The notes below the pieces were generated by a model that was not told the origin of the DNA, made no database searches, and worked only from the letters and a program-made list of their open reading frames with translations. From an uncultured Lachnospiraceae bacterium (GTDB lineage Bacteria > Bacillota > Clostridia > Lachnospirales > Lachnospiraceae), in contig CATNCF010000017.1 of the NCBI GenBank assembly GCA_950097145.1, forward strand, positions 1-54,734: 54,734 bases of DNA, in the 5' to 3' direction. The number at the start of each line of letters is the position of its first letter. Positions within the stretch are counted from its first letter, which is position 1. Shown here in pieces: positions 1 through 54,734 of the stretch. Made by a program: the position numbers and the translations under genes.

Positions 1-44
1 TCAGACCTACTTGTCCACAATAAAACAAATAGGTCTGACACAAT

Positions 45-245
45 TTAACCTGCTATATCAAATCTCGTTGAAGCAATGCCATATATAGTTATCGTTCTTT
101 CCGTATCTCTAACCTCGATAGAATAAGGCTTCCCGACATTCCCCGCATCTTCATTTTCATCATACTTCTTTATCCGTTCAAACGTCGAAAAGCTATGTAT
201 CGGAAATCCCACCGTATCATGCCCGTCCAAAAATACAGTAAGTGG
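45..245 (-). pseudogene. C-terminal fragment of an unrecognised protein
   Basis: About 66 codons are open on the minus strand and end in TAA. The fragment has no start of its own: its upstream side runs straight into the antisense of the CotJC gene at about position 245-263, so the N-terminus is missing. The visible residues are mixed beta/alpha with a run of polar residues (for example TERTITIYGIAST near the end). I do not recognise the family. Just downstream, positions 2-38 form an inverted repeat (CAGACCTA / TAGGTCTG) that could be the stem of its terminator, but the bases after it lie outside the window. An inserted or rearranged mobile-element gene is one explanation; nothing in the fragment proves it. 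Confidence 0.3.
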
Positions 246-251
246 AACATT

Positions 252-686
252 ACCGCTGCTTCTCTGGGTACCGAAGAACTGGCCCATATGGAAATTGTCT
301 GTACCATCATCTACCAATTGACAAAAGACTTAACGCCGGAAGAAATCAAAGCATCCGGTTTTGACAAATATTATGTAGACCACACTCTTGCACTGTGGCC
401 ACAGGCAGCGGGAGGAATACCATTCAATGCCTGTGAATTCCAGTCTAAGGGCGATCCCATTACAGACTTAACGGAAGACATGGATGCGGAACAGAAAGCA
501 CGGAGCACCTATGAAAATATTCTTCGCCTTGTAAAAGATCCGGAGGTCTGCGATCCCATTCGTTATCTGCGGGAACGTGAAGTCGTTCATTTCCAACGTT
601 TCGGTGAAGGTCTGCGTATCGTCCAGGATCATCTGGATTCCAAAAACTTCTATGCCACCAACCCGGCGTTCGATTGTAGGAAATAA
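252..686 (+). pseudogene. cotJC: 5'-truncated manganese catalase / CotJC spore coat protein
   Basis: From about residue LGTEELAHMEIV on, the frame reads as the C-terminal two thirds of CotJC, a di-manganese catalase-like protein of the inner spore coat. Visible family motifs are GTEELAHME (one Glu and one His metal ligand), AEQKAR, and REREVVHFQRF (second Glu/His pair). Family members are close to 190 residues; about 140 remain, and the first ferritin-like helix with its metal-binding Glu is gone. The ATG at 195 lies in foreign sequence and has no convincing ribosome binding site. Upstream sequence belongs to an unrelated minus-strand fragment, so a rearrangement removed the start. The 3' end is intact and is followed by a strong terminator. 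The product is unlikely to be functional. Confidence 0.75.
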
Positions 687-707
687 CTTTGTGAATTCTT
701 TAGATAC

Positions 708-750
708 AGAAAAAGCAGCGAATCTCATTGGATTCCTGCTTTTTCTTTTA
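708..750 (+). terminator. intrinsic terminator after cotJC
   Basis: AGAAAAAGCAG pairs with CTGCTTTTTCT; an inner GAATC/GATTC pair extends the stem, with a one-base bulge and a six-base loop, followed by TTTTCTTTT. Because the arms are A- and T-rich it could work in both directions. The remaining 690-1004 stretch shows no credible gene. Confidence 0.75.
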
Positions 751-1004
751 CACAATTCTGCCACAAACAGAACCAAGCGTCACACCTACTTCTTTGTTTC
801 GGACTTTAAAACTATCTTTTGCAACATCATGTCAATGTACCCGAGTCAAATATAGGACAAAAAGTATCATTCTTTTCAGATCCCTGCTGCTCTTAAACAT
901 ATCACACAGTATGCGGCAGAACTTACTTCATCAGGCAGCAGTGTGACTTCGTCACAGAATTAGTCATTTTTTCCTTATATAATAAAGAAAAAACAAAAGG
1001 AGTT

Positions 1005-1070
1005 GGATGCGGGAAATGTGTAAAGGAATGTCCCGCAGGAATTATCTCATTGGAGGTGGACGAAAAATGA
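1005..1070 (+). pseudogene. C-terminal tail of a ferredoxin-like 4Fe-4S protein
   Basis: This frame reads GCGKCVKECPAGIISLEVDEK and stops at TGA 1068-1070. CxxCxxxCP is a canonical 4Fe-4S half-motif of bacterial ferredoxins, and the residues after it are typical of the end of such a domain. Upstream the frame stays open for a while but shows no ATG and no second cysteine cluster, so the rest of the gene has been lost. The stop overlaps the next start in an ATGA, which suggests the two genes were once translationally coupled. Recognition rests on one motif. Confidence 0.5.
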
Positions 1071-1459
1071 AAGAAAAAAAGAACTGGTATGATTACCTTT
1101 GGATTCTCTCCCTTACCTACCTAATTCTTGGATTCTTGGTATTCTTCTTTATAATGTTCCTCCTTATGCTGTGGAACACCTGTCTGGTCTTCGCAGGAGC
1201 AAAAAATCTTAACGCCATGGTAACACTGCTGTGGACATTCAAACTCCCATGGCATTGGGCTTACCGCGGCGCCCTGTTCTCCGACGGCGTCGCCCAGTTT
1301 GCTTTTGGCTTCTACAGTGTAATGCTTACCTCCACCATATTGGGATTCCTTACCATGATCTTATTCAAGCCCCGCTCCTGGTGCGTATATTGTCCCATGG
1401 GGACAATGACACAGCTTATATGTAAAGCAAAAAACGTGACCATATCACAGAAACAGTAA
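1067..1459 (+). CDS. 4Fe-4S cluster membrane protein, probably with an internal deletion
   Basis: The start is the ATG of the ATGA overlap, with GGAGGTGGA ahead of it; a longer frame from 1007 lacks a binding site. The 130-residue product has hydrophobic stretches near residues 9-40 and 75-105, then RSWCVYCPMGTMTQ, the cysteine motif of NapH/CcoG-like iron-sulfur membrane proteins. As I remember relatives in Clostridia, they are near 200 residues and carry an additional cysteine motif (NRYCGRGQL-like) between the first membrane segment and an FFxMF segment. Here LILGF runs directly into LVFFFIMF, so about 60 residues appear missing in frame. It probably acted in electron transfer at the membrane with the ferredoxin upstream and thioredoxin downstream. 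Present function is doubtful. Confidence 0.65.
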   Translation: MKEKKNWYDYLWILSLTYLILGFLVFFFIMFLLMLWNTCLVFAGAKNLNAMVTLLWTFKLPWHWAYRGALFSDGVAQFAFGFYSVMLTSTILGFLTMILFKPRSWCVYCPMGTMTQLICKAKNVTISQKQ

Positions 1460-1585
1460 GCAGTATATGATACACTGCCAAAAGTAAAAACATCCTATGG
1501 GCAAGGTAAATTTGCTGAAACACCCTGAGGTGTACACCCCAATGCGCAAAATCAGCGCAGGAATAATGAAAGGAAGGTACTGATT

Positions 1586-1894
1586 ATGTCTGTAATCCAT
1601 GTAAACAAAGACAACTTCGATTCTGTAAGAACCAGCGAAAAACCCGTGCTCCTGGATTTCTACGCCGACTGGTGCGGCCCCTGCCGCATGGTATCCCCCA
1701 TAGTGGAAGAAATCGCGGCAGAAAACCCGCAGTACCTAATCGGCAAGATCAACGTAGAAAAAGAACCAGAACTGGCACAAAAATTCCATGTCCTAAGTAT
1801 CCCAACACTGGCCGTGATCAAAAATGGAAACGTCGTTAGCCAGTCGGCAGGCGCAAGACCGAAAACAGATATCCTCGCCATGTTAAAGGGCTAA
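1586..1894 (+). CDS. trxA: thioredoxin
   Basis: Complete thioredoxin of 102 residues, the usual length. The redox-active WCGPC has cysteines 30 and 33, and the cis-proline loop SIPT is at 72-74. It reduces protein disulfides in the cytoplasm, recharged by thioredoxin reductase, which is not in this window. AAAGGAAGG precedes the ATG at good spacing. It follows the iron-sulfur membrane gene by about 125 bp, which holds no gene, and its last codons overlap tail-to-tail by 12 bp with the Crp/Fnr gene on the other strand. The neighbourhood suggests a redox-related locus, although the upstream partners are damaged. Confidence 0.96.
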   Translation: MSVIHVNKDNFDSVRTSEKPVLLDFYADWCGPCRMVSPIVEEIAAENPQYLIGKINVEKEPELAQKFHVLSIPTLAVIKNGNVVSQSAGARPKTDILAMLKG

Positions 1895-2557
1895 TCTCCG
1901 GAGATGTTTCTTATCAAGGATGGTAACACCTCCCCTGGAAACTTCCACGATCCCTTCACTGGCAAAATATTTCAGCATTCTGGAAACTACTTCACGGGCA
2001 GAACCCATATATCGGGCAATCTGCTCGTGTGTCAACACAATGGTATCCGAACCAGTCCTTGCCGATTCATCAGAAAGGAAAATTGCCAGACGTCTATCCA
2101 TACTCATAAACAAAACCTGCTGCATCACCCACATCACATCTGAAAACCGGCTGACCGCAGTTTCCAGCGCAAATATGCGAATGTCCGGATTCCGCTGCGA
2201 TACCTCCGCAAATGCAGGTCCGCTCACCACACAGCATTGGCTGTCCTGTTCTGCATCTACAAACACATCAAATGTGATGGCTTCCAGCACACAGGAGGCA
2301 GACAGCATACACAGGTCGCCTTTGTGCAGCCGGTAAAGCGTAATTTCCTTTCCCTCATCCGACATCATATAAAGGCGCAGACTTCCCGAACGGACAAGAA
2401 TCACGCCGGAACATTCACTGCCGCTATGTATATTCTTACCTTTAGGATAAACGACACAATAAGAATTCCGGCAGATATATTCCCTGTCCGCATCCGATAT
2501 CGTCTCCCAGAAAGGAAAGATTTCTTTATATATAGGTTCAAATATGATTTCCGGCAT
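1883..2557 (-). CDS. Crp/Fnr family transcriptional regulator
   Basis: 224 residues. The N-terminal half is a cyclic-nucleotide-binding-like beta-roll (roughly 15-125; GVILVRSGSLRLYM and GKEITLYRLHKGDLCML are typical). A long dimer helix follows, then a C-terminal helix-turn-helix (about 165-200) with LTHEQIARYMGSAREVVSRML, close to the canonical Crp/Fnr recognition pattern. There is no N-terminal cysteine cluster of the Fnr type; scattered cysteines (29, 49, 83, 89, 108, 109) do not form a known iron-sulfur motif. The convergent position against trxA and the nearby iron-sulfur genes suggest a redox or oxidative-stress regulator, but the ligand cannot be told from sequence. Confidence 0.93.
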   Translation of the reverse strand: MPEIIFEPIYKEIFPFWETISDADREYICRNSYCVVYPKGKNIHSGSECSGVILVRSGSLRLYMMSDEGKEITLYRLHKGDLCMLSASCVLEAITFDVFVDAEQDSQCCVVSGPAFAEVSQRNPDIRIFALETAVSRFSDVMWVMQQVLFMSMDRRLAIFLSDESARTGSDTIVLTHEQIARYMGSAREVVSRMLKYFASEGIVEVSRGGVTILDKKHLRRLAL

Positions 2558-2632
2558 TCTGTTACCATCTCCCTTCCTTCTCTCATTTCTGACATCGCCG
2601 CATAATATTTACCGTATCCTCTTTGTGATAGA

Positions 2633-2880
2633 CGCCTGGAAGACCTTCATGATAGACCTATTATCTTTAACCGCAACACCCGTGACGGTGCTTTTCTGAC
2701 TTTAAGGCTGGAAAATACTTTCGGAATTGAATGCAGCCACAACCTACAACTTGCTGTTTAACGTCCATTGGATGGTGGACGAAGGTCTGGGGTACGCTTT
2801 TGCCCTGGATAAAAACGAACGCAAGATTCTTGAAAGAACGCCGTCTGGTAAAATTGGAATAAATTTTGTTCTGCAAGAGA
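2633..2880 (+). pseudogene. frameshifted C-terminal remnant of a LysR-type regulator
   Basis: Two overlapping plus-strand frames read like the end of a LysR effector domain. The first (from 2633) gives RLEDLHDRPIIFNRNTR; the second (from 2706) gives ELNAATTYNLLFNV followed by MVDEGLGYAFALDK. In LysR proteins these segments are consecutive (LP-I...R, then ATYNL...MVEEGLGYA). A frameshift lies near 2695-2710, the DNA-binding N-terminus is absent, and the final strand is not clearly preserved. It fills most of the 425-bp gap between the Crp/Fnr and PIG-L genes, where no intact gene is visible. Confidence 0.55.
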
Positions 2881-2982
2881 CATAATTGTTTCCCTGCACT
2901 CTTCATTCTCCTTCGAAAATGGAAATGATTCAAAGAGCAGATTCACTGCCCGCTTCACTGCATTCTGCATCTTCCATCGTCC

Positions 2983-3720
2983 TCATTCCTGCTCCGATAA
3001 CGTCCAATATTCATAAGGCAGCATATGATACAGCTTTCGCATGGTGGACCGCTGACTGGCATATAATTTTGCAAGCTTCCGTTTCTGATTATACACAGAC
3101 TTATCCATCTCCTGAAGGTCATATGGAACCTTATCATCCACATAATACGTTCCAAACCAGTACAAATCAGCCTGGCATTTTGTTTTCTTATATTCCTTCG
3201 CCACGCTTTCATGAGTCATGATATGATGCTGATGCCCATACTCGCCTTTTTCATTGTGGGTTACTACTAATTCCCAGTCTTTATATTGTAAAACAGTAGC
3301 AATATCCGCTTCTATCGCCTTCCGCCAAAATTTCCAGCCACTTCGTATTCTGCCGATTTTATCTGGATAGGACAAAATTAATCCCTTATCTCCTGCAGCC
3401 TTCAAAACAGCCTCAAACTCTGCACGGCGGACCTTGTCATCTCCTCTGGTGAGACAGACTACCAGGTAATCATCCTCTAATAGATGCTTGCCGCCCCAAA
3501 GCAGTTCATCATCTGGATGTGCCACAAACATTACCTTTTGAAATTTCTCTAACCGCAGCGCATCCAGATCAGAAGACGTAACTTTTGGCAGATTAATATA
3601 AGGAACATATAATTTAACAACAGAAATCACAGATACCAGAACAACTGCGCCAAAAACACTTGTACAAAAACGCCAGAATTTCCAGTTCTTTAAATTCTTA
3701 TTATTTATTCTTTTAAACAT
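2983..3720 (-). CDS. PIG-L family (LmbE-like) deacetylase with N-terminal membrane anchor
   Basis: Zinc-dependent deacetylase of the PIG-L/LmbE fold, acting in related proteins on N-acetylglucosaminyl groups of glycolipids or thiols. The metal motif AHPDDE is at about 67-72, and THNEKGEYGHQHH (154-166) supplies the distal histidine. One membrane helix (about 20-37) precedes the domain, so the catalytic part should be membrane-tethered. The ATG at 3720 is preferred because AGAGG stands just before it; a longer frame from 3747 overlaps the previous gene by 19 bp and lacks a well-placed binding site. It is last in the DUF5717-type operon. The substrate is unknown; a cell-surface glycan is a guess from the anchor. 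Confidence 0.85.
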   Translation of the reverse strand: MFKRINNKNLKNWKFWRFCTSVFGAVVLVSVISVVKLYVPYINLPKVTSSDLDALRLEKFQKVMFVAHPDDELLWGGKHLLEDDYLVVCLTRGDDKVRRAEFEAVLKAAGDKGLILSYPDKIGRIRSGWKFWRKAIEADIATVLQYKDWELVVTHNEKGEYGHQHHIMTHESVAKEYKKTKCQADLYWFGTYYVDDKVPYDLQEMDKSVYNQKRKLAKLYASQRSTMRKLYHMLPYEYWTLSEQE

Positions 3721-3728
3721 CATAACCT

Positions 3729-4901
3729 CTATGCTGACAGTCCGCATTCCTTATCCAGCGCATCCAGAATTTCCTGAATCTCTTCTTCATTTCCAGGATG
3801 AGCTTTCACCAGTTTCTGAATTTCTGTCTTGGCTCCCTGGATATTTGCCACCTGGGCCTCCATGCTGGAACGCAGTTTCTGACGGCGCACCACAAGCTCA
3901 TGTTTCACCTCTACCATTTCTTTTTTATCCAGAAGCGCCTGAGTCTGATAAATCCAGATTTTGGCGTCATAGAGATGGTAGCTGTGAAGCAGCCGTATTA
4001 ATTTCTGATTAAAATATTCCAATTCATCGTTGTTGCGCTCATATTTCTCCCGTTCCTGGGCCGCCTCCAGATACTGTTCCCAAATGTAATTCAGCTCATA
4101 GGAATTTTTTACATGATATTTTTCACATGCATAATCCACTGCATTAGTGACATTTACATATTTAAAAGAAATCTTATTCAGCAGCATGACTGCACGGTTA
4201 ATATTGGCCTGAGATTTTTTAATATCTATTACATCATTCTGCAGCCGGAGGGCCAGCAGTCCCTCCAATGCCCCAGCCACAATCACCGCAGCCAAGAATG
4301 GCATCTGCACATCAAAATGCATGAGAAAACCAAGGACAAAAATTGCAATCACTGTGGCTATAAATACACCTGCCAGCCCAAATAGCACTCTGCGCAGTAT
4401 ACGGCTCTCCTGTTCCATGGCTTCTTTGTAATAACGCCATTCTTCCCGTTCTCCTTCCAGATACTGCATATCTCTTTTAACAGTAGTCTGATACGTCTCA
4501 TTGGCCTTCAAACGCTTAATCACATCTGGCATCTGATCCTGAAGCCGCTCCATCTGGGCATACTGGGAATCTGAAATAGTCTTCGCCTTATTGAGATACG
4601 CATCCCTGGATTCATTCAAAAGCCTGACATGATTTGCAACCTCCTGGATTTCTTCCATCTCCTGTTTTGGAAGGTTCTCAATGCTCTGTATATCTGTCAG
4701 ATAATCTGTGACAATCCGATACTCCTGTTTCGTCTCGTCCAGCGCCTTAGAGGCTTTCAAAATCTGGTCGCAATATTCCATTGCAGGATTTTTGTGTTTC
4801 GGCGCCGGAGCCTCCTCTTGCTGTTCTGGCTGCTGTATGCCATTATATTCCAATATTTCTTCTACATATTTCGGTTTTCTTTTTTTTCTGAATAATCCCA
4901 T
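3729..4901 (-). CDS. coiled-coil membrane protein of unknown function
   Basis: 390 residues. A basic, proline-rich N-terminus (FRKKRKPK, then a P/E/Q linker) is followed by a helical coiled-coil region (about 45-165), two adjacent membrane helices (about 172-215) and a second long helical region to the C-terminus. I see no enzymatic motif. The ATG at 4901 follows the TAA of the TPR-like gene by one base, so translation is probably coupled; GTG 4910 is an alternative start inside that gene. It sits fourth in the DUF5717/DUF5716-like operon. The topology, two hydrophobic hairpin helices between cytoplasmic coiled coils, would suit a membrane scaffold. Function is unassigned. Confidence 0.8.
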   Translation of the reverse strand: MGLFRKKRKPKYVEEILEYNGIQQPEQQEEAPAPKHKNPAMEYCDQILKASKALDETKQEYRIVTDYLTDIQSIENLPKQEMEEIQEVANHVRLLNESRDAYLNKAKTISDSQYAQMERLQDQMPDVIKRLKANETYQTTVKRDMQYLEGEREEWRYYKEAMEQESRILRRVLFGLAGVFIATVIAIFVLGFLMHFDVQMPFLAAVIVAGALEGLLALRLQNDVIDIKKSQANINRAVMLLNKISFKYVNVTNAVDYACEKYHVKNSYELNYIWEQYLEAAQEREKYERNNDELEYFNQKLIRLLHSYHLYDAKIWIYQTQALLDKKEMVEVKHELVVRRQKLRSSMEAQVANIQGAKTEIQKLVKAHPGNEEEIQEILDALDKECGLSA

Positions 4902-4902
4902 T

Positions 4903-5640
4903 TTACTCACTTTTCCTATACTCTGTTCTTAACCGCATCAGGATATGTTCTATCTTTCCTTCATAGCCGGCCCGGTTCCCTGACCTTTTCATTCCCCGAA
5001 GGGCTGCAAGCACATCCGCCACATCCCCATCGTTTGGAAGAGAAGCCTTGTTATCCCGGCAGGAAAGAGCCAGGAGATACAATTCACTGCTCTCTGTCTG
5101 CTGTCCTGTCTCATAAGCAAGCTTATAGTATTCCGCGGCTGGCGTAAATAAAAACTGCCTGGCATAGACAGTTCCCATATTGTGCAGAACCTTCCCCTGA
5201 AAGAACAAATCGCTTTCCTCTTCCAGCGCATTCTGATATTCCCACAATGCATCGCGATATCTTCCTGACTGCAGAAAGCGGTCCCCCCGCAGCTTTGCCC
5301 GCTGGGCAGGCGTTTTATTTTCCATATTTTCTGCCAGATGAACTGCATGTTCCAGTTCCTGGCTGTTATGGAAGCCTCCCTCCTGAAGAATCTGTTCCAT
5401 AAACCAGCATCCGCTCTTTTCCTGTTCAAGCCCCTTTTCCAGGCACGCTGCCAGCGCAGCTTTTCCAAGTTCTTTTGTCAGCCACTGGCATAGGATTTCA
5501 TTATAAAAGCTTTCCTCAAGCGTCTCTGCATTCTGATATAAATAGTAACATAATTCTTCAAAAGAATACAGGCTGACGCCTGTTTTCACCTTCAGCGGCT
5601 GTTTGGCCAGAGGCTCCTGGCATAACCACACTTTACTCAT
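4903..5640 (-). CDS. TPR-like helical protein of unknown function
   Basis: 245 residues from the ATG at 5640, which has GGGAGGGAG immediately upstream. The start lies inside the last codons of the DUF5716-like gene (8-bp overlap). The C-terminal half (about 115-200) looks like two or three tetratricopeptide repeats: GDRFLQSGRYRDALWEYQNAL, then VLHNMGTVYARQFLFTPAAEYYKLAYE. The N-terminal half is helical and not recognised. TPR domains hold protein complexes together, so an adaptor between the actin-fold protein upstream and the membrane protein downstream is a reasonable inference, not shown. Confidence 0.8.
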   Translation of the reverse strand: MSKVWLCQEPLAKQPLKVKTGVSLYSFEELCYYLYQNAETLEESFYNEILCQWLTKELGKAALAACLEKGLEQEKSGCWFMEQILQEGGFHNSQELEHAVHLAENMENKTPAQRAKLRGDRFLQSGRYRDALWEYQNALEEESDLFFQGKVLHNMGTVYARQFLFTPAAEYYKLAYETGQQTESSELYLLALSCRDNKASLPNDGDVADVLAALRGMKRSGNRAGYEGKIEHILMRLRTEYRKSE

Positions 5641-6886
5641 GGTTCTCCCTCCCGATCTCATACTCCCATTCCAGTCCGGTTCCCCGGCTTATCACCCCAA
5701 ATCCCATATCTTGTACATTCAATAAAATACTGCCTTCTTCCCCTGGAGAAACTGTAATAGACAATCTGGCAGGTTCTTGTTCTGACACCGAAAGCCCCGG
5801 GAGCTCCAGACTTTCAATTCTGGCTTCCCTGCTCCCAGGCTGCTGCATCCATAATTCCAAAACTGCCTCCCCTGCCAGCAAAATCCGCAGTCTTTTTCCA
5901 ACCTGGTGGTGGTTGCATCCTGCTTCAGCAAGGGGACAGAAAAAATGCTCATCTCCACTGCTCACCTTTAAAGAGATATGTTCCTTTATCTTATATTCAC
6001 AAAAATATACTGTCTCTGCGTCCTCCTGGTGTTTCTGAATCATTCCGGCATAACATGCCCCACGGGTATATAAATTCTTGCCTTGAAACGCCCTTCTCCC
6101 TCTGCACACCATGCGCAGAGAATCCTTCATCCATCCTTCTTCAAAACCAGATCCTATCAAATACACAGATGACACAATTCTTCCGTCCAGAACTTTTTTC
6201 AGCATTTTTACAAATTCCTGATCCCTCTGTGTCAAATCCTGGGGCAGTTTCCCAAGAAACGCCTGGGAGGTCTGGGCAATTTTAGGCTTCGTCTTATTGT
6301 TACATGCCAAAAGAGTACAGAATATGCCTTCCCCCTTTTCTTCAAAAAGCAACACCTGGTGCTGCCACAGCGCCGGTTCCTGAGATACCACATAGGCATA
6401 AAAACTTTCTTTATGATCCTGAATCTGAATCTGTTTCTTTGTGAATCCAAGCTTCTCTGCCAGGCCCTGTACAAAGTCTGCCGTCTCCTTGTTGATTACT
6501 TCCAAAGAGAACACGCATTTTGTCACTGCTTCCACTCCCTGGGCGGGAAGCGCCAGCCGGAGAACCTTCCGTAAAAATACCAGCAGCAGTCCTTCTGCTG
6601 AATAATCCTGATCCATAGAAACTACTTCTTTATAAAATCCGCGTTTTAGAAGATCTCCAGCATAATAACCTTCCCCAGATTCCGCAAGTTTTCTTCCCTC
6701 CTCCCCATAGCACCACTGTCCCGTCTGCCTGCGCTTACAGAGCGCAGTGGGAATCTGATATAATTCTGTTCCGGCAAGCGTACTCCTGGTCTCCGGTTCT
6801 GCCTGCCCCGCACGGTAAAAGCTGATCTGAACCCAGCGCCTGTCTGCCTCAATTCCGATATACCATTCCTCTCTCTCGGGTTTCAT
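5633..6886 (-). CDS. DUF5716-like protein with actin/Hsp70-type fold
   Basis: 417 residues. The N-terminus WYIGIEADRRWVQISFY resembles the phosphate-1 strand-turn of actin/Hsp70 ATPases, and SSVYLIGSGFEEGWM (about 245-258) resembles the adenosine/phosphate-2 motif. The last third is beta-rich (SLKVSSGDEHFF, SITVSPGEEGSILLNV), like a DnaK substrate domain in miniature. I assign it to the DUF5716 type from memory of proteins found next to DUF5717 in Lachnospiraceae. The start at 6886 has AGGTGAAAGG upstream and lies 13 bp after the DUF5717-like stop. Whether it binds ATP is not certain, because the phosphate-1 loop lacks the usual GTT/GTS. Confidence 0.72.
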   Translation of the reverse strand: MKPEREEWYIGIEADRRWVQISFYRAGQAEPETRSTLAGTELYQIPTALCKRRQTGQWCYGEEGRKLAESGEGYYAGDLLKRGFYKEVVSMDQDYSAEGLLLVFLRKVLRLALPAQGVEAVTKCVFSLEVINKETADFVQGLAEKLGFTKKQIQIQDHKESFYAYVVSQEPALWQHQVLLFEEKGEGIFCTLLACNNKTKPKIAQTSQAFLGKLPQDLTQRDQEFVKMLKKVLDGRIVSSVYLIGSGFEEGWMKDSLRMVCRGRRAFQGKNLYTRGACYAGMIQKHQEDAETVYFCEYKIKEHISLKVSSGDEHFFCPLAEAGCNHHQVGKRLRILLAGEAVLELWMQQPGSREARIESLELPGLSVSEQEPARLSITVSPGEEGSILLNVQDMGFGVISRGTGLEWEYEIGRENHE

Positions 6887-6899
6887 CCTTTCACCTGCC

Positions 6900-9800
6900 T
6901 TACATTACTGTAAAATCCTTATTTACTAATTCGTCCATCTGCCCATAGGCTTCCAGGCGTTTCAGCATTGTCATTTCATCTTTCATCTGCCATCCTGCCA
7001 TCATATCATTAATCATTTCATAACGGCTGTCGTCGCTGTCAGAGGAGAACTGACGGCTCTGAATCTGGCCGCTCTGGGTGACTTTCCACTCATCATCCTG
7101 CATTTCCTTTATATAATAGGGAAGGCTTTCACCGAAAAATAGCAGAAATTCTTTTGCAAAAATCTCGTCATACATTTTCATCATTTCACATTCCACATAT
7201 TCCGTCTCTCCCTGGGGAATATAAGCAATGATTACCTGCGCTTTTGGATCAGTACGGTATTCCAGCACAATCCTGTCATGTATCAGATATTTTTGCTTCA
7301 GTAGTTCCGGCAGGTTCTCATAAAACCCGAAAAACAAGTTTCTTTTCAATGCTTCTTTCAATATTTTTCCTGCCAGGTCCAGCTTCTCTTTGTCCAGTTC
7401 TTTTTGTGCAGAACACCATTTCAAAAATCCCAGCCTGCAGACAAAGTTCAACTCCTGACCGCTGTGTAAAAGTCCTGCTGTTTTCTGGAACACATAGGAA
7501 GATATCACTGCATCCCTTATCACATATTGATGACTCATCCTGGTAAGATAAGCAAGAATTACAAGATCCTTTCCCTGGCCTTTGACATAATGTTCAAATA
7601 CTTCCTCTACATCCGGGGAATAATCACCTGTATACAGAAAACGTTCCAGGCAATGTTCTTCCAGCTCATACGTGTCCAGTTCAAAATTACAGGCCGCCTT
7701 CCAGAGCTTTAACATTTCCTCCAGGCTCCCATAAAAATATCTGCACATATAAATTAAAATCTGTTCGTTGTATTTGCCCCTGAGAAATACGCTGCGGCAC
7801 AATCCCAATAGAAACGCATCCCTCTCCTGCTGTTCCAAATCCCCCAGTTTATTGCAGATGACATACACCAGCTTCACCGGAGAGATATGCTCGCAGCCAT
7901 ACTGTTCCAGCAGTTCATAAGCCCGCCGGTAATGGCGCCTTGCCACCAGCAGATTCATAATCTTTTCTCTCGCCTGTTTCTCCATCCCTTCAAAGGAAAG
8001 ATTTAAGAGAAATTCATCCAAAGCCTCTCCGGTATAATTGTCATAAAAATATTCTATCATCTGAGGCCGCAGTTCCTCCCGGTAAGCTTCACTGACATCG
8101 CTTGATTCCACCACCTTCTGCAGCCAGGGCAGATCCTCCTTCTCATAAGTCTGCCAGATTTTCTTCTTATCAAAATATTTCAACAGATACGGAAGTTTAT
8201 CCTCTGCACAGGCAATGCCCTTCTCCAGAAATTTTTCACTGTCCATAAGGGGAACTGTCTTAAGATCCTCCCCCGGCAGAAACCGTCTGCCCCTTGCATC
8301 CTCCAGAAGAATCTGCCAGGAACTGCTGTAAAGATTCACATAGCCCCTTCCGTGCGTAAAAGGCACCACTTGCTCCCTCTTTAAGGGATGCTGGCAGAGC
8401 ACCAAATTACAAGCCTCTGGACTGCTGCAGCTCACTTCGCAGGCAAAGATCGCCTTCGCCATATTCTTACCCTTATGTTCTTCCAGAAGTTCCGGCGTCA
8501 AAACTTCCCGGTAAATCACTGCAAGGGCTGAATCTAATTTTCCATTGTTTAATTGGCGCAGGGCAAACGCCTTGATATTCTTCTGATAATGGGGCCAGAC
8601 ACTTTTCCATTGGGACTTGTTTCTGATGACTGCCGCATACAGAATGGCCTGGGGATCGCTGGCGAGATTACTGTAGGATTGAAAATACAGCACAATAGAC
8701 TTGGGCAGTTTCTCCATCTGCTTCCAGTCTGCTGAAAGCACCCAGGCTTCGTACAGTCCGGCAATCCTCAGTTCCTCTTCCACTCCTTTTTGATACCATT
8801 TCCAATATTCAGTACCATAACAATGCCCTTTAATACAATAACTGCAGACCGCCTGCAAACTCTCCTGGGACGGCGCCGCCTGATAACAGGCCGCAAATAT
8901 CTTATACCAGATGTGGTCATACACAGGAAGCTCAGAGGCCAGTTTCACGGCCTGTTCTGCCAGTTCCTTGGACAAGGACTGGTGTTTTACTGTAAAATAT
9001 AAAATCTTTCGTTCAAATTCTCCGCTCCTGCGCAGATGAAATGGCTCTTTCTCTAAAATGCGCCATGCCTCCAGATAGAGCAGCACACTTTCCCTGTTGT
9101 TCCTTAAATATTTGGCAATCACTTCAAGCTTCCTGCCCTTGCTGTAATTCAAATCTTCATCTAAAAACAGAAGCATCCATAGAAGCGCCTCGTTTTCCTG
9201 GTTCTTATGATAGATCTTACGTATCTGGCTGGTGCATTTATTCACATACGCCGGTTCTGGCTCCCGGAGGGTGCACAGATACAGATAATAAGCATACAGA
9301 GGAGAATTCTTGTCTACTTTATTTCTGGGAAAAGAACTCAGCGTCCATTCTGCCTCCTGCCGCTGGCGGTTGGCCAGAAACACCTGTGCTTTCACCAGCA
9401 GATACCAGAGATTCTCCGGCTCCAGTTCTATCAGTTCCTCCAGGATTTTCCCTGCGCGCTTTGCCCATGCCCCCGTTACCATCTTCCGTAATCCAAAATC
9501 CAGATAGATACCCGCAAGCTCTGCCTGCTTCCTTCTGATGTTCATGGCTATGGTTTTTCCAGTCCGGTTCCCCACAGCACACAAGTCGATTTCTTCCCGC
9601 TGGAACGGTGTCTGAAGGGTCAGTCTGCCATAGTTCCGGCCTCCGTGAAGCTGTTCCGGCAGAACCATAAACTCCAGGGTTCCTTGGCTTCCCACAAAAT
9701 CCTCATCTGTAATCCGATGTTTTATAGGCTTAAGCCACTCTCCCTGTACATGAACCTCCAGGGCAAAATGCCCCCATTCTTCTTTTTTCAACGTAATAGA

Positions 9801-10433
9801 ATGTATCTGCGGCTCTGTTATATTGCGAAACTCATGCTGCATTTCCTCCACCTGAAACATCACACGCTTTTTCTTACGTGCCGCAATGAGAAATTCTTCT
9901 ACCTGTACTCTGGTACAGGGCCTGCGGCAGAGTCCCTGGTAAATCAGCCGTTCTTCTGTTTCCCGCAGTCCAAAAATCTGTGCAAATTCCGGCTGTCCAA
10001 AAATCCTCACTGCCTCCTCAAAATTTTGCCGCGCCAGATTGGCAAACTCTGTAACGTTCTTAATTCTTCCCTGGGAACTATTGGGATATTTTCTTGAAAT
10101 GGACGCAGTAAATGGAAGGATATATTCTCCCTGGTCACTGACAATATGAAAATTACCTGTCTGCGTATCCCCTTCGCACAATCCTTCACTCTGAAATTGA
10201 AATTTCTGGGTCATGGACGCTCCCTGAAACCCCGGGCTTGTGCACTCCATTCTGGGGCTTGAGGAATAGACGGTTCCCTCTATGGGGATATTATTGGTAT
10301 TCTGTATGGAAAATTCACCGGTATAAACAGTCCCTTCCAACACTTCAAATTCCAGTTTTTCTGGCGTAAATTCAAGGATGGAAGATTGGCATTGGCACAT
10401 TCCTGCTGCCAGTTCTTCTATTTTTCTCTGCAA
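6900..10433 (-). CDS. DUF5717-like giant protein, first gene of an unexplained operon
   Basis: About 1177 residues. The N-terminal 110 residues look like an immunoglobulin-type domain (VLEGTVYTGEFSIQNTNNIPI, then beta strands). A second beta domain lies at about 205-290. From about 300 to the end the protein is helical, with irregular TPR-like repeats (AGKILEELIELEPENLWYLLVKAQVFLA). No catalytic motif is visible. I prefer TTG 10433, giving MQRKIEELAAG, because AGGTGA stands five bases upstream; TTG 10460 has no binding site. The family label comes from memory of a lineage-restricted group. It is divergent from the CobD-like gene across 115 bp. Length and architecture suggest a scaffold. Confidence 0.78.
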   Translation of the reverse strand: MQRKIEELAAGMCQCQSSILEFTPEKLEFEVLEGTVYTGEFSIQNTNNIPIEGTVYSSSPRMECTSPGFQGASMTQKFQFQSEGLCEGDTQTGNFHIVSDQGEYILPFTASISRKYPNSSQGRIKNVTEFANLARQNFEEAVRIFGQPEFAQIFGLRETEERLIYQGLCRRPCTRVQVEEFLIAARKKKRVMFQVEEMQHEFRNITEPQIHSITLKKEEWGHFALEVHVQGEWLKPIKHRITDEDFVGSQGTLEFMVLPEQLHGGRNYGRLTLQTPFQREEIDLCAVGNRTGKTIAMNIRRKQAELAGIYLDFGLRKMVTGAWAKRAGKILEELIELEPENLWYLLVKAQVFLANRQRQEAEWTLSSFPRNKVDKNSPLYAYYLYLCTLREPEPAYVNKCTSQIRKIYHKNQENEALLWMLLFLDEDLNYSKGRKLEVIAKYLRNNRESVLLYLEAWRILEKEPFHLRRSGEFERKILYFTVKHQSLSKELAEQAVKLASELPVYDHIWYKIFAACYQAAPSQESLQAVCSYCIKGHCYGTEYWKWYQKGVEEELRIAGLYEAWVLSADWKQMEKLPKSIVLYFQSYSNLASDPQAILYAAVIRNKSQWKSVWPHYQKNIKAFALRQLNNGKLDSALAVIYREVLTPELLEEHKGKNMAKAIFACEVSCSSPEACNLVLCQHPLKREQVVPFTHGRGYVNLYSSSWQILLEDARGRRFLPGEDLKTVPLMDSEKFLEKGIACAEDKLPYLLKYFDKKKIWQTYEKEDLPWLQKVVESSDVSEAYREELRPQMIEYFYDNYTGEALDEFLLNLSFEGMEKQAREKIMNLLVARRHYRRAYELLEQYGCEHISPVKLVYVICNKLGDLEQQERDAFLLGLCRSVFLRGKYNEQILIYMCRYFYGSLEEMLKLWKAACNFELDTYELEEHCLERFLYTGDYSPDVEEVFEHYVKGQGKDLVILAYLTRMSHQYVIRDAVISSYVFQKTAGLLHSGQELNFVCRLGFLKWCSAQKELDKEKLDLAGKILKEALKRNLFFGFYENLPELLKQKYLIHDRIVLEYRTDPKAQVIIAYIPQGETEYVECEMMKMYDEIFAKEFLLFFGESLPYYIKEMQDDEWKVTQSGQIQSRQFSSDSDDSRYEMINDMMAGWQMKDEMTMLKRLEAYGQMDELVNKDFTVM

Positions 10434-10548
10434 ATCGTCACCTGCTTGCTTTTTTATCAATAATCGTTATAATGAAAAGAGTTGTTATTTATTATATACG
10501 ATTTAAACGCCTGTGTAAACAGCCGTATTTATAATTTGGAGGAGAAAT

Positions 10549-11637
10549 ATGATTCAGCACAAAGACCATTTTCACGGAAGTGATTTAGAAAAAATTGAAC
10601 AGATTTATGGAATCCGAAAAGAAGAAATTGTAAGTTTCAGCGCAAATGTAAATCCCCTGGGCGTATCATCCCTGCTGCGGGAAACGCTGTCAAACCACAT
10701 TGACGCCATCACCACCTATCCTGACCGGGAGTATACTGCCCTTCGGAAATGCATTGGAACCTATGTGGGCACTGACTATGAAAATATTATTATGGGGAAC
10801 GGTTCCACAGAACTTATTTCCCTGTTTATTCAGATCCAGCATCCCAAAAAAGCCTTGATTATTGGTCCTACTTACTCGGAATATGAACGGGAAATTGCCC
10901 TTGGGGGAGGCGCCTGCCTCTATTATCCCTTAAAGGAAGAACAGGACTTTGCATTGGATGTAAATGATTTTACCGCTCAATTAAATGAAAGCATTGACCT
11001 TGTGGTTATCTGCAATCCCAACAATCCCACTTCCGGCGCAATCTGCCAGGACACCATGCGGACCATTCTGGATGTATGCAAGCAGAATGATATTTTTGTT
11101 ATGACAGACGAAACATATGTGGAATTTGCAGACAATTCCCAGCGTATTTCTTCCATTCCCCTGACCTCCTACTACAACAATATCATTATCCTCCGGGGAA
11201 CGTCTAAATTCTTTGCCGCTCCAGGTCTCAGGCTTGGCTATGCGGTAACTGGAAACCGTGATCTGATTAAGGCCATTAATACAAGAAAGAATCCCTGGAC
11301 CATTAACTCTCTGGCAGTGATTGCCGGGGAGATTATGTTCCGGGATTCCTCTTATATTGCCCAGACCAGGGCATTAATTTCGGGCGAGCGTGCACGGATC
11401 TACGAAGCACTCTCCCAAGACTGCCGTTTCAAGGCATATCCGCCCAGCGGAAATTTTATATTAGTCCGCCTTCTGGATGACGCCCTGACCTCAGAGTTAC
11501 TATTTGACCGCGCCATCCGCCAAAGGATGATGATCCGCGATTGCTCCACCTTTCCATTTTTAAGTAATAAGTATATCCGCTTCTGCTTTATGACACCAGA
11601 AATGAATGACAAACTCCTGACCTGCCTGCTGGCTTAA
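10549..11637 (+). CDS. PLP-dependent class I/II aminotransferase, CobD-like
   Basis: 362 residues with the fold-type I PLP pattern. NPNNPTS is at 156-162, TDETYVEF near 186, and RGTSKFFAAPGLRLGY carries the likely PLP lysine, Lys220. The N-terminus (HGSDLEKIEQIYG and FSANVNPLG) resembles L-threonine-O-3-phosphate decarboxylase (CobD) and histidinol-phosphate aminotransferase relatives. No cobalamin genes are near, so the exact reaction is open: decarboxylation of threonine phosphate or a transamination. GGAGGAGAAAT precedes the ATG. It stands alone on the plus strand, divergent from the DUF5717-type operon, and its stop overlaps the end of a small minus-strand gene. Confidence 0.85.
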   Translation: MIQHKDHFHGSDLEKIEQIYGIRKEEIVSFSANVNPLGVSSLLRETLSNHIDAITTYPDREYTALRKCIGTYVGTDYENIIMGNGSTELISLFIQIQHPKKALIIGPTYSEYEREIALGGGACLYYPLKEEQDFALDVNDFTAQLNESIDLVVICNPNNPTSGAICQDTMRTILDVCKQNDIFVMTDETYVEFADNSQRISSIPLTSYYNNIIILRGTSKFFAAPGLRLGYAVTGNRDLIKAINTRKNPWTINSLAVIAGEIMFRDSSYIAQTRALISGERARIYEALSQDCRFKAYPPSGNFILVRLLDDALTSELLFDRAIRQRMMIRDCSTFPFLSNKYIRFCFMTPEMNDKLLTCLLA

Positions 11638-11756
11638 GAAATCAGCGAAAACAGGTATTCACCTAACCGGATCAGGTAGTTTGCAGCCATAATCGCTGTA
11701 AACAGTATCAGCAGAGGCGCACATGCCTTCATAAAATCTTTGAAAAAATCCTTCAT
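11634..11756 (-). CDS. 40-residue single-pass membrane protein
   Basis: The ORF starts one base after the TAG of the secreted-protein gene (TAG-T-ATG), an arrangement typical of reinitiation, and it has no separate ribosome binding site. The peptide begins MKDFFKDFMKACAPLLILFT and continues with one hydrophobic helix (about 10-29), then a short basic/amphipathic tail. Its stop overlaps the convergent aminotransferase gene by 2 bp. It resembles in size and shape small membrane proteins that modulate partners, but I recognise no family. The coupling to a secreted protein suggests a shared task. Confidence 0.55.
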   Translation of the reverse strand: MKDFFKDFMKACAPLLILFTAIMAANYLIRLGEYLFSLIS

Positions 11757-11757
11757 A

Positions 11758-12189
11758 CTAATAAGTCTTACTTATGCTGGTGTAGTTCAGCGGCTCTCCA
11801 CCCACATTAAAGTTGGTGCTCACCCGGTAGGTTCCACGGGTTGACAATGCGTAAGATTTGGATAGTGTTATATTTGGACCATCCTTCGATGCATTCCAGG
11901 TTTTCACTGTGGCCCAGCCCCAGTTTGCCCCTGCATAGCGCTGCAGCTTCATTTCTGAAGTGATATGACAGGATTTCTTTGCTGTCACTGTAGAATAGGC
12001 ATATGCTGTGCTGCCCTCAATCTTCAGGCTTGCCGCAATATTAATGGTATTTACATACCTGGGCTGTACGGCGTCCCCCTCTCTCACCTGAGCCTGCTGC
12101 ACAGGAACTGCCGCCAGTGCACTGCCGCTGGGGACAGCCGCCAGCATTCCTGCCAGTGCCATTATCATTAGTAGTTTTCGTTTCATCAT
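11758..12189 (-). CDS. small secreted protein, DUF6147-like
   Basis: 143 residues with a clear signal peptide: MMKRKLL, a hydrophobic core and cleavage after SGSALA near residue 26. The mature part is about 115 residues, rich in Ser/Thr/Tyr and beta-strand patterns (TAYAYSTVTAK, KSYALSTRGTYRVSTNFNV) with one cysteine. The layout resembles small secreted Firmicutes proteins of the DUF6147 type; this name is from memory. AAGGAG lies four to seven bases before the ATGATG. The next gene, the 40-residue membrane peptide, starts one base after its stop. Its role outside the cell is unknown. Confidence 0.72.
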   Translation of the reverse strand: MMKRKLLMIMALAGMLAAVPSGSALAAVPVQQAQVREGDAVQPRYVNTINIAASLKIEGSTAYAYSTVTAKKSCHITSEMKLQRYAGANWGWATVKTWNASKDGPNITLSKSYALSTRGTYRVSTNFNVGGEPLNYTSISKTY

Positions 12190-12343
12190 ATTTCTCCTTT
12201 CTGAATTCCTTCACTCTGCCTTAGGGCAGTCTGGTACTATATAGTAACAATTGAACAGGGAAAAATATGACACTTTTTTCCAAATTATTTTATTTTTTCT
12301 ATATTTTTGGATTTCGCGCCTTGTCAAAAATTTTGAGATAACA

Positions 12344-12757
12344 TCAAATCCCCCGCAAAAGAAGCTCAGACGGCAAGATCGCCGGAATATCAAATTCTTC
12401 AAAATCTTTTTTATTCCGTGTCACGATATAATCGCAATGAATGGATCTGGCACAAACCGACACAAGGCAGTCCTCAAAGTCTTTTGCCCGTTTCTGGAAT
12501 GCCGCCAGAACGTCACGATCCGTAACGCTGCAGACCTGAACAATTTCTAAGAGCTTTTCAACTGCCTGATATGCAAGTTCTGCGCTGTGCGTATACTTCC
12601 TTACAAGATAATAGATATCGGTAACGGAAGATGCGGACACGAAACCTGCTATTTTCTGTTCTTCACAAAGACTTAATACTTTGTAAGAATCTGCCACAAA
12701 AGGCTTCCGATCCAGCAGAACATCCATGACCACATTCGTATCACACATTATTTTCAT
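12344..12757 (-). CDS. PIN-domain toxin of a type II toxin-antitoxin pair
   Basis: 137 residues, a full PIN domain. MCDTNVVMD supplies the first conserved Asp, KDFEDCLVSVCA the second acidic group, and IVTRNKKDFEEF the C-terminal acidic motif. PIN toxins are metal-dependent RNases that cut tRNA, rRNA or mRNA and are held inactive by an antitoxin. The start at 12757 lies within the last codons of the Phd-type gene (17-bp overlap), the standard antitoxin-first order. The pair stands in the accessory zone between a secreted protein and an anti-sigma-like gene. The RNA target cannot be predicted. Confidence 0.87.
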   Translation of the reverse strand: MKIMCDTNVVMDVLLDRKPFVADSYKVLSLCEEQKIAGFVSASSVTDIYYLVRKYTHSAELAYQAVEKLLEIVQVCSVTDRDVLAAFQKRAKDFEDCLVSVCARSIHCDYIVTRNKKDFEEFDIPAILPSELLLRGI

Positions 12758-12968
12758 ACTTTAACAGCCGCTCCTCCCGCAGTGAATCCAGTTCGATATC
12801 AGAAGAAACGTCTTTCAGCATCCCCCTGAGGGAATCCACAGCGGAAATCTGTGGATTTACAACCTTGGCAATTAATTTTCCGTTTTGGGTGATAAAAATA
12901 TCTTCCTTGGCAATCAAATCCAGATATTTTCCAACGTTCGTTTTAAATTCTGTAGCTGTCACTGTCAT
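12741..12968 (-). CDS. Phd/YefM-type antitoxin
   Basis: 75 residues. The N-terminal TVTATEFKTNVGKYLDLIAK and DIFITQNGKLIAKVV match the Phd/YefM fold, which binds operator DNA; the charged C-terminus (SLREERLLKYENNV) would wrap the toxin. GGAGGAAGCATGATAT precedes the ATG. It overlaps the PIN gene, so both are made from one message, and the complex probably represses its own promoter upstream, in the stretch 12969-13300. Confidence 0.87.
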   Translation of the reverse strand: MTVTATEFKTNVGKYLDLIAKEDIFITQNGKLIAKVVNPQISAVDSLRGMLKDVSSDIELDSLREERLLKYENNV

Positions 12969-13302
12969 ATATCATGCTTCCTCCTCTCCTTTCAAAAATG
13001 CAGGCTAATTTACATCGCCACTATCCTTCTCTTTCTCAAAGAAACCCGTAAATTCATCTACATCCTGTTTCTCTTATCCAGCGAATCCAGGAACTTTGAA
13101 ACATGTTCCGCAGATTAAGTTCCAAAAAGCTTCTTTCGCGTACATTTTACCACATTTACTATTTTTAAGAGCAGAATGTCCTTCCCTTATGCCAAACTTC
13201 ATCCTGATGGGCAGGGTATCTCATTCTTCATTCCCTATAACTTATACCACTTTCAATATCAGCGGCCTCCTCTCAATAGTTTTGTTATCTTTTTGATATT
13301 AC

Positions 13303-14040
13303 TTATTCCATCAGTTCCAATCCATCGGCAAGCTCCAACAATTCTTCCTTTGACATCTTTCCGCTTAATTCAATCAAATTCTCTTCATCCGATAATATCA
13401 AACTGCCCACATTATCATCTTTCATGTAATAACCTGTAAAATGATTTACAGTTATCTCTTCTACCCCTTCCATAATATATGTTACATTCCCTATAGTAAC
13501 ATCTGTTTGCCCATTTTGTTTGAAAAGCAGAACATCATTGTCATCATTCATATAAATTATCTGATATTCATGAAACACATCGTCAAATCTATCTTCCTCT
13601 AAATGATACCCTTCAGGAATTTTCGTCAATTTATACTTACGAAAACTCTTCTCCGTCTCCGCAGTTTCTTCATGATTTTCCATAATCACATTTTCTTCTC
13701 TGTTGACTTTCACATGGTCGTCACGCTGTTCCAGCGAAATTTCATACAGCCAGCAAATCAACGTTCTTGCCGCGGCTACGGTTCCGCCCAGCAGCAGCAA
13801 CATTAATGCAATTAACAAAATCAGCTTTCTTCTGGAACGGATGGGACGATAGAGTTCCAGTATGGAAGTTTTCTCTTCCGCTTCCCGTTCCTTTGTTCCA
13901 ATCCGGCGTATCAGACGGCGCATTTTAATTCGAAACTTCAATGAAAACCGATGTTCTGGCAGATCCAGCGGACGATTTTCATATTCCTCTGTCACAATTT
14001 CCTCAAATGCCTCTTTCAGCAGTAAATCCATGTTATCCAT
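13303..14040 (-). CDS. DUF4367-type anti-sigma-like membrane protein
   Basis: 245 residues. A cytoplasmic helical N-terminus (MDNMDLLLKEAFEEIVTEEY, about 1-80) precedes one membrane helix (about 73-92, LILLIALMLLLLGGTVAAA). An extracytoplasmic domain (about 130-245) has the pattern LTKIPEGYHLEE...VLLFKQNGQTDV...GYYMKDDN, as in DUF4367 proteins. Relatives usually follow a sigma-70/ECF gene and act as its anti-sigma factor. No sigma factor gene is adjacent here: upstream there is only about 120 bp and then an unrelated cassette. GGGGG seven bases before ATG 14040 is the binding site. It is either an orphan or a remnant of a lost sigma/anti-sigma pair. Confidence 0.75.
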   Translation of the reverse strand: MDNMDLLLKEAFEEIVTEEYENRPLDLPEHRFSLKFRIKMRRLIRRIGTKEREAEEKTSILELYRPIRSRRKLILLIALMLLLLGGTVAAARTLICWLYEISLEQRDDHVKVNREENVIMENHEETAETEKSFRKYKLTKIPEGYHLEEDRFDDVFHEYQIIYMNDDNDVLLFKQNGQTDVTIGNVTYIMEGVEEITVNHFTGYYMKDDNVGSLILSDEENLIELSGKMSKEELLELADGLELME

Positions 14041-14159
14041 GCCTGTTCCCCCTTATTCTCTAAGAATCTATATTTATTAAGAAACACTTACAGCAAAACA
14101 AGGCATCCTGCTCCCCCATATTTACGTCTGATACCGGGTTCTTCTTATACAATAATTAA

Positions 14160-14846
14160 TTATTCATCCATTAGCTCCAGCAGATGGTCTAATTTATTTT
14201 CAATTCTTCTGCTTTGCTTCATCATCATAATCCTCCATAATTTCTCCTCATTTTCTTCAATAAGATCCCACCATAATTTACAGCAGAATTCCTCTATGCC
14301 AAATATTCTATGCATCTTATCAAAAGCATTTTCTCTTGAAAAATTCTCCACAAGGACCATTTCAATAAAAGTAAACATAATCTTTCTAAGAACATATAAT
14401 TGTTTCAAGTCCCCCATTGTTCTGTCAATACGTTTTTTTCCTATATCTTTTATAATCAAATTTTCAAAACAATATTTTGTGATTTTTTGAAAAGTTTCAT
14501 TAGACATATCCCTTATAAATTTCGCTTCTTCAAATGGCCTGATTACCGAATCAATATATCTCTGCACCCACTTTATAAACTTATCATTATTCTCATAATC
14601 CTCAAGTTTTTCAAATATGTCCCAAAAATCCTCTTTATTTTCAATAGATCGGATCACGTCTGGACTTATATTTACAAATTTCTTTAAGGAATCCAAAAAA
14701 GACTCTGGCACTTCATTGGGAACTGCTAAAGAATCTCCTTTTACAAATTGATTCAAATTGTAACCGCTTTGCTCCAGAATCGTATTAAACAATTCAATTA
14801 TTTTCGCAACCCCATTCTCTTGGAATTCTAATTCTATGCTTTTCAT
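14160..14846 (-). CDS. unrecognised all-helical protein, third gene of the nitrilase cassette
   Basis: 228 residues from ATG 14846, almost entirely predicted helix, rich in Lys/Glu/Ile/Phe, without membrane segments or motifs I know. The C-terminal helix (QSRRIENKLDHLLELMDE) could form a coiled coil. The frame is open up to TTG 14885, but neither start has a good ribosome binding site. From 14846 it overlaps the upstream coiled-coil gene by 53 bp, so translation is probably coupled. It shares the AT-rich base use of its two upstream partners. I know no homologue by sight. Confidence 0.7.
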   Translation of the reverse strand: MKSIELEFQENGVAKIIELFNTILEQSGYNLNQFVKGDSLAVPNEVPESFLDSLKKFVNISPDVIRSIENKEDFWDIFEKLEDYENNDKFIKWVQRYIDSVIRPFEEAKFIRDMSNETFQKITKYCFENLIIKDIGKKRIDRTMGDLKQLYVLRKIMFTFIEMVLVENFSRENAFDKMHRIFGIEEFCCKLWWDLIEENEEKLWRIMMMKQSRRIENKLDHLLELMDE

Positions 14847-15804
14847 TATTTTTATACACACTCTCTTTCTCTGTTCTGATTTCAAAGATTTTTGCCGTAT
14901 ACATATCTTCCTGATCCGATATAAATTTTTGAGCCATAATATGGTATTTTGATTGAATCGCCCACTCTCTTTCTGGTGACAATTTTTCTAATTTAAGCTC
15001 ACATTCTATTCCTTTATTATAAGAATTTTCTAAAGCTTCCATTAAACTATCACAATTTTTATAAATTAACTGGTTAGAAGCTTCTCTAGAAAACTTTTCC
15101 TGTGAATCCATCACATGAGCATAATACTTTCTTCCTGATGGGGACAAGGAAATCTGAATACTTTCTGGCTTTTTACGCATATTAAAATATTTTGAATTAC
15201 GGCTTAATATAGCTTCCAATTCTCTCTTGGATAGTTCTGTCTGTTCTTGAAGCTGTTCTAACTCCATATGTCTTTGCTTACTTAAATTTTTCAAAACATC
15301 TGCCATTTTTTGATATTTTTCGGATATTCTATCATACTCTTCTTCCTCTCTGCGAAGCTGTTCTTCTTTCTCATATAATTCATACAGCATGTTCATATGG
15401 CTTAAATAAGCTGCATCTCTCATTATTTCATTTAACTTATCATATACCTTCTCAACGACTTTCTGATAAATTCTGTCAGATACTTCAACCGCCTGGAATT
15501 GATTTATCTTGTCAGTTGATAAAGCCAGACTATCCATCTTTTCTTTGTATTCCCAAACAATTTCAATCATATTGTCTTTACTAATTTCAGAAATCTGCTC
15601 TGCGATTTTCTTTGTATCAAAACATAATTGGTATTTTTGTTTAAATTGTTCTTCTAAGTCAATTAAGTCGTCTAACTGCTGATTTTTCACTCCTGTTTTA
15701 ATATAATTATGAACAGAATTTCCTAATTCCCTCAGATATGTTTCTTTTTCACAATCATTTTTCTCATCTATATAAGTTTTTTTTGTATATTCATTTTTTC
15801 CCAT
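14794..15804 (-). CDS. coiled-coil protein with probable winged-helix segment
   Basis: 336 residues. The ATG at 15804 has AGAGGGTG upstream; GTG 15813 is a weaker alternative. Residues 45-135 are helical and 140-185 form an acidic/basic coiled coil (YEKEEQLRREEEEYDRISEK). Residues about 180-230 read like a winged helix: TELSKRELEAILSRN, then YFNMRKKPESIQISLSPSGRKYY, where the strand-turn-strand would be the wing. The C-terminal 100 residues are helical. DNA or RNA binding is therefore plausible. It lies 28 bp after the nitrilase-like gene and overlaps the third gene. It has no metal or nucleotide-binding motif. Confidence 0.75.
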   Translation of the reverse strand: MGKNEYTKKTYIDEKNDCEKETYLRELGNSVHNYIKTGVKNQQLDDLIDLEEQFKQKYQLCFDTKKIAEQISEISKDNMIEIVWEYKEKMDSLALSTDKINQFQAVEVSDRIYQKVVEKVYDKLNEIMRDAAYLSHMNMLYELYEKEEQLRREEEEYDRISEKYQKMADVLKNLSKQRHMELEQLQEQTELSKRELEAILSRNSKYFNMRKKPESIQISLSPSGRKYYAHVMDSQEKFSREASNQLIYKNCDSLMEALENSYNKGIECELKLEKLSPEREWAIQSKYHIMAQKFISDQEDMYTAKIFEIRTEKESVYKNNEKHRIRIPREWGCENN

Positions 15805-15832
15805 ATTTATCACCCTCTTTTTGAATAAATTT

Positions 15833-17284
15833 CTAAAACCACTCTTCTTTTATCTCATAACTTATTCCTTCTCGATATTGTCTTGTATGATAAAAATCTA
15901 TGGTAAATTTTTTTGTTACACACATTTTTTCACATTCCTGAGCACAGGAGCCTCTGTTATATCTTCTCAATATATTGGAGCGATCCGTGTCATTTTTAGC
16001 AGGAAGCGTAATAAAACCAATTCTATTGTCTAATTTCAGTCCTTTACCTAATGCTGAACATGCATTAGCTACTACCACCACACAATTATATTGCTTAGAT
16101 AAATCTTCTGCCGAAGCCTGTATATCCATAGATTTTGTATAAGCAGGAATTATTAATAAATCTGTTCCAATACATTTGTGAAATAATTTAACCTTTTCAC
16201 TTATCAAATCTTTACAGATTCCAATTCCAACTCTTCCCAAACCTTCTATTTCCAAAATCGTATATTCTTTATTTTTCTCTGTTCTTAAAAACTCCTTATA
16301 TTGTATATTGTCTTTTTCAAATTTAAATGGCTCCTTTTTACAGTAATTAAAAATTTCTTTTCCGTTCCCGTCTGTAATAACAGATTTATTCACATAATCT
16401 TTCCAAATAGAACCATTAATAATAAACTGCGGACTTGAAACTTTTTCTTTATATTGTATAGCAGAAATGATATTTTCGGTCATCAGCATTTCTGGAAATA
16501 TTAAAAAATCAATATCTTGCTTTTCACATCGGGCGCAAATATCTTTATATCGTTCTTTTAGTTCGTTCTCTGGTCCTTTATACATATTCAAAATATAAAA
16601 TGCCCTATTATCATATTCAACATGCAGCATTTCTTTTATAGGCTTGTCCGTAAAGGGGACAATTCCAAATGTAATTTGCTTTCTCTCATAAAAGTGTTTA
16701 AAAACAGAACTCTTTTTATCAAAATGATAAATTAATGCAGGGTAATTCTTAATATGCTGCTTATCCCAAATCATATAGTTTATTGTCTCGCCATCTAATA
16801 TGGAACATGCACATTCTCTCCTATCTCTAAATAATGAATATTCATTATTATCAATACTTCTGAACTGAATATCTCCCCGTTCCAAAAAAGTTCCTTTCAT
16901 TTTGGGTATAATTCTTACATGATCCCTATATTGCTCATTCATAGAAGTATATTCAATCACATGTTTTCCTTTCAGCAGCCTGTCACTTATTTCCACCTCA
17001 ACCAACTCATCAATATATTTTACAACCGCAAAACACTTTTCCACTGTTACTTCTGGCATCAAAAAAGAAAACAAATAATCTTTTAATTCATGAAAAGCTC
17101 TTTTACATCCCTTCTGCTGCCGCTCGCAGCAATATCTTTGGACTGCATCATATACATTATCATAATCATCATCAGGAAACTGGGCAAATTCATATGGCTT
17201 CCTGTCTAATTCATTAAAAATATAAGAACTGCACAAAGCTAATAAATCATAAATCTTATCAATTTTCTTTAATTGTTCTAACAA
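15833..17284 (-). CDS. nitrilase-superfamily (carbon-nitrogen hydrolase) protein with extra N-terminal domain
   Basis: 483 residues. From about 200 to 430 the carbon-nitrogen hydrolase pattern is visible: FLIFPEM with Glu265, YCKKEPFKF with Lys316/317, and GRVGIGICKDL with Cys357, the Glu-Lys-Cys triad; LLIIPAY and VVVVANACS follow as the usual core strands. Such enzymes cleave amides or nitriles. The first 200 residues are a separate helical region I do not recognise, and a Cys-rich patch (447-455) lies near the end. The start is TTG 17284, with GGAGGAG 11 bases upstream; a stop excludes a longer frame. First gene of an AT-rich three-gene cassette. Substrate unknown. Confidence 0.82.
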   Translation of the reverse strand: MLEQLKKIDKIYDLLALCSSYIFNELDRKPYEFAQFPDDDYDNVYDAVQRYCCERQQKGCKRAFHELKDYLFSFLMPEVTVEKCFAVVKYIDELVEVEISDRLLKGKHVIEYTSMNEQYRDHVRIIPKMKGTFLERGDIQFRSIDNNEYSLFRDRRECACSILDGETINYMIWDKQHIKNYPALIYHFDKKSSVFKHFYERKQITFGIVPFTDKPIKEMLHVEYDNRAFYILNMYKGPENELKERYKDICARCEKQDIDFLIFPEMLMTENIISAIQYKEKVSSPQFIINGSIWKDYVNKSVITDGNGKEIFNYCKKEPFKFEKDNIQYKEFLRTEKNKEYTILEIEGLGRVGIGICKDLISEKVKLFHKCIGTDLLIIPAYTKSMDIQASAEDLSKQYNCVVVVANACSALGKGLKLDNRIGFITLPAKNDTDRSNILRRYNRGSCAQECEKMCVTKKFTIDFYHTRQYREGISYEIKEEWF

Positions 17285-17387
17285 AGTTATTTCAACTCCT
17301 CCTCATAATCATTTATATCAAACATCCACTGCCTGCTTCATGGGCTATATCTGCTTTCTCCTGACATCATTATATCATCAAAAAGAA

Positions 17388-17433
17388 ACAAATAAAAGCC
17401 TTTTCGGGCTTCCATTTACCCAAAAAGGCTTTC
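17388..17433 (-). terminator. intrinsic terminator of the ABC exporter operon
   Basis: On the minus strand AAAGCCTTTTTGGG pairs with CCCGAAAAGGCTTTT across a short loop, followed by TTTATTTG. It lies nine bases beyond the permease stop and separates the exporter operon from the nitrilase cassette. Confidence 0.85.
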
Positions 17434-17441
17434 ATCGTACG

Positions 17442-19025
17442 TTACTCCATTACTTCCATCCTGGTAAAAGACAAGGATGCAATGGCTGCTCCTGCGAATG
17501 TAAGAATTCCCATAACTGCAATCATCACAACAAAACCTGTCTCAATTCCCAAAATCAAACCTGCCAGCACTGCGGCCATAATTCCAATTCCCATGGCAAG
17601 TCCCTGAAACAGCAGCTTCACCATAGAACGGCCGAAATTGCCCAAAACATTTCCAACCAAAGCATCTGCCAGCATATTATAATACAAACGGTTTGCCTGA
17701 AGGCAGATATACAAGAGTACCGTCAATACCGTCAGCACAGGACCAATTTGAAATACAACGGCGCCTGGCAGCGTTACCAGAATCCCATCCACCAACGCCC
17801 GGTAATGTTCGATCTTGGTGGCGTACCAAACCTTCCTAAGGGGAGTATCTGGTATCAGGTAGGTATAAGGATTTTCCAGTTCTTTTGACCATTTCGTAGC
17901 ATAACCTGTAAAAATAAAGGTAACATATGCCACTACCCCGGGAATAATAAATATTTTTGCCGGCCCAAATTGATCCACTGCATCATTGAAATAGCCCACC
18001 ACTGCGATGGCAATTCCCAGTCCAAGGCAGAGCAGTGTGTTCCAGCCAAAAATAAAAACAGGATTTTTCTTATATTCCAAAATCTGCCGGAAATAGATTG
18101 CCTTGGCATAAGTTCCCTTATATTCCACAGTAGCCTCACGAAGTTTAAATTTCTTCTTCCATGGGACATTCGCAATTCCTTTTTTCTGGTTCTGCCGGAT
18201 TTTCTGATAATCATCCGCAAATTTCATGGCGTCTTCATAGTAAGCGCCTGTGCATTTCGTTTTCCAGGCCGTGATGAATACCAGAACAACGGAAAAGAGA
18301 TACAATACCGTGCCAATCAGATTGATGGTATCCGGTCCCAGAAACAGCAGGCGTATCCATGCGATGGTCCAGCCTACAATTGGCACAAGCTGAATCCCCG
18401 GCAGAGCAAAATAATCCTGAATCAGCTTGAAGGATGGTTCTCTTGTTATCAGCAAAAACACTGCCGTACCTGCAATCACCGCCATAAAGAGATACATGAT
18501 TATCACAAGGCCTTTGAAAAATTTCTCCCCAAATCTCTCATTTCCATAGCAGAAAATAATGAGGGATGCCTCTAAAATACTCTCAAAAACTGCAAAAAAC
18601 AGAAAAAATCCCAGAGCCTGCAGAAGCGCTATATGGAACCACAATACTCCAAGAACTGCAATTACAATTCCAATCAGAATATTTACGGCAAAGGATTTTA
18701 TCCCTGCATACATCAGCACCATTTTAGGATTCACCGGAGCAGAAAATACAAAATGTACTTCACTGGGACGGAATATCAATCCTTTCCGCTTGGAATAAGC
18801 AATAATATTCCCAGGAATCAGCATCAAAATGATTCCAGACAAAATGGTCACCACATGTTCCGGGGTACCGAAAGACTCTTCTTGAACCATCGTCTGAAAA
18901 CCAAAAAACATCATGCCCACATAAAAAATAATAAAAGCTCCCATCACATAACTTACTGGACGCTTCAAGGCATATTTGATTCGATTAATGATTGTGCGCT
19001 GATAGAGATAAATCAAACCTTTCAT
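17442..19025 (-). CDS. ABC exporter permease
   Basis: 527 residues with about ten to twelve hydrophobic segments, in the pattern of putative ABC exporter membrane subunits of Firmicutes. The N-terminus MKGLIYLYQRTIINRIKYALKRP precedes the first membrane helix, and a large cytoplasmic loop lies near 255-310. Its ATG overlaps the stop of the ATPase gene by 4 bp, so the two form one transporter. The substrate is unknown. A large inverted repeat stands in front of the pair, so expression is probably controlled by a repressor that is not encoded here. Confidence 0.88.
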   Translation of the reverse strand: MKGLIYLYQRTIINRIKYALKRPVSYVMGAFIIFYVGMMFFGFQTMVQEESFGTPEHVVTILSGIILMLIPGNIIAYSKRKGLIFRPSEVHFVFSAPVNPKMVLMYAGIKSFAVNILIGIVIAVLGVLWFHIALLQALGFFLFFAVFESILEASLIIFCYGNERFGEKFFKGLVIIMYLFMAVIAGTAVFLLITREPSFKLIQDYFALPGIQLVPIVGWTIAWIRLLFLGPDTINLIGTVLYLFSVVLVFITAWKTKCTGAYYEDAMKFADDYQKIRQNQKKGIANVPWKKKFKLREATVEYKGTYAKAIYFRQILEYKKNPVFIFGWNTLLCLGLGIAIAVVGYFNDAVDQFGPAKIFIIPGVVAYVTFIFTGYATKWSKELENPYTYLIPDTPLRKVWYATKIEHYRALVDGILVTLPGAVVFQIGPVLTVLTVLLYICLQANRLYYNMLADALVGNVLGNFGRSMVKLLFQGLAMGIGIMAAVLAGLILGIETGFVVMIAVMGILTFAGAAIASLSFTRMEVME

Positions 19026-19723
19026 GATGCCTCACCGCCTTCTGTAATCTTAAAGAACAGCTCCTCAATATCTGCGTCTTTCTGTTCTTCTTTGTTAAAG
19101 GAACCTACAATTTTTCCTTTTTCCATGATAAATATCAGATCCCACAATTCTTTCACCATCTCTAACATATGCGTACTAATCAAAACAGTTGTACCCTGTT
19201 CTTTCAATTCCAGCACCACTTCTTTCAGCTCCTTGATGGCTGCCGGATCCAGTCCTACCATGGGTTCGTCCAAAAGAATCACTTTCGGCTTAATGGCAAG
19301 GGCACAGCAGATGCTCACCTTCTGCATCATTCCTTTGGAAAGTTCCCTGCCCAGTTTATTCTGCTTGTCATCCAATTCAAATCGGACCAGCAGCTGATTG
19401 ATTTCTTCCTCTGTAATATCAGAATTATAAGCCCTCCTGATATATTCTATGTGTTCCCGCACAGTCAAAGCGTCAAACATGGCCGGTACTTCTGGCACAT
19501 AGGCAAATACACGCTTTGCCTCCAGATTCTTTGCCGGCATATGTTCAATACCAACGCCTCCCTGATACCGCAGCAGCCCTGCAATACTCTTGATAATGGT
19601 AGACTTGCCTGCGCCGTTTGGTCCCAGCAGTATCCCTACATGTCCTGTAGGCACGGTAAAACTCACATGATCTACCGCAAGATGTTTCCCATATTTCTTT
19701 GACAGCTCCTGAATTTCTAACAT
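19022..19723 (-). CDS. ABC transporter ATP-binding protein
   Basis: 233 residues. Walker A GPNGAGKST (about 34-42), a Q-loop-like AYVPEVPAMF, the signature region LSKGMMQKVSICCAL (a degenerate LSGGQ), Walker B VILLDEPMVGLD and the H-loop STHMLE are all visible. It drives the membrane subunit encoded just downstream, with which it overlaps by 4 bp. The type fits drug, peptide or lipid exporters. GGAGAGGTAGTT precedes the ATG. The upstream inverted repeat at 19759-19807 probably contains its operator. Confidence 0.93.
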   Translation of the reverse strand: MLEIQELSKKYGKHLAVDHVSFTVPTGHVGILLGPNGAGKSTIIKSIAGLLRYQGGVGIEHMPAKNLEAKRVFAYVPEVPAMFDALTVREHIEYIRRAYNSDITEEEINQLLVRFELDDKQNKLGRELSKGMMQKVSICCALAIKPKVILLDEPMVGLDPAAIKELKEVVLELKEQGTTVLISTHMLEMVKELWDLIFIMEKGKIVGSFNKEEQKDADIEELFFKITEGGEAS

Positions 19724-19758
19724 AACTACCTCTCCTTCTTATGCGATCCATATAAAAA

Positions 19759-19807
19759 CATCACACGTCTATTGTATTACTCATATAATACAATAGTACA
19801 TGTGATG
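19759..19807. promoter_or_regulatory. long inverted repeat upstream of the ABC exporter operon
   Basis: CATCACA-CGT-CTATTGTATTA is followed by seven bases, then TAATACAATAG-TACA-TGTGATG. The arms match at all but a few central bases. It lies 36 bp before the ATPase start. On the minus strand it overlaps AT-rich promoter-like sequence (TACAAT as a possible -10). The core TGTATTA-N6-TAATACA has the symmetry of GntR/YtrA-type operators, which often control such exporters, but no GntR gene is in the window. It could also be a transcript hairpin. Confidence 0.7.
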
Positions 19808-19830
19808 CTTCTTGTCAATATTTATATTCC

Positions 19831-20499
19831 TTAATTGCTTTTTTCGACAATTTCATTTTTATTTTTGTAAATAGATTTTGCCGGGACTACTCCGCGGACC
19901 ATGGACAAAGGATAAATATTACTATTCCTTCCTACTACTGTGCCCGGATTCAATACGCTATTACAGCCTACTTCCACCTCATCTCCCAGCATAGCCCCAA
20001 ATTTCTTTAATCCAGTGGCAATTTCTTCGCTGCCGCCTTTTACCACAACCAGCGTCTTGTCAGATTTTACATTAGAAGTAATGGATCCAGCGCCCATATG
20101 AGATTTGTACCCCAAAATAGAATCGCCTACATAATTGTAGTGGGGCACCTGCACCTTGTTAAACAGCACTACATTTTTCAACTCTGTGGAATTTCCCACA
20201 ACAGCTCCCTTTCCCACAATAGCATTCCCCCGAATAAATGCACAATGCCGTATTTCCGCTTCCTCATCAATAATCAACGGTCCATTGAGAAAAGCCGTGG
20301 GAGCCACTTTTGCATTTTTTGCAACCCAGATATGTTCCCCGAGCTGCTCGTATTTCTCAGGATCCAGGGTTTTTCCAAGCTCACAGATAAATCCGCTGAT
20401 TTTGGGAAGCGCTTCCCAGGGATAAGCCAGGCCATGAAATAAATCTGCCGCTATTGTTTCTGATAAATTGTACAAGTTAAGAATCTCACATGTTTTCAT
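19831..20499 (-). CDS. left-handed beta-helix protein, GlmU/UDP-GlcNAc pyrophosphorylase-like
   Basis: 222 residues. From about 65 to 205 the hexapeptide-repeat pattern is visible (AEIRHCAFIRGNAIVGKGAVVGNSTELKNVV; SKMG-like SHMGAGS; NSVLNPGTVVGRNSNIYP), which folds as a left-handed beta-helix as in the acetyltransferase half of GlmU. No nucleotidyltransferase half is present. The start overlaps the topoisomerase stop by 4 bp (ATGA). The enzyme may acetylate or otherwise bind sugar nucleotides; similar stand-alone proteins are often labelled UDP-N-acetylglucosamine pyrophosphorylases. The substrate is not certain. Confidence 0.8.
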   Translation of the reverse strand: MKTCEILNLYNLSETIAADLFHGLAYPWEALPKISGFICELGKTLDPEKYEQLGEHIWVAKNAKVAPTAFLNGPLIIDEEAEIRHCAFIRGNAIVGKGAVVGNSTELKNVVLFNKVQVPHYNYVGDSILGYKSHMGAGSITSNVKSDKTLVVVKGGSEEIATGLKKFGAMLGDEVEVGCNSVLNPGTVVGRNSNIYPLSMVRGVVPAKSIYKNKNEIVEKSN

Positions 20500-22553
20500 A
20501 CTTTCTTTTTTCCTTCCTTCTTTTTTGATGGTTTATAGAATGCTGCCGCATGCTGAAAACAGTCCCGCAGCATATATTGGTTATTTAATCTCAGCACGCC
20601 GCTGGTGCGGCTCTGGATAAAATGTTCCAGCTTCACCATATATTCTTCCGGCGTAATGCTTCCCTCAGCTACATAGTTCAGCCCTTTTTCCCAGCTTGCT
20701 GTTAATTCTGGATTTAACAAAGAACGTATGGAGGCATTTACCACATCATAAATCATTTCTCCTAACAAGGTCGGTGTGATAATCTGAGTTTTTTTATTCA
20801 AGGCAAGATACTTATTATTTACTAATTTCTTTAAAATTTCCGCCCGGGTAGCGCTGGTTCCGATTCCGCTTCCCTTAATCTGGGCGCGGAGTTCCTCGTC
20901 TTCAATCAACTGCCCTGCATTTTCCATGGCAAGAATCATGGAACCGGAATTATAACGCTTGGGTGGAGCTGTCTCCCCCTCTTTGATATTTAATGCAGTT
21001 ACAGGCAGTTCCATTCCTTTTTTTAATTTAGACAGCTTTTCCATAAAGTCTATATTGCAGGACTGATCACTTCCTTCTTTTTTCTCATTAGAAGGAACTG
21101 TATCCTTTTTCTTCTGAAAAGAATATTCCATTACCTTTAGGTACCCGGCATCCACAAGAACTTTAAAGGAAGCAAAGAATTTCTCTATTCCCTTTTCCAT
21201 CATCTCCATGGATACTGCCAGGCTGATTTTCTGATAAACAGCGGCCGGGCAAAAGATACTTAAAAATCTCCGCACCACGGTTTCATACACATTCAGGGCT
21301 GTCTGATTCAGGCTGCGGACTGCAGAAAAACCCTGTCCGGTGGGAATAATGGCATAATGGTCGGTAATCTGCTTGTCATTAACATACCGTGTCTTTGCAA
21401 TATTCTTATAACTTCCCTTTTCAAGAATTTCCTCTGCAAACTGCCTGACCGAAGGAATATTTTTAAGGCCGCTGATATTTTTATGTATTTCCTTTGCCAC
21501 AGCGGAGGACAGTACTCTTGCATCCGTCCTGGGATAAGTCACCAGCTTCTTCTCATACAATTCCTGCACCACGGAAAGAGTCTGGTCAGGGCTGATTTTA
21601 AACAGTCTGGAACAGTCGTTCTGGAGCTCGGCCAGATTATATAAGAGAGGGGGTTTTTTCGTCTCCTTCTTCTTCTCTATGGATTCCACACAAGCCTTCC
21701 ATTCTTCCCTTCCTTTTGTTAAACTTTGTATTAATTTCTCCGCCTCTTCTTTTTCTTTAAAGCCATTTTCCTTATAGAGCTTGGGTGAATGGAAATATTT
21801 TGACCCTTCCGCAGCACGCCATTCTCCTTCCACAAGATTTCCCTGAATATCCAGAGTATTTAGCACCCGGTAAAAAGGCGTTTTCACAAATTCACGGATT
21901 TCCCGCTCCCGGCGCACCACCATTCCCTGGACACAGGTCATAACGCGCCCCACGCTGACTACAGTATATTTAGTTCCTGCAAAATTAGAGATTACATTGC
22001 CATATTTTAATGTAAGAAGCCTGGAAAAATTAATCCCCATTAAATAGTCTTCTTTTGCCCTCAGATATGCAGATTCACAGAGATTATCATATTCTGAAAG
22101 ATCCTTTGCCTCCCGGATTCCCCTGAGAATTTCTTCTTCTGTCTGTGAATCAATCCACACCCTCCTGCGTTCCTTATTCTTCACTCTGGCTTGTTGTTCC
22201 ACCAGGCGGTAGATATATTCTCCTTCCCTTCCAGAGTCGGTACACACATAAATCCTGGCTACATCGGAACGGTTCAGAAGGGTGGCAACAATCTTAAATT
22301 GCTTTTTTACTCCTGGAATTACTTCATACTTAAATTCCGTGGGGATAAAAGGAAGAGTGGCAAGGCTCCATCTCTTAAATTTTTCGTCATAAACTTCCGG
22401 ATAACTCATCGTCACCAAATGCCCCACGCACCAGGTTACCACTGCCTCCTGAGATTCCATATAACCATCCTGGTTTTTAAAATCTAGTTTTAATGCCTTG
22501 GCAAACTCCCTTGCCACGCTGGGTTTTTCTGCTATATACAAAGCTTTTGCCAT
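20496..22553 (-). CDS. topB: DNA topoisomerase III
   Basis: 685 residues, type IA topoisomerase. The N-terminal Toprim domain starts KALYIAEKPSVAREFAKAL and has the acidic motif VYVCTDSGREGE-like IYVCTDSGREGEYIYR. The active-site tyrosine lies in LVTYPRTDARVLSS (about 335-350), and GIGTSATRAEIL and GEMIYDVV are further type IA motifs. It relaxes negative supercoils and decatenates DNA. The C-terminus lacks zinc fingers and ends in a basic tail (KPSKKKEGKKKV). It is coupled to the beta-helix gene downstream and follows the ATPase gene by 20 bp. Confidence 0.95.
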   Translation of the reverse strand: MAKALYIAEKPSVAREFAKALKLDFKNQDGYMESQEAVVTWCVGHLVTMSYPEVYDEKFKRWSLATLPFIPTEFKYEVIPGVKKQFKIVATLLNRSDVARIYVCTDSGREGEYIYRLVEQQARVKNKERRRVWIDSQTEEEILRGIREAKDLSEYDNLCESAYLRAKEDYLMGINFSRLLTLKYGNVISNFAGTKYTVVSVGRVMTCVQGMVVRREREIREFVKTPFYRVLNTLDIQGNLVEGEWRAAEGSKYFHSPKLYKENGFKEKEEAEKLIQSLTKGREEWKACVESIEKKKETKKPPLLYNLAELQNDCSRLFKISPDQTLSVVQELYEKKLVTYPRTDARVLSSAVAKEIHKNISGLKNIPSVRQFAEEILEKGSYKNIAKTRYVNDKQITDHYAIIPTGQGFSAVRSLNQTALNVYETVVRRFLSIFCPAAVYQKISLAVSMEMMEKGIEKFFASFKVLVDAGYLKVMEYSFQKKKDTVPSNEKKEGSDQSCNIDFMEKLSKLKKGMELPVTALNIKEGETAPPKRYNSGSMILAMENAGQLIEDEELRAQIKGSGIGTSATRAEILKKLVNNKYLALNKKTQIITPTLLGEMIYDVVNASIRSLLNPELTASWEKGLNYVAEGSITPEEYMVKLEHFIQSRTSGVLRLNNQYMLRDCFQHAAAFYKPSKKKEGKKKV

Positions 22554-22573
22554 AAATAATTATCCTGCTTTCC

Positions 22574-23938
22574 CTAAATTGCCTGATTCATATCCACCAA
22601 CAGGATACGCGGGTCCTTCGACACCATTTTTACCAGCTTTTTATCAAATGTTGTCGCTGTAAATAAATAGTAAAAATTGGCCGCCACTTTTGCCTGTTCC
22701 ATACTGGCAAAAAGCTCCTGGCACATCTCAAAGGTCAGTTCCGGAGCTGACCAGTTACAAAGACATATAAGATTCTCCCTTACACTATTCTGTGCAATGA
22801 TATCAATATTGCCCTTTTTTCCTATCCAGGTTCCCATTTTATGCAGTTCCAGAGGCAGCTTATGCTCATGGTTTAAGTATTCCAGATATTCCATACATAT
22901 TTTTATAAAATAGCGGTTTAAATATGTTTCCAATTCTCCAGCGATATGTTTCTCATAAAATTCTTCCGATCCAATTCTATAAAGTTCTGACAAGTGAGGA
23001 TACACAAACTTAAACCAGAAATTAATAAAGGTATCTTTAATCTGGTATAAGCCTTTTTGTGCGTTTTCCCAGCCCCCGGTTTCAAAAGAATATACTTTCT
23101 CCACCACATCGAATGCCATAAGATTTTTCAGATAAACGCTAATCTTGGCTCTGGAAAAACCTGTTTCCTGATACAATTCATTTAACTTCCTTTTTCCGCT
23201 TGCCATTGCCTCTAAAATAGTATGATAAACGGACAGTTCACGAAGCTGGCTTCGGATCAGCTCCTCGGCCTTATTATGAAAATATCCGTCGGGCGACAAA
23301 ATATTCCGGCAGATATTAACCTTTTGATTCTCATTGGGGTCCCAGTGACGCAGAAACTCCGGCACACCGCCCACAATGCCGTATACTTCTACGTTCTGCC
23401 TGAAATTATAATCTGGAAAGCATTTTGCCAATTCCATAAAGCGCAGCTCACCAAGCTTCATCATTCCCCTGAGTTTCCTGCTCATATTTCCAAACAGCTC
23501 CGGTAATTCCTGCTCTACCCAGGAAACGTCGCTGGAACACAGAAGAACCATCACTGGACCTGGATAAAGCTTCTTATCCCTGAGTTTTATCAGACTGTCA
23601 AGAAACTGTTTGTCCTTCTTCAAAATATTCTGAAATTCTTCAATGACCAATACCAGCTTGCTGCCGTCTCCGCTGCGAATGCGCTTAAAATAAGTATCGT
23701 ACTTTTCATCCGATACAGATATCTGGTAATAATCTGCAATTTCCCTGCCCATCCGGTCTTTCTGAGCTTTTGCCGACACCTCTGGCGCATAATAGTAAAA
23801 TGCTCTCTTTTCCCTGCAGAACTTCTGTACCAGCTGCCTGCCTTGGTTATCCTTCCGTCCGTACAGCACCAGAATCTGATTACCGCTCTGCTCATAGAGC
23901 TGCTCTAAGCAATGCAGTTCTGCTTTTCTTTCTATCAT
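22574..23938 (-). CDS. DUF234-type archaeal-like ATPase with degenerate nucleotide site
   Basis: 454 residues from ATG 23938, which has AAAGGA seven bases upstream; the frame is open to 24040 without a better start. The architecture is that of the AAA ATPase/DUF234 family: an N-terminal P-loop domain (to about 230), a winged helix (about 245-300, SGKRKLNELYQETGFSRAKISVYLKNL), then a C-terminal nuclease-like DUF234 domain. The Walker A site reads GRKDNQGRQ in place of GRRRVGKT, losing the Lys and Thr, and Walker B is LVLVIEEF instead of VIDEF. It probably cannot hydrolyse ATP in the usual way. It lies upstream of topB in the same direction. Confidence 0.8.
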   Translation of the reverse strand: MIERKAELHCLEQLYEQSGNQILVLYGRKDNQGRQLVQKFCREKRAFYYYAPEVSAKAQKDRMGREIADYYQISVSDEKYDTYFKRIRSGDGSKLVLVIEEFQNILKKDKQFLDSLIKLRDKKLYPGPVMVLLCSSDVSWVEQELPELFGNMSRKLRGMMKLGELRFMELAKCFPDYNFRQNVEVYGIVGGVPEFLRHWDPNENQKVNICRNILSPDGYFHNKAEELIRSQLRELSVYHTILEAMASGKRKLNELYQETGFSRAKISVYLKNLMAFDVVEKVYSFETGGWENAQKGLYQIKDTFINFWFKFVYPHLSELYRIGSEEFYEKHIAGELETYLNRYFIKICMEYLEYLNHEHKLPLELHKMGTWIGKKGNIDIIAQNSVRENLICLCNWSAPELTFEMCQELFASMEQAKVAANFYYLFTATTFDKKLVKMVSKDPRILLVDMNQAI

Positions 23939-24040
23939 ATGTATGTCCTTTCTCCTGACATAAAAGTTCTTTCTTTTCATACTATCATGATTTAACTTAT
24001 TTCGCAATAGCGGTTTGCGCAGCAGAAATGATACCTGCAT

Positions 24041-24078
24041 GAAAATGGAACAGAAATTCCATTTCCTGTTCCATTTTC
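24041..24078. terminator. strong hairpin between asd and the ATPase gene
   Basis: GAAAATGGAACAG pairs perfectly with CTGTTCCATTTTC over a 12-base loop. It lies about 115 bp past the asd stop and about 100 bp before the ATPase start. The U-run is short on both strands, so it is a probable but not ideal terminator for asd; processing or mRNA stabilisation is possible. Confidence 0.5.
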
Positions 24079-24192
24079 ATTATATTTTTACGACCTTCTT
24101 TTCATTAATTCCATCAAACAATTGTTCAAATTCAATGGGGCTGTCAGGAAACAGAGCGCCTCTTTGATTTGTATGGCATCCACTCTGTCCTC

Positions 24193-25278
24193 CTATTTTT
24201 CCACAATATAACCCTGTGCTTTCAGAAGCTCCGCACACAATATGGCTCCGCCTGCCGCACCCCGGACGGTATTGTGGGAAAGCCCGATAAATTTCCAGTC
24301 ATATACGCTGTCTTCCCTTAAACGTCCCACACTGATACCCATGCCATTTTCGTAATTCACATCTTCTGTTACCTGGGGGCGGTTATCTTCTTCCAGATAT
24401 TGAATAAACTGTTTGGGTGCGCTGGGCAATTCCAGTTCCTGGGGAACACCCTTAAATTCTGTTAATTTCTGAATTAATTGTTCCTTGGTGGGCTTTTTCC
24501 TAAATTTCACAAATACTGCCGCAGTATGCCCGTTCAATACCGGAACCCGGACGCACTGGCAGGTAATCACTGGAGTCTCTGCCGGTACGATCTTGCCGTC
24601 CTCGATGTGTCCCCAGATACGCAAAGGCTCTTTTTCTGATTTCTCTTCCTCGCCGCCGATAAACGGGATCACGTTTCCCTGCATTTCGGGCCAATCCTGG
24701 AACGTTTTTCCCGCCCCGGAAATTGCCTGATATGTGGTTGCAACTACCTCATAAGGCTCAAATTCCATCCACGCTGTTAATACTGGCGCGTAAGACTGGA
24801 TGGAACAATTTGGCTTTACCGCAACAAACCCTCTGTCTGTTCCCAAACGTTTCTTCTGGAACTCAATCACTTTCATATGTTCTGCATTGATTTCCGGCAC
24901 TACCATTGGCACGTCTTCTGTCCAGCGGTGTGCGCTGTTATTGGAAACCACGGGCGTCTCTGTCTTTGCATATGCTTCTTCGATACGTTTAATTTCTTCC
25001 TTTGACATATCCACTGCACTGAATACAAAGTCTACTTTGGAAGCAACAGCTTCAACCTCATTTACATTCATTACGATTAGATCTTTGACTGCCTCCGGCA
25101 TAGGTGTATCCATTTTCCAGCGGCCGCCTACTGCATCTTCATATCTTTTACCGGCAGAACGCGGGCTTGCCGCAATGGCAACAACTTCAAACCACGGATG
25201 GTTTTCCAGTAACGCAATAAAGCGCTGTCCTACCATTCCTGTTCCGCCAAGAATTCCTGCTCTTAATTTCTGACTCAT
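24193..25278 (-). CDS. asd: aspartate-semialdehyde dehydrogenase
   Basis: 361 residues. It converts aspartyl phosphate to aspartate semialdehyde with NADPH, the branch point to lysine, threonine, methionine and diaminopimelate. GGTGMVGQRF (11-20) is the nucleotide-binding loop, the nucleophile is Cys158 in VKPNCSIQSY, and NGHTAAVFVKF with later HNTVRGAAGG are conserved in the longer archaeal/fungal-type subfamily. It is monocistronic: a promoter is visible at 25370-25398 and a hairpin follows. GAGGAGAAG is the binding site. Confidence 0.95.
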   Translation of the reverse strand: MSQKLRAGILGGTGMVGQRFIALLENHPWFEVVAIAASPRSAGKRYEDAVGGRWKMDTPMPEAVKDLIVMNVNEVEAVASKVDFVFSAVDMSKEEIKRIEEAYAKTETPVVSNNSAHRWTEDVPMVVPEINAEHMKVIEFQKKRLGTDRGFVAVKPNCSIQSYAPVLTAWMEFEPYEVVATTYQAISGAGKTFQDWPEMQGNVIPFIGGEEEKSEKEPLRIWGHIEDGKIVPAETPVITCQCVRVPVLNGHTAAVFVKFRKKPTKEQLIQKLTEFKGVPQELELPSAPKQFIQYLEEDNRPQVTEDVNYENGMGISVGRLREDSVYDWKFIGLSHNTVRGAAGGAILCAELLKAQGYIVEK

Positions 25279-25369
25279 TTCTTCTCCTCACTCTCCCTGC
25301 CAAAAAGCTGGGAGCTTCCATATCCTTTTCTCTTGTCCGTTCTAGGCGTACAAATGTATTTCGTAAGTT

Positions 25370-25398
25370 ATACTAATATATTTCGATTAAAAATGCAA
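25370..25398 (-). promoter_or_regulatory. sigma-A-type promoter of asd
   Basis: On the minus strand TTGCAT (-35) and TAGTAT (-10) stand 17 bases apart, about 92 bp upstream of the asd start. The spacing is ideal. The leader between it and the start has no recognisable riboswitch; it is too short for a lysine riboswitch. Confidence 0.6.
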
Positions 25399-25464
25399 GC
25401 CCAAAAATTGTACAAATTCAACAGAACATCTACAGCAAAATTGTATAAGATGTATAATGTTCTG

Positions 25465-26886
25465 CTATTTCAGCAGTTCTTTTTCCCAATCTGGAAGCTG
25501 CTTTTTCCAGTCCTGTGACAAATACTCCTGTTCCTGGGCAATTACTTTTTTCATTGCCTCTTGTCCAGGCGCACCGATCGTCAGCCGCTTTTCCACACAG
25601 GTTTTCATGGAAACCGCATCAAAAATATCTTCTTCAAATACTGGACTGATCTTTTTTAGTTCTTCTAATGACATGTCATCAATAGCAATTTTTTTATCAA
25701 TACAGTATAATACAATTTGTCCTACAATTCCATGGGCGTCCCGGAAAGGTACGCCGCGATTCACCAGATAATCCGCTGCATCTGTGGCATTGGTAAACCC
25801 GTTTTGGGCGCTTGCCTCCATTTTATCCCGATTGAATTTCATAGTGGACAGCATTCCAGAAAACAGGGCAAGACAGCCTTTTACAGTGTCTATGGCGTCA
25901 AACGCCAGCTCTTTATCTTCCTGCATATCCTTATTATAGGCCAGCGGAATCCCCTTCATGGTGGTAAGCAGAGATATCAGCGCACCGTAGACACGGCCTG
26001 TTTTTCCCCGGACAAGCTCTGCTATATCTGGATTTTTCTTCTGGGGCATAATACTGCTTCCAGTACTATAGGCGTCATCGATCTCCACAAATTGGTATTC
26101 GTTGCTGTTCCATATAATAATTTCCTCTGAAAAACGGCTTAAATGCATCATCACTGTGGACAATGCTGACAAGTATTCAATAAGATAATCCCGATCAGAC
26201 ACACCGTCCATACTGTTTAATGTGGGCCCGTCAAATCCCAGTAGCTCTGCCGTATAATATCGATCCAGATGATACGTGGTCCCTGCCAGCGCACCAGAAC
26301 CAAGGGGGCAATAATTCATCCTATGATAGATATCCTGCATACGGAGGCGGTCGCGCTTGAACATCTCAAAGTAAGCTCCCATATGATGCGCCAGTGTGAC
26401 AGGCTGTGCTTTCTGCAGATGTGTAAATCCCGGCATAAAGGTATTTATATTGTTCTCCATAATTCTTAAAATAACATTTAACAACTCATTCAATAGCCTG
26501 TCCACTTCCATAAGCTCCTGTCTGATATATAGACGCATATCCAGAGCCACCTGGTCATTACGGCTTCTTCCCGTATGTAATTTCTTGCCAATGTCTCCCA
26601 AACGCTCAATGAGCATTGCCTCCACAAAGCTATGAATATCCTCATATTCATGGGAAATCTCCAAAGTCCCTGTTTCCACCTCTTTCAGGATTTCTTTTAC
26701 TGCCGCTACTAATTCTTCTGATTCCTGTTCTGTCAGAATCCCTTGTTTCCCCAGCATTTTTACATGGGCAATGCTGCCCTCCATGTCTTGGCGGTAAAAT
26801 TTCTTGTCAAATGATATAGACGCATTAAAATTATAAACTAATTGATCTGTCTCTTTTGTAAAGCGTCCGCCCCACAATTGTGCCAT
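25465..26886 (-). CDS. argH: argininosuccinate lyase
   Basis: 473 residues, usual length. It splits argininosuccinate to arginine and fumarate, the last step of arginine biosynthesis. LWGGRF opens the protein, the family signature GSSIMPQKKNPD is near 283-294, and TGRSRNDQVALDMRLY (about 105-120) is the substrate region; TAEL... and the catalytic HLQKAQPVTLAHH are also present. The start lies 12 bp after the queH stop, so the two are probably cotranscribed. argG is not in the window. Confidence 0.97.
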   Translation of the reverse strand: MAQLWGGRFTKETDQLVYNFNASISFDKKFYRQDMEGSIAHVKMLGKQGILTEQESEELVAAVKEILKEVETGTLEISHEYEDIHSFVEAMLIERLGDIGKKLHTGRSRNDQVALDMRLYIRQELMEVDRLLNELLNVILRIMENNINTFMPGFTHLQKAQPVTLAHHMGAYFEMFKRDRLRMQDIYHRMNYCPLGSGALAGTTYHLDRYYTAELLGFDGPTLNSMDGVSDRDYLIEYLSALSTVMMHLSRFSEEIIIWNSNEYQFVEIDDAYSTGSSIMPQKKNPDIAELVRGKTGRVYGALISLLTTMKGIPLAYNKDMQEDKELAFDAIDTVKGCLALFSGMLSTMKFNRDKMEASAQNGFTNATDAADYLVNRGVPFRDAHGIVGQIVLYCIDKKIAIDDMSLEELKKISPVFEEDIFDAVSMKTCVEKRLTIGAPGQEAMKKVIAQEQEYLSQDWKKQLPDWEKELLK

Positions 26887-26898
26887 ACGTTTCCTCCT

Positions 26899-27579
26899 TC
26901 ATTGTAACGTTTTAGAGTGCTGTTCTTTCTGCCGTTCTCGTTCCTGCTTGGAAAACACGCATCCGCAGTAATCCTGGCGGTACATGCCATAAGCTCTGGA
27001 AAGTTCTACAGAACGTTTATATCCATTTTTTTTCTTAAAATCAGAACAGAGATAGGAAATTCCATATTCTTCTGCAAGCCTCTCTCCAATTTCATTTAAT
27101 TTTTCCGCATTTTTTAACGGGCTGACAGACAGGGTAGTTGTAAAATAATCCAGTTCCAGCTTTTTCGCATATTCAGCCGATTCCCGCAGACGCAGTTCAT
27201 AGCACTGAAAACATCTCTCCCTGCCCTCCGGCAAATGTTCCATTCCTTCTGCCATCTTATAAAACCGCTGGCTGTCGAAAGTGCCTTCCACAAAATCTAT
27301 GGGATAAAATATTCTATGGCTCTCTTGTTCTGCTAAAATATTTTTCGTAAATTTTTCAATAAAACTTTGTTGTTCTTCCACCCGCTTTTTATATTCCTGG
27401 GGCGGATAAATATTAGGATTATAATAGAACACAGTAATTTGAAAATATCTGGATAGATATTCCAGTACAGAACTGCTGCAAGGCGCGCAGCAGCTATGAA
27501 GCAGCAGCCTTGGCACTTTTTCCTGGTTCTGCTGCTCCTGTATCACCTGCTCCATTTCTTTTTGGTAATTACGTTTCAT
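26899..27579 (-). CDS. queH: epoxyqueuosine reductase QueH
   Basis: 226 residues. QueH performs the last step of queuosine synthesis in tRNA, reducing epoxyqueuosine, and replaces QueG. The expected cysteines are visible: LHSCCAPCSS (N-terminal), GRERCFQCYELRL (middle) and DYCGCVFS (C-terminal), which together bind an iron-sulfur cluster and a metal. The length fits the family. It lies nine bases after the alcohol dehydrogenase stop and 12 bp before argH. Confidence 0.93.
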   Translation of the reverse strand: MKRNYQKEMEQVIQEQQNQEKVPRLLLHSCCAPCSSSVLEYLSRYFQITVFYYNPNIYPPQEYKKRVEEQQSFIEKFTKNILAEQESHRIFYPIDFVEGTFDSQRFYKMAEGMEHLPEGRERCFQCYELRLRESAEYAKKLELDYFTTTLSVSPLKNAEKLNEIGERLAEEYGISYLCSDFKKKNGYKRSVELSRAYGMYRQDYCGCVFSKQERERQKEQHSKTLQ

Positions 27580-27588
27580 GTCCTGCCT

Positions 27589-28689
27589 CTATCTGCGGAA
27601 TGCATACAAGGTATCCTTATCCATCTGAAAAGGATAATTCTTCAATTTTGCCTGATTTGCCATAATAGATTTTACATTTTCAATCCATAACCCTTCTGGA
27701 ATCTCTACTTTTCCCAATAGTTCATCCAGATATTTTGTGAATTCTTCCACTGTGGCAAATCCCATCCGTCCAAGCACAGACTGCACATCTTTCTTGTCCT
27801 GATAAGATGACAAAAATCCTGACAGAAAAATCCCCACTGCTTTTCCATGGGGCACCTGCATTTCATAGGTAACGGCATAACTCAGGCCATGGGGAATCGA
27901 TGTTCCCGTGTGGGTAATCGCCATACCGGCAGTGGCTGCCATCTGCATCAGCACATCAAACCCCTGATCTGAAAAAGTCTGCGCCGGATTTTCTCCCTGG
28001 CGCCTGCATGTTATGAGTTCTTCTTTAATATCTGAAAAAAGTGACAGACCTTTTTCTGAGTACATGCGGTTGTAGGAATCTGCATTCGTATTCAAATAGC
28101 TCTCAAGTAAATGCGCCAGTGCATCTACCGCTGTGTCTATTAAAGTATCAAGACCCGCTGTTTTCAGATAACGGCTGTCTATCAGCGCAAGTTCTGGATA
28201 TATTTTGTGGCTGATGCTTTTTTTTGTCTTACGGGCATGTATCGTCAGTATGGCATATGGCGTAACCTCGGAACCTGTTCCCGCTGTTGTTGGAATCTCC
28301 GCTACCGGGAGCGCCAGTAAATCCTTTTCCTCGTATAGAGCACTCTCGTCCTCTTGGGGGTTTGCAATCATCAGCGCAATTGCTTTTGCCGCATCCATAG
28401 GGGAGCCTCCGCCGATTCCCACAACAAAATCCACCTGTTCTTTTCTTCCCAGTTCCCTTGCTTTCATTACGGTTTCAATGGATGGATTTTCCTCAATATC
28501 GTCAAATATCACATATTTTGTTTCTTCTTCCTGTAATGCTTTTTCAACGTCCAGTAAAGAACCGTTGACACGGGAAGAATGCTTTCCTGTTACAATCATC
28601 GCTTTTGAGCCCAGAGATGCAAGTTCATCTCGGTGATTCATCACACAATCATTTTCACTGTATACCTTGGTTGGCATATAAATCTGCAT
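27589..28689 (-). CDS. iron-containing alcohol dehydrogenase family protein
   Basis: 366 residues of the group III Fe-ADH fold. The dinucleotide loop is GIGGGSPMDAAKAIA (about 93-107), PTTAGTGSEVTPYA binds the cofactor phosphate, and the metal ligands are Asp and His in DTAVDALAHLLESYL and two histidines in HTGTSIPHGLSYAVTYEMQVPHGKA. It would interconvert an aldehyde or ketone and an alcohol with NAD(P)H; the substrate cannot be read from sequence. GAAAGGAAAA precedes the start. The gene heads a run with queH and argH. Confidence 0.92.
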   Translation of the reverse strand: MQIYMPTKVYSENDCVMNHRDELASLGSKAMIVTGKHSSRVNGSLLDVEKALQEEETKYVIFDDIEENPSIETVMKARELGRKEQVDFVVGIGGGSPMDAAKAIALMIANPQEDESALYEEKDLLALPVAEIPTTAGTGSEVTPYAILTIHARKTKKSISHKIYPELALIDSRYLKTAGLDTLIDTAVDALAHLLESYLNTNADSYNRMYSEKGLSLFSDIKEELITCRRQGENPAQTFSDQGFDVLMQMAATAGMAITHTGTSIPHGLSYAVTYEMQVPHGKAVGIFLSGFLSSYQDKKDVQSVLGRMGFATVEEFTKYLDELLGKVEIPEGLWIENVKSIMANQAKLKNYPFQMDKDTLYAFRR

Positions 28690-28727
28690 AGTTTATTTTC
28701 CTTTCTCTTTTTAGAAACATCTTAAAT

Positions 28728-28767
28728 CACAAGGGCTCCTCCCGCTTCGCGGGTCCCTCCTCATGCT
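28728..28767. repeat. 40-bp intergenic repeat, copy 1
   Basis: The unit begins CACAAGGGCTCCTCCCGCTT and ends TCCCTCCTCATGCT; in its middle CCCGC-TTC-GCGGG forms a compact hairpin. The second copy at 28796-28835 is identical. Both lie in the gap between the M15 peptidase stop and the alcohol dehydrogenase start. It resembles a REP-like element. Confidence 0.9.
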
Positions 28768-28795
28768 CTTCTGCTTTTATGGCCATTTTTCTAAG

Positions 28796-28835
28796 CACAA
28801 GGGCTCCTCCCGCTTCGCGGGTCCCTCCTCATGCT
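28796..28835. repeat. 40-bp intergenic repeat, copy 2
   Basis: Identical to copy 1, in the same orientation, 28 bases after its end. The shared hairpin CCCGC-TTC-GCGGG might stop or stabilise transcripts coming from either side. Confidence 0.9.
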
Positions 28836-28866
28836 AAAGTATAACTCTTTTTTGATTTTTTCACAA

Positions 28867-29805
28867 CTATTTCTCAAAATGCTGGTAATCCTTTACAGAA
28901 TTCCAATTTCCTCCCCAGGTAAATCCATGTTCTGTAAATAACTGATAGCACAGATCATTTTCATCTATCTTATGTTCAAACTCCCGGCTGCGCTCTGCAT
29001 AGTCTGCACCGTTTGCAGGACTGATCGTTGTGTCACCGCTGCCGCTTTTCTTCACATAGGGATTATACCTGGGATTAATATCTATGGCAACACCCAGACT
29101 ATGGCGGGACATTCTGCCGGTTCCTGCGATTTCCCGGTAATTAAATGCGGAAGTATTATTGTCGCTCATGGATAATTCATCTTCTGCACCGTATTCATCT
29201 ATGAGAACCATCTTTTCTATGGGATAGGAATTTTTATATAATTCTTCCATAATTTCCAGTAGTTCTTCTGCAATAGAAGCATTTACCACAAGCTCTCCAA
29301 TATGTGTCTGCCCGTCAAATCCCATATGCAGCACTCTAAGATACCGAAGTTCGCTAAAAGAAATATTGTCATTTTCCTGATAAGAAATTCCTGAAATTCT
29401 CTGCTGCAGTTTCTCCCCAAGTTCCTCACTATAAAACAGGCTATGAACCATATCCGTTCCCATATTAGAGACATCCAGGACTGTCCCGGCCTCCATAAGC
29501 TGGATTTCGGCAAAATCTAACACAGGTTCTGGCTCTATATGGGAAAAACCTTCTATCGTTTCCTCCTGGTTCTTCTTGGATTCCTTTTGCTCTCTGTCTT
29601 CTTTGTCTGACGGAATTTCTCTGGACTTTGTCTGCTCTTTCTCTTCCTCTTTTGAGTTGTCTGCTTCCGCAGATTCTGCGTATTCTTCCTGCTTTTTCTC
29701 TTCCTGCGCGATATCTGGCTTTTGAAAACACTGCCAGCCAAGAACGGCAAGGAATGCAAGCGCCAAAAGCCCAAATCCTATTTTCTTCAAAATTTTATTC
29801 CGCAT
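28867..29805 (-). CDS. membrane-anchored M15 family peptidase
   Basis: 312 residues. One N-terminal membrane helix (about 8-25) is followed by a long Glu/Lys-rich linker (about 32-88), then an M15 (VanY/endolysin-like) domain. The zinc site is visible as SRHSLGVAIDINPRYNP (His and Asp) and the C-terminal DYQHFEK (His); GDTTISPANGADY and HGFTWGGNW are also conserved. It should cut peptide bonds in peptidoglycan (D-Ala-D-Ala or L-Ala-D-Glu type) outside the membrane, with the charged linker reaching into the wall. The gene is monocistronic; 29806-29986 upstream contains only AT-rich promoter-like sequence. Confidence 0.88.
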   Translation of the reverse strand: MRNKILKKIGFGLLALAFLAVLGWQCFQKPDIAQEEKKQEEYAESAEADNSKEEEKEQTKSREIPSDKEDREQKESKKNQEETIEGFSHIEPEPVLDFAEIQLMEAGTVLDVSNMGTDMVHSLFYSEELGEKLQQRISGISYQENDNISFSELRYLRVLHMGFDGQTHIGELVVNASIAEELLEIMEELYKNSYPIEKMVLIDEYGAEDELSMSDNNTSAFNYREIAGTGRMSRHSLGVAIDINPRYNPYVKKSGSGDTTISPANGADYAERSREFEHKIDENDLCYQLFTEHGFTWGGNWNSVKDYQHFEK

Positions 29806-29986
29806 TTCTTTCCCTTACTTCTTTTCATAATTTTGTATTACTTTAACCAATTTAATATGCTAAAAAATGACTTGCAGGATTATGTGAATGATATATTTAC
29901 ATTAATCCAAAATTGATCTATCTATAAAATACTATAATACAATTAGATATTCAAGGACTTTCAGGATTTTATAACTCTATCATAGA

Positions 29987-30094
29987 TCACTGATAAAATA
30001 CAGCTCCAGCAATACCGCTTATAAAAATAATCACAATTGGATTCACTTTCCAATTCCGTAATAGAAACAGCATACTTAAACATATAATTTTCAT
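29987..30094 (-). CDS. 35-residue hydrophobic ORF coupled to the MATE gene, possible chromate-transporter remnant
   Basis: The ATG overlaps the MATE stop in ATGA. The peptide reads MLFLLRNWKVNPIVIIFISG after six residues and ends AGAVFYQ, one membrane helix. The motif KVNPI followed by a hydrophobic stretch and GxxG resembles the last helix of ChrA-type chromate transporters, so it may be a gene tail left after a deletion. A real small membrane protein translated by reinitiation is the alternative. It has no own ribosome binding site. Confidence 0.4.
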   Translation of the reverse strand: MKIICLSMLFLLRNWKVNPIVIIFISGIAGAVFYQ

Positions 30095-31428
30095 TCTTCT
30101 GCTTTGTTATGGCTGTTTCCTAAGCTTCGAAAATATAAACCTCCCGCCAACACCGCTGTCAAACATTCCGTAACCGGAAACGTCAGCCACAGCCCTGTCA
30201 TCCCAAAAAATTCAGACAGCATAAAAGCCAGTGGAACAATCAGCACAAATCCCCGCAGTATTGAGACAGCGTTTCCAGGTCTTGCCCGGTCTATCGAGGT
30301 AAAATAAATGGCTGTCACAATATTAAAACCTGCAAATACGATTGCCGTAAAATACAGGCGCAGCCCTTCTACCGCAATCTTTTGAAGCTGCTCTTTCCCT
30401 TCACTATTAAAAAGAGATACCACAAAATCTGCTTTCCAAAACATCCCCGCATAGATCAAGACGGACAGAACCACAACCGTCGCCACTGCATAGCGGAACA
30501 CGGAAGATATTCTTCCAGTTTCACCTGCTCCGTAATATCTGCTTATAATTGGCTGGATTCCCTGGGCAATGCCGGTAAATACAGAAATAACCACCAGTGA
30601 CAGGTTGGCTATGACCCCATAAGCCGCCACCCCGGTATTTCCTTTTAGAGACAGCATAATCGTATTAAAAATCACAATTACAATTCCAGAAGAAAGTTCC
30701 GCCACCAAAGAGGGCGCTCCGCCTGCCATAATCTGCACACCCTTTCTTAGAGCAATGCCAGTTTTCACCATATGGAACGTATTTTTCCGCTGAATAAAAA
30801 AAACGGATTGAATCCCAATACTTATAAGGGGAGCCAGGCCCGTTGCAAACACTGCGCCAAAAATCCCCATGCCGAACGGAAAGATAAAGATATAATCCAA
30901 TATGATATTTGAAAAGCTTCCTCCCAGCATAGCAGCCATGGCAAACTGGGGATTTCCATCATTTCTTACAAAACAAAGCAGCAAATCATTCGCAAGGAAT
31001 GCTGGCGAAAACAGAAGCAGCACCTTTAAATATGTCCTGCACATATCATACACCGCCTTATCTGCGCCTAAAAGATTTGTGATCCAATCCGCACCAAAAA
31101 TCCCGGCAAGCACAAACAGAAGGGCAAAACCTGATGCCAAAATCACCGTTTGGGAAAAAACCTGACTCCTTTCTCTCCCTGATTTCTGGCTTTTTAAAAT
31201 AGAAAAGCGGGTAGCCCCTCCCATCGCCATCATCAGCCCTGTCCCATGAATCAGACTGTATACTGGTATGGCAAGATTCAGCGCTGCCAGCCCATCACTC
31301 CCCAGCCCCTTCGCTACAAAATAAGTATCAGCAAGGATATAACAAGAAAGCCCCAGCATTCCTAAGATATTTAAACTTGCATATTTTACATATTCATTCC
31401 ATGTACTCATAATATCATTTCTTCGCAT
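30091..31428 (-). CDS. MATE family efflux transporter
   Basis: 445 residues with about twelve membrane segments arranged in two halves. ADTYFVAKGLGSDGLAALNLAIPVYSLIHGTGLMMAMGGATRFS is the typical first-half MATE pattern; the second half has VISVFTGIAQGIQPIISRYYGAG. It exports cationic drugs or metabolites against Na+ or H+. The ATG at 31428 has AAAGGA nine bases upstream; longer frames reach into the terminator hairpin. A strong promoter and an intrinsic terminator lie in its own leader, so expression is probably attenuated. Confidence 0.9.
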   Translation of the reverse strand: MRRNDIMSTWNEYVKYASLNILGMLGLSCYILADTYFVAKGLGSDGLAALNLAIPVYSLIHGTGLMMAMGGATRFSILKSQKSGRERSQVFSQTVILASGFALLFVLAGIFGADWITNLLGADKAVYDMCRTYLKVLLLFSPAFLANDLLLCFVRNDGNPQFAMAAMLGGSFSNIILDYIFIFPFGMGIFGAVFATGLAPLISIGIQSVFFIQRKNTFHMVKTGIALRKGVQIMAGGAPSLVAELSSGIVIVIFNTIMLSLKGNTGVAAYGVIANLSLVVISVFTGIAQGIQPIISRYYGAGETGRISSVFRYAVATVVVLSVLIYAGMFWKADFVVSLFNSEGKEQLQKIAVEGLRLYFTAIVFAGFNIVTAIYFTSIDRARPGNAVSILRGFVLIVPLAFMLSEFFGMTGLWLTFPVTECLTAVLAGGLYFRSLGNSHNKAEE

Positions 31429-31445
31429 ACATCTTAATCCTTTCA

Positions 31446-31504
31446 TAAATAAAAAGCACCAGAACCTCATATCTTCTATGGCCTAATGATATGAAGCCTG
31501 GTGC
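31446..31504 (-). terminator. intrinsic terminator inside the MATE leader (probable attenuator)
   Basis: On the minus strand GCACCAG-GC-TTCATATC pairs with GATATGAGG-TT-CTGGTGC, followed by TTTTTATTT. It begins about 50 bases after the predicted transcription start and ends about 20 bases before the MATE start. No minus-strand gene lies upstream that it could serve, so it must act on the MATE transcript. The sequence before it (TTTTCCT...AGGGGAA) can form another stem. I do not recognise a known riboswitch. Confidence 0.75.
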
Positions 31505-31555
31505 AAATTCCCCTACCCGGCGGCAAAGGAAAACCTTACTCTTATTACTCTGTTG

Positions 31556-31584
31556 ATTATATCTTATCTCACATAATTATTCAA
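31556..31584 (-). promoter_or_regulatory. sigma-A promoter of the MATE gene
   Basis: TTGAAT and a perfect TATAAT are separated by 17 bases on the minus strand. Transcription should start near 31548, giving a leader of about 120 bases that contains the terminator at 31446-31504. Confidence 0.8.
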
Positions 31585-31661
31585 GCACCTGCTGCAAAAA
31601 ATTTTCTCACGATTTATTTTTCCCAGCGTACAGTATACAAAAGACTATTATCAGGAAAATT

Positions 31662-31841
31662 ATGAAAAATAATTGTTCAAACCTCTATATTCTTACAACT
31701 GTCGCCTGCCAGCTTACTGAATGCCTCAGTGAAAAAGAACTTGAAATTCTTTCTGCTGATTTAACCGCCCTTGGATATATGATTGAATCATTACTGAAAC
31801 GCCAGTCTAATTGTGGAAACCACGAAACTGCATGTCCATAA
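31662..31841 (+). CDS. small DUF6774-like protein
   Basis: 59 residues. AGGA lies five bases before the ATG. The sequence has TTVACQLTECLSEKELEILS and then ADLTALGYMIESLL, a helical pattern I associate with DUF6774 proteins of Lachnospiraceae, where C-x(3-5)-C and a LSADL-like repeat are typical. The end has two more cysteines (NCGNHETAC). No function is known to me. It is 69 bp ahead of the small XRE regulator and in the same direction, so both may share a transcript; the MATE promoter lies divergent just upstream. Confidence 0.7.
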   Translation: MKNNCSNLYILTTVACQLTECLSEKELEILSADLTALGYMIESLLKRQSNCGNHETACP

Positions 31842-31910
31842 ATTCCCGATGCATATTTCAATAATTTCGGGAAAAACTTTATCCTATATACAAGTTTGGA
31901 GTGATGATCA

Positions 31911-32108
31911 ATGAAAGTTACCCTTAATGAAATATTAGAACACAAAGGAATATCTCAAAACAAAATAGCAAAAGACACGGGAATATCTACCACCACACTC
32001 AGGAATCTGAATCACAACAGAACTACACGCATAAGCTTTGATATATTAGAAAAAATCTGTATTTATCTTAATTGTGGAGTGGAAGATATTCTTTCTGTGG
32101 AAAAATAA
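31911..32108 (+). CDS. small XRE/Cro-type DNA-binding protein
   Basis: 65 residues, a bare helix-turn-helix domain: TLNEILEHKGISQNKIAKDTGISTTTLRNLNHN is the canonical HTH_3/Cro pattern, then FDILEKICIYLNCGVEDIL. There is no effector domain, as usual for such small Firmicutes repressors. The binding site upstream is GGAGTGATGATCA, seven to twelve bases before the ATG. A terminator follows at 32153. It could regulate the small gene upstream or the MATE exporter, but no operator is evident. Confidence 0.88.
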   Translation: MKVTLNEILEHKGISQNKIAKDTGISTTTLRNLNHNRTTRISFDILEKICIYLNCGVEDILSVEK

Positions 32109-32152
32109 AAATTATTTTTATATCAGCCTGTCCATAATTCACATCTGCTTAC

Positions 32153-32192
32153 GGTGATTGTCTCAGTCCCAGAACGAACAATCACCTTTTCC
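32153..32192 (+). terminator. intrinsic terminator after the XRE gene
   Basis: GGTGATTGT pairs with ACAATCACC over a 16-base loop and is followed by TTTTCCTTTG. It lies about 45 bases after the XRE stop. The rest of 32193-32339 carries AT-rich promoter-like sequence for the next gene. Confidence 0.75.
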
Positions 32193-32339
32193 TTTGTAAA
32201 TTCCAAAATTGACGAATCTAAAACAATGCCTTATACTATTATTTTCAAGTCAAACAACGGTAGAATCGCCGAAAATCCACCGCCAGTTCCTTCCATGAAC
32301 GTATTATATTAAGTGTTATGTCAATAAGAAGGTCAAGAA

Positions 32340-32633
32340 ATGAATCAGGAAACAATCGGAACATTTATTGCTGCTTGCCGTAAGGAACAAAGGCTTACAC
32401 AAATGCAGTTAGCTAAAAAACTTATTATTACCAACCGGGCAGTCTCAAAATGGGAAACAGGAAAAAGTTGTCCAGATGTATCTATTATGCTGGATTTATG
32501 CGATGTTCTGGAAATTACCGTAAATGAACTGCTCTCTGGAGAAAGGATCTCAATGAAACATTATCACAAAAAGCAGAACAAAATCTTCTTGAGTTCCAGC
32601 GCAAAAAAGACAAGGCACAAAAAAGTTTATTAA
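32340..32633 (+). pseudogene. frameshifted XRE-type regulator
   Basis: The first 75 codons encode a normal XRE domain (FIAACRKEQRLTQMQLAKKL, AVSKWETGKSCPDVSIMLDLCDVLEITVNELLSGE). After MKHYHKK the frame turns to unrelated residues and stops. One more A in the AAAAA run near 32564 would restore KAEQNLLEFQRKKDKAQKSLLRVEL, the usual continuation in this family, which then leads into membrane helices. So a one-base deletion broke the gene, and the expected membrane part is also missing, because the minus-strand ABC gene starts soon after. AAGAAGGTCAAG precedes the ATG. The DNA-binding part might still be made. Confidence 0.75.
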
Positions 32634-32676
32634 GGGTTGAATTATGTATTCTACCGAATAAAAATGCAGAGAGAGG

Positions 32677-32700
32677 AAGGGGGCTGCCTATTGCCCCCTT
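32677..32700. terminator. GC-rich hairpin between the XRE relic and the ABC permease
   Basis: AAGGGGGC pairs with GCCCCCTT over eight bases. It lies nine bases past the minus-strand permease stop. The U-run is poor on both strands, so its terminator role is likely but not ideal. Confidence 0.55.
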
Positions 32701-32709
32701 AAATTATCC

Positions 32710-33513
32710 TCATGACATTCGTTTCTGATATCCTTTTTCCAAACGGCTCAAAAGACTGTAAAGCCCCCAGGCAAGAAGACATAGTATTACAATGGACATA
32801 ATGACCCAGTCCAATTTAAACACCTGGCTCCCATATATGATAAGATATCCAAGACCCTGCCGGGATGCGATAAACTCACCGATGATTACTCCTACCAGGC
32901 ACAGCCCGATATTCACTTTCATTATAGAGAAAAAAGAAGGGATGCAGGCAGGAAGCACCACTTTGGTAAGGACATGGTAATTTGTTCCCCCCAGTGTCTG
33001 TATCAATTTGATTTTTTCTGGATCTACAGACTGAAAACTGGTATAAAGACTTAAAATAGAACCAAAAATTGCCACAGACATGCCAGTAATAATAATTGTT
33101 TTATAATTAGCGCCCAGCCATACAATCAGTAATGGGGCAAGGGCAGATTTTGGAAGACTATTAAGGATTACCAGGTAAGGTTCCATGGTTTCTGAGATTT
33201 TTTTATTAAACCATAGTATAATTGTTATAATAAGTGCAAAAATTAAAACAAGTGCAAAGCTTGTAATGGTTTCAAATAAAGTAATTCCTATATGGCCGAA
33301 CAAAGAGTGGTCTGCCGCCATGTTATATGCACAGAGAACAACACGGGAGGGACTGCTAAAGAAGAAGGAATCAATAAACTGCAGTCTGACAGCTCCTTCC
33401 CATAGTCCCAAAAAGCATAGAAAAATGCACATTCGACTGATAGTTACCGTGCGCCTGTGCTTTTTTTGGGTAAGCAGAAATTTCTGCTGCGCAAGAGATA
33501 TTTCACTCATCAT
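32710..33513 (-). CDS. ABC importer permease, SsuC/ThiX-like
   Basis: 267 residues with six membrane segments. The EAA loop is visible as KIKLIQTLGGTNYHVLTKVVLPACIPSFF, and GEFIASRQGLGYLIIYGS is typical of the sulfonate/nitrate/thiamine-precursor (SsuC/TauC/ThiX) permease family. ATG 33513 has AAGGAG seven bases upstream and overlaps the ATPase gene by 11 bp. No substrate-binding protein gene accompanies the pair, so it either borrows one encoded elsewhere or the gene was lost. The ligand could be a thiamine precursor or an alkyl sulfonate; no riboswitch decides it. Confidence 0.88.
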   Translation of the reverse strand: MMSEISLAQQKFLLTQKKHRRTVTISRMCIFLCFLGLWEGAVRLQFIDSFFFSSPSRVVLCAYNMAADHSLFGHIGITLFETITSFALVLIFALIITIILWFNKKISETMEPYLVILNSLPKSALAPLLIVWLGANYKTIIITGMSVAIFGSILSLYTSFQSVDPEKIKLIQTLGGTNYHVLTKVVLPACIPSFFSIMKVNIGLCLVGVIIGEFIASRQGLGYLIIYGSQVFKLDWVIMSIVILCLLAWGLYSLLSRLEKGYQKRMS

Positions 33514-34270
33514 GATTCAACTCCTTCCATATTTTATTAAAATAATCTTTAAATTCCGGCAAATTTCTTCGTTCCAAAGGACTGATATTTTCTGGGAAAG
33601 AAATATCCACAACGCTTTTAATGGTTGCCGGACGCTTGCCCAATACAAGAATCCTGTTTCCAAGACTCACTGCTTCTGATAAATCATGTGTTACCAATAT
33701 AGCTGTTTTTTGTTCTTTCTTTATGATGGAACCAATATCATCGCCTACCGTAAGCCTTGTCTGATAATCCAAGGCTGAAAATGGTTCATCCAGCAGCAGA
33801 AGTTCCGGCTCCAGGGCAAGGGTACGAATTAATGCGGCACGCTGTCTCATCCCTCCTGAAAGCTGGGATGGCCTTGCATTCTTAAATTTATAGAGTCCAT
33901 AAGTTTTCAACATATCATATACTTTCTCCCGTGCCACAGGAGTAAGTTTTTTCTGGATTTCCAGCCCCAGCAAGACGTTTTTCTCAATGGTGCGCCACTC
34001 AAACAGATGATCGTGCTGCAGCATATAGCCAATCGTCCCGCTGGTCTTCTGGAACAATTTCTGCCCATAAAGTAAAATAGAACCGTGTTCCGGTTCTATC
34101 AGACCTGCCAACAGGGAAAGAAGGGTGGATTTGCCGCAGCCACTGGGACCGACAATTGCCAGAAAGTCACCTTTATGAACCGTAAAATTTATATTGGATA
34201 ACGCCGGGGTTTCTCCCTGCATGGAGTGATAGGAGTAGCTCACGTGGCTGATTTCCATTAATTTTTCCAT
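33503..34270 (-). CDS. ABC importer ATP-binding protein, SsuB/TauB-like
   Basis: 255 residues. Walker A is GPSGCGKST (about 38-46), the Q-loop GYMLQHDHLFEWRT, the signature LSGGMRQRAALIRTLAL, Walker B LLLLDEPFSALD, and the H-loop VTHDLSEAVSLG. The C-terminus (KRPATIKSVVDISFPENISP) is typical for SsuB/TauB/ThiZ proteins. It energises the permease encoded next, with an 11-bp overlap. GTAAGGAGATTTCA is its binding site. Upstream lies only the terminator of the MacB-type operon, so its promoter must fall in 34271-34310 or it is read through from upstream. Confidence 0.93.
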   Translation of the reverse strand: MEKLMEISHVSYSYHSMQGETPALSNINFTVHKGDFLAIVGPSGCGKSTLLSLLAGLIEPEHGSILLYGQKLFQKTSGTIGYMLQHDHLFEWRTIEKNVLLGLEIQKKLTPVAREKVYDMLKTYGLYKFKNARPSQLSGGMRQRAALIRTLALEPELLLLDEPFSALDYQTRLTVGDDIGSIIKKEQKTAILVTHDLSEAVSLGNRILVLGKRPATIKSVVDISFPENISPLERRNLPEFKDYFNKIWKELNHDE

Positions 34271-34302
34271 TGAAATCTCCTTACAAGTACTTAATACTAA
34301 TG

Positions 34303-34336
34303 TATGAAAAAAATGACGGATTGTTATCCGTCATTT
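34303..34336 (-). terminator. intrinsic terminator of the MacB-type export operon
   Basis: On the minus strand AAATGACGGAT pairs with ATCCGTCATTT over a short loop, followed by TTTTTCAT. It lies about 48 bp past the permease stop and would separate the export operon from the importer pair. Confidence 0.85.
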
Positions 34337-34384
34337 CAATACATGGGCAGTCTCCTGACAATTCCGCAGTGGTTTCAAACCCTC

Positions 34385-35596
34385 TTAACCAGAATAGCGC
34401 AAAGCGTCAATGGGCTTCTTCTTTGCCGCTTTTTTTGCAGGATACAAACCAAATACAATTCCAATGACCCCAGAAAACAGCACGGAAAGTAATGCAACTT
34501 TTCCATTCATGGCAACCTGTATGGAAGAACCCATAATAGCTCCTATCACCTTCAGGCCGCACCAGGAACATCCTATCCCCGCCAGACATCCTGCCAGACT
34601 GACAATCAGAGCCTCTAACAAAAATTGGAACATAATGCTGCTCTGTCCAGCTCCAATAGCTTTGCGGATTCCGATCTCTCTGGTACGCTCTGTCACAGAT
34701 ACCAGCATGATATTCATAATGCCGATTCCTCCCACCAGAAGTGATATTGCCGCTATCCCTCCCAGCATCAAGGACATGGTATGGTCCACTTCTGCCATAG
34801 CCTCCATAATCTCAGACTGATTCTGTATGGAAAATGCATCCTCATCATTGCCAAAACGTTTCAATAGAATTTCTTCCAGCCGGAGTTCTGCCTCATCCAT
34901 AGACTCTTCATTCTCAGAAGACACATAGAACTGGTTAATTTCCAACACATTGTCGGCAATCCTGCTCAGAGTTGAATAAGGAATATATCCCTCCAGGGAC
35001 ACCGTCTCAGAAGTGTCTTCACTGCTTCTAACCGACATCGCAGACGAGGGGGAAGCTGCGTCTTTCGAAAGCACGCCTGCCACCTGAAATGATTTTCCAT
35101 CCAGTGAAAGCGTTTCCCCAACAGCATCTCCCCTGCCAAAATATTCCACTGCCGTATCATAAGAAATGACGATCACATAAGAATGATTTTCCAGATCTGT
35201 CTTTTTCAGCAGCCTGCCTGCATACAGTTCCATACCCATAACAGAAAAATATCCCCCGCTGGTTCCGTAAATATTGATGGAGCTGCTGCTATATCCGCTT
35301 TTACCAGTGGCGCTGGTTCTTCCCACCGGAGCTGAGGAGAGAAAAACTTCTTCATCAAACAGTTCTGAAAATTCCGTTAATTTTAAGGGATTTTCTTTAT
35401 TATCTGAAATTCGTACGCTCAGGTAATTGCTTCCCATTTCGGAAATCTGGCTGGATACGGAATTTCCTGCACCATCTGCAATTGATACCAGTATAATCAA
35501 CGCCGCCACACCAATAATAATTCCCAGCATGGTTAGAAATGTTCTTAATTTATTAGCACAGACTGCGTTCCATGCCATTTTTCCTGTCTGAATCAT
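34385..35596 (-). CDS. MacB-type ABC exporter permease (FtsX domain)
   Basis: 403 residues in MacB topology. One membrane helix near 20-40 (LRTFLTMLGIIIGVAALIILVSIADGAG, the typical MacB N-terminus) is followed by a large extracytoplasmic domain (about 45-265), then three helices in an FtsX domain (about 275-395) with GGIGIMNIMLVSVTERTREIGIRKAIGA. Such pairs move peptides, siderophores or drugs with a HlyD-like adaptor. Its start overlaps the ATPase stop by 4 bp. It is the last gene of the four-gene operon. Confidence 0.93.
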   Translation of the reverse strand: MIQTGKMAWNAVCANKLRTFLTMLGIIIGVAALIILVSIADGAGNSVSSQISEMGSNYLSVRISDNKENPLKLTEFSELFDEEVFLSSAPVGRTSATGKSGYSSSSINIYGTSGGYFSVMGMELYAGRLLKKTDLENHSYVIVISYDTAVEYFGRGDAVGETLSLDGKSFQVAGVLSKDAASPSSAMSVRSSEDTSETVSLEGYIPYSTLSRIADNVLEINQFYVSSENEESMDEAELRLEEILLKRFGNDEDAFSIQNQSEIMEAMAEVDHTMSLMLGGIAAISLLVGGIGIMNIMLVSVTERTREIGIRKAIGAGQSSIMFQFLLEALIVSLAGCLAGIGCSWCGLKVIGAIMGSSIQVAMNGKVALLSVLFSGVIGIVFGLYPAKKAAKKKPIDALRYSG

Positions 35597-36267
35597 CCCA
35601 CTTCCACCTCCCTGACTTTTCCATCGCGGATATGAATTTTCCGCTCTGCTTCTTCTGCCACCTGTCTATCGTGGGTAATTAATACAATTGTATTTCCTGC
35701 CTCATGAAGATTATGAAATAATTCCATAATTTCCTGTCCCGTCCTGGAATCCAGATTTCCCGTAGGCTCATCCGCAAGAAACAGCGACGGCTTTGTCACC
35801 AGGGCACGGGCGATTGCCACCCTCTGCTGCTGTCCCCCTGACAGTTCTGTGGGGCGGTGTTTCATCCTTTGGGAAAGTTCCACCTGCTCCATGGCTTCCC
35901 TCACTCTATGCTTCCGTTCCTGCAACGACAATTTCTGGTAAATCAACGGGAGTTCCACATTCTCCTCTGCCGTAAGCCTGGGCAGAAGGTTAAAATTCTG
36001 AAAAATAAACCCAATTTTCTGATTACGGATCTTCGCCAGTTCTTTTTCGGAATAGCGTTCAATAGAAATCCCATCTAAAATATAAGAGCCTTCATCCGCC
36101 GTATCCAGACAGCCAATAATATTCATCATTGTGGATTTTCCACTTCCGGAAGGCCCTACAATACTGACAAATTCTCCCTCTCTTATTTCCATATTGGCAT
36201 GATCCAGGGCATACACTCTGTCATCACCCATTTCATATATTTTTGAAACCTCTTGCAGCTTAATCAT
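35593..36267 (-). CDS. MacB/LolD-type ABC exporter ATPase
   Basis: 224 residues. Walker A is GPSGSGKST (about 38-46), Q-loop [23 protein letters not shown], signature [15 protein letters not shown], Walker [13 protein letters not shown] and H-loop LITHDRQVA, all in standard MacB/LolD form. It powers the FtsX-type permease encoded downstream (4-bp overlap) and follows the adaptor gene by 11 bp. Confidence 0.95.
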
Positions 36268-36278
36268 ATCCCGCTCTC

Positions 36279-38600
36279 CTATTCCTGTCTTCCCGGCATT
36301 CCGCCTCCGAACTTTCCTTCTGGCGGTCCGCCCTGAGGCATATCCTCCATATTCGGCCTGCCTTCCATGCCTTCAAAGCCTTTTTGTGAAATATTTCCTG
36401 TCTTCTGATAATAGATCTTATCGCCATCCGACAAGCCCTCTGTAATTTCTACCATATCTCCATCAGATAATCCGGTCGTAATCTCCTTTTCTCCAGAGAG
36501 ATTTCCCTCGCTGTCTGCCTCAGTATAGACAAATACACGATTTCCGCGTTCCTGTAATGCATTTACTGGAATTGTCACCACATTCTCACGCTCTTCAATG
36601 GTAATGACTGCAGAAGCATTCATTCCCTCTTTCATCCTCTCATCTCTCGGAATAGAAATCTTTACTGTATATTTTGCAACACCGCCACTGGAACTGCTGG
36701 CAGAACTCCCTACTTTTATAACCGTACCAGCAAACGTTTCTCCTTCCATAGAATCTAAAGTAATTTTTGCCTGCTGCTGTTCTTCCACAGCATTAATGTC
36801 CAATTCATCCACATTTACGGATAATACCATAGCATCTCCTGCCACCAATGTAAAAGCCGCAACCTCACTGCTGGAATCTGAGCTTTCTGTATCTTCCTGT
36901 TCCCCTGAAGTTTTAGCGCTTACAGACGCGGCGTTAACCGTACCAGATACATTTCCAGAACTGCCCTGTAAAGCTGCCTGCTTCTGGATCTGGGCATTTT
37001 CATTTTCTATTACATTTTTATTCTGAATTTCTTCTACTGGTTCTGCCTGGTTCTCTTTTTTCTCTCCAGAATCCTCCTCTGAAGTTTTTTCCTGTTTATT
37101 TTCTTCTTCCTTCTGCTCCTCTTTCTGATCTTTCTGTTCTTCCTTTTCTGCTGCTTCTGTAAAAGGATACGTAATCTGCATACTGAGATTCTTTCCATCT
37201 TCTGACACAGTTACCCCTGAAAGAACCCCTGTTTTCACTTTGCTGACACTCTCGCCAGTAAAATAGTATCCCTCCCCTGCATATAAGTTTATAGACGCCT
37301 GATAAGAGGTCTTTTCTTTAAATTTTTCATCCTCTGGTTTCCAGGAGACTGCTCCATGATAGCTCCCATCTTCCGTATTTATTTCTATCTGGGGTTTTGC
37401 TCCTGTTTTTGGCGTCTCTACCACAACAGTGTTTCTTCCCGACGCGCCAAAATCTGTGACTTCCAATGTCAGAAGTTCCTCTTCCACTTTTTCTTCTGTT
37501 TCCTGCTCTGACTCAGGAATTTCTGCCACACTGCCCACAAGAGCCACTGTATTTTGGGATATCTGCAGATTTTCTGTTCCCTCTTCCTTCTGGCTGCTTT
37601 CTGCAGAAATGTTTACAGACTGAATGATTCCATCTGCCTCTGCAGTTATGGTTCCGCTCTTAGACAATTTTATCAATTTCTGCAGGCTTTCTGCCAGTTC
37701 CTGCCGCTTTGTCATTTGTTCCTGATATTCCAGGCTCTGCCCTCCATTGTCAACCGTAAGAAGGGCGGTATCTGTATATACTTTCTGATCCTCTGACACA
37801 CAGATCTCTTCTACTGTCCCCGCCGCCGCAGTAACTGCAAGCTGCTGATGGATATATGTTCTGCCGGTTCCCAGGGCATTTCCCTGAGTGTCAGAAACAG
37901 TTATATCTTCCTCCATTCCTATTCCGCTGTCTGAACAGAGAATGGTGCATCTTCCATTTGAAACAGTTTCCACGGTTCCTTCCTTACTGCTTCCATCAGA
38001 GCGGGCTATGGTAACTGCATCTCCTTTGGACAGTTCTGCATTGGTCTGAATTTCCACTGCCAGATATCCATCTATGGACAGCAGCATCAAAGCTCCCTGT
38101 TCCGCCATGCAGTCGGTAATATCCTGTCCTTCCTGCACAAATATTTTCTTTACTCTTCCTTCTACCTTAGATTTGATGGTTTCTGCATCCGTATCATCTT
38201 TACTCTCTTCAATTTCTTCATCCAAAGCGTCAATCTGCTCCTGCACGGATTCCATGGCGCGCAGAACCGATGCTGCATTTACTTCTGCAAGCACATCTCC
38301 TTTGGAGACAGAATCGCCATTCTCCACTTTCACTTCTTCTACAATAATTCCAGAAGGAATGGTAATGGTATCTCCTTCCTGCAGTTCCAGGTTTCCTGTA
38401 CCCACAATGGTATTGGAAATGCTTCCTGTCTGGGCTTGAGTTTCCTGAACCGCAGATTTCTGTTCCTGCCCTCCCTTTGCCGGCGTACCCTTTACTGAAT
38501 AAATGCCAAAAGTAACAAGACCTGCCCCGGCGGCCAGTACCAATATGATTAATTTCTTCTTTTTGAATAATTCCTTCCATCTGACTGTTTTTTTACTCAT
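36279..38600 (-). CDS. large HlyD-like adaptor of the MacB-type exporter
   Basis: 773 residues, far longer than the 350-450 usual for such adaptors. One membrane helix (about 13-31) is followed by a lipoyl/barrel-sandwich segment split by a hairpin (GNLELQEGDTITIPSGIIVEEVKVENGDSVSKGDVLAEV, about 60-105). More beta domains follow, including an inserted one near 385-490 and an extremely charged Glu/Lys/Gln stretch (about 490-545). A classical HlyD beta-barrel returns near 590-720 (VDELDINAVEEQQQAKITLDSM; VITIEERENVVTIPVNALQERGNRVFV), and the end is Gly/Met-rich. It probably links the MacB-type permease to the cell surface. Confidence 0.85.
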   Translation of the reverse strand: MSKKTVRWKELFKKKKLIILVLAAGAGLVTFGIYSVKGTPAKGGQEQKSAVQETQAQTGSISNTIVGTGNLELQEGDTITIPSGIIVEEVKVENGDSVSKGDVLAEVNAASVLRAMESVQEQIDALDEEIEESKDDTDAETIKSKVEGRVKKIFVQEGQDITDCMAEQGALMLLSIDGYLAVEIQTNAELSKGDAVTIARSDGSSKEGTVETVSNGRCTILCSDSGIGMEEDITVSDTQGNALGTGRTYIHQQLAVTAAAGTVEEICVSEDQKVYTDTALLTVDNGGQSLEYQEQMTKRQELAESLQKLIKLSKSGTITAEADGIIQSVNISAESSQKEEGTENLQISQNTVALVGSVAEIPESEQETEEKVEEELLTLEVTDFGASGRNTVVVETPKTGAKPQIEINTEDGSYHGAVSWKPEDEKFKEKTSYQASINLYAGEGYYFTGESVSKVKTGVLSGVTVSEDGKNLSMQITYPFTEAAEKEEQKDQKEEQKEEENKQEKTSEEDSGEKKENQAEPVEEIQNKNVIENENAQIQKQAALQGSSGNVSGTVNAASVSAKTSGEQEDTESSDSSSEVAAFTLVAGDAMVLSVNVDELDINAVEEQQQAKITLDSMEGETFAGTVIKVGSSASSSSGGVAKYTVKISIPRDERMKEGMNASAVITIEERENVVTIPVNALQERGNRVFVYTEADSEGNLSGEKEITTGLSDGDMVEITEGLSDGDKIYYQKTGNISQKGFEGMEGRPNMEDMPQGGPPEGKFGGGMPGRQE

Positions 38601-38612
38601 CCTATTCCCTCC

Positions 38613-40574
38613 CTAAGCAAACTCTGACGGCTTTTCCACCTGGTAATCCGCCCACTTTGTCAGTTCCGGCGCCTCTGAAAAATCTGCGTTGTCACTGTAA
38701 TTTTCCACAGTTATGGTATAACTGCTGTCCCCTTCCACATAGACAGTCCCATCTGTTCCCTGGACGGTAACAGCTTTCCCAGTGTCATCTGCAATACTTC
38801 CCTGGCTGGATAATGTGCTAAGACTGCTGTCCCCTGTCACAGTCCAGGTACATCCCTGTCCCAGATACAAATTGCAATATCCCTCTCCTCCATCGCCTGC
38901 GCAGCTTTCGTCCTGTTTTACCGCGCCAGTGAGGCTGCTGTTTTCTTCCATATAAAAATCCAGTTCACTGATGCTGTCCCAGATAATATCTCCTTCCATA
39001 CTCTGGCTGCTGGCTGTAAAAAGACAGTCTGCGCCATTCGCTCCTGCCATCCCCCAGCCGCGCTGGTTCTGATTTCCGGTACATTTCAGAAAAAACAGGC
39101 TGTCACTGGCATTTTCAAGGGTTACTCCCGACAGCATAATGGTAGACTCCGTATTGGTGGTATAAAACATGCCCCCATGGTTCGACTTCAAGGTTCCGCC
39201 CTGCATCTCAAAGGTACTATTTCCTTCCTCTGCGTCTCCTGACATACTTTGATAGAGAATCACATTCCATACGCAATCGTTTCTATCATCCTCCCCCATA
39301 GTGCCAGTTAAATTTGTATCATAAAGGCGGAGGGAATTTAGCCCTTCGATACATACTGCCTCTGAACCGTTTGCCGTAAGATTCCCATGATTTACAGCAA
39401 TTTCTGCCGTACTGTATACAGCGGGAGAACCCACGCCATTGGACACATAAGTTCCGCCGTCTATCACCATGGTTCCGCTTCCTCTGTCACTGCGGATTGC
39501 CGCTGCTGATTCTCCATTGGTTTCCACCTGCATATCCCAGGCATACAATGTTCCTCCCCCGGCAGCATGGATTCCTCCCGATGCATCCTGTTGTGTGGTA
39601 ATAAACGTATCGGCTGCATATACCGTCCCAGCTCCATAAGCAAATATCCCAGCTCCGCCTGCTGCATCTGTAGTAATGGAACTGTCTGAAAGATATGCGC
39701 ATCCTCCTTCCGCAAGTACTGCCGCCCCTACACCGTAAAAGCTTGCCTGGTCTCCCCCTGTGCTGTCCTGGGATTCTCTGGATATGCTGAAATTCTTTAA
39801 CTTGGCGCTAGCTCCCTGGGAGATTAAAATTGCATTTTCATCTGTGCCTTCTGAATGAATGCTCTCGCCTTCTGAATGAATATCCTCACTGTATTCTTTC
39901 ACAGATACATAATTCTCCGGCTTTGACTGCTGATCCATGCCCCCGCCTGGTCCTCCTGACATCACAATAATTTCTTTCGCATTTCCATCCTCTGTAAACA
40001 ATACCTGAACGGTATCTCCCTCAGATAAGTCTGCTATTGTAATTTCTTCTCCTTGTTCTTCTCCATGATCGGGTCCTCCCATATTTTGCCGTTTTATCAG
40101 TGTATCTTCTGTTACCGCAATTTCCTGCTCCTCCCCTGTAAGTTCCAGCATAGAAGGCAGTTCTCCCAGCTCTCCCTCCGGCATCTGCTTTCCTTTTGGC
40201 TGCTGATCCCCTTCTCCTTCCGGACGTTCCCCAGACGGCTTCTCTCCTGACGCTCCCTCTTGCCGTTCTTCGGACGGCTTCTCTGGAATTTCCCCGGATG
40301 GCTTTTCTGGAATTTCTCCAGACTCCTGCTGTGAAGGATTCCCCTCTGATTTCTCTGGACGTTCCATCTCCTTTCTGGTTCCCAGCTTGATAGTAATCGT
40401 ACTTTCTTCTATCTCGCTGACTTCTCCATAGACTGCTTCCCCGTCTTCCTCATTCTGGGAAACATCCCTGTTTGTTTTCCTTTCTTTATCGGTTCCCCCG
40501 CATCCGTTCAATATAGACAAACTTAAAGCTGCGCTAAGCAATAATGCGATATATTTTCTCTTCATAAGCGTCAC
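38613..40574 (-). CDS. beta-helix lipoprotein of the exporter operon
   Basis: About 650 residues. A lipoprotein signal peptide ends SLSILNGC with the lipobox cysteine near 25. A repetitive Pro/Glu/Gly/Ser region follows (about 70-135, GEIPEKPS repeats), then an N-terminal beta domain. From about 240 to 620 the sequence has right-handed beta-helix character: successive short strands with Asn/Gly/Ser turns (AAVLAEGGCAYLSDSSITTD; GTYVSNGVGSPAVYSTAEIAV). Similar proteins are annotated as carbohydrate-binding. GTG 40574 is three bases from AAAGGA; ATG 40565 is twelve away, so either may be used. It heads the operon and may be its cargo or surface partner. Confidence 0.82.
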   Translation of the reverse strand: MTLMKRKYIALLLSAALSLSILNGCGGTDKERKTNRDVSQNEEDGEAVYGEVSEIEESTITIKLGTRKEMERPEKSEGNPSQQESGEIPEKPSGEIPEKPSEERQEGASGEKPSGERPEGEGDQQPKGKQMPEGELGELPSMLELTGEEQEIAVTEDTLIKRQNMGGPDHGEEQGEEITIADLSEGDTVQVLFTEDGNAKEIIVMSGGPGGGMDQQSKPENYVSVKEYSEDIHSEGESIHSEGTDENAILISQGASAKLKNFSISRESQDSTGGDQASFYGVGAAVLAEGGCAYLSDSSITTDAAGGAGIFAYGAGTVYAADTFITTQQDASGGIHAAGGGTLYAWDMQVETNGESAAAIRSDRGSGTMVIDGGTYVSNGVGSPAVYSTAEIAVNHGNLTANGSEAVCIEGLNSLRLYDTNLTGTMGEDDRNDCVWNVILYQSMSGDAEEGNSTFEMQGGTLKSNHGGMFYTTNTESTIMLSGVTLENASDSLFFLKCTGNQNQRGWGMAGANGADCLFTASSQSMEGDIIWDSISELDFYMEENSSLTGAVKQDESCAGDGGEGYCNLYLGQGCTWTVTGDSSLSTLSSQGSIADDTGKAVTVQGTDGTVYVEGDSSYTITVENYSDNADFSEAPELTKWADYQVEKPSEFA

Positions 40575-40628
40575 AATTCCTTTCTGCCATACATTATTTT
40601 AATTCCTGCTCAGTATAATCTTGGAACT

Positions 40629-40778
40629 TTAAATGAAGTTAAATTTTCTCCTCCGATTCTGTGAAATTTCTGTGATAAAAAACCATTCTTCCAGTTCCTT
40701 CGGACTGATAACCGGGGTTGTGGAATTAACGCAGACACTGACTGAATTGTCTTTCCGCACAGCTTTTCTCAATGCCAT
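40629..40778 (-). CDS. 49-residue ORF of unknown function
   Basis: A good AAGGAG lies eight bases before the ATG. The peptide reads MALRKAVRKDNSVSVCVNST and continues TPVISPKELEEWFF to a basic tail. It has no membrane helix and no family I know. It lies in the 770-bp gap between the lipoprotein and the formate-channel genes. The binding site is the main evidence; the gap also contains the relic of a holin-like toxin start, and a truncated older gene is possible. Confidence 0.35.
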   Translation of the reverse strand: MALRKAVRKDNSVSVCVNSTTPVISPKELEEWFFITEISQNRRRKFNFI

Positions 40779-41134
40779 TATAAAAATCTCCTTAACTGAA
40801 TCTTAAAAATTTATGTGGTAACGGTCTGGAAAGTGAACCACCCCCCTTCCATCCCTTGTTTCTGCGTATTTTGCTATTCTTTTTGAAATAGCTTCGATAA
40901 ATTTAAATTCTGGGAAAAGCGGGGAATGGAATTGTATCAAAATTGTAAAAGGTGTGTATATCCCATATAGGTTTATGAACAATTGCAGCCCTGAAGTGAG
41001 GAAATAGCATGAAATTATCTGATAATTTATAGACAAATATATGTTCTGTATAAAACATGGATTTAGAAGTGCAATAACAGAGTGCGGGTAATGATGGAGG
41101 GATTTATGTGAATTGCGCTCCACTGCCAGATATG

Positions 41135-41161
41135 CTATAAGAAATCCTGATATGTAACCAT
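41135..41161 (-). pseudogene. relic of a putative holin-like toxin start
   Basis: GAGGGCGATACA followed by ATG and eight codons MVTYQDFL, then TAG. In Firmicutes this ribosome-binding region and MVTYQDL-like start open the small putative holin-like toxins, about 30 residues with one membrane helix. The helix is missing here. The sequence before it (41165-41330) shows structured-looking stretches, possibly the antisense RNA region of such a type I module. The assignment rests on a short resemblance. Nothing else of note is visible in 40800-41130. Confidence 0.25.
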
Positions 41162-41347
41162 TGTATCGCCCTCCGTTCTTTCGTCTGGAAAGCTGTTAAC
41201 CCTGCGAAAAAACAAGAGGGGTAAAGCCGCCTTGGGCTCTATGGTTTCCCGTAAAGGGAATATAACACAAATCGGTATTAACCGACAGCCCCTTTTTATG
41301 CCAGCGTTCACCACGCTCCGCATGAATCCTTGCAGGGTAAGAACTTT

Positions 41348-41932
41348 TTATGCATCACACGGCCTGATGCCAAAAACTCTGGCCCCAATACCATTGCCCG
41401 CCAGCATTACTAAAATATAACAAAATGTTTTGAACTGAAAAGATCCAGCCAAATTAAAATAGAACATATTAGCAATCGAATGTTCAAATCCTGACAATAT
41501 AAATATCATTACAGGCGCAATAATAAACACTATATTTTTACTCTTGTTGTAGTTATCAATAGCCAGATACATCATAACGCCGCAAAGAATCGATAATAAA
41601 AATACATTCCATAGTTCATTCTCTAATTTCGCCTCTACCAGTTTCGAGCTGTCTATGTCCACCTGGGCAGCATTTGCCAAAAGGGCAGCCGCCATTGTGC
41701 CGATATAATTTCCACATATGGTTATTGCCATATCAGGAAGTTCTTTCCATTCCCTGACAAATCCGATTTTGCCAGTATACAGATAAAATCCCTGCGTCAC
41801 AATCGTCAGTAAGCCAAAAGAGAACAATAAAGATCCTATCACTCTGTTCTCCATTGACAAATAAACGATGCCTCCTATTCCAATCACAAATCCTGCATAA
41901 ATTGCTTTCACGAATATCTGCAGCTTATTCAT
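41348..41932 (-). CDS. compact formate/nitrite transporter family channel
   Basis: 194 residues, six membrane segments, compared with 260-285 in FocA-type channels. The family motif GFEHSIANMFYF, with the central His, is intact (about 158-169), and helix-breaking patterns (GFVIGIGGIVYLS; YTGKIGF) are as expected. The saving is in the loops and termini. It would conduct formate, nitrite or a similar small anion. ATG 41932 is taken with AAGGAG 12 bases upstream; the frame extends to TTG 41953, which would use up that site. Nothing around it hints at a partner enzyme. Confidence 0.8.
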   Translation of the reverse strand: MNKLQIFVKAIYAGFVIGIGGIVYLSMENRVIGSLLFSFGLLTIVTQGFYLYTGKIGFVREWKELPDMAITICGNYIGTMAAALLANAAQVDIDSSKLVEAKLENELWNVFLLSILCGVMMYLAIDNYNKSKNIVFIIAPVMIFILSGFEHSIANMFYFNLAGSFQFKTFCYILVMLAGNGIGARVFGIRPCDA

Positions 41933-42057
41933 TTTCTCTATGTACTCCTTCAATATTTATAAATTTTATTGCCCCTTTTCACCTCATCATTATATAATTG
42001 CGGAATCATAAAATCAAGGTAATGTTTCCGTAGTTTTATCCACAGAACACCCAATTT

Positions 42058-42222
42058 GAGAAAATCACCAGACAACATGGCGCCTGGACCTTCCGAAACA
42101 ACTGCGCATTAACTGCAGTATACCATCCTTCCGCAATCCTGCAGGATCCTTCCAAATATGATATCGCAAGGGAAGATTTTCGGAAAATCGTAAAAAAACG
42201 GGACGAATGGAACGAAAGATAA
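42058..42222 (+). pseudogene. C-terminal remnant of a family 4 uracil-DNA glycosylase
   Basis: The plus frame reads KITRQHGAWTF, then AVYHPSAILQDPSKYDIAREDF and ends with TAA. HPSxLLRDPSK preceded by ITxxHGxW is the closing motif of family 4/5 uracil-DNA glycosylases, with the catalytic-loop His. The N-terminal iron-sulfur and water-activating motifs are absent: a stop lies at 42031 and no start is near. The relic fills much of the 330-bp gap between the formate channel and addA. Confidence 0.65.
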
Positions 42223-42281
42223 CCTCGCGGCTGCAACATAGGAGGCAAAATTTCTGTTTTATCCAATTGTTTCCTAAATAC

Positions 42282-45200
42282 TTAAATCAAAATCGCTTCC
42301 TGGAGACAGAAAGAGTATAGAATCTTTTCTTTTACCGGTTTCTCCAAAGCTCTTTCAACGGCCTCCTGGTAGAACTCCATCTGCTTTCTGTAACGGTCCG
42401 CTAACTGCTTGCTGGACTGCACACGGTCTGTCTTATAATCCACCAGCACAATGCCATCCTCTTCTTCAAAAAAAACATCAATAATTCCCTGAATCAGCAG
42501 TAATTCCCGGCTGCTGCTCTCCTCTAAAGCTTCCCTGGCCGGCTTGCCCATGACAAAGGGTTTCTCCCTATACAATTTTCCGTTTCCGGCCGCTTTTTGC
42601 ATCCTGAGGCTAAGAGGCGTAGTAAGAAATCTCCTTAATGAAGATACTTTCACCAGATCCAGCATACCTTTTTCAATTTTCTTATGCTCTTCCATATCCT
42701 TAAGCTGTTTCTCCAAAGTATCAGAAGGCTGTGTGAAATCATAGCATTCCAGGATGCGGTGCATTGCCGTCCCCCGTTTTGCCCCTGTATTTTCTTCCCG
42801 GACTCCTTCCATAAACGCCGGAATATAGTGTTCCTGCTGCACTGCGCCATTTTGGATCTGTGCAGCCTGCTGTGTTTCTTCTTCCCAGGCTAATTGTTTT
42901 ATCTGCTCTTCTTCCATCACTCGTTCCATCATCCTGTGTTTGAGCTCGGAGACAGATACCTTAGTGCGCATAACAGTCTCCTCTTCATAAGGATATTGAA
43001 AAGACAGACGTTCCTCTGCCATCTGTTCCCATTTCGGATCTGCCTGTTTCAGCTTTGCGAACAATTCTATTCTGGTCAGTTCTTCCTTGGCAAGCCGTAC
43101 CTCTGTGGCAGACTGAAGTTTGGCCTGGGTAATGAGATGGACTGGATATTTCCCTGGATATGCAGCACATGCCATCAAAATAAACTTCAAAAATGTATTG
43201 GCATTCAATCGTTTCAGAAAAGACAAAAACTCCTGGTTCCCCTTCATCACCGTTTCTGCTTTCTGATGTGTGTTTTCTTTCGGCAGTTCTTCCATAATTT
43301 CAACTCCCAGCTCTTCCAATTTCTCTTCTGCCTTCTTTAGAACTCCAGTAAGAATTAGCTTCTCCCTGGCACGGGTCAATGCCACATACAGGACACGCAG
43401 CTCCTCGCCAGTATTCTCCATAGCAATTTTTCTCGCCAGAAACTGCCTTGTCAGTCCCGGCGTCCTCAGCCTGCGCTTTAGGTCTGTTACATCTATGCCA
43501 ATGCCAAGAGAGGGATGAAGAACCACCCGTTCCCGGACATCCTGGCTGTTAAAAATCTTGCCCAGACCAGACACAAATACCACTGGAAACTCCAGCCCTT
43601 TGCTCTTATGGATGCTCATAATCCGCACAGCATCCTCCGCTTCCTCCCCCTCTGCCATCGGAAAATCCACCTCATATTTTTGGAGCTGTTCCATATAGCG
43701 GATAAAATGAAACAATCCCCGGTAGCTGGTGCTCTCATAGGCAATTGCCTTTTGCACCAGCATGTCAAGATTCGCTTTTTTAATTTCTCCATCCGGCAGG
43801 GCATAGACATAGGCTTGATAGCCAGTCTCTTCCAAAATTTCATATAGAAGCTGATGAATTGGGGTATAACTGGCCTTTTTTCGAAACTCCTGTAAAAGCT
43901 GCAGAAATTTCTGAAGCTTTTCCCTGGATTCCCGGGGTAAGACAGCAATTTCTTCTGCGCCCTGCAGCACTTGTCCTCCAGGAGCATAACGCATCACAGC
44001 CTGATAAAATTTTTCTTCTGGAAACTGAACCCGTAGAATCGCAAGTTCTTCCCCTGTCAGTCCTACGATAGGGGAAGCCAGCACCGCAGCCATAGGAATA
44101 TCCTGCCTGGGATTATCTAAAATCTTTAACAGATTCAAAGCTGTCTGTACCTCAAATGCAGAAAAATATCCTGTTCCCGCCGCCGCACGTGCCGGAATCC
44201 CCATTTCTCCCAGAACCTTAACAAAAGTATCTGCCCAGCCGGTTAAGGAACGCAGTAAAATCACAATATCAGAATACCTTATCTTCCTGAATCTACCCTC
44301 ATCTTCTCCCAACGGCATCTGTTCTGTGATTTTTTGATTTTCCATGAGTAGATGAATCTCTGTTCCCACCGCCTTTGCCTCAAGTTCCTGGACTTTAGTT
44401 TCCTGATCTTCCTCCTCTGGCTCAATTACCAGAATCCGGGTGTCAAACATGCCCGGTTCTCCTTCTGGAAATGCTGCTCCCGGATAAAGGGCTGCCTGGG
44501 TGTCATAGGTAATATTTCCGATATCCTGATTCATAATCTTATAGAAAATATCATTCACTGTCTCCAGAACCTCCCGGCGACTGCGGAAATTCTTATGCAA
44601 ATCCACCCGCTGATTTTCACTTTTCTCCTGGGTATAGGTATGATATTTTTCCATAAAAAGCTCTGGACGCGCCATGCGGAACCGGTAAATACTCTGCTTC
44701 ACATCCCCCACCATAAAAATGTTGTGTCCCTCTGGCTCCTTCGACACGGCCCGCAGAATCGTTTCCTGCACATAATTGGAATCCTGATATTCATCAATCA
44801 TAATTTCCTCATAATTTTTCCGCAGTTCTTCTGCCGTCTGGCTTGGCTCATGGGTTTCATCATTTATTAGAATCTTTAATGCAAAATGCTCCAGATCATT
44901 AAAATCCAGCATATTTTTTTCCTGCTTTTTTTCAGAAAAAGCTTGAATAAAGGCAAGGGTGACATCTATCAGCATATCTGCTGCTGGACGGCACTTTTCT
45001 ATATCTCTTCTCATATCTTCCGGGCTCTGGAAAAAAAACTGTTCCGTGATTTTTTTCACAGAAGCTTTGACCTCATTGCGCAGTTTCTGTACCTGATCCT
45101 TTTTGGCTGAATCTCCTGAAAATTTCCGCAGCGCCGGCAGACGCTGAAAAGAAAATCCACGAATCCGTTCATAAAATCCCTGATAGGTCCTGCAGTCTGC

Positions 45201-45983
45201 CAGTTGTTCCATGGCCTCTGCTTCCTGCTGCATTCGTTCAGCATAAGCAGAAGGCCCGTCCTCTGCAAGACTGATGCTTTGGCACTGTTTCATCTGAGCC
45301 GCCCACTGGGCCGTGAGATTTTTCAGGTAATCCAGCAATTCTTCCATCATGGGAAGCATGTCAAACGCTTCCTGGCTGGATACATGGAAGGGCCTCCTGC
45401 AGTCCGCAAGCCATTCCTCCACCCAGGGATAGCTCATGGCAAAACGAAAGAGCTTTAAAATCGTGTCCTTCAGCGGCTGATCGGTCTTACCGGTAGCAAT
45501 CATCTCAGAGAGTGCAAGAAATTCTGGTTCTGCCTCCTTGTAATATTGTTCTAATACTTGATCTAATACATCACTCTGCAGAAGCTTCAATTCTCCCTCC
45601 TCTGCCACCCTGAAATCCGGATCCAGATCGATACGGTGAAAATAATTGCGTATCACATACAGACAAAAACTGTGAATTGTGGTAATTCTTGCTGTATGTA
45701 ACAATGTCTGCTGCCGCTGCAGATGAACGTTGTCTGGATCTTTCTCTAACGCCTCTCCCAGGGCAAGCCCGATCCGCTCTCTCATCTCCGCCGCCGCCGC
45801 ATTGGTAAATGTCACAATCAGCAGGCGGTCAATATCCACCGGATGTTCTCTATCGGTAATTTTTTGAATAATACGTTCTACCAAAACTGCTGTCTTGCCG
45901 CTGCCTGCCGCCGCTGACACCAGCAGATTCCGATCCCTTAATTTAATTACCTGCTGCTGCTGTCTGGTCCATGTTTTCTCCAT
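42282..45983 (-). CDS. addA: ATP-dependent helicase/nuclease subunit A
   Basis: 1233 residues, normal length. AddA is the UvrD-like helicase and one nuclease of the AddAB complex, which resects double-strand ends for RecA. Walker A is VSAAAGSGKTAVLVERI (about 22-38), motif II DEYQDSNYVQE (about 395), and motif VI VLYVALTRAREKLIL is near 870. The C-terminal RecB-family nuclease shows GIIDVFFEEEDGIVLVDYKTD (D...D-x-K). The start lies five bases after the addB stop, and AGGAGG stands inside the end of addB, so translation is coupled. Confidence 0.97.
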   Translation of the reverse strand: MEKTWTRQQQQVIKLRDRNLLVSAAAGSGKTAVLVERIIQKITDREHPVDIDRLLIVTFTNAAAAEMRERIGLALGEALEKDPDNVHLQRQQTLLHTARITTIHSFCLYVIRNYFHRIDLDPDFRVAEEGELKLLQSDVLDQVLEQYYKEAEPEFLALSEMIATGKTDQPLKDTILKLFRFAMSYPWVEEWLADCRRPFHVSSQEAFDMLPMMEELLDYLKNLTAQWAAQMKQCQSISLAEDGPSAYAERMQQEAEAMEQLADCRTYQGFYERIRGFSFQRLPALRKFSGDSAKKDQVQKLRNEVKASVKKITEQFFFQSPEDMRRDIEKCRPAADMLIDVTLAFIQAFSEKKQEKNMLDFNDLEHFALKILINDETHEPSQTAEELRKNYEEIMIDEYQDSNYVQETILRAVSKEPEGHNIFMVGDVKQSIYRFRMARPELFMEKYHTYTQEKSENQRVDLHKNFRSRREVLETVNDIFYKIMNQDIGNITYDTQAALYPGAAFPEGEPGMFDTRILVIEPEEEDQETKVQELEAKAVGTEIHLLMENQKITEQMPLGEDEGRFRKIRYSDIVILLRSLTGWADTFVKVLGEMGIPARAAAGTGYFSAFEVQTALNLLKILDNPRQDIPMAAVLASPIVGLTGEELAILRVQFPEEKFYQAVMRYAPGGQVLQGAEEIAVLPRESREKLQKFLQLLQEFRKKASYTPIHQLLYEILEETGYQAYVYALPDGEIKKANLDMLVQKAIAYESTSYRGLFHFIRYMEQLQKYEVDFPMAEGEEAEDAVRIMSIHKSKGLEFPVVFVSGLGKIFNSQDVRERVVLHPSLGIGIDVTDLKRRLRTPGLTRQFLARKIAMENTGEELRVLYVALTRAREKLILTGVLKKAEEKLEELGVEIMEELPKENTHQKAETVMKGNQEFLSFLKRLNANTFLKFILMACAAYPGKYPVHLITQAKLQSATEVRLAKEELTRIELFAKLKQADPKWEQMAEERLSFQYPYEEETVMRTKVSVSELKHRMMERVMEEEQIKQLAWEEETQQAAQIQNGAVQQEHYIPAFMEGVREENTGAKRGTAMHRILECYDFTQPSDTLEKQLKDMEEHKKIEKGMLDLVKVSSLRRFLTTPLSLRMQKAAGNGKLYREKPFVMGKPAREALEESSSRELLLIQGIIDVFFEEEDGIVLVDYKTDRVQSSKQLADRYRKQMEFYQEAVERALEKPVKEKILYSFCLQEAILI

Positions 45984-45988
45984 ACTGA

Positions 45989-48900
45989 CTATAAAACCTC
46001 CTGCATTTTTCTTAAAATCTCCCCGTCATCCTTGATATGTTCCAGCTTTCGGTAATCCTGGCCAGATCTTCCGGCGTCAAATCCACATATTCCGTGATAG
46101 GGGCAGTAATCACATCCGGTACTGTCTCCTAACTGGTAAGGCTCTGCTGAAATCTCTCCCTGAAAAATTTTCCTGCCGATCTGCTGTATTTTATGATTTA
46201 CATAACCTGATAAAATCTTGAACTCTTCATCTCCTGCTTTTTTTGCTTTCGGGCTGACGCTCTCATCTTCCATCTGGGAGGCTACCCCCTTCAATTTCAG
46301 CTCCTTTAAAATTTCCTCCTGAATCTGGATATCTGTTTTTCTGGAATCCCCTGCAATCATGGGATCATCCATATGATAATAGTACATCCCGCCAGGCACA
46401 ACCCGCTTGTCTGGATATTTTTTCTGAAATAATTCCACTGCAGAATTCAAATACACCACAAGCTGAAGCTGTAAGCCGTGATAAAGAGACAAGAGCTGAA
46501 AATCCATCTTACCAGATTTATAATCCACCACTTTCACATAGACGGTATCTTCTGTCTTGCGGGTATCAATCCGGTCAATCCTTCCCTGGAGCCGCATTTT
46601 CTCCTGATCGCTCAATATAAAATTCACGGACTCTAAATCTTCCACAAAAGAAAAAGAAATCTCGTAACCCTCCGGAAAAAAATGACTGGTCCTTACCTGC
46701 TCCGCAATAGTCTCCACCGTCCGTCTTAAAATACGCTTCATTCGTTCCAAAAGATAGGCTGTTCTTGCCTCTGTAAGCAAAACACTGTCAAACCCTGTAT
46801 GTAAGGCTTCCTCCACTGCAAAATTAATCAGCCTGTTTTCCACCTCTTTTGGCACATCAAACCAATGATATCCTTCTCGTTCCATGGCGTTTGCATAACG
46901 CTCTAATACTTCATGAAACATGGTTCCCATATCCACCGGGGCAAATTCTCCCAGGCTGCGTTCCTGAAGTTTCAGGCCATACTGGAGAAAGTGGCTGCAG
47001 GCGCAGGCGCTGAACTTCTCCAAACGAGTAACACTGTTCTCCAGCACGCTGCCATACAATGCCCTTGTCACCTGTTTCCCCATATTTTTTTTCTGATACT
47101 GGTAAAACGCCGCTTCAAGAAATGAAAGAAGCTCTTCCCGTCGCTCTGACTGTTTCTCGTACCAGAGGTACAAGCCCATCCATTCCTGGGACAATTCTCC
47201 CTTTCTTGCTTTCTTCAATCCTTCCACAAGAAATTTCCTGCTGCTTTTGGGCGTTATCATCTGGTCAATTCCAGACAAACCTTCCACCCTTATAGCAGCA
47301 AAGTCAGGAAATATTTTCTGAATGGCGCCCAAGAGATAAGATTTCCGGCTCTCCTTCCCCTCCTGATTTACCCGAAACCAGGTAAGGTACAGACGCTGGG
47401 ACGGTTTGGTAAGGTTCAGATAAAGATAAAATTTCTGAATAAAGCTCCGTTCCCGGTCCGTGGGGGAAAGTTCCATCTCATGAGCCGCAAATAATTCCCG
47501 GTCCGCCTGTGAAATAATGCCTCCATGCTCCACTGCTTTGGGAATCAGGCCGTCGTTCACTCCAATAAAAAACAGCGCTTTAATATCCGTCAGCCGGCTT
47601 CTCTCAATATCTCCGAATACCACCCGGTCATAACCCGGCGGAATAATTCCTACCGCCGCCGCTTCCAATCCTGCTTCCAAAATCTCCCGGTATTCCCGCA
47701 CACGGAGTCTCTCCTCTCCAAGAAGCTCCACCATTTTGTCCAACAGATCCATTACCGTTTTATAAATCTGGGCATATTCCCTGGCTAAGGCCCCCTTCCC
47801 CTGCTGCTGAAACTGCTGCTCGTATGCTTTTAGCTTTTCTTCTACATCCAATGAAAAAATCAGTTCGTATACGGCCCTGGACTCCTCCAGTACCGTACGG
47901 CCCTTTCCCCGGAATATCTCCCGTAAAGGAAGAAACTGCTGTAAAATCCGTTCCCGCAGCTCATTGATTTTATCCAGTTCTTCCTGATTCTGTACGCTGT
48001 TTTGGCGCACCCATTTATTCTGCCATCTTCCAAATCCCCGAATATGCCCGGCAAGCACATAATTTTCCAAAAGATCAATTTCTTCCATGGTAAAACCAGA
48101 CAGGCCGCAGCGCAGATACCCAAGTACCGCTTCATAAGAAAAATCCTGCTCAACCATGAACAACACTCCTCTTAAAAATTCGGTCATGGGATGAAATAGA
48201 ATATCCTTCCTGGTATCTAAAAATAAAGGAATCTCATAGGTATCAAAAATCTCTTCCGCATAATTGCCGTACATTTCCACATCCCCGCAGACAATGGCAA
48301 TATCCTTATAACGATACTTCTGTTCTCTCACCAATTCTTGGATCTTTCCCGCCACAAACTCCAGCTCCTGCCTGGGATTCGGCAGCGAATACAGAAAAAT
48401 ATTCTGATCATTTTTTTCTGATTCTGAAATATGGCAGGTCTCCTGATGTGAGCGGAATAAATTTTGTTCCAGCCGCAACAGGGACGGTGAATTAGCAAAG
48501 CGGCTGTTTCCACTATGGCAAATCCAGATTGGTTCCAGAATGTCCACATGCTGATTTGCTGCCATTCTTACCAAAGTATCTACGGTCTTTTTACTCATAC
48601 AGAACAAATCCTGGATTCCCCTGCTGTGATAAGGATCTTCTCTCTGATCCAATGTCACTGTCACAAATAATTCCCTGGTCAGTTTTATCAGCCGTTCCAG
48701 AAGATAATACTGCACCGGAGTAAAACCAGTGAAACCATCCAGGACAATCACGGAATTCTTCAAAAGCTCTGACCGTGCGGCTTCCTGGGCAAATACCTCC
48801 AGGAGTTCTTCTGCTGTAATAAATCTTCCTTCCAGATAATCCAAAAATCCCTGGTACATCGTCTGAATATCCTGCATTTTATAGCGGAACGCAGGCAGGT

Positions 48901-49342
48901 TTTTTTCCTGTCCAATCAGCACATCCAGGCGTTCCGGCGTAATCCGGTATTGGGTCAGCTCAGAAATGATGGACTTCATCTCCGTAATATAGCCAGTTTT
49001 TTTCATACTTGCTTTCAGCAGTTTCAGATGATCCTGCTGTTCTTCCGCCACCCTCCGCAGTACCAGATTTTTTCCTGTCTCTTCTAAAATATTCAGTCTT
49101 CCCATGCCCAGTTCATCAAAAATCCGGTAAGCAAGGCGGTTAAAACTCACCACATCCACGTTCATAATACTGTGGTTTTTCTGTCTTGCCACCAACTCCC
49201 GCTGTGTCTGCATGGTAAACTGTTCCGGCACCAGAATAAAAAATGTGCAGTCTGGCTCTTCCCTAGACTGTTTTAAAATTCTCCGATATACATAATCGGA
49301 TTTTCCACTGCCGGAGCCTCCAAAAATTAACTGTAATGACAT
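45989..49342 (-). CDS. addB: ATP-dependent nuclease subunit B
   Basis: 1117 residues from ATG 49342, with AAGGAG seven bases upstream. The frame is open to 49525, but that extension is the dispersed intergenic element, not AddB. LIFGGSGSGKSDYVYRRIL is the N-terminal Walker A. The C-terminal nuclease has VKVVDYKSGKMDF. The iron-sulfur cluster cysteines are visible as ACACSHFLQYG (near 800) and GCDYCPYHGICGFD (near 1080). With AddA it forms the double-strand-end resection machine; it contributes the second nuclease and Chi recognition in characterised systems. Confidence 0.97.
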   Translation of the reverse strand: MSLQLIFGGSGSGKSDYVYRRILKQSREEPDCTFFILVPEQFTMQTQRELVARQKNHSIMNVDVVSFNRLAYRIFDELGMGRLNILEETGKNLVLRRVAEEQQDHLKLLKASMKKTGYITEMKSIISELTQYRITPERLDVLIGQEKNLPAFRYKMQDIQTMYQGFLDYLEGRFITAEELLEVFAQEAARSELLKNSVIVLDGFTGFTPVQYYLLERLIKLTRELFVTVTLDQREDPYHSRGIQDLFCMSKKTVDTLVRMAANQHVDILEPIWICHSGNSRFANSPSLLRLEQNLFRSHQETCHISESEKNDQNIFLYSLPNPRQELEFVAGKIQELVREQKYRYKDIAIVCGDVEMYGNYAEEIFDTYEIPLFLDTRKDILFHPMTEFLRGVLFMVEQDFSYEAVLGYLRCGLSGFTMEEIDLLENYVLAGHIRGFGRWQNKWVRQNSVQNQEELDKINELRERILQQFLPLREIFRGKGRTVLEESRAVYELIFSLDVEEKLKAYEQQFQQQGKGALAREYAQIYKTVMDLLDKMVELLGEERLRVREYREILEAGLEAAAVGIIPPGYDRVVFGDIERSRLTDIKALFFIGVNDGLIPKAVEHGGIISQADRELFAAHEMELSPTDRERSFIQKFYLYLNLTKPSQRLYLTWFRVNQEGKESRKSYLLGAIQKIFPDFAAIRVEGLSGIDQMITPKSSRKFLVEGLKKARKGELSQEWMGLYLWYEKQSERREELLSFLEAAFYQYQKKNMGKQVTRALYGSVLENSVTRLEKFSACACSHFLQYGLKLQERSLGEFAPVDMGTMFHEVLERYANAMEREGYHWFDVPKEVENRLINFAVEEALHTGFDSVLLTEARTAYLLERMKRILRRTVETIAEQVRTSHFFPEGYEISFSFVEDLESVNFILSDQEKMRLQGRIDRIDTRKTEDTVYVKVVDYKSGKMDFQLLSLYHGLQLQLVVYLNSAVELFQKKYPDKRVVPGGMYYYHMDDPMIAGDSRKTDIQIQEEILKELKLKGVASQMEDESVSPKAKKAGDEEFKILSGYVNHKIQQIGRKIFQGEISAEPYQLGDSTGCDYCPYHGICGFDAGRSGQDYRKLEHIKDDGEILRKMQEVL

Positions 49343-49374
49343 AGCTGTTCTCCTTAAAATCACTTCATAAAAAG

Positions 49375-49530
49375 AATCCTGCTTTACAGAATTCTTCGCC
49401 TGTGGCGGGTTGCTTTTGCAGCATAATTCCCTTCTGCCGCAGTACCCTCGCTTTGCTGGGGCAGACCCTGCGTTCCTGCCCGGAGGGCTTTTTATCCTAT
49501 AGGCAGTTTCAACGGAATTTTCCATAGGAT
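49375..49530. repeat. probable dispersed intergenic element before addB
   Basis: About 150 bp between the addB start and the next terminator, more GC-rich than neighbouring gaps, with several short self-complementary stretches (CCCTGC...GCAGGG-like). On the minus strand it is open as a frame beginning MENSVETAYRIKSPPGRNAG and running into addB. I recall near-identical reading frames scattered in related genomes, which points to a repeat. Without a genome I cannot confirm it. Confidence 0.35.
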
Positions 49531-49564
49531 AAAAAACAGAAATCCCAAATCCGGGATTTCTGTT
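49531..49564 (-). terminator. intrinsic terminator
   Basis: On the minus strand AACAGAAATCCC pairs with GGGATTTCTGTT over six bases and is followed by TTTTTATCC. It lies about 40 bp after the stop of the small gene 49603-49896 and separates it from addB. Confidence 0.88.
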
Positions 49565-49602
49565 CCATTCTATACCTATTCTTTTGAAAAAACAAACCGC
49601 TG

Positions 49603-49896
49603 TTATTCCACCAGAAGATATCTGTCAGCAAACTTATCTGCCCCGCAGACATGGCGTTCCTGATCCTGTTCCTTAATAATATAATCGCCTTCCCGCAGGA
49701 AGATCAACCCTCTGCGGTTCTGGATAAAGGGACATACCACGGTGCCATCTTCTCTGGTTATTTTCAAAAGCTTATCTGTGGAAACCCATCCAGTGGTCAA
49801 AACAGAGGTCCAGGACATAAATCCATCTTCCATTCCTTTTCCAACTTCATATGCTTCTGCTTCTACTTCAAATGAATTTCTCTTATATTTCTTCAT
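49603..49896 (-). CDS. small unrecognised protein
   Basis: 97 residues from ATG 49896, with AGGTGG six bases upstream; the frame runs upstream to 49959 without a better site. The sequence is mostly beta (FEVEAEAYEV; LKITREDGTVVCPFIQNRRGLIFL; GDYIIKEQDQERHVC) and has two cysteines. The ending GDYIIKE... resembles small phage-like proteins with a PGDY/GDWII motif, but no other phage gene is near. It is monocistronic with its own terminator. Function is unknown. Confidence 0.65.
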   Translation of the reverse strand: MKKYKRNSFEVEAEAYEVGKGMEDGFMSWTSVLTTGWVSTDKLLKITREDGTVVCPFIQNRRGLIFLREGDYIIKEQDQERHVCGADKFADRYLLVE

Positions 49897-50034
49897 ACCT
49901 TCCACCTGCTTTCTTATGTATATCAGAAATGTACAGCTTTCTGAAAGACTGTAGAACATTTTTTATTTCTTACTAATAATATACTGCAAAACAGGCAAAA
50001 AAACAACCCATCTGTCAGATTTTTATCTTTGTTT

Positions 50035-51057
50035 CTATTTAAAGTATTTCAGCAGCCATTTTCCCCAGGGCGTAAGATCCTTATTGTTCCAGCCTGTAGT
50101 CTTTTTGCTGGAAGATTTCAAAATGGCGGAACTTTCCTCTTTATTTGACAGACTCCAGCCCACATAGCTGATTTTATTTTTATTCAAAAACTTCATCCAC
50201 TTACTGCCTTCCGCCTTATTGAGAGCGCCATTGCCGGAGGCGTCGGAAATCCCAAACTCTGAAACAAACAGAGGCAGTCCTTTGTCCAGAGCCGCCTGTG
50301 CTTTTTGCCGCAGGTAATCTCCATGGGTGCCAGCATAAAAATGAAGGCTGTACATCAGATTTTTATATCCTTTCAAAGGGCTGTCCGCCACAAGATCTAC
50401 ATCTTGGGACCAGGTGGGTGTCCCGATAAGAATCACTGCTTTTTTATCCCTGGAACGAATTGCCTTCACTGCTTTTTTCGCATAGCTTTTAATGTCATTC
50501 CAGGTGGTTCCTCCATTTGGCTCATTACAGATTTCATAAATTACATTGGAATAATTTTTATATTTTGACGCCATTTTTTTAAAAAAGGAAACCGCCTGCT
50601 TCTCATAGGTTTTCGGATTGCCGTCGCTTAAAATATGCCAGTCTATAATTATATACAGTCCTGCTTTGGCAGCATACTTTACCCCTTTGTCAATTCTCTT
50701 TTCCAGCAGCCTGCGGTTCTTGGCATCTCCTGTGCAGTAGCCGTTATATTCTCCTGTATACATAGCAAGGCGCACTGTGTTGATTCCCCACTTCTTCTTC
50801 ATATAAGTAAACCCTTTCTGGTTCACATATTGGGGATACCAGGACAATCCATGGGTGCTGACTCCTTTTAACTGAACAGGTTTTCCTTTGGCATTCATTA
50901 ATTGGGTCCCTTTGACTTTCAAAGCTGGAAGCTTTGCTGCATGAACCGGAATGCATTCCAGTGATACTGCAAACAGAAGAATAAGCAGAACATTTACTAT
51001 TTTCCACTTTAAGCCCTTTTTCATATATTTCTCTCTTTTCGCCATTTTCAAGTACAT
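50035..51057 (-). CDS. secreted GH5-family glycoside hydrolase
   Basis: Family 5 TIM-barrel glycosidase (endoglucanase-like). Counted from 51057, the signal peptide ends VHA at residue 40 and the catalytic pair is visible: acid/base Glu179 in IYEICNEPN and nucleophile Glu267 in LFVSEFG; LKGVSTHGLSWY, NTVRLAMY and IIIDWHIL are further GH5 motifs. No binding module is attached. The ATG at 51057 overlaps the deoD stop (TAATG); ATG 51024 (MKKGLKWK) gives a more normal signal peptide but has a weak binding site. Coupling to a purine phosphorylase is odd. The glucan it attacks is uncertain. Confidence 0.9.
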   Translation of the reverse strand: MYLKMAKREKYMKKGLKWKIVNVLLILLFAVSLECIPVHAAKLPALKVKGTQLMNAKGKPVQLKGVSTHGLSWYPQYVNQKGFTYMKKKWGINTVRLAMYTGEYNGYCTGDAKNRRLLEKRIDKGVKYAAKAGLYIIIDWHILSDGNPKTYEKQAVSFFKKMASKYKNYSNVIYEICNEPNGGTTWNDIKSYAKKAVKAIRSRDKKAVILIGTPTWSQDVDLVADSPLKGYKNLMYSLHFYAGTHGDYLRQKAQAALDKGLPLFVSEFGISDASGNGALNKAEGSKWMKFLNKNKISYVGWSLSNKEESSAILKSSSKKTTGWNNKDLTPWGKWLLKYFK

Positions 51058-51770
51058 TATGCCTTTACTGCCGTTTCCAGTGCTATTTCAATCATCTTTC
51101 CAAATCCCTCCTGCCGCTGTTTCGAGGAAAGTTCTTCGGAACGGTATAAATGATCTGAAATTGTTAAAATACAAAGCGCTTTCTTTCCAGCCCTTGCGGC
51201 ATTTAAATAGAGGGCTCCGCTCTCCATCTCCACTGCCAGCACGCCCATTTTCTTGAAACAGTCCTTGGAGCGTTCGGAATAAAACGCATCTTCCGATAAA
51301 ATATTTCCAACTTTCACCTCTGCTCCAAGAGCCTTAGCGCTCTCCACTGCAGTGCTCAGAAGATGGTAATCCGCAAGAGGCGCTAAATGCCCTGGACAGC
51401 CAAACTGGTCTGGATAACTGGAAACCACGGAAGCCCCCATCCCAATCACAACATCCATAACATTGACATCTTCCTGGATTCCTCCCGCAGATCCTACCCG
51501 GATAATTTGATCTACATCATAAAAATTGAACAATTCATAAGAATAGATTCCAATCGAAGGCATTCCCATTCCAGAACCCATAACAGATACTTCTTTTCCC
51601 TTGTAAGTTCCTGTATACGCCAGCATTCCCCGCACCTGATTAATACAGTGCGCCTGCTCCAGATAGGTATCAGCGATAAATTTTGCCCGCAGCGGATCAC
51701 CCGGCATCAGAACTGTTTTTGCAAAATCTCCTGCCTTTGCTTCAATATGAGGGGTTGGTATATTAGCCAT
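51057..51770 (-). CDS. deoD: purine-nucleoside phosphorylase, DeoD type
   Basis: 237 residues, hexameric DeoD type. TPHIEAKAGDFAKTVLMPGDPLRAKF opens the protein, GSGMGMPSIGIYSYELF carries the phosphate site, VEMESGALYLNA the sugar-binding Met-Glu-Ser, and TISDHL the catalytic Asp. It splits purine nucleosides with phosphate to ribose-1-phosphate and base for salvage. AAGGAG precedes the ATG. It is followed directly by the GH5 gene and lies 83 bp after the DeoR-type regulator. Confidence 0.96.
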   Translation of the reverse strand: MANIPTPHIEAKAGDFAKTVLMPGDPLRAKFIADTYLEQAHCINQVRGMLAYTGTYKGKEVSVMGSGMGMPSIGIYSYELFNFYDVDQIIRVGSAGGIQEDVNVMDVVIGMGASVVSSYPDQFGCPGHLAPLADYHLLSTAVESAKALGAEVKVGNILSEDAFYSERSKDCFKKMGVLAVEMESGALYLNAARAGKKALCILTISDHLYRSEELSSKQRQEGFGKMIEIALETAVKA

Positions 51771-51853
51771 ATAATTTTCTCCTTTTCATGAAAAAATGAG
51801 TACATGCAGGACCTCCATGCTTTCTTTCATAATTTGTTTTCACACTGTTATTC

Positions 51854-52597
51854 TCAAACAACCAGAATGTTATCACATGTTTCATATCCGGCAGCGGACT
51901 GTTCCGTTATATAGACAGAAGATGAAAATGGTGCAAAGGTCACGGAACTCACCTGGTCAAACTTTGACGAGTCACAGACCACATAGCAATTTTTGCAATG
52001 CTCCACAGCCGTCTGTTTTACCATGGCTTCATTGGCGTCCGGCGTGGTGCAGCCGCATTCCCTTGTCACACCATTGGTCCCAAAGAAACCTTTTGTAAAA
52101 TGATACCCCTGTATCATGCGCATAGCCTGTGTTCCAATCACTGCCTCCGTAGTGGCCTTAAGTTCGCCTCCCACCAGAAGCACCTTCATTCCCTTAGACG
52201 CCAGGCGCTGGGCATGGGCAACTGCATTGGTCACGAAAACAGCCCTTTTTTCCTCGATATAGTCCAGCATACAGCCTGTGGTAGTGCCTGCGTCCAAGTA
52301 TACAAAATCTTCTGGTTCTATCAGTGATACTGCATATCTTGCAATTTTTTCCTTTTCCTCCTGGTTTAAATTGATCTTCTGGGCAACCGTATACTCATGG
52401 GCTGTGACCGCATGTTTTTCTGCCGTTACAGCGCCGCCGAATACTTTCACAAGCTTTCCTTCCCGGTCAAGAGCTGTGATGTCCCGGCGTACCGTAGATT
52501 CTGAGGTATCCAGAAGCTCCTTCATCTCTGTTACCGTAACGCTTCCATTTTCCTCCAGAAGTTTTAAAATCAGTTCATGTCTCTGTTCTGACAGCAT
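51854..52597 (-). CDS. DeoR/GlpR-family transcriptional regulator
   Basis: 247 residues. The N-terminal DeoR helix-turn-helix is clear (EENGSVTVTEMKELLDTSESTVRRDITALDREGKLVKVFGGAV, about 15-57). The effector domain is of the sugar-phosphate-binding type (EDFVYLDAGTTTGCMLDYI, TNAVAHAQRLASKGMKVLLVGGELK). Its ATG follows the ptsI TAA with no gap, so it is probably translated by coupling and belongs to the pts operon. It may sense a phosphosugar and control PTS genes or deoD. The target is not shown. Confidence 0.93.
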   Translation of the reverse strand: MLSEQRHELILKLLEENGSVTVTEMKELLDTSESTVRRDITALDREGKLVKVFGGAVTAEKHAVTAHEYTVAQKINLNQEEKEKIARYAVSLIEPEDFVYLDAGTTTGCMLDYIEEKRAVFVTNAVAHAQRLASKGMKVLLVGGELKATTEAVIGTQAMRMIQGYHFTKGFFGTNGVTRECGCTTPDANEAMVKQTAVEHCKNCYVVCDSSKFDQVSSVTFAPFSSSVYITEQSAAGYETCDNILVV

Positions 52598-54241
52598 TTA
52601 TTTTCCCGCCTTGTACTCTTCCACATTTGTCTCCAGTACAATCTTGCGAATGGGAAGTATACTCCCCGGTGATACAGATAATTCATCTACGCCCATGGCA
52701 AGAAATTCCTGGGTAAGGGTCTGATCCGCACCAAGTTCCCCGCAGATCCCAGCCCAGATTCCTGCCTTGTGGGCATTTTGCACTACCATGGAAATCATGC
52801 GCAGAACTGCCGGATGATGGGAATCATAAAATTCATCCAGTTTCGTATTCTGACGGTCAATGGCAAGTGTATACTGAGTCAGATCGTTGGTTCCAATACT
52901 AAAGAAATCAACCTCTTCTGCTAATTCCTCACTGACCATCACTGCCGCCGGCGTCTCAATCATAATCCCCTGTTCCGGCTCGCCGAATTCAATTCCCTGA
53001 TTGGTAAGCTCCGCTTTGACCAGCGAAACAATCTCCTGTATCCGTTTCACTTCTTTCACACTGGTAATCATGGGATACATAATGGCAATCTTCCCATATG
53101 CACTGGCACGGAACAAAGCACGCAATTGTGTCTTAAATAGTTCCGGCCTGGTCAGGCAGATGCGGATTGCCCGGCAGCCAAGCGCGGGATTTTCTTCCTG
53201 TTCCATGCCAAAATAATCACACTGCTTATCCGCGCCGATGTCAAGCGTACGTATGATTACCCGTCTGCCCGCCATAGTTTCCGCTGCCTGCTTATAAATC
53301 TGGAACTGTTCTTCCTCCGTGGGATAATCTTCTTTCTCAAGATAAATGAATTCACTTCTAAACAGGCCGATTCCACCAGCATCGTTCTGTAATACCGCCG
53401 CAAGATCTTTTATATTTCCAATATTAGCATACAACATGACGTTTTTACCGTCAAGAGTAATATTTTCTTTCCCTTTCAACGTCTGGAGAAGCTCTTTGCG
53501 CTGGATATCCTCCCGCTGCATCTTTTTCAGCCTGGCCAATGTACTCTCGTCTGGATCTACATAGATTTTCCCATTCACACCGTCCACAATCCCAAGTTTT
53601 CCGTCTATAGTGTCATCCAACGGAAGCGGAGTCCCTACAAGGGCGGGAATGGCCATAGTTCTCGCAAGAATTGCCGTATGGGAATTCAGTGAACCGTAAA
53701 CGGTTACAAATGACAGCACCAGTTCTTTATCAAGCTGTACTGTTTCAGAAGGCGCCAAATCATCTGCCACGATAATAGACGGCTCTTTTATTGCCGCGGC
53801 GCCGCCTCCTCCTCCATGCAGGACGGTAAGAACACGCTCCGAAATATCTTTTACATCTGCTGCCCGTTCTTTCATATAGTCGTCATCCATCGCCGCAAAC
53901 ATCTGGGCAAAATTATCACTGGTTGACGCCACTGCATACTCTGCATTCACTTCCTGGGTGCGCACCATATTTTTAATGGAATCATTGTAATCATCATCTT
54001 CAAGCATCATTTGATGTACCTCAAAAATAGCCGCATTTGCCTCCCCCACCTCTCGCAGCGCTTTTTGGTACAATCCCTGAAGCTGCTTTACAGCCTGAAT
54101 TTTCGCCTCTTCATAACGGGCAATCTCAGTCTCTGCGTCATCAATTTTCACGCGCTTTACCTGCTGTTCCCCTTTTTTATAAATGCTGATCCTGCCAATA
54201 GCTATCCCGTGAAATACACTTTTTCCTTCATATACGTTCAT
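52598..54241 (-). CDS. ptsI: PTS enzyme I
   Basis: 547 residues from ATG 54241, with AGGAGG seven bases upstream; the frame to 54262 adds no family sequence. Enzyme I takes phosphate from phosphoenolpyruvate and passes it to HPr. The phosphorylated His is in GSLNSHTAILARTMAIPALVG (about 185-205); the PEP-binding half has LFRSEFIYL, TLDIGADKQ, ENPALGCRAIR and the catalytic Cys in GICGELGAD. It lies 84 bp after ptsH and directly precedes a DeoR-type regulator. Confidence 0.97.
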   Translation of the reverse strand: MNVYEGKSVFHGIAIGRISIYKKGEQQVKRVKIDDAETEIARYEEAKIQAVKQLQGLYQKALREVGEANAAIFEVHQMMLEDDDYNDSIKNMVRTQEVNAEYAVASTSDNFAQMFAAMDDDYMKERAADVKDISERVLTVLHGGGGGAAAIKEPSIIVADDLAPSETVQLDKELVLSFVTVYGSLNSHTAILARTMAIPALVGTPLPLDDTIDGKLGIVDGVNGKIYVDPDESTLARLKKMQREDIQRKELLQTLKGKENITLDGKNVMLYANIGNIKDLAAVLQNDAGGIGLFRSEFIYLEKEDYPTEEEQFQIYKQAAETMAGRRVIIRTLDIGADKQCDYFGMEQEENPALGCRAIRICLTRPELFKTQLRALFRASAYGKIAIMYPMITSVKEVKRIQEIVSLVKAELTNQGIEFGEPEQGIMIETPAAVMVSEELAEEVDFFSIGTNDLTQYTLAIDRQNTKLDEFYDSHHPAVLRMISMVVQNAHKAGIWAGICGELGADQTLTQEFLAMGVDELSVSPGSILPIRKIVLETNVEEYKAGK

Positions 54242-54325
54242 AATCTGCCTCCTGGTATACAAAGGGGGATACCTGACAGTATCCCCCGGACATTAATCTC
54301 CACTTTCGTCTGGCCAAACTGCGTT

Positions 54326-54583
54326 CTATAAATTTTCGCTCATAAACTTATGGACTTCTTCGTAAGCCTGTTCCTCATCTTCCCCATCAAAGGTCAGTGT
54401 CACTTCATCGCCTTTCTTTGCTCCCAGTCCCATAACCCCAAAGATTGCTTTGCAGTTCATAGCCTTACCGCCTTTTGAAATCTTAATATCACATGCAAAC
54501 TCTTTCACGGTCTTCACAAGTATTCCTGCTGGACGTGCATGGATTCCTTCCGGGTCTGTGATTACATACTTAAAGTCTTTCAT
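54326..54583 (-). CDS. ptsH: PTS phosphocarrier HPr with Ala at position 46
   Basis: 85 residues. His15 in GIHARPAG is the phosphorylated residue that receives phosphate from enzyme I. At the regulatory site, the classical NLKSIMGVMSLG reads NCKAIFGVMGLG, so Ser46, the target of HPr kinase, is Ala. Such an HPr can serve sugar transport but should not act as the HPr(Ser-P) corepressor of CcpA. GGAGG lies nine bases before the ATG. The stretch 54584-54734 upstream is AT-rich with promoter-like sequence and ends in a GGCGC-TTC-GCGCC hairpin; I see no gene there. Confidence 0.95.
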   Translation of the reverse strand: MKDFKYVITDPEGIHARPAGILVKTVKEFACDIKISKGGKAMNCKAIFGVMGLGAKKGDEVTLTFDGEDEEQAYEEVHKFMSENL

Positions 54584-54734
54584 TTTTCTAATCCTCCATT
54601 TTCTTTTTATAATCTCTCGGAATCTTTAAGCCAATAAACACAAGGCTTTCAGATGCCTTTTTTATTAAAATCCCCCACTTTTTTTGCCAAAAGCACTTGA
54701 CAAATATATCGAAAAATGCGGCGCTTCGCGCCTG

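Follow-up and report, generated by a model that had tools for sequence, protein, structure and literature searches.

The three minus-strand genes of a conspicuously AT-rich segment of an uncultured Lachnospiraceae genome raise the question of whether they form a functional unit and, if they do, what that unit is for. The window (the whole stretch of DNA that was analysed, 54,734 nucleotides) contains all three as open reading frames where the original prediction had placed them. Their features are:

15833..17284, minus strand: gene 1 (NIT), nitrilase-superfamily enzyme, an ORF of 483 aa with a TTG start
residues 1 to about 200 of gene 1: N-terminal domain of unknown kind
15920..16678, minus strand: inside gene 1, catalytic domain resembling that of nitrilases, plus the C-terminal cysteine motif (domain edges approximate)
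14794..15813, minus strand: gene 2 (mid/CC), winged-helix protein, an ORF of 339 aa with a GTG start
15094..15306, minus strand: winged-helix region inside gene 2, about residues 170-240 (the stretch aligned by hhalign)
14160..14846, minus strand: gene 3 (HEL), of no known family, 228 aa with an ATG start
14068..17390, no strand: stretch present in the window and absent from the sister genome G176 (L114), from DNA alignment (edges approximate)

The ORF listing also offers an in-frame ATG for gene 2 at 15804, while for gene 3 a TTG start at 14885 is probably too early and the ATG at 14846 agrees with relatives; with that ATG, genes 2 and 3 overlap by 53 nt in the window. The trio had been described as richer in A+T than its surroundings, and it is: its GC content (14160-17284) is 0.306, compared to 0.436 elsewhere in the window, and is lower than that of every one of 92 flank windows of equal length.

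A chance run of three genes is ruled out, since the trio recurs elsewhere. The original prediction had allowed for the three genes never recurring together, and the reverse was found: order and strand are identical at all 17 trio loci, which represent 15 sites, and genes 2 and 3 overlap by at least 8 nt at 12 of the 17. The trio was also present around each of seven full-length enzyme relatives that post-date the first profile (L080-L083 and L086-L088), which provide a better independent test of co-occurrence than the third-gene profiles considered below; two of them, L080 and L081, occupy the window's own site. No clear fourth shared gene was detected within 2.5 kb, where 481 ORFs at 15 loci yielded one weak ligase-type match. 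L031 (G050) was left out of the alignments, and a contig end truncates L017.

The trio is lower in GC than its flanks at 17/17 trio loci, and lower than every flank window of equal length at 14 of the 16 testable loci, as against 0/5 for enzyme relatives that have no visible partners. The sister genome G176 has the site without the trio. Within the window's genus the trio was found in 4/29 genomes as two remote alleles at different sites, and genome G338 carries two different copies. A site downstream of ilvA is occupied at L024 and, in remnant form, at L144. No full-length members beyond the window's family were found in a phylum sample, in which 44/398 genomes were matched, two at full length and both of these from Lachnospiraceae. 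The findings support a coherent cassette of foreign appearance that centres on a nitrilase-type enzyme and for which no described counterpart was found. Searches of plasmids, phages and viral contigs, in which most queries reach close relatives only, returned no relatives, an observation that counts against a defence module; one collection scan used a 3-row alignment, which likewise reaches closer relatives only.

The cassette does not appear to extend into the genes beside it. A toxin-antitoxin pair and an anti-sigma-like gene had been predicted next to the trio, and both were confirmed by Pfam:

12344-12968: Phd/PIN pair
13303-14040: DUF4367 gene

The Phd/PIN pair was rejected as a part of the cassette, being absent from the same-site loci L080 and L081, as was the DUF4367 gene, which also neighbours the site in G176, where there is no trio.

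The nature of the enzyme bears most directly on what the cassette could do. Its tetrad, Glu265, Lys316, Glu331 and Cys357, follows the residue order of the nitrilase superfamily, Glu-Lys-(Glu)-Cys, and is invariant in 22/22 aligned relatives (15/15 in a smaller alignment). Of the catalytic residues proposed earlier, Glu265, Cys357 and Lys316, one of two lysines then named, are thereby upheld, and Glu331 completes the usual tetrad. The window protein matches Pfam CN_hydrolase (PF00795) over residues 270-387 with 14 bits (E 0.032), below the curated cut-off of 23.2, and a profile of its own branch found no nitrilase-superfamily chain in a PDB sequence search. The 15-row family profile matches solved chains of the superfamily (yeast YLR351C, Nit2, NAD synthetase and pantetheinase; best E 5.8e-5), and because of this match we read gene 1 as a divergent branch of the superfamily. 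Ordinary amidases of the superfamily thus share the tetrad order with gene 1 and have a weak profile match to it, but with the gene 1 family profile ordinary nitrilases reach no more than 54 bits, compared to 252-321 for relatives that did not contribute to it; the ordinary matches in the phylum have open frames of 194-388 aa, compared to 483 aa for gene 1; and in a tree that took in four of six candidates, the four ordinary nitrilases form a group separate from the gene 1 family. A C-terminal motif, C447-x3-C451-x3-C455, has each of its columns kept in 21/22 relatives, and at a guess these three cysteines could serve as a switch or trigger that responds to metal or redox state.

The winged helix that had been predicted in gene 2 is supported through relatives of the protein. 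The window protein alone has no Pfam match above cut-off, and a profile of its branch alone has none above cut-off in a PDB sequence search, but hhalign joins this branch to winged-helix relatives with E 8.5e-8; in the gene 2 family, Pfam HTH_24 (E 2.6e-5) and MarR (1.4e-4) are each matched in 5/15 members, and the family profile matches HlyU, ArsR and MarR chains in the PDB (best E 1.7e-6). Across the trio loci the gene 2 proteins are 243-367 aa long and encoded downstream of the enzyme, with the winged helix internal. Gene 3 gave only weak, implausible matches in PDB sequence searches.

Many substrate-inducible operons combine an enzyme with a winged helix of the MarR/ArsR kind, and the pairing of such a winged helix with an intact-tetrad enzyme in the trio raises the alternative of a transferable small-molecule response operon, in which the winged-helix protein would be an autorepressor induced by a nitrile or amide, the enzyme would detoxify or use the compound, and the third protein would be an accessory subunit. 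The window site offers a further point in its favour, a promoter-like element after a terminator:

17391..17436, minus strand: intrinsic terminator that follows the permease-like gene upstream
17369..17377, minus strand: TGNTATAAT, a promoter-like element of the extended -10 type directly behind the terminator (by-eye alignment)

The element TGNTATAAT is present in all three same-site copies (the window, L080 and L081) and is not listed by the consensus scan; sequence similar to the terminator occurs in L080, L081 and the site without the trio. By eye, no operator-like inverted repeat was seen before gene 1. A response operon would be at odds with the lack of any transporter or metabolic gene recurring within 2.5 kb of the trio (15 loci), with the position of the winged helix inside a protein of 243-367 aa encoded downstream of the enzyme, with a third gene that has no known family and comes in two unrelated types, and with the GC depletion and patchy spread of the trio. 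It is regarded as an unlikely explanation, with a real minority chance of being correct.

This alternative is also touched by the five enzyme relatives without visible partners, which constitute one clade in the tree and retain the tetrad intact; four have sequence on both sides and one ends at a contig edge. That the tetrad is retained implies that the enzyme can be useful without partners, as an enzyme of a response operon might be, but these copies share no neighbours except generic transporter (ABC-type) matches. The original prediction had named hydrolase homologues alone in metabolic operons as a possible contrary finding: relatives that lack partners do exist, and they have no common metabolic operon. 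The same clade argues against a second alternative, that of an addiction (toxin-antitoxin-like) module carried on integrative elements, in which one partner or both would neutralise the enzyme as a toxin and loss would lead to post-segregational killing, because an enzyme that persists without a visible partner, its tetrad intact, is unexpected for a toxin. The tight operon with its frequent overlaps, the presence of copies at many sites, including L087 beside conjugation-type and recombinase genes, and the decayed copies L031 (in G050, where the enzyme gene is broken) and L144 are what such a module might leave behind; three queries against 72,556 plasmid records, on the other hand, gave no plasmid match. 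An addiction module is judged improbable.

Purifying selection acts on all three genes (dN/dS 0.10-0.20). Because the dS of the trio at the window's site resembles that of neighbouring genes, the trio, which is kept there in three species, has been held at this site for a long time, and this retention fits any useful function; as such it is also an observation against reading the trio specifically as a defence module. Long retention under purifying selection would suit a third alternative, a stress or developmental regulatory module without a role in conflict, in which the winged-helix protein would read a signal, a protein or a peptide, that the enzyme has modified; the cysteine motif, if its guessed role as a redox or metal switch is correct, would suit it as well. 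The occurrence of the trio in only 10/397 genomes of the family Lachnospiraceae, its GC-poverty, its different sites and the two remote alleles in one genus are not what a housekeeping regulator should look like, and this reading is held to be decidedly unlikely.

The reading that we favour, tentatively and at something short of an even chance, is that the trio is a horizontally spreading module that acts against phages or mobile elements through growth arrest or cell death. It is favoured because the same three-gene order and strand are found at all 17 trio loci with no clear fourth gene; because the trio is GC-poor, patchily spread and missing from an otherwise present site in G176; because the tetrad is intact, dN/dS is low in all three genes and the third gene comes in two types; and because of the neighbours of three loci and the precedent of a nitrilase effector in DRT1. 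Anti-phage defence is plausible, and the effector is probably the nitrilase-superfamily enzyme. In the uninfected cell the winged-helix protein and the third protein would bind the enzyme in a complex and keep it inactive; these two partners, the third being exchangeable, might sense a product of infection such as a DNA state, a phage protein or altered transcription; the enzyme, released or re-assembled, would then attack an amide bond of some small molecule or protein that the cell cannot do without, and the infected cell would stop before phage is made. What is supported irrespective of mechanism is the three-gene unit, the intact tetrad, the winged helix, the purifying selection, the GC-poor copies and the two third-gene types. 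A fuller version, in which a free-standing nitrilase effector, a winged-helix sensor and an exchangeable third protein travel among gut Lachnospiraceae as a GC-poor immune cassette, the host having kept the enzyme alone in one lineage and the cysteine triad being a possible metal or redox trigger, is on the doubtful side.

Of the three loci whose neighbours bear on defence, closeness to known defence genes is clear at L029, where an FRG gene (PDC-S15), AbiH and a type II-A retron (NDT E 1.7e-81, RT E 1.9e-107) are found at 2-8 kb from the trio, and suggestive at L088, where GmrSD_N and Schlafen-type genes lie about 4-6 kb away; at L087 the trio sits among conjugation-type TraG P-loop and serine recombinase genes. 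By eye, the trio is at most loci inserted singly between housekeeping-looking genes, which speaks against a defence module. Of the earlier proposal, the coherent GC-poor unit is supported, and the defence role is a hypothesis. The PADLOC comparison, made without 20/150 neighbours (from L080 and L081, which share the window's site) and, on grounds of length, 2/125 controls, does not demonstrate a general enrichment: 130 neighbour proteins matched 71 families and 123 control proteins 14, but among the 25 of the 71 that were listed, 22 are RT models, all matched by one RT at L029.

In the available text of PMC13275509 and PMC9122126, immunity nitrilases are described as reverse transcriptase (RT) fusions only; these RT-nitrilase systems are the phage-defence nitrilases met in the literature, and the main text of PMC13092281 makes no mention of a nitrilase. 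In DRT1, the nitrilase domain is described as an abortive effector, and the C1116A mutant loses immunity (PMC13275509). The active-site cysteine that is essential there has its counterpart in the conserved cysteine of the trio enzyme, and a comparable effector role for the latter is plausible by analogy. DRT1 differs in having a reverse transcriptase, whereas no RVT match was found in the three trio proteins and no RT is common to the loci; the trio enzyme, moreover, stands as a protein by itself, carries an N-terminal domain and a C-terminal cysteine motif of its own, and has two unrelated partner proteins. The UG5 system of P4-like satellites, an RT-nitrilase with a one-TM protein, resembles the trio in combining a nitrilase domain with a multi-gene locus that is anti-phage, putatively so in the trio, but its nitrilase is, according to the part of PMC9122126 available, fused to an RT and its partner is transmembrane, while the trio has no RT match. 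The retron at L029 (RT plus NDT-like effector) is a separate system that neighbours the trio; its RT has no counterpart match in the window trio, around which no Rfam match was accepted, the one sub-threshold match being implausible. Type II-A retrons do share the theme of an enzyme plus a winged helix.

The prediction that no described system has this make-up agrees with the searches made. In PADLOC-DB 2.0.0 no trio protein has a match better than E 0.027, which is partial, and the enzyme has none at E 1; none of the three has an NCBIfam match or a Pfam match above cut-off; and no trio-like system was found in the literature searched, whose coverage takes in few subscription papers. An RT-free nitrilase immune module, if that is what the trio is, would be a simpler system for finding what such enzymes cut and would extend the known repertoire of gut bacteria, and should the trio turn out to be a portable operon for responding to amides, that operon too is undescribed within the searches made, and it is exchanged between species.

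The third gene of the cassette comes in two types, which have no detectable relation to each other and follow the enzyme tree only loosely; at four remote trio loci the third gene is matched by the window-branch profile (E 5.1e-9, 201 columns). The type 2 profile matched 6/397 genomes, all six with the trio and five of the six being builders of the profile, and the type 1 profile matched 6/348, four of them trio genomes and all four builders. The two type 1 matches that were not builders, an orphan in G306 and a fragment in G263, both lack partners, which weakens the notion that trio genes never occur apart and is an observation against the defence module; the orphan in G306 sits behind a DUF815 ATPase gene.

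The original prediction described a minus-strand run of three closely packed, A+T-rich genes, and this description holds: consecutive open reading frames (ORFs), found with a simple ORF picker, lie at 17284-14160 in the window, genes 1 and 2 are separated by 19 nt, genes 2 and 3 overlap by 53 nt, and the trio has 30.6% GC compared with 43.6% in the rest of the window, lower than every one of 92 same-length flank windows. One copy of the trio was seen in the window's own genome (80 contigs, 82.8% complete).

Features of the trio in the window
Gene 1, minus strand: nitrilase-type enzyme, 483 aa, TTG start; Pfam CN_hydrolase E 0.032, below the cut-off
Gene 1 residues 447-455 (window 15920-15946): C-x3-C-x3-C motif after the nitrilase domain, kept in nearly all relatives
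Gene 2, minus strand: winged-helix protein, 339 aa
Gene 3, minus strand: third protein, 228 aa from ATG 14846

The trio also recurs in other genomes, with the enzyme, the winged-helix protein and the third protein on one strand at 17/17 loci (15 sites, the window and loci L080 and L081 sharing one). Genes 2 and 3 overlap by at least 8 nt at 12 of the 17 loci and by 1 nt at one, and are separated by gaps of 8-155 nt at four. The spacing of genes 1 and 2 falls within -28 to 96 nt at 16 loci and reaches 257 nt at the remaining one, L025; the overlap in L088 hinges on the chosen start codon. When 481 ORFs around 15 loci were compared, the sole between-locus match was weak (E 9e-5, ligase-type by eye).

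In a genome sample with one genome per species, a protein search of the window's family gave a match in 15/397 genomes, as did a profile search at E 1e-17, which gained G333 and dropped G050 (a broken copy); this profile was built from copies from the other 14 genomes, and G333 is its sole independent match. Searches and gene maps together place the trio in 10 of the 15 matching genomes, one of which (G338) has two copies, and the enzyme gene without visible partners in five, of which L017 is cut by a contig end. Within the genus a full-length copy is found in 4/29 genomes, a fifth match being an ordinary nitrilase; the phylum sample gave matches in 44/398 genomes, at full length only in two, both of the window's family. 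The named-collection search produced five relatives, in RGIG8631 (L087), ABMPRH_248_3 (L088), a Eubacterium sp. MAG (L086) and the Lachnospiraceae bacteria X68 and B57_57_RB_H, taken as the same contigs as L080 and L081. Queries against plasmids, phages and viral contigs returned no relative; most of these queries are sensitive only to close ones.

The proposed catalytic residues Glu265, Lys316 and Cys357 are invariant in 22/22 enzyme relatives, as are Glu331, the fourth member of the tetrad, Asn407 and Cys409. The Lys-to-Glu spacing of 15 agrees with members of the nitrilase superfamily. Each of the three C-terminal cysteine columns is kept in 21/22 relatives (the L017 sequence stops short of two, and L083 differs at the first), and the motif could, at a guess, be a zinc or iron-sulfur cluster site; the bacterial group carrying these enzymes is anaerobic. 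A maximum-likelihood tree splits the 22 relatives from four ordinary nitrilases with support 100/100 and groups the five partner-less enzymes in a single clade (100/100). This clade adjoins trio enzymes, where support is modest (86/80 with L021, whose enzyme ORF is missing its initial part in frame), a placement which would suggest that the partners were lost; the finer order is unsure because of the long branches of L025, L028, L029 and L030.

Genes 2 and 3 have no accepted match in Pfam, PADLOC or NCBIfam. The winged helix predicted in gene 2 is nevertheless recovered through its relatives: BLAST connects all 17 proteins with E values no higher than 0.01, hhalign joins the window branch to the rest (112 columns across the winged helix, E 8.5e-8), and searches of Pfam and the PDB with the family retrieve winged-helix regulators. 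For gene 3, the window branch can be aligned with four remote third genes along 201 columns, most of its length (E 5.1e-9). A third protein is also present at seven other loci; a profile made from six of these shows no detectable relation (hhalign probability 0.2%), and third genes thus come in two types. The third gene of L024 has a C-terminal DUF1828 match just below the cut-off (21.3 against 22 bits).

GC content in the trio is lower than in the flanks at 17/17 loci. At 14 of the 16 loci that could be tested (all but L083) it also falls below that of each flank window of equal length, L026 and L029 being the exceptions; three of these loci, the window, L080 and L081, represent a single site. 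No partner-less enzyme has a GC minimum of this kind (0/5). The sister genome G176 lacks the trio at this site: alignment to window DNA covers both flanks (17391 onward; 13303-14067), and after a permease-like gene come a VOC-type gene (by eye) and DUF4367. The order in L080 and L081 is permease, trio, VOC, DUF4367. The permease gene occurs in 28/29 genomes of the genus, and no trio lies beside it in five further genomes (L115-L119; the L117 contig ends soon after). The trio begins just past the permease terminator, and each of the three copies carries an extended -10-like element. Its dS of 0.84-1.81, near saturation, is similar to that of its neighbours, and entry therefore probably preceded the divergence of the three species; G176 either lost the trio or never acquired it. 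All three genes have dN/dS of 0.10-0.20, compared with 0.03-0.09 in four conserved neighbours and 0.06-0.27 in the fast-evolving DUF4367 gene, ratios which indicate that function is maintained. In L087 the trio is flanked by a TraG P-loop gene on one side and a serine recombinase gene on the other. Two genomes share another site, which suggests a hotspot for insertion (gene names by eye).

The site behind ilvA
L024 8451-11888: full trio downstream of the ilvA-like gene, genome G087
L144 7289-7516: 75-aa type 1 third-gene remnant behind the ilvA-like gene, genome G263

Around the window's site, the DUF4367 gene (13303-14040) adjoins in four genomes and evolves at about the rate of the cassette (61-69% identity). 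A Phd/YefM-like antitoxin and PIN_3 toxin pair at 12344-12968 is missing from the equivalent position in L080, L081 and L114 (the G176 locus) and was probably inserted separately into a variable region. In L114 a Schlafen AlbA_2 gene (3741-4766) and other ORFs replace this pair near the trio-less site, which is a variable spot.

At L088, GmrSD_N and Schlafen AlbA_2 genes stand about 4-6 kb from the trio. Beside the trio of L029 are a transposase (IS3-type by eye) and a compact group of defence genes.

Defence genes in L029
6200-12075: FRG-domain gene (PDC-S15, E 1.3e-44), type II-A retron (NDT E 1.7e-81, RT E 1.9e-107) and AbiH (Pfam E 8.5e-32)

The remaining loci lie mostly amid housekeeping-looking genes (by eye). 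PADLOC scans at E 1e-15 matched 71 families among 130 neighbour proteins; the 25 of 71 listed are 22 RT models, all with the values of the single RT at L029, together with NDT, DpdF and mad3. The 123 control proteins matched 14 families, one member each, DpdF and mad3 included, and a general defence-island enrichment is therefore not claimed.

In its layout, with an intact-tetrad enzyme, a partner of nucleic-acid-binding type, an exchangeable third protein and a patchy, GC-poor cassette, the trio resembles conflict systems. A precedent for a nitrilase effector in defence is DRT1, the reverse transcriptase-nitrilase fusion, whose nitrilase domain is an oligomer when acting and held closed in filaments, and whose nitrilase cysteine is needed for abortive infection (PMC13275509). 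By analogy, the trio may be a guarded nitrilase effector, all steps past gene content, conservation and transfer being inference. The main rival is a portable amide- or nitrile-response operon, and the next is an addiction module.

Third-gene profile searches mostly recovered the sequences from which the profiles were built; type 1 gave two new matches, one an orphan and the other a fragment. The 18 kb around the orphan in L143 (9190-9807) contain no enzyme or winged-helix match; the orphan is 34% identical to the third gene of L030 and immediately follows a DUF815 AAA+ ATPase gene.
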